A DNA stretch of 35,851 bases from Akkermansiaceae bacterium (GTDB taxonomy: Bacteria; Verrucomicrobiota; Verrucomicrobiia; Verrucomicrobiales; Akkermansiaceae), in assembly GCA_903826205.1 (NCBI GenBank), contig CAIKDP010000009.1:1-35851 (forward strand). Reading direction: 5' to 3'. Numbering within the stretch: the stretch's first letter is position 1; the number at the start of each line of letters is the position of its first letter. Under the pieces are notes generated by a model, which was not told the DNA's origin, did not search any database, and saw only the letters and a program-made list of their open reading frames with translations. The position numbers and the translations under genes are program-made. Positions 1 through 35,851 of the stretch are shown here, piece after piece.

Positions 1-1
1 C

Positions 2-1774
2 CTCAAACTGAAAATGGAAGAAGGCATGTATGCCTGGTCTTGGGGCTATGACAATCTTTTTCTAACTGAATACTATCTGGCCACCAGGGACGACTATGTA
101 CTGCCGGCCATCCGCGAACTCACGGTCAAAATCGCCACCGGTCAGGGCTACACCGGCACCTGGGGCCATGGTATGCGGGTCGCCGGCAATAACGGCACTT
201 TGGGCGGCTACGGCGCCATCAACCAGGCGGGCTTGATCTGTTGGATGTCACTTGTGCTAGGTCAAAAATGCGGGGTGGACGAGCCGCTGGTGCGGACGGC
301 CGTGGACAAGTCCCGCAAGTTCTTCGGCTTCTATGCCGGCAAGGGCTCGATCCCGTATGGCGACCACCCGCCATACTCGCAGCTGCACGACGACAACGGC
401 AAAAGCGCCTCCGCCGCAGTGATCTTCGACTTGTTAGGTGATGCCGCCCCGGCCTCGTTCTTCTCACGGCTGGCCACGGCCGCCTACGGCGAAAAGGAAT
501 ACGGCCACACCGGCAACTATTTCAGCTTTCTGTGGGGCGCGCTCGGTGCCAACCGCGCCGGCGAGCAAGCGGTGGCCGGCTACATGAAGGAACTGCGCTG
601 GTACTACGATCTGGCCCGGCGCTGGGACGGCACCGCGATCTATCAGGGCAAGGCCGGCGAGTCGGCCCGCGGCGGTGCCGAGCACCAATACGGCGGCTGG
701 GACATGACGGGGCTCTTCGTCCTGCACTATGCGCTGCCTCTCAAGCAACTCTATATCACCGGCAAGGATGCCAAGCCGGCGGCCCCCCTGACCGGCAAGG
801 ATTTGCAGGAGGTGCTCGCGTATGGCAAGGGCTTCACCTACGGCCCGGCCGATTTCGCCTACACCTCGATGACCAACGAGGCGTTGCTCACCGCCCTGGG
901 CTCGTGGTCGCCCGTGGTCCGGCAGCGGGCGGCTAAAGCGCTCTCCAAGCGTCCGGACGATATGGTCCCGCAACTCATCCCGCTGTTGGACAACCCCGAC
1001 CTCAATACCCGTTATGGCGCTTGCCTGGCCTTGCAATATCTCGAAGGGCGGGCGACTCCGGCCACCGATGCGCTCATCCGGCTGCTTGACGCCAAGGACA
1101 TGTGGTTGCGCACCCGCGCCGGCTTTGCCCTAACCGGAATCGGCCAGCCGGCGCGCAAGGCCGTGCCCGGGATGTTGCAGCTGGCCCGGACTGTCGACCC
1201 GGACGATTCCCGCGACATGGAGGCGAAGTATTTGGCATTTGCGTTGTTCCGGTCCCGTTACGTGGACAATGTGCCGCGCACCAAGGGGTTGCTGGTGGAT
1301 TCCGTCGATGGAATTGATAGAGAGTTGCTCTATCCGGCCATCAGGCACCTGCTGGCAAGCGACGATGGTTTGACCGGTTATGCCATGCTGTCGATTTTCA
1401 AGACGCTGGGCATCGGGGAGCTCAAGATCCTGTTGCCGGAAATTGTCAAGGTTGCCAACGACACGCCGCCGAGCGGCGAGATGTTTGCCCAGGAAATCCG
1501 CGTCGCCGCCTTCACATTCCTGGCTAACAACAAACTCCCGGAGGGCTTGCCCGCATTCATCGAATACTTCAAGACCCAGAATGGCTGGGGCTGCAAGACC
1601 ACCCGGCTGTTGCCGCTGTTGAAGCACTACGGCGCCGCCGCCCGCCCCATCCTGCCCCAACTCATGGAACTGCAAGCCGCCTGGCAAACCCGTGAGGCCG
1701 CCAAACACGAAACCGGCGAAACCCGCTCCACAATCGCCGCCGATGTCATCCGCTCCATCGAGTCCGCCAAGTAG
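2..1774 (+). CDS. DUF6288-type secreted protein with HEAT repeats (5' end outside window)
   Basis: The reading frame is open from the first bases, so the first ATG at 14 is probably internal and the true start lies to the left. Residues 1-260 (counted from 14) are rich in Trp, Tyr and Gly, with alternating helices like an alpha/alpha toroid (terpenoid-cyclase or glycosidase-like fold). Residues about 290-420 form HEAT-like repeats with alternating Leu/Ala helices and RAAKAL- and GACLAL-type motifs. This layout matches the DUF6288 proteins of Verrucomicrobia and Planctomycetes, which often carry an N-terminal PDZ domain; that part would be off-window. The biochemical role is unknown. It stands first in a plus-strand run of glycosidases, so a role in polysaccharide breakdown is inferred. 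Family call fairly sure, function not. Confidence 0.7.
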   Translation, partial: LKLKMEEGMYAWSWGYDNLFLTEYYLATRDDYVLPAIRELTVKIATGQGYTGTWGHGMRVAGNNGTLGGYGAINQAGLICWMSLVLGQKCGVDEPLVRTAVDKSRKFFGFYAGKGSIPYGDHPPYSQLHDDNGKSASAAVIFDLLGDAAPASFFSRLATAAYGEKEYGHTGNYFSFLWGALGANRAGEQAVAGYMKELRWYYDLARRWDGTAIYQGKAGESARGGAEHQYGGWDMTGLFVLHYALPLKQLYITGKDAKPAAPLTGKDLQEVLAYGKGFTYGPADFAYTSMTNEALLTALGSWSPVVRQRAAKALSKRPDDMVPQLIPLLDNPDLNTRYGACLALQYLEGRATPATDALIRLLDAKDMWLRTRAGFALTGIGQPARKAVPGMLQLARTVDPDDSRDMEAKYLAFALFRSRYVDNVPRTKGLLVDSVDGIDRELLYPAIRHLLASDDGLTGYAMLSIFKTLGIGELKILLPEIVKVANDTPPSGEMFAQEIRVAAFTFLANNKLPEGLPAFIEYFKTQNGWGCKTTRLLPLLKHYGAAARPILPQLMELQAAWQTREAAKHETGETRSTIAADVIRSIESAK

Positions 1775-1780
1775 ATACCA

Positions 1781-1893
1781 CTGAGGACACTGAAGTTCAC
1801 TGAGGACACTGAGGACACTGAGGACACTGAGGACACTGAGGACACTGAGGACACTGAGGACACTGAGGACACTGATGACACTGAGGACACTGA
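1781..1893. repeat. 9-bp tandem repeat array (CTGAGGACA)n
   Basis: The unit CTGAGGACA occurs exactly at 1781, at eight consecutive positions from 1800 to 1863, and at 1881. A diverged 10-bp copy lies at 1790 and a one-base variant at 1872. The array follows the stop codon of the upstream gene by a few bases. Inverted matches lie just beyond: CACTGA at 1888-1893 pairs with TCAGTG at 1908-1913, and CTCAGTGT at 1926-1933 is the complement of a repeat stretch, so the transcript could fold into alternative hairpins. The minus-strand reading (Ser-Val-Ser repeats) is not a believable gene. Confidence 0.95.
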
Positions 1894-2105
1894 TTCTATC
1901 GATATTTTCAGTGGATTCAGGGGTTCTCAGTGTAACCAGTGGTTCTCCTTGGCCCTCATATGTTAGATTCTCTGCGTGTCATTTAAACCAAGGACTGGTC
2001 AGTAAGGTTAAACAAAGTTAAAATCATCCAATGAAGATTCATCCATGGTGCCGTCACCTGCCGGCTCAGGCAGTCCACCCTCATTCACAACCGCTCACGG
2101 CCATC

Positions 2106-4358
2106 ATGAAAATGACAGGTCTTGTGCTGGCGTTGTCGACCCCCATCCTGGCAGCCGACATCACCGGTGAGTTTGCCAAACCACCGCCAAAGTATCGTCC
2201 GACGCCGCTGTATTGGCTGAATGGCAAGATCACCAATGAAGTGATCGACGCCCAATTGACCAGCTTCCGCGACAAGGACGGCTATGGGAGTGTGGCCATC
2301 CTGCCTTTCACCGAATGGCATGAGCCCGAATTCATGGAGAAATACGCCCACCTCCTCGCCAAACTCGACGAGCTGGGCATGTGGGCGATCTTTTGTGACG
2401 ACCAGAACTTCCCCTCGGGAACGGCTGGCGGCGAAATCGGCAAGAACTATCCCGAGTTTTGTTCCCGCCAGATCAACAAGGCCGAACAGGATGAGACCGG
2501 ACCCAAGGACTATCAGGCGGATGTGCCCGCCGGTGCGCTGATGGGCTGCGTGGCGATGAATAACAACGACCATGCCCAGCGGATCGATATCACCCCGGGT
2601 GTGAGCAACGGCAAGCTCTCGTGGAAGATCCCGGCTGGCAATTGGAAAATCATGATGTTTGTCTCGCGCCGGGATCTTGCCATGAATCGGAAAGACCCCA
2701 ATGGCAACCTCGACTATCTCAACCCGGCGGCCGTCGATAAATGGATCAGCCTGACCTACCAACGGTTCTACGATAAGTTTCCCAAGCATTTCGGCACGAC
2801 GATCAAGAGCTCCTTTTACGATGACATCTCGCTCTATCAGGCCAGCCCCGACGTCTGGAACGGCAACGACCGCCGCTGCTGGACGGATGGATACAATGCC
2901 GAGTTTAAGAAGAAATTCGGCATGAGTCCGGTCGAGTTCTATCCGGCGATGTGGTATGACATCGGTCCGGCGACCGCGGCGGCCCGCAGCATGCTCTTCG
3001 GCCTGCGCGCGGAATTGCTCTCCGAGGTTTTTGTGAAGCGGGTCGCCGCGTGGTGCGCGGCGCACAAGATCGATGCCTCCGGCCATCCGGCCGGTGACTA
3101 CGAAGTTTCGCCGATGGGCTTCTCGGGCGACGCGATCAAGTTCTATCAACACGCGCAACGCCCGCTGCTCGACGTGATCGGCGCCTACGGCTCCAAGCGC
3201 GACGGCTACAAACTGTCGGGCTCTGCGGCGTTTCTTTACGACAAGCCGATTCTGCAGTGTGAGACCTACGGCGCTTTCGAGAGCTGGAAGGAAGCGAATT
3301 TCACCCCGGACTTGCTCTATCGCACCGCCATGGAACTTTATGTCCGGGGCATCAACCTGATCATCCCGCACGGCGTGTGGTATGCCCATCCCAATGTGCC
3401 AACGCCACCGGAAATTTCCTGGCGAAACCCGATTGTCGGCCCATCGCTGCCCGATTACAACACGTGGGCCGCGCGCTGCCAGCTCATCCTGCAAGGCGGC
3501 CGCCATGTTGCGGACATCGCGGTGCTCTATCCGATCACGGCGATTTATGCCGATTGTCATTTCGGCAATGAAGGGACGGACCCCGAATACCTCAACGTGG
3601 GCGAGCGGCTGACCCATACCATCCGGCGCGACTTCACCTTCATGCATCCCGAAGTGCTGGATGGAAAATGCACGGTCGATGCGACGAGCCACACGCTCGA
3701 ACTTGAAAACAAAGTGAACTATGAAAAGTACAAAGTCCTGATCCTGCCCGGCAAGCGCGAGCCCGGAGCGATCAATCTGTCGACGCTGCAGAAGGCCAAG
3801 GAGTTTTACGACCATGGCGGCACGGTCATCAGCACCGCCAGACTGCCGGTGAAGTCCGCCGAACTCGGCAAGGACGCGCCAGTCGCGAAACTGGTCCAGG
3901 ACATTTTCGGCCTAGATCCTGGCAAGCCGGGTCACCCTTATACCAAGAACAGCAACGCGGCCGGAGGCAAGGCCTATTTCGTGCCTAACATCGACGAGGG
4001 GCTTGAAGGCACCAGCCGGTTGGCCGCCGTCCTCAATGAAGCCGTGGGTGTATGGGACGTTCGATTCGAAGAAGACATCGCCATCAAGAGCGCCAAGGGC
4101 AAGCTGGCCTATATCCACAAGGTCCGGGACAACGCGGATTATTATTTCTTCGCCAACTCGAGCGACGACAGCATCAACACCTGGGTGCGGCTCAAGGGCA
4201 AGCTGCAACCGCAACTGTGGGACCCGCATACCGGCTCGATCGGTGCCGTGGCTTTTCAAAACCTCAAGCAAGACGGACAGGAGGTTACCCGCGTCCGTCT
4301 CACGCTGGGCGCCAATAAGTCGGTCTTCTTCAGGGCCCCAAGTCCGGCAACAAAATGA
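2106..4358 (+). CDS. Secreted GH106-like (alpha-L-rhamnosidase-type) glycosyl hydrolase
   Basis: The protein has 750 residues from the ATG at 2106. This start is preferred over 2031 because it places a short signal peptide (Lys followed by a hydrophobic stretch ending in LAA) at the N-terminus; 2031 would add 25 polar residues before it. The mature part opens with the pattern of the GH106-like superfamily: a YWLNG motif, a helix, then a VAILPF strand of a TIM barrel. Later segments resemble the glutamine-amidotransferase-like domain seen in these enzymes. An acidic candidate is the Glu in the QCETYG motif. It is shorter than classical GH106 (about 1,000 residues) and lacks a clear C-terminal sugar-binding domain. 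The substrate may be a rhamnose-containing polymer, which is inferred. A decayed PDZ-coding segment follows its stop. Confidence 0.72.
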   Translation: MKMTGLVLALSTPILAADITGEFAKPPPKYRPTPLYWLNGKITNEVIDAQLTSFRDKDGYGSVAILPFTEWHEPEFMEKYAHLLAKLDELGMWAIFCDDQNFPSGTAGGEIGKNYPEFCSRQINKAEQDETGPKDYQADVPAGALMGCVAMNNNDHAQRIDITPGVSNGKLSWKIPAGNWKIMMFVSRRDLAMNRKDPNGNLDYLNPAAVDKWISLTYQRFYDKFPKHFGTTIKSSFYDDISLYQASPDVWNGNDRRCWTDGYNAEFKKKFGMSPVEFYPAMWYDIGPATAAARSMLFGLRAELLSEVFVKRVAAWCAAHKIDASGHPAGDYEVSPMGFSGDAIKFYQHAQRPLLDVIGAYGSKRDGYKLSGSAAFLYDKPILQCETYGAFESWKEANFTPDLLYRTAMELYVRGINLIIPHGVWYAHPNVPTPPEISWRNPIVGPSLPDYNTWAARCQLILQGGRHVADIAVLYPITAIYADCHFGNEGTDPEYLNVGERLTHTIRRDFTFMHPEVLDGKCTVDATSHTLELENKVNYEKYKVLILPGKREPGAINLSTLQKAKEFYDHGGTVISTARLPVKSAELGKDAPVAKLVQDIFGLDPGKPGHPYTKNSNAAGGKAYFVPNIDEGLEGTSRLAAVLNEAVGVWDVRFEEDIAIKSAKGKLAYIHKVRDNADYYFFANSSDDSINTWVRLKGKLQPQLWDPHTGSIGAVAFQNLKQDGQEVTRVRLTLGANKSVFFRAPSPATK

Positions 4359-4540
4359 CAAGGCCTCCAATAGGACGATGTGATCATCTCCTGCAATGAT
4401 CAACCGGTGCGCACCGTGAACGACCTGGAAAAGCACCGCGCCGCAGCCGCCGGCAAGAAGTTGTCGATCACCCTCATCCGCAAACAAAAGCAAATGACCA
4501 TTGCATTACCAGAGGTTCAACAGAACGAAGAGACGATGTG
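4359..4540 (+). pseudogene. Decayed PDZ-domain coding remnant
   Basis: From 4380 the frame reads VIISCNDQPV and continues to LIRKQKQM, ending at TGA 4538-4540. This is the second half of a PDZ domain and closely resembles the PDZ domain inside the downstream fucosidase (DNA identical over GTGATCATCTCCTGCAAT). Upstream, the matching part is broken: an in-frame TAG lies at 4371-4373, and compared with the fucosidase copy about 4 bases are missing between AAGGCC and GACGAT. The preceding hydrolase ends in SPATK, which itself resembles the start of a PDZ loop. The simplest reading is that the hydrolase once carried a C-terminal PDZ domain, lost by frameshift. Confidence 0.7.
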
Positions 4541-4570
4541 AGCACCAAGCCATGGAATAGCCCGAACGGT

Positions 4571-4762
4571 GGGGAGCGCCGGCGTCCCGCCGGCAGGATT
4601 CGGCATCCTGCCGCAATCCATTGCGCCTGTGTGGACAATATGCAAGCCACTCATTCCACGGAAATGCATCGGGTTGCTAACTCCCAGTTCTCTCCACGCG
4701 CTTTCCATCCGCGTGCATTCGGCAGGATGCCGAACGCTGCCGCCAGGATGGCGGCGCTCCCC
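4571..4762. repeat. MITE-like element with 42-bp terminal inverted repeats
   Basis: The segment 4571-4612 and the reverse complement of 4721-4762 match over about 42 bases with a few differences. Each arm also contains its own small hairpins, for example GCCGGC (4578-4583) with GCCGGC (4589-4594), and CGGCAGGAT (4591-4599) with ATCCTGCCG (4605-4613). No transposase is encoded. It sits between the decayed PDZ remnant and the fucosidase start. A spurious minus-strand ORF runs through it. Its structure suggests a non-autonomous mobile repeat or a REP/BIME-type element. Confidence 0.75.
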
Positions 4763-4801
4763 GTCAAATTCCAAATAACGATCCAACCTACCAGACACAA
4801 A

Positions 4802-7174
4802 ATGAAACACATCATCAAGAGTAGCCTATGTCTTGCTATCTGCTTAACCACGCGCACTATTGTCTATGCTGCGGAGCCGACGGCTCCGGCACCGGCCAAA
4901 TACGAGCCGACGGTGGACTCGCTCAAACAGGCGGAGATCCCCGAGTGGTTCATCGACGGCAAGCTCGGCATCTTCATGCATTGGGGGCCGGAGAGCATTC
5001 CCGGCGTGGCCTCCACTTGGTATGCGCGCTGGATGTATGAGGAGGGCAGCGAGGGATATAAGTATCATTGCGCCACCTACGGACATCCCTCGAAGTTCGG
5101 CTACAAGGATCTCTGCAAGCTGTTCAAGGCGGAGAAATTCGACCAGGCCCAGGCCGACCGCTTGGTCAAGCTCTATAAGGCGGGCGGCGCGCGCTATGTG
5201 GTGCCAGTGGCGTCGCACCATGACAACTTCGACATGTGGGATTCCAAATTCCAACCGCGCTGGAATTCGATGGCCACCGCCGGCAAGGATATTTGCGGGA
5301 TGTGGCAAAAGGCCACCGTGGCCAACGGCCTGCATTTCGGCGTGGCCTCGCACGTCGCACGCACCTACCGCTGGCTGCAGACCTCGCACGGGGCCGACAA
5401 GACCGGCCCGTTGGCGGGCGTGGCGTATGACGGCCAGGACCCGGCATTCCAGGACCTCTATGGCGTGCCATGGAAGAGCAGCGATCCGGGATACGAAGGA
5501 CCGCAGGATGTCGGCCCGCCTGAGTTCGAGCAGAACTTCGAGGACCGCATGAAGGACCTGATAGATCGCTATCATCCCGACCTCTACTACACCGACGGCG
5601 GCCCGCCCTTCAAGGACAAGGGCTACAAGATCGTCTCCCATCTCTACAACCAAAGCCTCCAGGAACATGCCGGCAAATTGCAGGCCGTGGCCAACTTCAA
5701 GGGCGGCTGTGCCATCGGTGCCGAAAACTTCGAATTCGAATTTCCCGCCACCCTGCAGAAGAATTTCTGGCAGACCGACAAAACCACGGGTGGTGAGTGG
5801 TATTGGCTGCGCGACCGCCGCAAGGATTACAAGAAGGGCTTTGAAATTATCCATACCCTGATCGATGTGGTTAGCAAAAACGGCAACCTACTGCTGAATG
5901 TCCCTCTAACCGGTGAAGGCGAGCTGGAAGAGGAAGTGATCTCCATGTTCAAGGATATGGAACATGACTTCAACCTGATCGGCGAAGCCATCTTCTCCAC
6001 CCGCACCTGGGAGGCGTTCGGCGAGGGTTATAAAAACTTCAGCGGCATTTCCAGCGGCTCGGCCGCCGATATCCGCTTCACCCGCAACAAGGCGAACACC
6101 ATCCTCTATGTCACGACGCTCGGCTGGCCCGGCGACGCCGCGGTGGTCAAAATCAAGACCATGGCCAAATCCCGCATCGACCTGAAGAGTTTGCAAAGCG
6201 CGATGATGTTAGGATCCCCGGACAAGCTCAAATTCACCCAGGACGGCGAGTCACTCCAGATCTCATTGCCGCCCAAGGCGCCCTATCCGTGCAGCGCCTA
6301 TTCGCTCAAGCTGACCTTCTCCGGGCAGATTCCCGCGCTGATGCCTGCGGCCAGGTTGCTGTGGCAGGCGCAGGCCCGTGAGATTGCCGGCGCCAAAGAG
6401 CGCGCCGCCTACGGACTGACTGCCGACGGCGGCATTCTGTTACTCGACGTGCCCGCCGGCAGTGATGCCGCCAAGGCCGGCTTGAGAAAGGACGACGTGA
6501 TCATCTCCTGCAATGGCAAGGCGGTGAACGCGAGCACTGACATCACCGCCATGGCCGATCAGGCCGCCGGCGGCAAGTTGGCTCTAACCATCAATCGGCA
6601 GCAGAAGATGCTGCCGATTGATCTGACCCATTACACTTACGTGACAAGAGAGAACCTGTGGAAGCCCGAGTTCAAGACGGTCCCGCTCAGTGATGCATCG
6701 GCGGTATTGCCGGCAAAAGCATCTGTGGGTGGAGCGGCGTTGACCATAGGTGCTGTTGGGCTTCTGGTGGATGGAAAAATCGAGTGCAACCGCGGGCCGA
6801 CCTTTGCCAGCGGGGTTGACACCGGCAAGCTCAGGTTCGATCTGGGTGCAGTCAAAAGCATCGCCCGGGTCAATACCTACGCGTCCGGCAATACGCATGC
6901 CAGGCAGTCGTTCACTCTCTACGGCAGCACTTCCACCACGGACCCGGGTTGGAACGTCGCCGACACCCAGGTTTTCACACCGGTCATCACGGTGGATGAC
7001 CGTGGTGAGCGGACCGAACATGAGGCCACCAGCATCCGCCGCAGCGCGGACCAACCGCTGGGAGCCTACCGCTGGCTGGTCTGGGCGGCCACCCCCACCA
7101 TGGGTGAGATCGGCGGCCAGAACACGACGTTCGAGGAAATGCAGGTCATCCCGGCAAAGGGGGCGGCTAAGTGA
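4802..7174 (+). CDS. Secreted GH29 alpha-L-fucosidase with PDZ and discoidin-like domains
   Basis: The protein has 790 residues from ATG 4802; the longer frame from 4538 only reads through the repeat element. A signal peptide ends near VYAAEP. The GH29 catalytic domain spans about residues 30-520: an FMHWGP motif, a conserved SHHDNFDMW segment, and YYTDGG, whose Asp265 is the likely nucleophile. Residues about 538-610 form a PDZ domain with the GSDAAKAG and DDVIISCNGK motifs. Residues about 630-785 look like an F5/8 (discoidin) carbohydrate-binding domain. GH29 enzymes release L-fucose by a retaining mechanism. The fused PDZ is unusual and may tether the enzyme to a partner or substrate at the cell surface (inference). 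The stop overlaps the possible GTG start (7171) of the next, broken ORF. Confidence 0.85.
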   Translation: MKHIIKSSLCLAICLTTRTIVYAAEPTAPAPAKYEPTVDSLKQAEIPEWFIDGKLGIFMHWGPESIPGVASTWYARWMYEEGSEGYKYHCATYGHPSKFGYKDLCKLFKAEKFDQAQADRLVKLYKAGGARYVVPVASHHDNFDMWDSKFQPRWNSMATAGKDICGMWQKATVANGLHFGVASHVARTYRWLQTSHGADKTGPLAGVAYDGQDPAFQDLYGVPWKSSDPGYEGPQDVGPPEFEQNFEDRMKDLIDRYHPDLYYTDGGPPFKDKGYKIVSHLYNQSLQEHAGKLQAVANFKGGCAIGAENFEFEFPATLQKNFWQTDKTTGGEWYWLRDRRKDYKKGFEIIHTLIDVVSKNGNLLLNVPLTGEGELEEEVISMFKDMEHDFNLIGEAIFSTRTWEAFGEGYKNFSGISSGSAADIRFTRNKANTILYVTTLGWPGDAAVVKIKTMAKSRIDLKSLQSAMMLGSPDKLKFTQDGESLQISLPPKAPYPCSAYSLKLTFSGQIPALMPAARLLWQAQAREIAGAKERAAYGLTADGGILLLDVPAGSDAAKAGLRKDDVIISCNGKAVNASTDITAMADQAAGGKLALTINRQQKMLPIDLTHYTYVTRENLWKPEFKTVPLSDASAVLPAKASVGGAALTIGAVGLLVDGKIECNRGPTFASGVDTGKLRFDLGAVKSIARVNTYASGNTHARQSFTLYGSTSTTDPGWNVADTQVFTPVITVDDRGERTEHEATSIRRSADQPLGAYRWLVWAATPTMGEIGGQNTTFEEMQVIPAKGAAK

Positions 7175-7194
7175 GCCATACCTCCGATACGATT

Positions 7195-7482
7195 ATGAAA
7201 ACACGATCGGTTATATTAATGTGGATCCTTGCGATATCCTGCACTGCGCTGACGACCAATGCCTGGGAGCTCGATTTCGGTACCAATCTTACTGGGTGGA
7301 TGCAACTGCGTTTGCCGAAGCTGGAAGCCGGTCAGCAGGTGACGATTCGTTTCGCCGACAAACGTTTAGCGTCAGCGAAGGAGGAGGTCACCCCAGCGCT
7401 TGCGATGCTGGTCGGCTGGCGGGGATGGAACCCTGATGACCTGTGGAGTTTTGGTTTTCTCCAGAAACACGAGGTCGAGTGA
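7195..7482 (+). pseudogene. Truncated GH78-type alpha-L-rhamnosidase N-terminus
   Basis: From ATG 7195 there is a signal peptide (MKTRSVILMW, cleavage near TNA) and then the N-terminal sandwich-domain motif of GH78 rhamnosidases: ELDFGTNLTGWMQL, followed by an Ala-Gly-Gln-x-Val-Thr-Ile-Arg-Phe-Ala-Asp-Lys strand. Homology to that domain stops near 7370-7384, where several hundred catalytic residues would be expected. The remaining ~30 codons to the stop at 7482 do not fit the family and overlap a minus-strand ORF. An open frame from GTG 7171 overlaps the fucosidase stop, suggesting an original operon fucosidase-rhamnosidase. It is a remnant created by a deletion or insertion. Confidence 0.65.
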
Positions 7483-7566
7483 TGGCGGGACCTGGCCGGT
7501 GGCGATTTCCATCAGGAGCTGATACCATCGGGAAAGAGGTGCGCGCTCTGCCGTCCGTGCCTTCAT
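7372..7566 (-). pseudogene. Possible C-terminal gene fragment, unknown family
   Basis: This minus-strand frame of 64 codons has a protein-like composition (a Trp-Tyr-Gln-Leu-Leu helix, then a VFLEKTK segment) and stops exactly where the GH78 homology on the other strand breaks off. It could be the 3' end of a gene carried in by whatever truncated the rhamnosidase. I do not recognise the family, and it may be chance. Confidence 0.25.
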
Positions 7567-7765
7567 CAGACAAACTGGCCTCGAACTGTGGCCGGATTTC
7601 GGGGAGGGGTTAGCCGGGCATCGTTTTGTACCGTTTTGTATCGTTTTTGACCCTCATTTGGGTGCCATTTCGCGCACCCAGGCGCACTTCCTAGCAACTC
7701 ACCGGTTTCCGGTGGTGGCCTCTAAACCCTTGTATTTCAAGGAAAAACAGCCATCTAGCAGCGCC
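7483..7765. other. Gene-free stretch with three 10-bp direct repeats beside a tRNA
   Basis: No convincing gene is seen. Three near-identical 10-mers stand in tandem: TCGTTTTGTA at 7621, CCGTTTTGTA at 7631 and TCGTTTTTGA at 7641. A perfect hairpin CACCGG-TTT-CCGGTG lies at 7700-7714. The location between a truncated gene and the 3' end of a tRNA-Gly fits a former integration site, which is inference. Confidence 0.5.
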
Positions 7766-7836
7766 TACGGGTGATGGGAATCGAACCCACGCCTCAAGCT
7801 TGGGAAGCTCACGTTCTACCATTGAACTACACCCGC
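7766..7836 (-). tRNA. tRNA-Gly (anticodon CCC)
   Basis: On the minus strand the 7-bp acceptor stem GCGGGTG pairs with CACCCGT (one G-T pair). The D arm and the T arm (GGGTTCGATTCCC core) are canonical. The anticodon loop TTCCCAA, closed by TGAGC/GCTTG, gives anticodon CCC. The encoded part is 71 nt with discriminator A; CCA is not encoded. It lies divergently to a second tRNA-Gly 175 bp away. Confidence 0.93.
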
Positions 7837-8011
7837 GTTGCTGCCGACGCCCAAGGCAATACGGGGAATGAAGAAATGACAACCCTAAAGTTGTTACCGA
7901 CAATGGGTGCCATGAACGCCGGTTTTGATTTTCCCCTTGGGGGAAGATGAAAAAAAACAAAAAAAGCCTTGCGATGGGTACCTGTAAAGTCTTTGCTTCC
8001 CTCCAGAAGAC

Positions 8012-8085
8012 GCGGGCATAGCTTAGTGGTAAAGCCCTAGCCTTCCAAGCTAGACATGCGGGTTCGATTCCCGCTGCCCGCTCCA
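8012..8085 (+). tRNA. tRNA-Gly (anticodon TCC)
   Basis: The acceptor stem GCGGGCA pairs with TGCCCGC. The anticodon stem CTAGC/GCTAG closes the loop CTTCCAA, giving anticodon TCC. The T arm is canonical and CCA is encoded at 8083-8085, for 74 nt in total. The next gene begins 36 bp downstream. Confidence 0.96.
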
Positions 8086-8121
8086 TTTACTGGAAATACC
8101 TCTGAAAACCAAAGTCTACCC

Positions 8122-8745
8122 ATGAAAATGACCGCCAGATTCGCCCTGCTCAGCGCTGTGCTGGGACTGTTGACTTCGACCACAGCCTTTGCCGAGGTTG
8201 ATTGCCTCAAGCTCGCATTGTCCGTCAAACAAGCCGTTGCCGCCAATCAATCCGCCACCCTGCAGATTGTTGAAAAAGAAGTCGCGGCCAACCCGGGTTG
8301 CGCTTGTGAGATTGTGAAAGCGGCCATCGAAGGTTCCAAAGCTGCGGTCACGCTGGTGGCGGCCATTGTCGAGACGGCCATCACCGTGGCCCCTGAGCAC
8401 CGGCATCTCATTGCCCAGTGCGCCTTGGCTGTCGCGCCGGACGCCCTTCCCAATGTGCAGGCCGTGCTTGCCAAGCTCGACCCCAACCGCAATCGGCCGC
8501 CCGGTCCAAGTGCCAAGGCACCTGCGGAAGTCAGGGGCGCCAAGGGAGGTCCGGCCACTCCCCCCGTTCCGGATAGCAATCCACTCGACTTCCCCGGCTC
8601 CGGCGTGACCGATCCGCCCGTCAATGTGGGTGGCAACCCAGGCGGCCCAGGCGGTCTGCCGATTTTCCCCTTTGGTCCGCCGATTTTTGTACCGCCGATC
8701 ATTTCCCCCCCGATCATCACACCTCCGGTCATCACCCCCATCTAA
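8122..8745 (+). CDS. Small secreted protein with Pro-rich tail, EPS locus
   Basis: The start is ATG 8122; the longer frame would begin inside the tRNA. The protein has 207 residues. A clear signal peptide (MKMTARFALLSAVLG, cleavage after AFA) precedes a helical, Ala/Val-rich domain (about residues 25-120) with four Cys (DCL, GCAC, QCA), possibly two disulfides. The tail from about residue 120 is rich in Pro and Gly and ends in repeated Pro-Pro-Ile-Ile units. I know of no defined function. It lies 55 bp before the outer-membrane barrel gene of the export module, so it may be a periplasmic or surface partner of polysaccharide export (inference). Confidence 0.7.
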   Translation: MKMTARFALLSAVLGLLTSTTAFAEVDCLKLALSVKQAVAANQSATLQIVEKEVAANPGCACEIVKAAIEGSKAAVTLVAAIVETAITVAPEHRHLIAQCALAVAPDALPNVQAVLAKLDPNRNRPPGPSAKAPAEVRGAKGGPATPPVPDSNPLDFPGSGVTDPPVNVGGNPGGPGGLPIFPFGPPIFVPPIISPPIITPPVITPI

Positions 8746-8800
8746 CCGGTTTATCCAACCGGCCATTGCACACACATCCACCATTTAAGTAATCTAACAA

Positions 8801-10033
8801 ATGAAACGCAAATTTGCCCTTGTTTCCGCAGCCGCTCTCGCGACCGGTTATGCCATGGCTGCGGAGGGCCTTTACAACGTCGGTAGCGAAGCTCAACAAT
8901 CCATCCCGCTCAAGTGGAGCGTCGGTGTGGATGTGACCTATGACGATAATGTCAACCCCGGGGGGGGCAACCCCAAGGATGGCGCCACTTCCAGTAATGC
9001 CTACGTGGGACTCTCGTTCGTCAACATGAGCCCGCAGACGACTTGGGACGTCTACGCACGTTTGGGAGCCCTTTACTATTTCGACAAACCGCAAGCCGCT
9101 GGATCGGATTCCTTTTACCCTCAGGCCCGCGTCGGGGTCAATCTCACCCACCGCTTCAACGAGCGCCTGCGTCTTTCCAGCCGGAGTTTCCTCTCCTACG
9201 AGTTGGAACCCAACTACGCCTACGGCTTTGCCACGAGTCGCCAGTCCGGTCCGTATCTTTTCTGGCAGACCGATAATGCCTTGGGTTACCGCTGGTCCGA
9301 ACGGGTGGCAACTTACACGGGATTTACCCTGACCGGCTTGTCCTATGCGGACGTGCAGGACCAGGATCGTTTCACTTGGACGATCTACAACCAGTTCCGG
9401 TATCAGCTCACGCCGCAACAAACCGTGCTCACCTTCGATTACCGCTATGGCCAGACCACGGCCGGCGGTTTGGCTCAGGATTCCAGCGACCATTTTCTGG
9501 TGGCTGGCATCGAACACCGCTTCAGCCCCAACACGATTCTGATCACCCGCGCCGGCCTCCAGCTGCATCAGGTGAGTGGCGGCGACAACACTTCCAATCC
9601 CTATTTGGAAATGGCGCTCAATTCCCGCATCACCGAGCAGTTCTCGTTGCGCGCGTTTGTCCGCTACAGTGTGGAGCCCTATGACACGGTCCAACAGGTC
9701 GGCCAGAGCTTGTATGATTTCAGCCAGCGCGAGACCTTCCGCATCGGCATCTCCGGCGACTATGCCGTCACACCCATGCTCTCCATCATCGGCGGTGCTG
9801 ACTACATCCCGGCCAAATTCAACGATGGTCGCAGGGTGTACGGACTCGGTCCATTGACCGCCAACGGCGGACTCACCGAGGACATGGTCAACGCCTACAT
9901 CGGGCTGTCGATGAAGTTCAACGACAACCTGTTTGGCACGCTTACCTACAATTACACGGATTCCAACTCGGACATCACCAACCACACCTACAACCGTAAC
10001 CGCATCAGCCTCGGCATGCGCTACGAATTCTGA
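8801..10033 (+). CDS. Outer-membrane beta-barrel protein (BBP2-like), EPS export
   Basis: The protein has 410 residues with a signal peptide (MKRKFALVSAAALATGYAMA-AEG). The mature part is a series of alternating amphipathic strands, starting with SVGVDVTYDDNV, a pattern typical of the outer-membrane barrels found with Wzc/Wza-type genes. The C-terminus LGMRYEF ends in Phe after alternating hydrophobics, the usual insertion signal for outer-membrane barrels. It is about the right size for a 14-18-strand barrel. It is followed by an intrinsic terminator and then the Wzc-like kinase. The likely role is passage of exopolysaccharide across the outer membrane; this comes from context. Confidence 0.75.
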   Translation: MKRKFALVSAAALATGYAMAAEGLYNVGSEAQQSIPLKWSVGVDVTYDDNVNPGGGNPKDGATSSNAYVGLSFVNMSPQTTWDVYARLGALYYFDKPQAAGSDSFYPQARVGVNLTHRFNERLRLSSRSFLSYELEPNYAYGFATSRQSGPYLFWQTDNALGYRWSERVATYTGFTLTGLSYADVQDQDRFTWTIYNQFRYQLTPQQTVLTFDYRYGQTTAGGLAQDSSDHFLVAGIEHRFSPNTILITRAGLQLHQVSGGDNTSNPYLEMALNSRITEQFSLRAFVRYSVEPYDTVQQVGQSLYDFSQRETFRIGISGDYAVTPMLSIIGGADYIPAKFNDGRRVYGLGPLTANGGLTEDMVNAYIGLSMKFNDNLFGTLTYNYTDSNSDITNHTYNRNRISLGMRYEF

Positions 10034-10096
10034 TGTGGCCGGGTCCCGGATTCTGAACATACGACATTTTCAAGAGATTATCTGATTGAGTGAAAC

Positions 10097-10132
10097 CTCC
10101 CGCAGTGTCTTTCATTGCGGGAGTTTTCTTTT
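10097..10132 (+). terminator. Rho-independent terminator after the barrel gene
   Basis: The stem CTCCCGCAGTG (10097-10107) pairs with CATTGCGGGAG (10113-10123), including one G-T pair, around a 5-nt loop, and is followed by TTTTCTTTT. It separates the barrel gene from the kinase gene. Confidence 0.88.
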
Positions 10133-10158
10133 GATTTCCACCCATCCAATGTTACACT
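10131..10158 (+). promoter_or_regulatory. Putative sigma70-type promoter for the wzc-like gene
   Basis: TTGATT (10131-10136) and TACACT (10153-10158) are separated by 16 bp and sit directly after the terminator, 22 bp before the ATG at 10180. It is a sequence match only, but the placement makes sense because the upstream transcript ends here. Confidence 0.4.
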
Positions 10159-10179
10159 AGCCCCTCGCCCAGCCCCTCC

Positions 10180-12351
10180 ATGCAGCCGAACACTCCCCAA
10201 CAAAGCGAAGCGACCCTCCACGCTTTCGATTACTGGCAGGTCATCAAAAACCGCTACGGCGTGATTCTCATCACCCTGCTGCTGGTTTTCATGACCGCGT
10301 CGGTCATCACCTACGTGATTCCCAAAAGATACGAGAGTTACACCAAAATCGAGGTCAAGCCGAGGGTGCCCATGATGACCGTCTTCCGCGGAATGGACGA
10401 ATCCAGCGGCTACAACCGCTCGACGACGAATTTCTTCAACACGGAGTTCGAGAAAATCAAGAGCCGCAATGCGCTCATGAAGGTGTGCGACACGCTCGAT
10501 CTGACGACCCGCTGGGGTATCGACCGCGAAATCATCTATCAGATTCTCTCCGGGATTGTCAGGACCGATAACATCCGCGGCACGGATTTGATCACCATCA
10601 CGGTGCGGCATGCGGACAAGGAAGATGCCAAGGACATTGCCGCCGAGGTGGCACACGCCTACAAAGACTACCGCAGTGAGGTCGAAAACAAGGAGGGCGA
10701 ACGGGCGCTGCTGGAACTCAAAAAGGCGGTGCGCACCCAGGAAGACACCGTTGAGGAGCGCCGCAAGGTGCTGGCCAACATTGTGCGCTCCAAGGGCATC
10801 ATTTATTACGGCCCGGATTCCTATTATCAACGCACCGGCATGGAAGATGACAATGGCGCCAAGAGTGCCCTGGATACCTTCAATCAGTTGGAAACGGAAA
10901 AAATGCAGTTGGAAAGCATGATCCAGAGCCTTTTGAAATACAGCGCCGACCAGCTCATGGTTTATGCGTCCGGCTTGCAACTGCCCGACAATGTGATTCA
11001 AACGCTCTATCCCAAGTATCTCGAACAAAAGACCCAGTTTGAAGGATTGAAAAGGCAGGGGCTGGGGTTGCAGCACCCCACGATGCTGGCCAGCGCCCAG
11101 GTGCTCGAATCCATGAAGAAACAACTCGACGAGGGGGTCGTCTCACTGCGTGACACCCTTCAGGCCAAGCTCGAACTTGCCGAGGCCCGCTACAAGCGCG
11201 CCCTGACCAGTAAGAACGAGAAACGCACCGATGCCATCAAGCGCGGCCTGGATGCCCAGGACTATGTGGATGCCAAGCGCGATTTCGAGTCCGAGCAGGA
11301 GATGCTGCAACAAATGAAACTCAAATTGATTGCCGAGGAAATTGCCAAGAAGATGCCGGACGAATCCATCATCGTGCATGATGATCCGGTCGTGTCACAA
11401 TATCCGGTGGTTCCCAATGTGAACCTCAATCTCATTCTGGGAGCGGTGGTCGGCCTGATCTTCGGCTTGGCGATCGCGTTCTTCCTCGAGTACATCGACA
11501 CCTCCGTGAAGACGCTTGAGGACGTCGAGCGCTATTTGCAGGTGCCCGTTCTGGCGGTCATTCCCAAGGATATAGGCATCCTCCACAAGCATGGCAGCGC
11601 CAGCCCGGATGCCGAAGCCTACCGGATTCTGCGCACCAACATCGAGTTCAACCGCAAAAACCCCGAGGATAATTCCATCACGGTCGTGTCCGGGGGGGCC
11701 GGTGAAGGGAAGTCAACCACCCTGGTCAACTTGGCCTATGTCTGTGCCCAGGGCGGATACACCACGCTCATGATCGATGCCGACTTGCGCCGGCCACGCC
11801 TGCACACGTTCTTCGACATCAATAATTCGGTCGGACTCTCGAATTACCTGACCACGGAACTGATGCTCGAGGATGTCATTCTCCAGACGCCGGTGGACAA
11901 CCTTTACTTCATGCCATCCGGCATTCTGCCGGCGGATGCCGCCGGTATCTTGAACTCGCGCCGGATGTCGGACCTCATTCTGGACGTCAAACATCGGTTT
12001 GATTTGGTGCTGGTTGACAGCCCGCCGATCCTCGGGGTGAGTGATGCCTCCGTGCTTGCCAGCGAAGTGGACCTCACGATGATTGTCGTGCAACACCGCA
12101 AACTGCCCAGAAACATGCTGCTGCGCGTGAAACAAGCGGTTGAAAACGTCGGCGGTACCGTCATCGGTGTGGTGCTTAACAACGTCGATGTCCGCAGTGA
12201 CAGCCAGTACCAATACTACACCAGTTATTACACCTACTACGCGCCGGCTGAGTCCCAGTTGGCATCCCAGCCTTATGGTACCGCTCCCAAGCCCCAGGCT
12301 GCCTCCAAGGCTCAGTCTGCCGTGCGCGGAAGTGACACGGAATTGTATTGA
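10180..12351 (+). CDS. wzc: Wzc-like polysaccharide co-polymerase / tyrosine autokinase
   Basis: The protein has 723 residues. The first transmembrane helix is at about residues 27-48, a periplasmic Wzz-type domain with long coiled coils (about 50-410) follows, and a second helix is at about 413-436. The cytoplasmic BY-kinase domain has Walker A GGAGEGKS (505-512), Walker A' with the LMIDADLRRP motif, and Walker B LVLVDSPP. The tail carries a tyrosine cluster: seven Tyr between 677 and 687, the autophosphorylation sites typical of Wzc/CpsD-type kinases. Such proteins control chain length and export of capsular or exopolysaccharide together with a Wza channel, which here is the next gene, 29 bp downstream. 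Full length, no defects seen. Confidence 0.92.
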   Translation: MQPNTPQQSEATLHAFDYWQVIKNRYGVILITLLLVFMTASVITYVIPKRYESYTKIEVKPRVPMMTVFRGMDESSGYNRSTTNFFNTEFEKIKSRNALMKVCDTLDLTTRWGIDREIIYQILSGIVRTDNIRGTDLITITVRHADKEDAKDIAAEVAHAYKDYRSEVENKEGERALLELKKAVRTQEDTVEERRKVLANIVRSKGIIYYGPDSYYQRTGMEDDNGAKSALDTFNQLETEKMQLESMIQSLLKYSADQLMVYASGLQLPDNVIQTLYPKYLEQKTQFEGLKRQGLGLQHPTMLASAQVLESMKKQLDEGVVSLRDTLQAKLELAEARYKRALTSKNEKRTDAIKRGLDAQDYVDAKRDFESEQEMLQQMKLKLIAEEIAKKMPDESIIVHDDPVVSQYPVVPNVNLNLILGAVVGLIFGLAIAFFLEYIDTSVKTLEDVERYLQVPVLAVIPKDIGILHKHGSASPDAEAYRILRTNIEFNRKNPEDNSITVVSGGAGEGKSTTLVNLAYVCAQGGYTTLMIDADLRRPRLHTFFDINNSVGLSNYLTTELMLEDVILQTPVDNLYFMPSGILPADAAGILNSRRMSDLILDVKHRFDLVLVDSPPILGVSDASVLASEVDLTMIVVQHRKLPRNMLLRVKQAVENVGGTVIGVVLNNVDVRSDSQYQYYTSYYTYYAPAESQLASQPYGTAPKPQAASKAQSAVRGSDTELY

Positions 12352-12380
12352 TAAATTCACCCCCTCTGACCCCACTCGAT

Positions 12381-12950
12381 ATGAATTTTAAAACGCTCCT
12401 CGTTGGAAGCCTGGCTTCGGTGCTTTTGGGCGTGACCGTCATGGCCCAGACCCTCATTCTTCCGGGGAAGGCGATTACCATCACCATCACCGGCGTGCCT
12501 GCGGAAGAAAAACCCCGTGTGGATGGAATCTATCCGGTTTCGGATACCGGCATGATCAACATGCCGCACATCGGCCAAATCCACGCTGGCGGCTTGAAGG
12601 GGGATGAGCTCGCTCGCATCCTGCAGGCGGCCTACAAAAGCCGGCAGATCTATACCAATCCCACGATTCAGGTGTTGAGTTCGTCCATCCAGACCATTGA
12701 CAAGCAGATGGTCCACATCGGCGGACAGGTGCGCCGGCCGGGGCCCACTGAATTCACCCAGGGCCTCACTCTCTATCAGGCCGTTCAGGCGGCGGGTGGC
12801 GCCACTGAGTTCGGTTACATGAAACGGGTCAAACTTTTCCGCGGCACCAAGCAACGCCAATATGACCTCACCCAGGCGCAGGCCATGGCCACCCCGCTGG
12901 AACCGAATGACACCATCGAGGTGCCTCAAAAGGGTATGTTTGATTGGTGA
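12381..12950 (+). CDS. Short Wza-like polysaccharide export protein (SLBB)
   Basis: The protein has 189 residues from ATG 12381. A signal peptide (MNFKTLLVGSLASVLLG, cleavage near MAQ) is followed by a polysaccharide-export (Poly_export) domain with the GIYPVSDTGMINMP motif and one SLBB domain (VHIGGQVRRPG, then LTLYQAVQAAGG). It ends at IEVPQKGMFDW. Full Wza has about 380 residues with several SLBB-like domains and a C-terminal membrane helix; those are absent here. It has no lipobox Cys. It probably forms the periplasmic part of the export channel, with the upstream barrel protein supplying the outer-membrane pore (inference). Confidence 0.85.
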   Translation: MNFKTLLVGSLASVLLGVTVMAQTLILPGKAITITITGVPAEEKPRVDGIYPVSDTGMINMPHIGQIHAGGLKGDELARILQAAYKSRQIYTNPTIQVLSSSIQTIDKQMVHIGGQVRRPGPTEFTQGLTLYQAVQAAGGATEFGYMKRVKLFRGTKQRQYDLTQAQAMATPLEPNDTIEVPQKGMFDW

Positions 12951-13010
12951 TGCTTGCTGTCACTTTTTCATCCCGGTCAACCCTTCAGGCGGGATCTTGT
13001 TTTTGATGCC

Positions 13011-13742
13011 ATGTGCCCGAATCGGCCAACCCTCCGCCTATTGATAGCCATCATGGCCGCGTTCGCTGGCGGCGTTGGCGCTGGGGCCATCGAGTTGCCG
13101 GAGCCACTGCTGAAGGGCTTGCAATCGGAAAACTTCGCGGAACGGGAGCGGGCGCAAACGGAGTTGCTGGCATGGACCCGTCAACAAGCGGAGGCGTCGA
13201 TGGAGGCTCTCTATCAACAATCCAGAACGGCGGGGGAGCCCGAGGTGCGCGAGCGGTGTTTGTCGGTGTTGCGCGAACTCGTGTCCGATGATTATCAGCG
13301 CAATGGGGTCGGCTTCCTCGGGATCCGCATGAATCCCAACACCGAAATGATCAACCTCCCGGACGAGGCCAAGCCACGCTTCGCCATCAGGGTGCTCCAA
13401 GTCGAGCCGGCCACCCCCGCGCACAAGTCCGGCATGGTCGCGGGCGATCTGCTCCTCGGCGTCAATGATACGCTCTGGCAGCAGGAGCATACCTCCGCCT
13501 TTGTCATGGAGAAAATCAAATCCTTCAAAGCCGGCACCCGGGTCTCCATCAAGCTCTGCCGTGACGGCAAAATCATCGACCTGCCGGTTGTCCTGGCACG
13601 CCGCCCGGCCGCCGCCGATCTCCTCCAATTCCAATTCGGCATGGGCCAGCAAGCTGGTCCTGAGGCCGCCGCCGCCGTTGAACGCGCCGCCAGGGAAGAG
13701 CATTTCCAACGCTGGCTCGCCGAGCGGAAATCCCGCGAGTGA
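13011..13742 (+). CDS. Secreted PDZ-domain protein upstream of Tsp protease
   Basis: The start is ATG 13011; the longer frame begins at a TTG. The protein has 243 residues. A hydrophobic N-terminus (LLIAIMAAFAGGVGAGA) acts as signal peptide or anchor. Residues about 30-95 look like a HEAT-type helical pair common in PVC secreted proteins (FAERERAQTELL). Residues about 100-205 form a PDZ domain (GFLGIRMN, then TPAHKSGMVAGDLLLGVND). The tail is Ala/Glu-rich and helical. It has no protease catalytic motif. It stands 85 bp before the Tsp-type protease gene, itself a PDZ protein, so it may deliver substrates or regulate that protease (inference). Confidence 0.7.
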   Translation: MCPNRPTLRLLIAIMAAFAGGVGAGAIELPEPLLKGLQSENFAERERAQTELLAWTRQQAEASMEALYQQSRTAGEPEVRERCLSVLRELVSDDYQRNGVGFLGIRMNPNTEMINLPDEAKPRFAIRVLQVEPATPAHKSGMVAGDLLLGVNDTLWQQEHTSAFVMEKIKSFKAGTRVSIKLCRDGKIIDLPVVLARRPAAADLLQFQFGMGQQAGPEAAAAVERAAREEHFQRWLAERKSRE

Positions 13743-13827
13743 GCGCAGCCGCGGGTTTTAGGTATCGACAAGCCTGAAATATGTGCGAGTTTGCTGCCGC
13801 ATCCTGAACTTTTTCCGACATCCCTCC

Positions 13828-16086
13828 ATGACCAACGCCCCGTTTCGTAGCATGGCCACTGCCGTCGCCGTGGCTGCCGTGTGTGGCTCCGTTAGAGCCC
13901 AGCAGGCCGACTTCAATGAGGTCGGCAAACAAATGGCCATCACGCTGCAAAACAATCACTTTTCCCGCGTGCCCTTTGACAAGGAACTCAGCCGGCGCTT
14001 TCTGGATGGCTACTTGCGCGACCTGGATTACCAGCGCCTTTACTTCACCCAGACCGATGTGGATGGGTTTCGGGAAAAGTACGGCGATTCGCTCCACACC
14101 CTGTTGTTGGAAAAACGCTGCATGGTGCCAGCCAAGGAGATCTACGCCACTTTCTTGAAGCGGGTCGAGGCCCGCGTGGCGCTCACCGACAAGCTGCTTA
14201 AAGGGGCGGAATTTGATTTCACGGCGGATGAGACGGTCGCCCGCACGCGCAAGGAGGCGGCTTGGCCCAAGGACGAAAAGCGCGCGGCCGAACTCTGGCG
14301 CCTGCAGGTCAAGGAGGCCGTGTTGAGTGAGATTCTGCGCCGCGAACTTCTATCCAAACTCGCCAAGGAACAAGGCAAGCCGGATCCTAACAAGGGTGAC
14401 CGCAGCCCCAAGGAGAAGATCGCCCTGCGCTACAAGCGTTTTCTGGCCAGTGTCAGGGATGTTGATGAGGAGGAGATTGCCAACTTTTTTCTCAGCGCGG
14501 TCTCCACCACCTACGATCCGCACACCGATTACATGAGCTTCCGTGAAATGGCCCGCTTCAAGGATGGGATGAAAAACGAACTCGTCGGTATCGGTGCCCT
14601 GCTGCAGGCCGAGGAAGATGGGGCCACCAAGATCATGGGCATTGTTGTCGGCGGCCCTGCCGATCGTGAGGGCAATCTCAGGCTCAACGACCGCGTCGTC
14701 GCCGTGGATTCCCTTAACACCGGCAAACCGGAAGATATGATCGATATCATGTTCATGAAAATCGACAAGGTCGTGGACCTCATCCGCGGCAAGGTCGGAT
14801 CCGCCGTCGCCTTGAAGGTGGAACCGGCCGGCGCACCTCCCGGACAGACTAAAATCTATGTGATCGCCCGCGGCAAAGTGGAGCTCAAGGATGAGCAGGC
14901 CAGCGGCCAAATCATCGAAATGAAATCGTCCAGCGGGCCGACCCGGCGGATCGGGGTGATCACCTTGCCGTCATTTTACGCGGATTTCGACGAAGGCAAA
15001 GTCCGCTGCTCGGTGGATGTCGAACGCCTTCTCGTCCGCCTCATCGACGAGAAAATCGACGGCTTGATCCTGGACCTTCGCAACAATGGCGGCGGCTCGC
15101 TCGATGAGGTGCGACGCATGACCGGCTTCTTCATCGACCGCGGTCCGGTCGTTCAAGTCAAGGACAACCGTGGCAGGGTCCAGGTCAAGGAATCGGAAAA
15201 CCGCAAACCTATCTACGAGGGACCCATGGTGGTCATGACGGACAAGAGCAGCGCCTCGGCCAGCGAGATTCTGGCGGGCGCCCTGCAGGACTTCAATCGC
15301 GTGGCCATTGTGGGCGAGTCCTCCACCTTCGGCAAGGGTACCGTCCAGCAGCCGATGCCGATTGCGGAAATGATGCCGTTTTTCGCCGCCAGGGAGCGGG
15401 CCGGATATCTGAAACTAACCATTCAAAAATTCTATCGTCCATCCGGTTCCTCCACCCAGATGGATGGCGTGGTGCCGCAACTGGTGCTGCCGAGTCTGAT
15501 GGATGGCCTGGAAATCGGCGAGTCCTTCCTGGACAACGCGATGCCTCACGATCGGATCAACCCCGCGCCGGGCTTTAAACCGCTCGACGACAAGGCCCTG
15601 TTCCTTCCCCGCCTCAAGGAAATGAGCCAGCAGCGGGTCAACGACTCCAAGGACTTCAACTACATTATTGAGGATGTGATGAAGAACAAGGAACGCATCA
15701 AGAACAACAAGGTCTACCTCAACAAGGCAACCCGTGAGCGTGAACTCGCCGAGGCGGAAACCCTCCGCCGCGAACGCAACTCCGAACGCCGCCAACGCTT
15801 CTCCAGCATGGTGGCTGAGGATAAAAAAGCCTTCCATTTCTTCAAGCTCACCTTGGATGATCTGGATAAGAATGCCGACCTCCACGAGTACGATCCGGCG
15901 GCTGAGAATGCCGATTATATGCGCCGCGCCAAGGATGAGACCGCGGACCTCGATGACTCGCCCAAATGGTCTTCCGGCCTCGACCCCGTGAAGCGCGAGT
16001 CGATCATGATACTCAGGGATCTCACCAATCTAACTGAAATCGCGCGGCTGGCGGGCGCGCCGAAGAAATCCCCTGAGGAAAACTGA
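13828..16086 (+). CDS. prc: Tail-specific carboxy-terminal protease (Tsp/Prc, S41)
   Basis: The protein has 752 residues from ATG 13828. The N-terminus is a signal peptide (AVAVAAVCGSVRA-QQ). The Tsp N-terminal helical domain is followed by a PDZ domain (about residues 245-350, with GIGALLQ). The S41 catalytic core contains LILDLRNNGGGS, then SASAS at 475-479 (Ser477 by alignment with E. coli Tsp) and Lys503 in FGKGTVQQ, the Ser/Lys dyad. The C-terminal region is the helical domain of Prc-type proteins, longer than in CtpA. It acts in the periplasm on proteins with apolar C-termini. The stop overlaps the next ATG by one base, so the two are cotranslated. Confidence 0.93.
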   Translation: MTNAPFRSMATAVAVAAVCGSVRAQQADFNEVGKQMAITLQNNHFSRVPFDKELSRRFLDGYLRDLDYQRLYFTQTDVDGFREKYGDSLHTLLLEKRCMVPAKEIYATFLKRVEARVALTDKLLKGAEFDFTADETVARTRKEAAWPKDEKRAAELWRLQVKEAVLSEILRRELLSKLAKEQGKPDPNKGDRSPKEKIALRYKRFLASVRDVDEEEIANFFLSAVSTTYDPHTDYMSFREMARFKDGMKNELVGIGALLQAEEDGATKIMGIVVGGPADREGNLRLNDRVVAVDSLNTGKPEDMIDIMFMKIDKVVDLIRGKVGSAVALKVEPAGAPPGQTKIYVIARGKVELKDEQASGQIIEMKSSSGPTRRIGVITLPSFYADFDEGKVRCSVDVERLLVRLIDEKIDGLILDLRNNGGGSLDEVRRMTGFFIDRGPVVQVKDNRGRVQVKESENRKPIYEGPMVVMTDKSSASASEILAGALQDFNRVAIVGESSTFGKGTVQQPMPIAEMMPFFAARERAGYLKLTIQKFYRPSGSSTQMDGVVPQLVLPSLMDGLEIGESFLDNAMPHDRINPAPGFKPLDDKALFLPRLKEMSQQRVNDSKDFNYIIEDVMKNKERIKNNKVYLNKATRERELAEAETLRRERNSERRQRFSSMVAEDKKAFHFFKLTLDDLDKNADLHEYDPAAENADYMRRAKDETADLDDSPKWSSGLDPVKRESIMILRDLTNLTEIARLAGAPKKSPEEN

Positions 16087-16793
16087 TGCAGGAAATCGCT
16101 GCCAATCTGGTGGCCGTCCGCCAGCGGATTCACGCCGCCTGCCTGCGGGCGGGTCGTTCACCTGACACCGTCGAGTTGATCGCCGTGTCTAAAACCCTGC
16201 CCGCGGAGGCTGTCCGTGTGGCTTGCGAGGCCGGCCAAACGCACTTTGCCGAAAGCCGCCTGCAGGAGGCCTTGCCGAAAATCCACGCGCTGTCCGGCAA
16301 TCTGCACTGGCATTTCATCGGCCGCGTCCAACGCAACAAAGTCCGCAAGCTGCTGCCGTCGTTTGAGGTCATTCACGCCATGGATAGCCTGCGCCTCGCC
16401 ACCTATGCCGACGAGATCGCCGCCGAACTCGGGCTGTTTCCCAAACTCATGCTGCAGGTCAACGTTGCGGATGAAGCCTCCAAGGGTGGCTTTGAACCCG
16501 CGCAACTCCGCTCCGAAATGGACGCCCTCCTGCGCTTGAAACGGCTCGATATTCTCGGCCTCATGGCCATTCCTCCCGCCGCTCCGGACGCGGAATCCGC
16601 CCGTCATTGGTTTGTTAGAGTCCGGGACTTGCGCGACTCCCTGGAGCGTGAGTTTGGCCTGTCCCTGCCCGCCCTGAGCATGGGCATGAGTGGCGATTAT
16701 GAAGTGGCCGTCGAGGAAGGCGCCACTCACGTCCGCGTCGGATCGGCGATCTTCGGCCAGCGCGCCTATCAGGTCGACGGCGAAATCGGTTAG
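16086..16793 (+). CDS. YggS/PLPBP-family pyridoxal phosphate homeostasis protein
   Basis: The protein has 235 residues, the usual length. Lys36 in AVSKTLP is the PLP-binding lysine. The HFIGRVQRNKV segment and the C-terminal SMGMSGDYEVAV with VRVGSAIFG are hallmarks of the family. It differs from the usual motif in having AESRLQEA where most members have a GEN-type sequence, a mild change near the cofactor site. It has no catalytic activity of its own in known members; it buffers PLP and affects amino-acid and 2-oxoacid metabolism. The start overlaps the protease stop (TGATG). Confidence 0.93.
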   Translation: MQEIAANLVAVRQRIHAACLRAGRSPDTVELIAVSKTLPAEAVRVACEAGQTHFAESRLQEALPKIHALSGNLHWHFIGRVQRNKVRKLLPSFEVIHAMDSLRLATYADEIAAELGLFPKLMLQVNVADEASKGGFEPAQLRSEMDALLRLKRLDILGLMAIPPAAPDAESARHWFVRVRDLRDSLEREFGLSLPALSMGMSGDYEVAVEEGATHVRVGSAIFGQRAYQVDGEIG

Positions 16794-16821
16794 ACACCGC
16801 CCATTGACCACTGACCCATCC

Positions 16822-17124
16822 ATGCCCCTATATCTATCACAATCCGCCGTTATCGGCAACGAACTTGCCCTCGCCTTTGCCGATGGAACCGAGCTTTACC
16901 TCGAGTTGCCGCTGCTGCGTCGTGCCTGCCCCTGTGCCGCCTGCCAAGGCGAACCGGATGCCCGCGGACGTGTCGTGCGGCCGCGAGTCGAGCATGGCCC
17001 AAGGGCGTTTGAGTTGGTGAAGTTCGAAGCCGTCGGCGGCTATGCCTTGCAGATGCACTGGGCGGATGGCCATGCCTCGGGCATTTACACTTTCCCCTAT
17101 CTCATCCGCCTGGGCGCCTTGTAG
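16822..17124 (+). CDS. DUF971 domain protein
   Basis: The protein has 100 residues, starting at ATG 16822. It shows the DUF971 (gamma-butyrobetaine hydroxylase N-terminal-like) pattern: LRRACPCAACQGE, a Cys-rich motif, then YALQMHWADGHASGIY and the terminal FPYLIRLG. Members are small, often stand alone, and are linked in other bacteria to Fe-S cluster metabolism; their exact role is not settled. It lies between the YggS gene and recG on the same strand, 28 bp after the former. Confidence 0.88.
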   Translation: MPLYLSQSAVIGNELALAFADGTELYLELPLLRRACPCAACQGEPDARGRVVRPRVEHGPRAFELVKFEAVGGYALQMHWADGHASGIYTFPYLIRLGAL

Positions 17125-17197
17125 CGGTGAAAGGCGTCCCTGCCTGGGCGCGCATGCGGGCTTGAAAAAACCTGCTTTCCCCGGCACACTTGCTGCC

Positions 17198-19255
17198 GTG
17201 CATTCCGCCCACGACGCCCTGGCCTCGCTTCCGCTCCTGCCGTCCAAGGACGTCGCCGCGCTTGCGGCGGCCGGATTGACCACGCCTGCCGCGGTGCTCG
17301 CGCACCTGCCGCGTAGGTATGAGGACCGCCGCCGGTTCGATGCTTTTCCTAACCAATCATCCGCGGTTCCGGTGTGTCTGCGGGGCACCGTCATCGATGC
17401 CGCCTTGCGGGGATTCGGGCACGGGCGGCGGTTTTACGAAGCCATCGTGATGGACGGTTCGGGCGGTGTCTTTGGCAGCGGCAAGATCACCTGCCGCTGG
17501 TATAACATGCCCTTTATTCACAAGCTTGTGGCCACCGGCCACGAAGTCATCCTCTATGGCAGGGTCAAGGACTCTAACGGACGCCTCGTCATCGACCACC
17601 CGGAGTTTGAAATCATCCGCGAGGAGGATGAACCGGAAGCCTCCATTCATCTCGAGCGCATCGTTCCCATTTACAAGAACATTCCGGGTCTCGCCCAGCG
17701 CCGCTTGCGCGAGATTATCCACCTGCTCCTGCACCTCACGGATCCCGCCACGCTGGCTTCCCACGCCGATCTCAATCCCCCCACACCCCGGTATCAGGCG
17801 TTAGGCGAGGTGCATTTCCCACAGTCCCTTGAGCAAGCCCACCCCGCACGCCGCCGTTTCGCGCGTGAGGAATTTTTCATTCTCCAACTCAATGTCGCAT
17901 GGCGCCGTGCCCGCTATCACGAGCGCCCGGGTCGTGTGTTAGGCACCCGGACCACCCTGCTCAAGCAATTCTACGCCAGCCTGCCGTTTGACCTGACAAA
18001 CGCGCAGAAACGCTCGATCAGGGAGATTGTCGCGGACATGCGCGAGCCCCGCCCGATGCACCGCCTGTTGCAGGGTGATGTCGGCTCCGGCAAGACCTTT
18101 GTCGCCATGGCGGCCATGTTGCTGGCCATCGATTCCGGTTGTCAGGCCGCCCTCATGGCCCCCACCCAGATCCTCGCCGAACAACACTACCTCACATTCC
18201 GCCGCTGGCTCGAACCGTTGGGCTTGCGTATCGCCCTGCGCACCGCCAACCGCGATGAAACCAGTCATCTGCCGTTGGCCGGTGCTGCCCAGATCATCAT
18301 CGGCACCCACGCCTTGCTCTACGATTCCGTCGCCTTCCGCGATCTCGGGTTCGTCGTCATCGATGAACAACACAAGTTCGGGGTCGCCCAGCGGGCCGCG
18401 CTCATCGGCCAGGGGGTGGTTCCGGATGTGCTGGTCATGACCGCCACGCCCATCCCGCGCACCTTGACCATGACCCTCTACGGCGATCTTGACGTTTCAT
18501 TGTTAGACGAAAAGCCGCCGGGCCGCGGCAAACTCGTCACGGCCCTGCGCATCGCCCCGAAGCAGACGGATGTCACCCGATTCATCAAGGCTCAGATCGC
18601 CGAGGGCCGCCAGGCGTATCTCGTCTATCCGCTCGTCGAGGAAAGCGAAAACATCAGGGCCGAGTCCGCCATCGAGGCTTATGCCAAGTGGCAAAAACGC
18701 CTCGTTGGCAGTGAGGTCGGCCTGCTCCACGGCAAGCTCCGGCCCGACGAAAAGGAAGCGGTCATGCGGCGTTTTCGCGAGGGCGGCATCGCGGCGCTGG
18801 TGGCCACCACGGTGATTGAAGTGGGCGTGGATGTGCCCAACGCCAGCGTCATGATCCTCCATCATGCCGAACGCTTCGGCATGGCGCAAATCCATCAACT
18901 CCGCGGCCGCATCGGCCGCGGCGGGCACAAAGGCTGGTGCGTCTTACTAACAGATGGCAAGGCGCCCGAGGGACTTGAAAAACTCAAAATCCTTGAGCAG
19001 ACCTCGGATGGCTTTGAAATCGCCGAGGCGGACTTGCGCCTGCGCGGACCGGGTGACTTGTTGGGCACCACCCAGAGCGGCCTCTCCGACCTTCGTTTCA
19101 CGGATTTCCTCGCCGATACGGCGCTCCTGCGCGATGCCCGCGCCGATGCCGACGCCGTGCTCGCCGCCGACCCCGATCTGACCGGTTTCCATCGCGCCCT
19201 GCGTCCGCTCATCCAGCACCGCAGTGACACCGACCCCCACCCCGGCGCCGCGTGA
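17198..19255 (+). CDS. recG: ATP-dependent DNA helicase RecG
   Basis: The protein has 685 residues from GTG 17198. The longer frame back to 17042 overlaps the DUF971 gene, and its extra residues look non-coding. The N-terminal wedge/OB domain has the RYEDRRRF motif. Helicase motif I is GDVGSGKT (293-300) and motif II is DEQH (389-392). MTATPIPRT, an HGK-type motif and the RGRIGRGG motif follow, then the C-terminal LGTTQSGL. RecG remodels stalled replication forks and Holliday junctions. All motifs are present and the gene appears intact. Confidence 0.96.
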   Translation: MHSAHDALASLPLLPSKDVAALAAAGLTTPAAVLAHLPRRYEDRRRFDAFPNQSSAVPVCLRGTVIDAALRGFGHGRRFYEAIVMDGSGGVFGSGKITCRWYNMPFIHKLVATGHEVILYGRVKDSNGRLVIDHPEFEIIREEDEPEASIHLERIVPIYKNIPGLAQRRLREIIHLLLHLTDPATLASHADLNPPTPRYQALGEVHFPQSLEQAHPARRRFAREEFFILQLNVAWRRARYHERPGRVLGTRTTLLKQFYASLPFDLTNAQKRSIREIVADMREPRPMHRLLQGDVGSGKTFVAMAAMLLAIDSGCQAALMAPTQILAEQHYLTFRRWLEPLGLRIALRTANRDETSHLPLAGAAQIIIGTHALLYDSVAFRDLGFVVIDEQHKFGVAQRAALIGQGVVPDVLVMTATPIPRTLTMTLYGDLDVSLLDEKPPGRGKLVTALRIAPKQTDVTRFIKAQIAEGRQAYLVYPLVEESENIRAESAIEAYAKWQKRLVGSEVGLLHGKLRPDEKEAVMRRFREGGIAALVATTVIEVGVDVPNASVMILHHAERFGMAQIHQLRGRIGRGGHKGWCVLLTDGKAPEGLEKLKILEQTSDGFEIAEADLRLRGPGDLLGTTQSGLSDLRFTDFLADTALLRDARADADAVLAADPDLTGFHRALRPLIQHRSDTDPHPGAA

Positions 19256-19321
19256 GAATGCGGCGCTGCGCGCCGGTTATCAGTTATCTGTTGTTGGGGA
19301 AGCTGCCCTGCCGGCTGGCTC

Positions 19322-19421
19322 CTCTTCGTAGGCGCATTCGTGAGAATGCGTCTGGGGGATGGGGCGTTCATGAGTCGTCGGGCGCCGTGCCCCGCGCTGT
19401 TGCCAGCGCGCCTACGAAGAG
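19322..19421. repeat. REP/BIME-like element with perfect 14-bp inverted ends
   Basis: CTCTTCGTAGGCGC (19322-19335) is the exact reverse complement of 19408-19421. Between the arms are smaller hairpins: GCATTC (19334-19339) with GAATGC (19344-19349), and GCGCTG with CAGCGC close to the right arm. It lies in the 220-bp gap after recG and has no coding potential. It could be a mobile repeat or a transcript-end structure; there is no T run. Confidence 0.8.
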
Positions 19422-19475
19422 CGCGGCGGCAGGGATATCGCTTGCACAAACGGGAAATGAACCTATGGTGTGGCT

Positions 19476-20684
19476 ATGTCTGAAAAACACCCCACACTGC
19501 CTGATTATTTGCAGGAAGAGATTTTGTTGCATCCCGAGAGGCGCCGGTTTCCAGAGTTTGATCTGGCGCGTCTGCTGAACCAGGTGTTTGCACCCACGCA
19601 GGGCTGCCGTGTGTGCATCCTGATTGATTTTGTGGATCCGGAGGCAATGATCACGGACTTCGAATTTCTTCATCACTCAGGCTTTCCGGTTCAAAAGCGC
19701 GCCCATGAGCATTTTTACACCGGCCTCCACGAGGGTGTGATGCAGCAACTCGGCATGCGCGGCGGAGATCTCTTCGCCTACAAAATCACCGGCGGATCCA
19801 ATCTCGATCTCGACGATGACGTGTGGGACAGCCTCGGCCATCTGCTGTCGTTCGACCGCGATATCTATCCGAACTACGACATCATCCTGTGCATCTCCAC
19901 CTTCTCGGCAACCGCACCATTGACGGCCAAAGCCAAACAATTCGGCTTCCGCGGCGCGACTTTGCATGGCCTCAATGACACCATCCTGCACTCCGGCCTG
20001 GCGGTCGACTACGACGAGGTTTCGCGCGATGCGGAAAAATTGCGGCGCGCGCTCACCCGGGCCGATGAGGTGGAAATCGATTTTGAATTGGAAGACGGCC
20101 GGATTCTCACCGCGTGGTTAGGTTTGGGTGGGCAGGAGGCGCAAAAATCCCACGGCCTGTGCCGCGGCACCACGCCGGACATCGCCAATCTGCCGGCCGG
20201 TGAGGTGTATTTTGTGCCCACCGATGCGCGCGGCCAGTTTCCCATGAAATATGAGGATGGCACTCTCGGGGTGTTGGATGTCAAGGACCGCGCCATTCAT
20301 CGCGCCCGCCTGCTCGTCGGCAATCAAGCCACCATCGATGCCCATAACGCCCGCTTGCAGGACGATCCCATGACCGGCACCCTCGGCGAGCTCGGGTTCG
20401 GCACCCAGGTGCTGCCCGTCTCCTACGCCGATATCCAGGATGAGAAAGTGTTGGGCACCTGCCACATGGCGACCGGTCGCGACGATCATCTTGGCGGCGA
20501 CATTGTGCCAGGCATGTTCAAGCGCCATGAAAACTCGACCCATGACGACATTTTGTTTGCCCCGCACAAGACCCCGAATTTCAACCTCCGGCAAGTGCGC
20601 ATGAGGCGCGGCGAGCAACGCGAGATCCTGATCGAGAATTTCCGCCCGTCACGCTACATGATGGACGCGCTGACCGCTGACTGA
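19476..20684 (+). CDS. M29-like metallo-aminopeptidase (aminopeptidase T family)
   Basis: The protein has 402 residues from ATG 19476; a GTG two codons earlier is an alternative start. The family is recognised by metal-ligand positions: Glu243 in NLPAGEVYF, Glu305 in LGELGFGT, His330 in GTCHMATG, and His356 and Asp358 in STHDDILF. In known M29 enzymes a Tyr seven residues after the first His is catalytic; here that place is Asp, in TGRDDHLGGD, so activity may differ. There is no signal peptide; it is cytoplasmic. It converges on the microcompartment operon with 4 bp between the stop codons. A peptidase role is expected from the family but not certain. Confidence 0.75.
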   Translation: MSEKHPTLPDYLQEEILLHPERRRFPEFDLARLLNQVFAPTQGCRVCILIDFVDPEAMITDFEFLHHSGFPVQKRAHEHFYTGLHEGVMQQLGMRGGDLFAYKITGGSNLDLDDDVWDSLGHLLSFDRDIYPNYDIILCISTFSATAPLTAKAKQFGFRGATLHGLNDTILHSGLAVDYDEVSRDAEKLRRALTRADEVEIDFELEDGRILTAWLGLGGQEAQKSHGLCRGTTPDIANLPAGEVYFVPTDARGQFPMKYEDGTLGVLDVKDRAIHRARLLVGNQATIDAHNARLQDDPMTGTLGELGFGTQVLPVSYADIQDEKVLGTCHMATGRDDHLGGDIVPGMFKRHENSTHDDILFAPHKTPNFNLRQVRMRRGEQREILIENFRPSRYMMDALTAD

Positions 20685-20688
20685 GGTA

Positions 20689-21240
20689 TCAGATGAGTTC
20701 GCGATAGACATCCGGGTGGGGCCGCGGAATGACCACCGCATTGACCAGCAGGCCGGCCTGCGCAATCACCTCGCGGCCGGCATCGATGGCGGCTTGCACC
20801 GAGGACACATCGCCGGTCAGGGTGGCGAACGCCTTGCCGCCCAGCGCCATCGCCAGCCGGATCTCCAGCAAGGTGACGTTGGCCGCCTTGACCGCTGTGT
20901 CCGCCGCCTCGATCAGGTTGGCAACGTTGAATGATTCGAGGATGCCCAGGGCCCCGGTCGGCTCACCCGGTTGCGTGCGGCACAGCGCGGCAAAGACGTC
21001 GGGGTGGACCTTGGGAATGACGAACTGGTCGATCAGGCAGCCCTTGGCAGCCGTGCAGCCGGCATGCACGGCGGCGCCGACAGCCGCCACATCGCCACCG
21101 ATCATGACCATGTATTTGCCGGAGCAAATCGACCGCGACAGAAGCAGTTTTACGTTAGATGACTTGAGCATGGTGTCGGCGACAAGAAAGCCGGCGGCGA
21201 TGCTGGTGAGTTCGATGAGTCCAATGGCGCGATCGTTCAT
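20689..21240 (-). CDS. pduT: PduT-like tandem-domain BMC shell protein (BMC-T)
   Basis: The protein has 183 residues made of two BMC domains: 1-90 (AIGLIELTSIA, GKYMVMIGGDV) and 95-183 (ALGILESFNVA, GGKAFATLTGDV), each ending in a conserved Ile-Pro-x-x-His-Pro segment (VIPKVHP, VIPRPHP). Tandem-BMC proteins form trimeric hexagonal tiles of bacterial microcompartment shells. PduT binds a [4Fe-4S] cluster at its central pore through Cys108; the aligned position here is Leu109 (NVANLIEAAD), so that ligand is missing, although Cys39 (ICSGK), Cys62 and Cys68 occur in the first domain. It overlaps the PduS-like gene by 4 bp (ATGA), so the two are translationally coupled. Confidence 0.92.
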   Translation of the reverse strand: MNDRAIGLIELTSIAAGFLVADTMLKSSNVKLLLSRSICSGKYMVMIGGDVAAVGAAVHAGCTAAKGCLIDQFVIPKVHPDVFAALCRTQPGEPTGALGILESFNVANLIEAADTAVKAANVTLLEIRLAMALGGKAFATLTGDVSSVQAAIDAGREVIAQAGLLVNAVVIPRPHPDVYRELI

Positions 21241-22556
21241 GGGAGGTAATGGAGAATAATGGCATGTTCGGTGACGGCTTCGACGGTGGCGGCAAAGGGG
21301 GCGTGCAGGACCGCGCCGAGGGCATTGGGCGCGGGTTCGGCCAGCACTTGGCCAGTGGCCACCGATTGGCCGGCCTCAACCTTGGCAATGGCCGGGGCGC
21401 CGGCGTGTTGTTTGAGCGGCAGGACGGCGCGCTCGGTGGTTAGAACGCCTTCCCGCAGCGGTGCCGGATGGTCGTAGCGCTCAATGCCGAGGCGGCGCAT
21501 CAAACTCTTGATAGGGACCCGGCGCCCGTCGCGCAGCGGATGGGCCTCGACCGTGGCGGCACCGGTCCATTTCCAGCCAGTGGTGCGCAGGACGGCTTTC
21601 GAGTTGTCGCAGGCTTCTTTCGGATAGAGAGCTTCCGGGCAGGCGTAGAGGGTGCACAGGCCGCAGGAACAACACAGGCCCGCCCATTCGCTGAAACGGT
21701 CCGCGCCGGTGGCGGTGAAGCCCAGCGAGCGCATCACCTGGTGCGGTTCCACCGCGTAGCCTAACAAAAAGCGCGGGCAGAACTCGGTGCAATAGCGGCA
21801 CTGGTCGCAGGCGGACTTGCCGATGGCGGCCTGTTGTTGCGCGGGCTTGAGCTTGCGTTCCACCACAGGGTGGTCGCGTGGCAGGACGATCACGCCGGCA
21901 GTGGTTTTGGTGACCGGGCGATCGAGATCGGCGGTGGTTTCACCCATCATCATGCCGCCGATGGCGAGCACCGGATGATCGACTGTGGCGCCACCCGCGG
22001 CGGCGATGCACTCGCGCAGCGAAATGCCGAGCGGAACCACGAAGGTTGCCGGTTCGCGCACCGCGCCGGCGATGGTGAGGGTCTTGCAGATGACCGGTCG
22101 GCCTTCGGCGGCGGCGGCGATGTTGGCCAGGGTTTCCACATTCTGCACCACCACACCCACGTGGATCGGCAGCCCGGTGGGCGGAATCAGGCGGCCGGTC
22201 ACCGAGTACACCAAATCGTATTCGTCGCCGGCGGGATAGTAGTCATCTAGCAAGTGGACCCGTGCCCGGGTGCCAACGCAGGCGGCTTGGGCGGCAGCCA
22301 CCGCGAGCTTTTTCTTGGCCTTGATGGCGATGACCGCGTCGTTGGCTCCCACGGCATCGGCGCATAGCAGGATGCCGCGCACCACTTCGGCGGCGCGGTG
22401 CTGGAGCACGGCGGCGTCCTTGTGGAGCAGCGGTTCGCATTCCGCGCCATTGGCTATCACGGTATCGGCCTTGGCGGCCAATTTCACATGGGCGGGAAAG
22501 CCGCCGCCGCCGGCGCCGACGACGCCGGCATTGCGCACTTGGGTGACGAGTGACAT
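21237..22556 (-). CDS. pduS: PduS-like microcompartment flavin/Fe-S oxidoreductase
   Basis: The protein has 439 residues, close to the 450 of PduS. The N-terminus carries the RnfC/PduS nucleotide/FMN-binding motif GAGGGGFPAHVKL (14-26). An SLBB region follows. Two [4Fe-4S] motifs are seen: Cys250, 253, 256, 260 and Cys295, 298, 301, 306, the latter with the ACPE ending typical of the family. The C-terminus is a barrel-sandwich domain, as in RnfC. In propanediol microcompartments PduS reduces cobalamin and interacts with PduT. No cobalamin-dependent diol dehydratase is seen nearby. It is first in a two-gene operon with the shell protein. Confidence 0.93.
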   Translation of the reverse strand: MSLVTQVRNAGVVGAGGGGFPAHVKLAAKADTVIANGAECEPLLHKDAAVLQHRAAEVVRGILLCADAVGANDAVIAIKAKKKLAVAAAQAACVGTRARVHLLDDYYPAGDEYDLVYSVTGRLIPPTGLPIHVGVVVQNVETLANIAAAAEGRPVICKTLTIAGAVREPATFVVPLGISLRECIAAAGGATVDHPVLAIGGMMMGETTADLDRPVTKTTAGVIVLPRDHPVVERKLKPAQQQAAIGKSACDQCRYCTEFCPRFLLGYAVEPHQVMRSLGFTATGADRFSEWAGLCCSCGLCTLYACPEALYPKEACDNSKAVLRTTGWKWTGAATVEAHPLRDGRRVPIKSLMRRLGIERYDHPAPLREGVLTTERAVLPLKQHAGAPAIAKVEAGQSVATGQVLAEPAPNALGAVLHAPFAATVEAVTEHAIILHYLP

Positions 22557-22754
22557 GGGGAAAAGGAGGGCTGGATGACTGGGGATGGCGCTTGTGCCGC
22601 ACCGGTTCTGCGGGCGGCGGGCCGCAGCATGGACGGGCTGGCGGCAAGATTCAACCGGAAATTCGAGGGTGTAATTCCGATGATCGCGTAATCCGGGCTG
22701 GCACGTCTGACGGGCTCCCTATTCTAATCGATTTCCCGCAATTGGTCTCACCGA

Positions 22755-22767
22755 AGGAAAATTTCCT
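22755..22767. promoter_or_regulatory. 13-bp palindrome upstream of the pduS-like gene
   Basis: AGGAAA-A-TTTCCT is a perfect dyad with a one-base centre in the 295-bp gap between pduS and the helicase remnant. It could be an operator or chance; I see no convincing -35/-10 pair close to pduS. The rest of the gap (22557-22812) holds no gene I can support. Confidence 0.2.
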
Positions 22768-22851
22768 AGAAGCACGACCGGCTATGAGGTAAACCAGCAC
22801 CACTTCAAATGATACAAGCCGCTACGCCCGCACCCGCACCAGAAAGGCGCG

Positions 22852-24090
22852 GTGAAGGACGGTCATGACCATTTCGTCATCGGCAAGGCCAGGCGCGGCA
22901 AGCTCATCATGCCTTGCGGCAGTGGCAAAAGCCTAACATCATATTGGATCGCCAACAAACTCGCCGCCCGCCGCATCGTCATCGCCGTGCCGAGCCTCGC
23001 GCTGATACGGCAGACGCTTAAAGTCTGGTTGCGCGAAACCATGGCCAACCATCAGGCCGCGGATTGGATCTGCGTGTGCTGCGATGAATCCGCCGGGCGC
23101 ATCGAGCGCGATGACACCGCAGTGCTGCGCCAGGATCTCGGCGTGCCCTGCCTCACCGACCCGCAGGAAATCGCCGCCTGGCTGAAACGGAAACACCGCG
23201 GGCTCAGCGTCGTCTTCACCACCTATCAAAGCGGCGAGGCCCTCGCCAAGGCTGTCCGCGCCGCCAAATTCCGCTTCGATCTCGGCATCATGGACGAGGC
23301 GCACAAGACGGTCGGCGACAGCGGCAAACTTTTCTCCCACTTGCTGCACGATGCGAACCTGCCAATTCGCCGCCGCCTCTTCATGACCGCCACCGAGCGG
23401 CGCTACGCCGGCCAGAGCGACACCGTGCTGAGCTTGGATGATCCCGCTATCTATGGTGAAACCTTCCACCTGCTCTCGTTCAAGCGGGCGATGGAATACG
23501 ACCCGCCCATCCTCAGTGATTACAAAATCATCAGCATCGCCGTGTCGCGCCAGGAAGTCGCCGACCTGATCCGCAACAATGCGTTTGTCAGGCCGGTCGC
23601 CGGCCCGTGGAATGATGAAATCGAAGCCGATATGCTGGCGTCCCTCATCGCCCTGCGCAAAGCGATGACGAAATATCCCATCCACCACGCGGTCTCATTT
23701 CATGGCAGCATCCAACGGGCGGAATGGTTCCAGACCCACAACGACGCCTTCACCAAAGCGTTCCGCAAATTCGGCAAACTCGAAACCTATCATGTCTCCG
23801 GCAAGACTCCCACCGGCACCCGCGCCCGCATCATCGGCGATTTCGCCAGTGCCGGGCACGCTCTCATTACCAACGCGCGCTGCCTCACCGAAGGTGTCGA
23901 TGTGCCCGGCATCGACTGCGTTCTTTTCGCCGATCCGCGCCGCAGCGCCGTGGACATCGTCCAAGCCGTTGGGCGTGCCCTGCGGCCCGCCCCCGGCAAG
24001 GATTTCGGATACGATGCTGCCGCATCGATGAATCCTAACATTACTACAACCATGAATCTGAAAAAGCAATTGAAAAACTGTCGTTTCTAG
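22852..24090 (+). CDS. Truncated SF2 (DEAD/DEAH-type) helicase, likely a remnant
   Basis: The protein has 412 residues from GTG 22852. Family sequence continues upstream in frame (PHQKGAVKDG, from about 22828) until TGA at 22810-22812, so the N-terminus is cut. Helicase motif I is MPCGSGKS, motif II DEAH (in IMDEAHKTVGDS), motif III MTATER. The C-terminal lobe has LITNARCLTEGVDVPG and motif VI VQAVGRALRPAPGKDFGY. After that Gly-Tyr the frame reads unrelated residues; another frame continues as MLPHR, implying a small indel. The kind is like the helicases of large restriction/modification or defence proteins with extra N- and C-terminal parts, here lost. It may be expressed but is probably not functional as a full system. 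Confidence 0.65.
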   Translation: MKDGHDHFVIGKARRGKLIMPCGSGKSLTSYWIANKLAARRIVIAVPSLALIRQTLKVWLRETMANHQAADWICVCCDESAGRIERDDTAVLRQDLGVPCLTDPQEIAAWLKRKHRGLSVVFTTYQSGEALAKAVRAAKFRFDLGIMDEAHKTVGDSGKLFSHLLHDANLPIRRRLFMTATERRYAGQSDTVLSLDDPAIYGETFHLLSFKRAMEYDPPILSDYKIISIAVSRQEVADLIRNNAFVRPVAGPWNDEIEADMLASLIALRKAMTKYPIHHAVSFHGSIQRAEWFQTHNDAFTKAFRKFGKLETYHVSGKTPTGTRARIIGDFASAGHALITNARCLTEGVDVPGIDCVLFADPRRSAVDIVQAVGRALRPAPGKDFGYDAAASMNPNITTTMNLKKQLKNCRF

Positions 24091-24185
24091 CATCAAACGA
24101 ACCGAATGATCTTGCAAAGTATGCAAAAGCGCATGCGCTCATTTCGGGAATCAGAAGCACAAATAGGACTATTAGTGAGGGGCAT

Positions 24186-24401
24186 TTGATTGATCCTTAT
24201 CCAGAGGAGAAGATTAGAAAAATCGAAATGGGTTTCTCGATTCTCTCTGGAGTTGGTGATGATTCATTCACGCCACAACAGGGACGGGAATATATCCTCG
24301 ATGCACTGTACGACTTGAAGGGAATGATCGGCCGGGACGAAATGTCTCTTGATCCACCACGCGCGAGACTTTCAAGAATGAACGAAAGCGCTTCCGAATA
24401 A
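24186..24401 (+). pseudogene. AT-richer orphan ORF, C-terminal fragment of unknown gene
   Basis: The frame is open from 24039 to the stop at 24401 but has no ATG near its beginning; TTG 24186 is the first plausible start. Its codon use and base composition are visibly AT-richer than the neighbours. The residues look protein-like: a SEKAIEKLSFLA helix upstream and EYILDALYDLKGMI later. It follows directly on the broken end of the helicase. I recognise no family. It is probably the 3' end of a transferred gene joined here by deletion. Confidence 0.4.
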
Positions 24402-24498
24402 GTGCGACAATCCGGCATTCACCACGCTGGAAGTTGGATGAAAGAAGAGCGGGTGTGTTGGCGATCTCCGTCATCGTCTGTGGGCGAAGTGCTGATCG

Positions 24499-24993
24499 TC
24501 ACTCATTCGGCAGCAGATCCTTGAGTGCATGGGTCGTCCGTTCCCTGCCGTTCTTGAAAAGCACCGTTGTTTTGTCGAGAGTTGCGACACAGCGACAGTT
24601 GAAGAATTCGCGGTTGAGATCGGCCGCTTGTTCAGGAGTTAGATTTTCGTCGATTTTGCCGCAAATTTTGTGACCGTCCTGAGTGAGGAAGTCGAAGCGC
24701 CAGGATTCCAAGAGGATGCCCTTGAAAACGCCATCGAGTTGAATCTCTTTGGTGGCGGTAACCGTGGCAGCCACACGATCATAGGCTTCACCTGCCGTGA
24801 GTGGATCCATCGTGCAGCGATAGTCTCCGGTTTCGAGGCGGAGGCCGACCTTGCCTTTTGACACGACATCGAGAAAGGAGCGCAGGTTCTGGATCACCCG
24901 GGGAGCAGTCTCGTTCAACTCGGCCGCAAAGTCTTCGTCGCTGGTGGCTGCAGATTCAACGAGCCTTGCCACATGTGCGAGAGTATCAGCCAA
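24499..24993 (-). pseudogene. Unknown protein, 5'-truncated (C-terminal part)
   Basis: The minus-strand frame is open from about 25032, just after the stop of the neighbouring hydrolase, and has no ATG; TTG 24993 is the first usable start. It has 164 residues: an acidic helical N-part, then a beta-rich domain (LDGVFKGILLES, FDFLTQDGHKICG) and a C-terminal VATLDKTTVLFKNG. The sequence looks like a true protein domain, but I do not recognise the family. The gene seems to have lost its 5' part at the junction near 25035-25044. Confidence 0.45.
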
Positions 24994-25044
24994 CTGATCA
25001 TCCTCGAAGAGGTCATCGCTTTCCGCCCTCCACGCATCTCAGGC

Positions 25045-27153
25045 TCATTTCGCGCCGGCCCGCTGGACTGACTGTAGGGTCACAGGCCCGAGCAAGCCTG
25101 ACGCCGGCTGGTTGTCAGCCATCCAGTCCCTCGGGATCCGGGTACGTGTCCGGCGCAAGCCCTCCGGCAGAGTCTTGTCGCCAGTGAGCCGGTTGGGCCA
25201 CAAATTGACCACCTCGATTTCCAGCGTGTTGTCACCGGGCCTGACGGTGCGGGTGATGTCCACCCGCCATGGCGGGCACCACAGCACGCCAAGGTCATGG
25301 CCGTTGAGCATGACGCGGGCGCTCGCTTTCACTGCGCCCAGATCCAGCCACAGACGGGGCGCTTGTGGCGATTTGAGGTTTGAGATTTCAGATTTGAGAT
25401 CCGGGTGGGCGGGATACTTGAAAATTTTCCGGTAGGTGGCGGTGCCGCTGAAATTTTTCACCGCCGGCTCGGGACGTTTGGTCCAGTCCTCCAACTTGTC
25501 GAACTCCATCAAGCCCGTGGCTTGCGCTTCGCTGAGGCCATCGGTCGGATAGAACCACTGCGGATCGAACTGCACCGTCCATGGCCCCGTAAGCTCTTGC
25601 AGCGGATTGAAGGTGGGAAAATTATCGGGTAAGGCCGTGTGGCCGGCTTGGAGGTCCGTCCCTGACGAAGATTTCCGGAACACCACAAACACCGCGCCAT
25701 AAGGCGCCAACTCCAGCGGCACGGAGCTGCGTTCATCCATGGTTTCGAACTGCGGAAGTTCCCGTTGCTCGCCGCTCACGGGGTCCCACAGTTCCGGGCG
25801 CCCGGTGGCACGGAACGTGCAGGTGGCGCGGAGGGTGGCGGCGCGCCGGTTCGTCACGAAGTAAATCTCTGTGTCGCCGCTGCGGCGATGAATGAAATCC
25901 ACCAGCGCATTTTCGGCGGCGGTGGCAAAGGCGAAATCCGGCGGCACGCTGGCATTCATCAGGATCTCGCGAATGCCCATGCCGCACACAACCCGTCCCT
26001 TGCCGTATGGGCCGTCCAGTGACGGACTGGTTGTCCTGGTTCCCCATACCCTGTCGGCAATGACCTTGAGTGCGGATTCGCTCCCGGGGTAGCCGGTTAG
26101 ACCGGGCGTGCGCTGCGGCTTCGGGCCGATCACCGTGGCGCCGGCGGCTATCAGTTCCTCGAGCTTGGCGGCCACCTGCAGGGGCATGACCGGCCGGTCC
26201 GGCAACACCAGAACCCGGTAACTCATGCCGTCGGGCAGCACGATCCGCCCGTCCCTAACGGAAATCCGCGTGAGCAGAATCTCCGAATTGCAGACATCGT
26301 AGTCATAGCCGAATCCGCGCGACGGATCGACGTGCTTGGGCGCAACGAAGTTAGGCGCCTCATCGCCGTTATAATATAACACGTCGGCCACAAAGCGCCC
26401 CTGTTGCAGCATGTGTGAGCAGCGCGCCAGGTATTGCAGGAATGGCGCGGCAGCTTGATTCCACCAGGTAACGTTAGGGTTGAAATGGGTGCCTGCCGCG
26501 AACGCCTTGCCGGGCATGCCCGCGTCAGGGCCGGAGGTGGCCGAGCCGTGGATGGTCAGCGCATTGATGCCCTCGCAAAAGGCGATGTTGGCGTACAGCC
26601 GCAAATCGGCCGGTGCCACGCCCCAGTGTGAGCGCGGGCCGATGCTGGTGAACGACTCGGACGCCACCAGACGTTTGCCGTACAAGTGAGCGGCGCTTGC
26701 GGCCTGTTTGGCATTGACGTTCTGTGCCGCCTCATCCCAGCCCGCCAGGGTGACGGCGTGATGGTTGGCCGGCACCCACTGATTCTCTTTCCAGTGCGTG
26801 CTTTCCCAGAATTCCGCGACTGGCGTGTCCATGCGGCCCTGGTTCATCAGCCCGTCGTTGCATAGCAGGCGCGGATGATGCTGGCCCCCGGCTTCCGCCC
26901 GCACCCACATGCCATTGGCGTGTGCCAGCTCCGCCCAGCGGCCATAGTGACCATCCGCCACGCAATCGGCGATGGTCCGCCGTACGTCAGTTAGAAAACG
27001 GTCCGTGACTTGCACATTATCCACGATTTCTCCCGCCATCGCGGCCAGATAGCGGGCCGGATCGTAACCGCGCCGGTGGCGGAACTCTTCGGGCAGCCGC
27101 GGCGTCCAGGAATACATGCCGTCGATTTCAACGTTGTCCTCGTGAGGGGGCAA
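25045..27153 (-). CDS. GH106-type alpha-L-rhamnosidase-like hydrolase, 3' part (frameshifted)
   Basis: This is the C-terminal two thirds of a hydrolase whose N-terminus lies in another frame upstream (26991-28136). The TTG at 27153 is not a real start; homologous sequence continues in this frame to about 27171. It contains EDNVEIDGMYSW, then candidate catalytic Glu residues in WVRAEAGGQHHP and VASESFTSIG, matching the two-glutamate arrangement of GH106. Further on are an amidotransferase-like domain (YRVLVLPDRPVMP) and a C-terminal jelly-roll sugar-binding domain with ARVMLNGHDLGVLWCPPW. With the 5' part the product would be about 1,030 residues, the normal size for the family. Confidence 0.8.
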   Translation of the reverse strand: MPPHEDNVEIDGMYSWTPRLPEEFRHRRGYDPARYLAAMAGEIVDNVQVTDRFLTDVRRTIADCVADGHYGRWAELAHANGMWVRAEAGGQHHPRLLCNDGLMNQGRMDTPVAEFWESTHWKENQWVPANHHAVTLAGWDEAAQNVNAKQAASAAHLYGKRLVASESFTSIGPRSHWGVAPADLRLYANIAFCEGINALTIHGSATSGPDAGMPGKAFAAGTHFNPNVTWWNQAAAPFLQYLARCSHMLQQGRFVADVLYYNGDEAPNFVAPKHVDPSRGFGYDYDVCNSEILLTRISVRDGRIVLPDGMSYRVLVLPDRPVMPLQVAAKLEELIAAGATVIGPKPQRTPGLTGYPGSESALKVIADRVWGTRTTSPSLDGPYGKGRVVCGMGIREILMNASVPPDFAFATAAENALVDFIHRRSGDTEIYFVTNRRAATLRATCTFRATGRPELWDPVSGEQRELPQFETMDERSSVPLELAPYGAVFVVFRKSSSGTDLQAGHTALPDNFPTFNPLQELTGPWTVQFDPQWFYPTDGLSEAQATGLMEFDKLEDWTKRPEPAVKNFSGTATYRKIFKYPAHPDLKSEISNLKSPQAPRLWLDLGAVKASARVMLNGHDLGVLWCPPWRVDITRTVRPGDNTLEIEVVNLWPNRLTGDKTLPEGLRRTRTRIPRDWMADNQPASGLLGPVTLQSVQRAGAK

Positions 27154-28136
27154 TCCGAGGGCAGCGCGGACAAGTCATCGCGCACAAAGCTGACCTGGTC
27201 GGCCAGTCGGGTGGTGGTCACGCCGAATGGATGAGTCAGTGCGCGTTTGGCGGCGAGCCTTGCGGCACGCTCCACCTCGGCCCGGGTCCCCAGCGCGAAG
27301 TCGCGGACCGCTTGTTTGTTAGGTACGGTGATGCGGAACCAGCGGGCCGTGGTGGCTGGGACTGCTTCATAGCCCAGCACCCACTGCGGTCCGGGCAACT
27401 CGGTTACCCGCTTGAAAGTGACGCCGTCATCCGAGGCGTCGATGATGATGCGTCCTGTGACATCGATCCAGATCCAATCGACCGTGTGGGGCGCTCCGAA
27501 ATCCACGAGCAGCCAAGGTTGGCGGGCGGCTCCGGAATTCCAAACCGTGTTGTAATTTCCATCCAGGAGGTTGGGCAACTGTCCGGGATTAATGTTAGAA
27601 GTAATGACAGGGCTTGGCTTTGGTGCTCCTTCAGGAATCAGAAAGGCGTGTGCGGCCACCTCGGCATAGAGCTTTCCCCGGCCTGTTGGATCCGCAAGCT
27701 TGCCGGAGAATTTTAGCGGCCCCTTGATAATCGTTGTGGAGCTGACAACCATCCAGCTGGAATTTTCCGGCGTGATCCATGGTCCGCCAGACGGCCAGCC
27801 CGCGCAGATATTCACCCCCATTTTCAAGTTGAGCCGGTCCGCTTCCAGCGCCGTATGGCGGAGCAACGCCCGCCACGCGTCACTCATATAGGGCACCGCC
27901 GGATTTCCGCACATATCTGACACGGGAAACAGCAGCACGCCTCCCACGCCTTTTGATTTCAGTTCCTCCATGTGCCGGCTGATATCCGCCGGCGTGATCT
28001 TGTCGAACCACCACATGAACACCCACGGCTTTGCCGCATCCGGAGGCGTCACAAATTCCGCAGGCAGATCCGCGGCCGCGCGTGTCATGCCGGGCCACAG
28101 GCAAAGTGTCAGGCCCGCCGTCAGGAGTCGCTTCAT
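26991..28136 (-). CDS. GH106-type hydrolase, 5' part with signal peptide (frameshifted)
   Basis: The start is ATG at 28136, giving the signal peptide MKRLLTAGLTLCLW with cleavage near TRAAA; a longer frame to 28289 overlaps the upstream barrel gene. The mature N-terminus (PWVFMWWFDKITPADISRH, then GVGGVLLFPVSD) is the first part of the GH106 TIM barrel. Next comes an inserted discoidin-like segment (LLVDFGAPHTVDWIW). True sequence ends at VSFVRDD near 27174; the residues beyond are out of frame until 26991. Adding one base to the AA at 27172-27173 (TTT instead of TT on the coding strand) restores DDFVRAALGLPPHEDNVEI and joins the 3' part. It lies 110 bp after the BBP7 gene on the same strand. 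Confidence 0.8.
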   Translation of the reverse strand: MKRLLTAGLTLCLWPGMTRAAADLPAEFVTPPDAAKPWVFMWWFDKITPADISRHMEELKSKGVGGVLLFPVSDMCGNPAVPYMSDAWRALLRHTALEADRLNLKMGVNICAGWPSGGPWITPENSSWMVVSSTTIIKGPLKFSGKLADPTGRGKLYAEVAAHAFLIPEGAPKPSPVITSNINPGQLPNLLDGNYNTVWNSGAARQPWLLVDFGAPHTVDWIWIDVTGRIIIDASDDGVTFKRVTELPGPQWVLGYEAVPATTARWFRITVPNKQAVRDFALGTRAEVERAARLAAKRALTHPFGVTTTRLADQVSFVRDDLSALPSDCPLTRTTLKSTACIPGRRGCPKSSATGAVTIRPAIWPRWREKSWIMCKSRTVF

Positions 28137-28246
28137 CAGTGCGTGCGCGGCTGTCATCAACAGGGATGTGAGATGAACTTGGGTCCGCGCCGGGCTCCCT
28201 TGTGGCGTGGCCATGCGGTCACGCCACAAGGCGGTCCCATGGGCCG

Positions 28247-29407
28247 TCAGAAGCGGAATGAAGCGCCGACTTGAAGCCCGTGCACCCAATAGCTGGTGTC
28301 ATTGCTAGAAGCCGCCGGTCGCACCGGTCCGCTCAGTGTGCCGCCCAGCAGCTGTGAACCGTTGACCCCGCGGTCAATCTGGTCACCCGCCAGCACGACA
28401 TTGCTCCAGTACATCACGCTGTAACCGAGTGTCAGGCTGCAAGACGGCGTCACCTGATAGCCAAGTGTGACCCCGACTTCAGGCATCCAGGCGAAATTAT
28501 TGCTGGAACGGTTGCCGGAATTGGTGGGTTGGGCATAAACCCCGCCCGGGTAGGTGGTGCTGCTGCCTGCTGGAGGGGTCATGCTCGAAGAGCCGTGAAT
28601 TGAGACACTCTGGTGCATGACGCCCAATCCGACCTTGCCCATGGCGCTGATCGTCCAGGGGCCTTGTACGTATTCGAGCATCATTCCCAGCGGGATGCCA
28701 TGAAAATCATTATGGGTGTCGAACTTGTCATCAAAGGTCATGCGGGTGCCTGTTGGATAGAGCCCGCCGATTGAGACCGAGTTGCTGTGCATCGATAGAT
28801 CGTCCTCGATGCGGGTGTATTGGTAGCCCCCGATGAAGTCGACGCTCAGGTTGGACTCATGCATCCAGTTGTATCTCAACATCAAATCGCCGCCGAAGAT
28901 GTTGCTGTTGGCCTCATCGGTCATGGTGCCGCTGCGTACTCCGGGCGAAGCAACGATCAGGGCGTCCTCGGCATGGACGGCTAAATCCGTGTTATAGAAA
29001 GGCCGGGCTAACAGAGGGCTGCCACTGGCGTCGGAACTCGTGGTGAAGCGTTGGGTTTCTTCGCCCAAGTGGAAAAACCTGCCGAACAAGCCCACCTTTT
29101 GTTGGTTGTCGAGCCACCCGCCGAGGGTGATGCGGAAGGCTGGATTCCAGTCGTCGTTGACCCGTTCGTTGCCGAACAGCACGCTCGGGGAGCTGCTCAT
29201 GACGCCATTGGTGCCAGGCGGGCTGCTCGTCACCAGCGGCGGCAGTTCCGATCCCTTGCGGGTCATGTAGAGGAACTCCAGCCCCCCCCAGAATCTGGGT
29301 GACGCCAGCGGGGATGTTGCCGGTGGTTCTGCTTGTCCGCACACGGCGGTTTGGAGGGTGCTCAACGTGGCACCAAGGGTGATCAATGCTGCGACGGGTG
29401 GTCTCAT
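28247..29407 (-). CDS. BBP7-family outer-membrane beta-barrel protein
   Basis: The protein has 386 residues with a signal peptide (LITLGATLSTLQTAVCGQA). The start of the mature part, RFWGGLEFLYMTRKG, and the spacing of the strands match the BBP7 (PF07585) barrels of Planctomycetes and Verrucomicrobia. The C-terminal strand GLQVGASFRF ends in Phe. The protein is Gly-, Ser- and Thr-rich between strands. The function of this family is not established; a porin or surface role is assumed. It precedes the large GH106-type hydrolase on the same strand and probably forms an operon with it. Confidence 0.85.
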   Translation of the reverse strand: MRPPVAALITLGATLSTLQTAVCGQAEPPATSPLASPRFWGGLEFLYMTRKGSELPPLVTSSPPGTNGVMSSSPSVLFGNERVNDDWNPAFRITLGGWLDNQQKVGLFGRFFHLGEETQRFTTSSDASGSPLLARPFYNTDLAVHAEDALIVASPGVRSGTMTDEANSNIFGGDLMLRYNWMHESNLSVDFIGGYQYTRIEDDLSMHSNSVSIGGLYPTGTRMTFDDKFDTHNDFHGIPLGMMLEYVQGPWTISAMGKVGLGVMHQSVSIHGSSSMTPPAGSSTTYPGGVYAQPTNSGNRSSNNFAWMPEVGVTLGYQVTPSCSLTLGYSVMYWSNVVLAGDQIDRGVNGSQLLGGTLSGPVRPAASSNDTSYWVHGLQVGASFRF

Positions 29408-29483
29408 GGTGTTATGTTAATGGTTGTTCCGTGCATCCTTGCGAAGGAATGAGTTTCCCGACAAGTCGCAACAGAATTCGCGA

Positions 29484-29511
29484 CATATAGGGGAAATTTT
29501 CAATCTGACAA
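29484..29511 (-). promoter_or_regulatory. Putative sigma70 promoter for the BBP7 gene
   Basis: On the minus strand, TTGTCA (29506-29511) and TATATG (29484-29489) stand 16 bp apart, about 75 bp before the BBP7 start codon. It is a good match to sigma70 consensus, by sequence only. The rest of the divergent gap 29408-29704 shows no gene. Confidence 0.5.
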
Positions 29512-29704
29512 GAGGAAAGGGAAAAATCATCAGGCTCGTGATCCTTCTTGACGCGGCAATGGCGGTGAGAAATCCGGCGGAGATTCTAACATAACAGCGG
29601 AGCCTGGGGGCGATCTGACATTAAATGACAACATGGCGGGCGGTAAGCATTGCGGTTTAGCAAGTCTTACTTCAGCCTGTCCCTGGATATTCGATCGCCG
29701 CCCC

Positions 29705-30121
29705 ATGAAACGCACCCTCGTCCGCACGGCCGCATTGGCTTTCATCGTTTTCTTCATCATCATTATCCGGATCGCGGACCGCGGTGAGGGCAACCTATGG
29801 TGGGCATTCATCGGGAGCATTCCCTACGGCGACAAAGTCGGTCACCTCGGCCTCGTCGGCATGCTCTCCTTGCTGTGCAATCTCGCCATTCCGCCGCGGC
29901 CCGCCACGCGCTGGACCCGCTGCATCACCCTGACCACGTGGGTGTTGCTGGTGTTGCTTTCGTTAGAAGAGCTGGCCCAAGCCTTCATTCCCACCCGCAC
30001 CTGTGATTTATTCGATTGGCTCGCCGACCTGGCAGGTCTCGTCCTCGGGCAATCTGCCGCCAGCCTGCTGCGCCGGTGGGTGGCCCGAGATCCGAAGGTG
30101 AAATCAGTGATTCAATCTTAG
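29705..30121 (+). CDS. VanZ-like membrane protein
   Basis: The protein has 138 residues from ATG 29705. It has about four hydrophobic segments, starting with ALAFIVFFIIIIRIA. The conserved VanZ features are DKVGHLGLVGM and, after the third helix, EELAQAFIPTRTCDLFDWLADLAG, a motif of acidic and polar residues kept in the family. VanZ proteins are small inner-membrane proteins, first known for teicoplanin resistance; in environmental bacteria they often lie near exopolysaccharide genes and their function is unclear. It is a single gene divergent from the BBP7 gene. Confidence 0.85.
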   Translation: MKRTLVRTAALAFIVFFIIIIRIADRGEGNLWWAFIGSIPYGDKVGHLGLVGMLSLLCNLAIPPRPATRWTRCITLTTWVLLVLLSLEELAQAFIPTRTCDLFDWLADLAGLVLGQSAASLLRRWVARDPKVKSVIQS

Positions 30122-30259
30122 GGCCCCTCATTAGGATAACACGATTGTCTTTGGTAATCTTCCGGCGGATTTCTCCGCAAGAAAAATGTAAGGCGGAAGC
30201 ACATAATTTTCCCGGCGATGAAAGCCAACAGGAAGTCATGCCGTAGTCGTAGCCCGGTG

Positions 30260-32821
30260 ATGATCCACAATCGAAATCCTCTGTTGTCCCGCTGGCTCGG
30301 GGTGTTGTCAATCAGCCTTGGTGCCTGGCAGGGCACGTGCGCCGCGGAGCCAGCCACGCCGCAGGACAAGGTTGGTGAGCGGGAGGGTCTGGTGGCCAGC
30401 GGGGACTTGCACATGGCGGGGCCGGCACGGCGCCCGGAACACGGGTTGCCGTTAGGCAACGGCCGCATGGGATCCATGGTTTGGACGACTCCCGGGGCGA
30501 TCCATTTGCAGATCAACCGTCCCGATGTCTACGCCAATGACAGGGACACCACGAGCTTTCAGGACCCGCATGAAAACTATTGCGGCGGTTGTGCCTTTGT
30601 GGATATCGAATTCGGCGCGGAGGCTGACATCTTCAGCGGCGCGGCCACCCGCCAGGACCTGTCGATCTACAAGGGTCTGGCGACTCTATCAGGGGATCGC
30701 GTCACCGCGCGCCTGCTGGCCCATCCTGACAAGGACGTCATCGCCATCGAAATCGACGATGCGCGGGAACAATCGGAGGTTGCGCGCGGCGTGCTGCGGA
30801 TGTTGCGAACCCCGGGTGTTAGAAAAGCCGGCCACAGCGCGACGTCGGAGTTGCTTGAGAGAGACGGGAGCATCGTGCTGACGCAGGAGTTCAAGGAAGG
30901 GAAGTTCGTCTGCCGCACGGCCGTGGCGGTCTCATGCGCCGGCAAGCCATCCAGCGTCGGCCCGCGGGATGAGACGGGCACGCGCTTGAGCGTCGGTCCG
31001 CAAGCGCCGGGCAAGGGGAAATTGACATTTTACGTGGCAAGTGCCGCCAGTTTCGATCCGGACCGGGATGTGGCTTCCGCCGCGCTGCGACTCTGCGCGG
31101 AAGCCGGGCAGGAGGGTTTTGCACAACTGGCCGGGGAGAGCGCCAGTTGGTGGCACCGCTTCTGGCAGGGGACCTACGTGAAGCTTTCGGGCACCAACGA
31201 CGCGGCGGGAGCCGCCGCCGCCATGGTCCAGGCCAATTACTACTACTACCTCTATCTGATGGCTGCCAGCAGCCGCGGGCCGTTGCCGCCCAAGTTCAAC
31301 GGCATGCTCTGGAACACGCGCGGCGACTTTCGCCGGTGGGGGGACATGCACTGGTGGCACAACCTGAGTTGCTTCTATGACGGGCTGCCGGCGACCGGCA
31401 AGTGGGAGTTGATGGATCCGGTGTATGACATGTATTCAGGCATGCTGCCAAGTTGTGAGCGGGCGGCCAGGGATGTCTGGGGCAGCGCCGGGGTGTGGAT
31501 TCCGGAAACGGTGCACTTCAATGGTCCGCCCACACTGCCAACGGAGATCGCCACCGAACTGCGCGAGTTCCTGCTGTGCCGCAAGCCAGTGGACGAACTC
31601 TCCTCCTCGTTCAAGACCTTTGCCTCCCTGCGCAACCCGCTCCATCCCTGCTGGAACTACATGGCCTTCGACTGCTGGAAGAGCGGCCAATTCGAATTCC
31701 GCACCCAGGGCCACGGACCGTTCAGCTATACCGCACATATCCTGTCGAGCGGCACCAAGATCGCGCAATTGTTCTGGAGCCGCTACGCATACACGCGCGA
31801 CACGGCATGGCTGCGAACCCGAGCCTATCCGGTCATCCGCGGCACCGCCGAATTCTATCGGAATTTCCCCAACCTGAAATTGGCGGCCGACGGCAAATAT
31901 CATATCCATAACGTCAACAACCACGAGCCGACGTGGAACGCGCAGGATGCCATCGGCGAGTTGGGCGCCATGTATGCCATCCTGCCCGTGGCGATCCGTG
32001 CCGCGGAAATCCTTGACGTCGATGCCGACCTGCGGGAAAAATGGAGTGATTTGTTAGCCAAGCTCGCGCCGTTGCCGACGACCGACCACCCGTTGGCGAT
32101 TCATCCCCGCCGGGAGGGGGAAAGCGCCAAGTGGGACGTGGGTCTCCAACCGGTGGCCAAGCCGGGCCGCGGCGGGATTGAACCGCTCATTTTCTATGGC
32201 CTCTACACTTGTGAGACCGCCGATCCGCGGATGACCGCGCTTGCCGCAGCCACCTACGGGCCGGCCCCGCGCAGTTACGCTCCGGGAGAGGTTGGTCCTT
32301 TGGGTTTGCATGCGCTCATGGCGGCCCACATGGGCCGCGGCGAGGATCTGGGCGCGGCGCTGGTCTCGCAATTGACCAACGTGCTGATCTATCCGAACCG
32401 GCTGTGCGATGTGGAGGGCGACTATCAGGAGTTTCCCGGCACCACCGCGGAACATGAGGGACGGGCGGTGCAGGGACTCTTGCGCGGCTTGCTGCTGGCG
32501 GCGCCACCGGCACCGGGACAGGATCCGGTGGTGCGCCTGTTTGGCGCGCTGCCCGCCGCCTGGGATGGGGAGTTTCAATTGCTGGCCCCGGGCGGCTTTG
32601 CCATTTCCGCGGTGCGCACGCGGGGCGTGGTGCAAGGGGTCACGGTGGAATCACGGCTCGGCGAAACCCTGCGCCTGCGCAACCCGTGGCCCGCCTCAAG
32701 CGTCAAGGTGTCGCGCTTCGCCCGGCCGTCTCTAACCATTCAAGGCGACCTGCTCAGCATCCCCACCGCCAGCAATGAGGCCGTTGTTCTAACGGAAGAG
32801 CAGTCGCCGGTGCAGCCGTAG
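30260..32821 (+). CDS. Secreted GH95-like (alpha/alpha)6 glycoside hydrolase
   Basis: The protein has 853 residues from ATG 30260, giving a signal peptide (LLSRWLGVLSISLGAW, cleavage after CAA). The N-terminal sandwich domain has GLPLGNGRMGSMVW, the GH95 signature, followed by an INRPDVYANDRD segment where GH95 enzymes have their NEDTLW motif. The middle (about residues 330-650) is a helical barrel with NNHEPTWNAQDAIGE in the catalytic region. A short C-terminal sheet domain follows (LFGALPAAWDGEF). GH95 acts on alpha-L-fucosides or alpha-L-galactosides; this one belongs to a divergent branch, so the substrate is open. It fits with the other deoxy-sugar glycosidases of the window. Confidence 0.7.
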   Translation: MIHNRNPLLSRWLGVLSISLGAWQGTCAAEPATPQDKVGEREGLVASGDLHMAGPARRPEHGLPLGNGRMGSMVWTTPGAIHLQINRPDVYANDRDTTSFQDPHENYCGGCAFVDIEFGAEADIFSGAATRQDLSIYKGLATLSGDRVTARLLAHPDKDVIAIEIDDAREQSEVARGVLRMLRTPGVRKAGHSATSELLERDGSIVLTQEFKEGKFVCRTAVAVSCAGKPSSVGPRDETGTRLSVGPQAPGKGKLTFYVASAASFDPDRDVASAALRLCAEAGQEGFAQLAGESASWWHRFWQGTYVKLSGTNDAAGAAAAMVQANYYYYLYLMAASSRGPLPPKFNGMLWNTRGDFRRWGDMHWWHNLSCFYDGLPATGKWELMDPVYDMYSGMLPSCERAARDVWGSAGVWIPETVHFNGPPTLPTEIATELREFLLCRKPVDELSSSFKTFASLRNPLHPCWNYMAFDCWKSGQFEFRTQGHGPFSYTAHILSSGTKIAQLFWSRYAYTRDTAWLRTRAYPVIRGTAEFYRNFPNLKLAADGKYHIHNVNNHEPTWNAQDAIGELGAMYAILPVAIRAAEILDVDADLREKWSDLLAKLAPLPTTDHPLAIHPRREGESAKWDVGLQPVAKPGRGGIEPLIFYGLYTCETADPRMTALAAATYGPAPRSYAPGEVGPLGLHALMAAHMGRGEDLGAALVSQLTNVLIYPNRLCDVEGDYQEFPGTTAEHEGRAVQGLLRGLLLAAPPAPGQDPVVRLFGALPAAWDGEFQLLAPGGFAISAVRTRGVVQGVTVESRLGETLRLRNPWPASSVKVSRFARPSLTIQGDLLSIPTASNEAVVLTEEQSPVQP

Positions 32822-32830
32822 GTGGTGGAG

Positions 32831-32849
32831 GACAGCCGTCCCGGCTGTC
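32831..32849. repeat. Perfect 8-bp hairpin after the GH95-like gene
   Basis: GACAGCCG (32831-32838) and CGGCTGTC (32842-32849) are exact complements around TCC. There is no T run, so it is not a standard terminator. It could be a REP-type unit or a 3'-end stabiliser. Confidence 0.6.
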
Positions 32850-32983
32850 AGGATCAACTCTCAGCACCCGCCGATTCCCCGATGTAAGGGCTCAGGTCCA
32901 TGGAGGATGGGACCGTGGATACGGCCATTTCCCCGCGCCGCGCTCACGCCGCCGCCCGTTGGCAGGCCAGTTAGAAAAATCAG

Positions 32984-33010
32984 AAAAATCCGGTTTTTTT
33001 TCCGGTTTTT
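32984..33010. terminator. AT-flanked bidirectional terminator-like hairpin
   Basis: AAAAA-T-CCGG (32984-32993), an eight-T loop, then CCGG-TTTTT (33002-33010). The stem is short and has one bulge, but A and T runs on both sides would let it work on either strand. It lies between the GH95-like gene and the rubrerythrin gene in a 275-bp gap with no other gene. Confidence 0.45.
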
Positions 33011-33096
33011 ATGCTTGCGTCGGATGGGGGATCCGGCTATTGCGTTGGATTGTGGCTCCATGGTGGAGCTGTCTGAGATAGCAACCCTCCCATGTT

Positions 33097-33717
33097 ATGA
33101 AAACGTCATTCCAACGCATCGCATCAGTCGCAACCCTCGCCGCCAGCCTGCTTTTCCCCGCGGTCGCCGTTGCCAAGGTTTCCGAGCAAACCCTCAAGAA
33201 CCTCAACACCGCCTATCAGGGTGAGTCCAACGCCGCCAATCGCTACGCCAAATTTGCCGAAAAGGCCGATGCCGAGGGCAACGCGCAAGTCGCCAAGTTG
33301 TTCCGCGCCGCAGCGGCGTCGGAGGCCATCCACCGCGACACCCACCAAAAAACGATCCTCGAATTGGGGGGCAAGGCCAATGCCGTCGAGCTTGACGCAG
33401 TGACGCCGGGCACCACGGCGGAGAACCTGCAGGCTTCCATCAAAGGCGAAACCTACGAGCGCGATACGATGTATCCCGAGTATCTCGCCCTGGCGAAAAC
33501 CGATGACGCCCCCGCCGCCATCCGCACCATCGAGTTTGCCCTGACCGCGGAAAAGGAACACGCCAAACTCTATCAGGAAGCCCTCGACAACCTCGGCAAG
33601 AATGCCAAGGCCGACTATTACGTTTGCCAGGTCTGTGGCATGACTGTCACCGAACTGCCTGCCAAAAAGTGCCGTTCCTGCCGCCATGACGTGAAGGAAT
33701 ATAAAAAGATCGCCTGA
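33097..33717 (+). CDS. Exported rubrerythrin
   Basis: The protein has 206 residues. The first 26 form a signal peptide (SVATLAASLLFPAVAVA-KV), unusual for this normally cytoplasmic family. The ferritin-like domain has diiron ligands Glu43 (QGESNAANRY), Glu76 and His79 (SEAIH), Glu118 (KGETYE), Glu152 and His155 (AEKEH). The C-terminal rubredoxin-like domain holds Cys177, Cys180, Cys192 and Cys195 for one Fe. Rubrerythrins reduce hydrogen peroxide using electrons passed through the rubredoxin site. All ligands are present, so it should be active; how it gets electrons and iron outside the cytoplasm is unclear. The next gene, 12 bp on, encodes a DUF2231 membrane protein. Confidence 0.92.
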   Translation: MKTSFQRIASVATLAASLLFPAVAVAKVSEQTLKNLNTAYQGESNAANRYAKFAEKADAEGNAQVAKLFRAAAASEAIHRDTHQKTILELGGKANAVELDAVTPGTTAENLQASIKGETYERDTMYPEYLALAKTDDAPAAIRTIEFALTAEKEHAKLYQEALDNLGKNAKADYYVCQVCGMTVTELPAKKCRSCRHDVKEYKKIA

Positions 33718-33729
33718 AGCACCTTCCCC

Positions 33730-34248
33730 ATGATTTCCCTACCCAATCCACTCCACCCGGCAGTCGTTCATTTCCCGATTGTCCTCATTTTGTTAGGAAC
33801 AATGGTGGCGCTGCTGGTTATCGTATGGCGGCGCTGGCATTTGCCGTGGCTTGCCGCGGTCCTGTTGGTCGCGGGTGCCTCGGGGGCCTTTGTCGCGGCC
33901 CGGACCGGTGGCCAGCAAGCGGAAATGGCTGGCGAAATTTCCGAGTCAGCCGAACTCATCCTTGATCACCACGAGACATGGGGAGAGCGCACACGCAACC
34001 TTGCCATCGCCGCAGCGATCCTTGCACTGGTCAGCGCCTCCGCGACGCGGTTTCCCAAAGCCGCCCGCGGTTTGACGGTCGCCACCGCCCTGGTCGCCGG
34101 AGCGACTGCCTATTCAGTCGCCCAGGCCGGTCACTACGGCGGCCAACTCGTTTACAAACACGGCGTCGGTATCAACACCGCCGCCGCTAACAATCCGACC
34201 ACTGCCAGCCCTAACCCAACCACCAAGACCAAGACATCCGATGACTGA
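33730..34248 (+). CDS. DUF2231 integral membrane protein
   Basis: The protein has 172 residues. The N-terminus HPAVVHFPIVLILLG is the DUF2231 signature; four hydrophobic helices follow. Conserved His residues in the first helix and in DHHETWGERT could bind metal or haem, and a KHGVGI motif lies near the C-terminus; the tail is Asn/Thr/Pro-rich. The family function is not known, though members often sit beside redox or c-type cytochrome genes. It is only 12 bp after the exported rubrerythrin and so is cotranscribed; a redox partner role is inference. Confidence 0.85.
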   Translation: MISLPNPLHPAVVHFPIVLILLGTMVALLVIVWRRWHLPWLAAVLLVAGASGAFVAARTGGQQAEMAGEISESAELILDHHETWGERTRNLAIAAAILALVSASATRFPKAARGLTVATALVAGATAYSVAQAGHYGGQLVYKHGVGINTAAANNPTTASPNPTTKTKTSDD

Positions 34249-34318
34249 ATGCCTGTGGGGCGTTCTTTGACCAGCATGGGTTTCATGGCGGAACCACCCG
34301 GATGGTCTTAGCGCTCCC

Positions 34319-34354
34319 ACACCCCGCCCTTGCCGGCGGGGTGTTTGGTTTTTC
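34319..34354 (+). terminator. Rho-independent terminator after the DUF2231 gene
   Basis: ACACCCCGCC (34319-34328) pairs perfectly with GGCGGGGTGT (34335-34344), followed by TTGGTTTTT. It ends the rubrerythrin-DUF2231 operon. Confidence 0.9.
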
Positions 34355-34411
34355 CCCGGTTGGTTTGCTTTCGGCTTTGCGCAAGCGCCCCGATCGGGCC
34401 AGTATCGGTCC

Positions 34412-35335
34412 GTGCGCGTTTCCCTGCCTCTTTCGGTCCTCCTCGCCCTTGTCGTTCCCCTCGGCATCTGGTGGTTATGCATCCGCAAGCTGGATTTTCT
34501 AACGCCCCCGACGGAGGCCCGGCTCGCCGTGATCCGCCAAAAAACCGAAGCCTCGTTGCCGCACCCGGAAATCCAGCCACCGCAGGCAGCGCCCAAAGTC
34601 GCGCCGCCCATGGCCGCGCCTTCCATTCCAAGTCCGCCACCGCCCGTGGATCCCGGCGTCGAAATCGGGGAGTTGAAACCCAACCCGGGCCTTGACACCT
34701 ATGCCGAGCTCGCCCCGAAAGGTGCCAGATACCTGATTGAACTCGCCTCGTTGTTGGAAACCTCCGGTGAGTTTGCGCACTCCGTGCTGGCATGGGAGCG
34801 TGTTCTTGATTCCACCACACCGGAGCCGTCCCAAGCCAACACGGCCCGAGCTGCCATCCAACGTCTCCGGCCGAAACTGCCCGCTTGGAACAGCAACCCT
34901 GCCAAAGCCATCCCCATCGTGCTGCGTGCCAGCATCGCCAGCGATCTCGATAAATCCATCAAGCTCGCCCTCGAACAGGCAGCCAAAGATCTCCAACGCG
35001 CGTCCTCCGGTATCCTGAAGGTCACCACTAAAATCACAACCAACCGCAAGAGCGCCCCGGCCGCCGTCGACTTATGGCTCACCGGGGGTGCCCCCAAATC
35101 CCCCGTAACCGAAACCCTCTCCTTCACCGTCACCAAGCCCAAAAACCTGCCAACCGACGTCCTGCGCAAACTCTTCCGCCTCACCAGCAAGCAACTTGGC
35201 AAAGTTCGTCCGCTCGCCCCCATCCCTCCCGCCGCCGCCAACGAACCGCCGCTCAACGCCCTCGAAACCCGCATCACCCGTTTGTGTTGGCAGCAATTCG
35301 GCCGCTCACTCAACACGCCTCCCGCCACCCGATAA
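34412..35335 (+). CDS. Membrane-anchored protein of unknown function
   Basis: The protein has 307 residues from GTG 34412, placed 58 bp after the terminator. One N-terminal transmembrane helix (LSVLLALVVPLGIWWLCI) is followed by a Pro/Ala-rich linker (about residues 45-90). A helical segment resembling a TPR pair follows (YLIELASLLETSGEFAHSVLAWERVL, read as two pieces). Then comes a mixed alpha/beta domain (about 165-290) with IPIVLRASIASDLDKSIK. I do not recognise the family. The soluble part probably lies in the periplasm. It stands upstream of a secreted repeat protein, 138 bp away. Confidence 0.75.
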   Translation: MRVSLPLSVLLALVVPLGIWWLCIRKLDFLTPPTEARLAVIRQKTEASLPHPEIQPPQAAPKVAPPMAAPSIPSPPPPVDPGVEIGELKPNPGLDTYAELAPKGARYLIELASLLETSGEFAHSVLAWERVLDSTTPEPSQANTARAAIQRLRPKLPAWNSNPAKAIPIVLRASIASDLDKSIKLALEQAAKDLQRASSGILKVTTKITTNRKSAPAAVDLWLTGGAPKSPVTETLSFTVTKPKNLPTDVLRKLFRLTSKQLGKVRPLAPIPPAAANEPPLNALETRITRLCWQQFGRSLNTPPATR

Positions 35336-35473
35336 CAAAATTGCCAAAGTCTCCGGCGTTGCTACGCTTCCTGTGGCAACGGATCCAGATTGGCAGAACA
35401 AATGACACCGCCAGCATCGCTTCCCGTTCGGACCTCCAGCCAGTTCGCCCCACACCCCAGCCCTCTCCACACC

Positions 35474-35851
35474 ATGAAAGCCACCACCGCATTCCTGCTC
35501 CTCAGCGCCGGCCTCGCCACCGCCGCACCGGCCAACCCCGATCGCTACTTATCGCTCCAACAGGAAATGCGCCAAGCCATCGCCCGCGGCAATGCCTGGC
35601 TCAAGGAGCAACAGAAAGCCACCGGCCAGTGGGATGACGATGGGTTGCCCGCCCTCACCGCCCTGGCCCTCACCGCCGCCGCCCGCGATCCCAACCTCGA
35701 CCGCAAGGCAGCCCTGCCCGCGCACCTCGAAAAAGGCTACACCTGGCTGCTGGCCCAACAAAAGGACGACGGTGGCATCTACAACCGCGGGCTGTCCGTT
35801 TATAACACGGCCACCTCACTCACCGCCCTCATGGCCGCCGGTCGCGCCGAC
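35474..35851 (+). CDS. Secreted prenyltransferase/squalene-oxidase-repeat protein (3' end outside window)
   Basis: 126 codons are visible from ATG 35474 and the frame is open at the right edge. A signal peptide (MKATTAFLLLSAGLATA-AP) is followed by helices carrying QW-like repeats: GNAWLKEQQKATGQWDDDG and then YTWLLAQQKDDGGIYNRG, typical of the terpenoid-cyclase/prenyltransferase alpha-alpha toroid. Exported proteins of this kind are abundant in Verrucomicrobia and Planctomycetes and have no known enzymatic role. Confidence 0.8.
   Translation, partial: MKATTAFLLLSAGLATAAPANPDRYLSLQQEMRQAIARGNAWLKEQQKATGQWDDDGLPALTALALTAAARDPNLDRKAALPAHLEKGYTWLLAQQKDDGGIYNRGLSVYNTATSLTALMAAGRAD

Follow-up and report, generated by a model that had tools for sequence, protein, structure and literature searches.

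A gene pair for a PduS-like oxidoreductase and a PduT-like shell protein, on a contig where no other microcompartment shell gene is found, raises the question of whether such a pair acts on its own or serves an organelle encoded elsewhere in the genome, and whether its shell protein has kept the means to hold an Fe-S cluster in the pore. The window (the whole stretch of DNA that was analyzed, 35,851 nucleotides) is the entire contig C9 of a genome of 5.57 Mb in 469 contigs (97.7% complete). The features of the pair are as follows, the coordinates of codons and cysteine motifs being computed from the ORF starts:

21237..22556, minus strand: PduS-like flavin/Fe-S oxidoreductase, 439 aa, with Complex1_51K, SLBB and 4Fe-4S dicluster domains and a C-terminal RnfC_N-type barrel
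21639..21809, minus strand: the two tetracysteine motifs of PduS, C250/253/256/260 and C295(296)/298/301/306
21237..21240, minus strand: ATGA overlap of the pduS stop and the BMC-T start, 4 bp
20689..21240, minus strand: PduT-like tandem BMC-T(s) shell protein, 183 aa, with two PF00936 domains and a predicted fold that matches PduT 3pac
21124..21126, minus strand: codon of Cys39, the pore-loop cysteine of C-S-G-K-Y (equivalent to PduT Cys38)
20914..20916, minus strand: codon of Leu109, aligned with PduT Cys108

Both frames are complete at these coordinates, as the first-pass annotation of this DNA had recognized, and their 4-bp ATGA overlap suggests translational coupling of pduS and BMC-T. 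The two genes are not chance ORFs, since their Pfam matches reach E-values of 7e-48 (BMC) and 4e-45 (Complex1_51K). Genome-wide profile searches revealed no other PF00936 or PF03319 gene on contig C9, and a Pfam scan of 18 window proteins found neither an aldehyde dehydrogenase nor a dehydratase, in agreement with the earlier observation that hexameric and pentameric shell genes as well as these enzymes are missing nearby.

The PduS-like protein displays, by Pfam, the domain order PF01512, PF10531, PF13534 and RnfC_N (PF13375), the same four domains that are given for PduS in a section of PMC6325248. It is 86–88% identical to its nearest relatives, and both tetracysteine motifs are invariant in all nine aligned sequences (window included). 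FMN binding and NADH oxidation are predicted for this protein.

The shell protein combines two unpermuted PF00936 domains in tandem with the PduT fold: its predicted model (pLDDT 90) matches 3pac with a Z-score of 27.6 over 180 residues, and its sequence aligns gap-free both to PduT 3pac and to the Desulfitobacterium protein 3nwg. Its identity to the nearest relatives is 92–94%. It scores 121.8 bits against the NCBIfam equivalog TIGR02526 (eut_PduT), below the cut-off of 250.3 bits, and is therefore named PduT-like rather than a member of the equivalog.

The first-pass annotation had placed the PduT pore cluster on Cys108 and, finding leucine at the equivalent position, had described a changed pore without the Fe-S cysteine. 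The ungapped alignment agrees that Leu109 faces PduT Cys108; the error arose from taking Cys108 to be the residue that binds the cluster. Part of PMC6325248 places the conserved pore cysteine of PduT homologues within the motif C-P/S/A-G-K/R/S-Y/F, and this motif, together with PDB entry 3n79 ("PduT C38S Mutant"), points to Cys38. At the aligned place, the structures read C-P-G-K-F (3pac) and S-P-G-K-F (3n79), and the window BMC-T reads C39-S-G-K-Y, with Cys39 opposite Cys38, the residue changed in 3n79. The idea of a missing cysteine was to be dropped if any cysteine aligned with the pore cluster position; Cys39 does so, and we rejected that idea, as all 94 aligned BMC-T rows, which comprise 84 distinct sequences, carry C39-S-G-K. 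Position 109 is Leu or Met in 93 of these rows, with a gap in the remaining one. In the model, Cys39 is located in the beta2-beta3 loop, between strands 31–37 and 43–50, and Leu109 lies within helix 106–119. In the BMC fold, the loop that bears Cys39 lines the pore. Desulfitobacterium 3nwg likewise lacks a cysteine at "108", yet keeps C-P-G-K-Y. Judged by its sequence, the window BMC-T is a protein that retains the cysteine holding the pore Fe-S cluster in its relatives, and it would probably bind a [4Fe-4S] cluster.

The genome-wide search for BMC-H and BMC-P genes proposed at first pass located three of each on another contig, C439, and the BMC genes of this genome are confined to C439 and C9. 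C439 also encodes PduL, AckA (acetate kinase), an acylating aldehyde dehydrogenase and a class II aldolase, as well as a divergent DeoR regulator followed by rhamnulokinase. The class II aldolase signature, the DeoR regulator and the acetate kinase that mark PVM loci are thus all present, and the gene set is that of the PVM organelle for L-fucose/L-rhamnose as treated in part of PMC4207490. No lactate/malate dehydrogenase (the predicted PVM alcohol dehydrogenase) was found among 11 C439 proteins scanned against Pfam, and no B12-dependent enzyme was found among the C439 proteins scanned. Diol dehydratase PF02286 gave no match in the genome, nor in the control genomes. The glycyl radical family PF01228 matched once, on contig C389 (which carries no BMC genes), in a trans-4-hydroxy-L-proline dehydratase (1167 bits, cut-off 1100); a BMC-associated glycyl radical enzyme, as required for a GRM, was not found in the genome. 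The PduO-type adenosyltransferase family PF01923 is present, and the iron alcohol dehydrogenase family PF00465 is represented by a sub-cut-off match only.

Two further observations concern the PVM operon itself. A GxxExxY (PD-(D/E)XK superfamily) gene lies between BMC-P1 and the aldehyde dehydrogenase (L009:8715-9116, on C439); the same arrangement occurs in L047, L059, L065, L070 and L075 and was not found at this place in the other mapped PVM loci. In most of the loci L009, L057-L075 and L161-L168, the stretch upstream of PduL carries a conserved T-rich motif around TTTCTGTGTTTTTTTGGGAATTTTTGG, followed by a TTGAC box; this motif may be the operator to which the divergent DeoR regulator binds.

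With regard to accepted definitions, the shell genes at the locus of the pair are contiguous and form an insufficient set (BMC-T alone on C9, no BMC-P), and a non-satellite BMC locus exists elsewhere in the genome (C439). The strict 2014 form of a satellite locus admits no other BMC-related gene; pduS is BMC-related, and therefore the locus is "satellite-like" by the definition given in part of PMC4207490 and "satellite" by that in part of PMC8217296.

The distribution of the pair was assessed in 145 genomes, the source genome included. A full BMC-T is encoded in 14 of them, and all 14 have separate BMC-H matches, compared with 34 of the 131 others (chance of this co-occurrence 4e-8 for independent draws, which related genomes are not). 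PduS was found in 13 of the 145, i.e., in the BMC-T set minus G054, where 99 bases of the contig remain after the BMC-T gene. The pair is accessory, since 34 of 48 BMC-bearing genomes manage without it. It comes immediately after the PVM aldolase, on the same strand, in G057 and G066, follows aldolase plus rhamnulokinase in G046, and lies divergently at 3.7 kb from PduL in G051; in the other ten of the 14 genomes, the operon is not seen beside the pair, which in several cases is near a contig end. Among 20 PVM loci from relatives without the pair, 18 contain the full set of ten core genes, identically ordered, and the other two (L064, L076) are only partly shown. The PVM operon of the source genome is mostly 75–95% identical to those of pair-less relatives, and the pair is therefore an add-on.

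A wider view was obtained from named genomes scanned with the PduS alignment, of which the best 80 of at least 531 relatives were analyzed. By title, these 80 comprise 68 Verrucomicrobiota, three Acidobacteriota, two Latescibacterota, one Syntrophobacterales and six without a phylum, the nearest being Akkermansiaceae MAGs. The first-pass suggestion to look for the same gene pair in relatives was borne out, as BMC-T adjoins PduS in 80 of these best 80 loci. Of the 80 loci, 24 contain two or more BMC core genes, the nearest of them no farther than 3.1 kb away; another 24 have an isolated pair, with a margin of 6 kb or more on either side; and 32 are cut too short by contig ends for a verdict. 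Of the 24 operon-adjacent loci, L139 is not PVM, and L109, L143 and L153 represent G057, G066 and G046 again. For the 56 isolated or contig-limited loci, 50 genomes were searched, the other six (L077-L081, L086) being relatives in the 145-genome set; BMC-P was found in 48 of the 50 (47 over the cut-off, the 48th with a sub-cut-off piece only) and was not found in G533 and G549. In a phylum sample of 387 genomes (source genome included), PduS is present in seven and BMC-P in 65, and all seven fall within the 65.

These data bear on the two readings that the first-pass annotation had left side by side. A stand-alone electron conduit was rejected: PVM genes are present on C439, and BMC-H or BMC-P accompanies the pair in nearly all genomes searched (in 14 of 14 BMC-T genomes out of 145 and in 7 of 7 PduS genomes out of 387, respectively). 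A satellite of a microcompartment encoded elsewhere is strongly supported by the PVM-type locus on C439 and by those relatives whose pair is in or beside the operon. In G241, whose genome is a single contig, 1 Mb separates the pair (at 2.64 Mb) from the PVM operon (at 1.60 Mb), and thus the satellite placement there is not an assembly artifact. A PduS tree of 84 rows (a quick tree with SH-aLRT support only), of which 52 carry an adjacent/isolated label, requires nine changes of this label, at least six of them forced by well-supported branches, which suggests repeated transfers of the module between the operon and a satellite site.

The same pair is seen in Acidobacteriota (L137, L145, L146) and Latescibacterota (L154, L156), in genomes with three BMC-P matches, which are in tandem in G550, G556 and G557; outside Verrucomicrobiota, the pair may serve other BMC types too. 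In one MAG (L045:314-2044 and L143, the same contig), pduS runs into BMC-T in a single 584-aa frame that lacks the PduS end, reflecting a fusion, a deletion or an assembly fault.

The surroundings of the pair on contig C9 include four loci for glycosidases, listed here for context:

2031..4358, plus strand: GH106 alpha-L-rhamnosidase
4538..7174, plus strand: alpha-L-fucosidase (PF01120) with a PDZ domain
25045..28289, minus strand: GH106 alpha-L-rhamnosidase in two overlapping ORFs in different frames
30218..32821, plus strand: GH95-like glycosidase (fucosidase family)

The fucosidase, the GH95-like glycosidase and the two GH106 rhamnosidases are located 2.5 to 18 kb from the pair and would release sugars that are degraded by the PVM organelle. 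In L108 and L141, a GH106 match starts within 90 bp after BMC-T, and clustering of ORFs around the pair yielded a GH106 cluster in four loci (window included), the other clusters consisting of BMC operon genes and apparent opposite-strand shadow ORFs. The gene recG is convergent to the pair in the source genome, G054 and G035, at distances of 1.4 to 6.3 kb. The split GH106 at 25045-28289 is a possible frameshift, with an F5/8 type C domain in its first piece. A 404-aa protein encoded between recG and the pair (19470-20684) gave no Pfam or NCBIfam match at E 0.001.

The pair can be compared with several known systems. With PduS/PduT of PDU and GRM organelles it shares the PduS domain order, gene adjacency, the pore-cysteine motif and the BMC-T fold; it differs in that its genome has no BMC-type glycyl radical enzyme and no PF02286 match (the controls likewise), that its BMC-T falls below the TIGR02526 cut-off, and that it is satellite to a PVM organelle. 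GRM5 has both an aldolase and PduS/PduT in common with this genome (the pair is reported for 57 of 57 GRM5 loci in part of PMC6325248) but employs a 1,2-propanediol dehydratase glycyl radical enzyme, whereas the sole PF01228 match here is the hydroxyproline enzyme. With known PVM loci, C439 shares the aldolase signature, aldehyde dehydrogenase, PduL, AckA, DeoR, BMC-H and three BMC-P, and what is added in this genome is BMC-T plus PduS. Functional metabolosomes without BMC-T are cited in part of PMC4207490 (the 2014 survey), whose reference 25 is the PVM study; our data suggest that PVM shells can carry BMC-T after all. Among single proteins, the best sequence match is the Desulfitobacterium hafniense BMC-T (3nwg, E 1e-48), from which the window protein differs by Ser for Pro after the pore cysteine and by its phylum. 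The Haliangium BMC-T HO-5812, engineered to bind [4Fe-4S] (5dii), has the same fold (Z 21.4), its cluster site being engineered and not natural. Given the start offset of the alignment, Cys39 would fall on HO-5812 residue 55, which we take to be the engineered cluster site.

Overall, we consider the pair, with a probability of about 0.72, to be a redox module in a satellite position that serves the PVM-type (L-fucose/L-rhamnose) microcompartment of an Akkermansiaceae-like verrucomicrobium. In the mechanism that we propose, a BMC-T trimer would sit in the PVM shell and hold in its pore a [4Fe-4S] cluster ligated by three Cys39 residues, and NADH would be made in the lumen by the aldehyde dehydrogenase. 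PduS would dock on BMC-T and oxidize this NADH, its electrons passing from FMN via the two PduS clusters to the pore cluster and on to a presumed cytosolic acceptor, most plausibly in this outward direction. A potential of +99 mV for the PduT cluster and an interaction of PduS with PduT are reported in part of PMC6325248. Lactaldehyde could then be oxidized without spending an equal share on its reduction to 1,2-propanediol, to which part of it is reduced in the published PVM scheme (PMC6620236, in part).

The same genes could mainly alter the permeability of the shell, PduS being a partner without net electron export, and a role in tuning shell permeability is indeed proposed for satellite shell genes in general in part of PMC8217296. 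The accessory character of the pair (14 of 48 BMC-bearing genomes) would fit such a role; we nevertheless regard it as unlikely, since the redox parts are kept together, with the pore motif in every aligned BMC-T row, both PduS tetracysteine motifs invariant, and BMC-T beside PduS in all of the best 80 of at least 531 relatives. Nonfunctional remains of an older organelle, or mere passengers, are a reading to which we assign hardly any probability: the separation of the pair from the contig of the BMC operon and the presence of a short helicase gene and the frame-split GH106 among its neighbors could be taken as signs of decay, but both frames are intact and full-length, the proteins are close to those of their nearest relatives, the cysteines are invariant, and the position convergent to recG recurs in G054 and G035.

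That PduS is a corrin (cobalamin) reductase for B12 recycling, as in PDU organelles, where it acts with PduO in B12 cofactor regeneration (PMC6325248, in part), appears very unlikely. PF01923 is available in this genome, yet this family is found in all 14 genomes that have the pair and in 32 of the 34 BMC-bearing genomes that lack it (46 of 48 in total), and therefore does not track the pair; moreover, C439 offers no B12-dependent enzyme among the proteins scanned, and PF02286 is unmatched, as it also is in the controls. Another conceivable role, PduS as a replacement for a missing iron alcohol dehydrogenase, was unsupported: strong PF00465 matches (E < 1e-38) were obtained for 3 of the 14 genomes that carry the pair and for 7 of the 34 BMC-bearing genomes that lack it, which is no clean inverse pattern.

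Regulation was approached through a 28-bp promoter motif learned on 25 of 32 PVM upstream stretches (L042, L043, L058, L069, L074, L160 and L165 left out). The motif is absent upstream of the window pduS (score -18 vs. a median of -12 for the controls), and so the promoter motif provides no evidence of co-regulation of this pair with the PVM operon. Among the upstream stretches of isolated or contig-limited pairs, two of nine exceed the 95th percentile of the controls (5.3), those of G017 and G025 with scores of 17.9 and 8.8, respectively; the 99th percentile is 11.8 over 118 upstream stretches, the pduS stretches of G017 and G025 among them.

Satellite loci and 285 PVM loci are described in part of PMC8217296, and its main text contains neither "PduS" nor "PduT"; verrucomicrobial PVM loci with BMC-H and BMC-P are described in part of PMC8857213, where "PduS" does not occur. 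Supplements aside, no published PduS or Fe-S BMC-T associated with PVM organelles was found, and an earlier report is possible. As a broader proposal, which we put forward tentatively and at somewhat less than even odds, a widespread verrucomicrobial PVM subtype has gained a trans-shell electron exporter: with no B12 or glycyl radical enzyme in the organelle, PduS/BMC-T would be a purely NADH-oxidizing exit, turning the split of lactaldehyde into lactate and 1,2-propanediol into a net oxidation with cytosolic or respiratory acceptors, and the module would repeatedly move between operon and satellite positions. PduS/PduT are linked to B12 recycling in PDU and to possible glycyl-radical activation in GRM (PMC6325248, in part). 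PVM gene content includes neither a B12 enzyme nor a glycyl radical enzyme, and thus, free of these two roles, the pair provides a natural test of PduS/PduT electron export through the shell. A further implication concerns redox balance within the organelle, which some of the Verrucomicrobiota, as degraders of polysaccharides rich in fucose and rhamnose, may achieve in this way.
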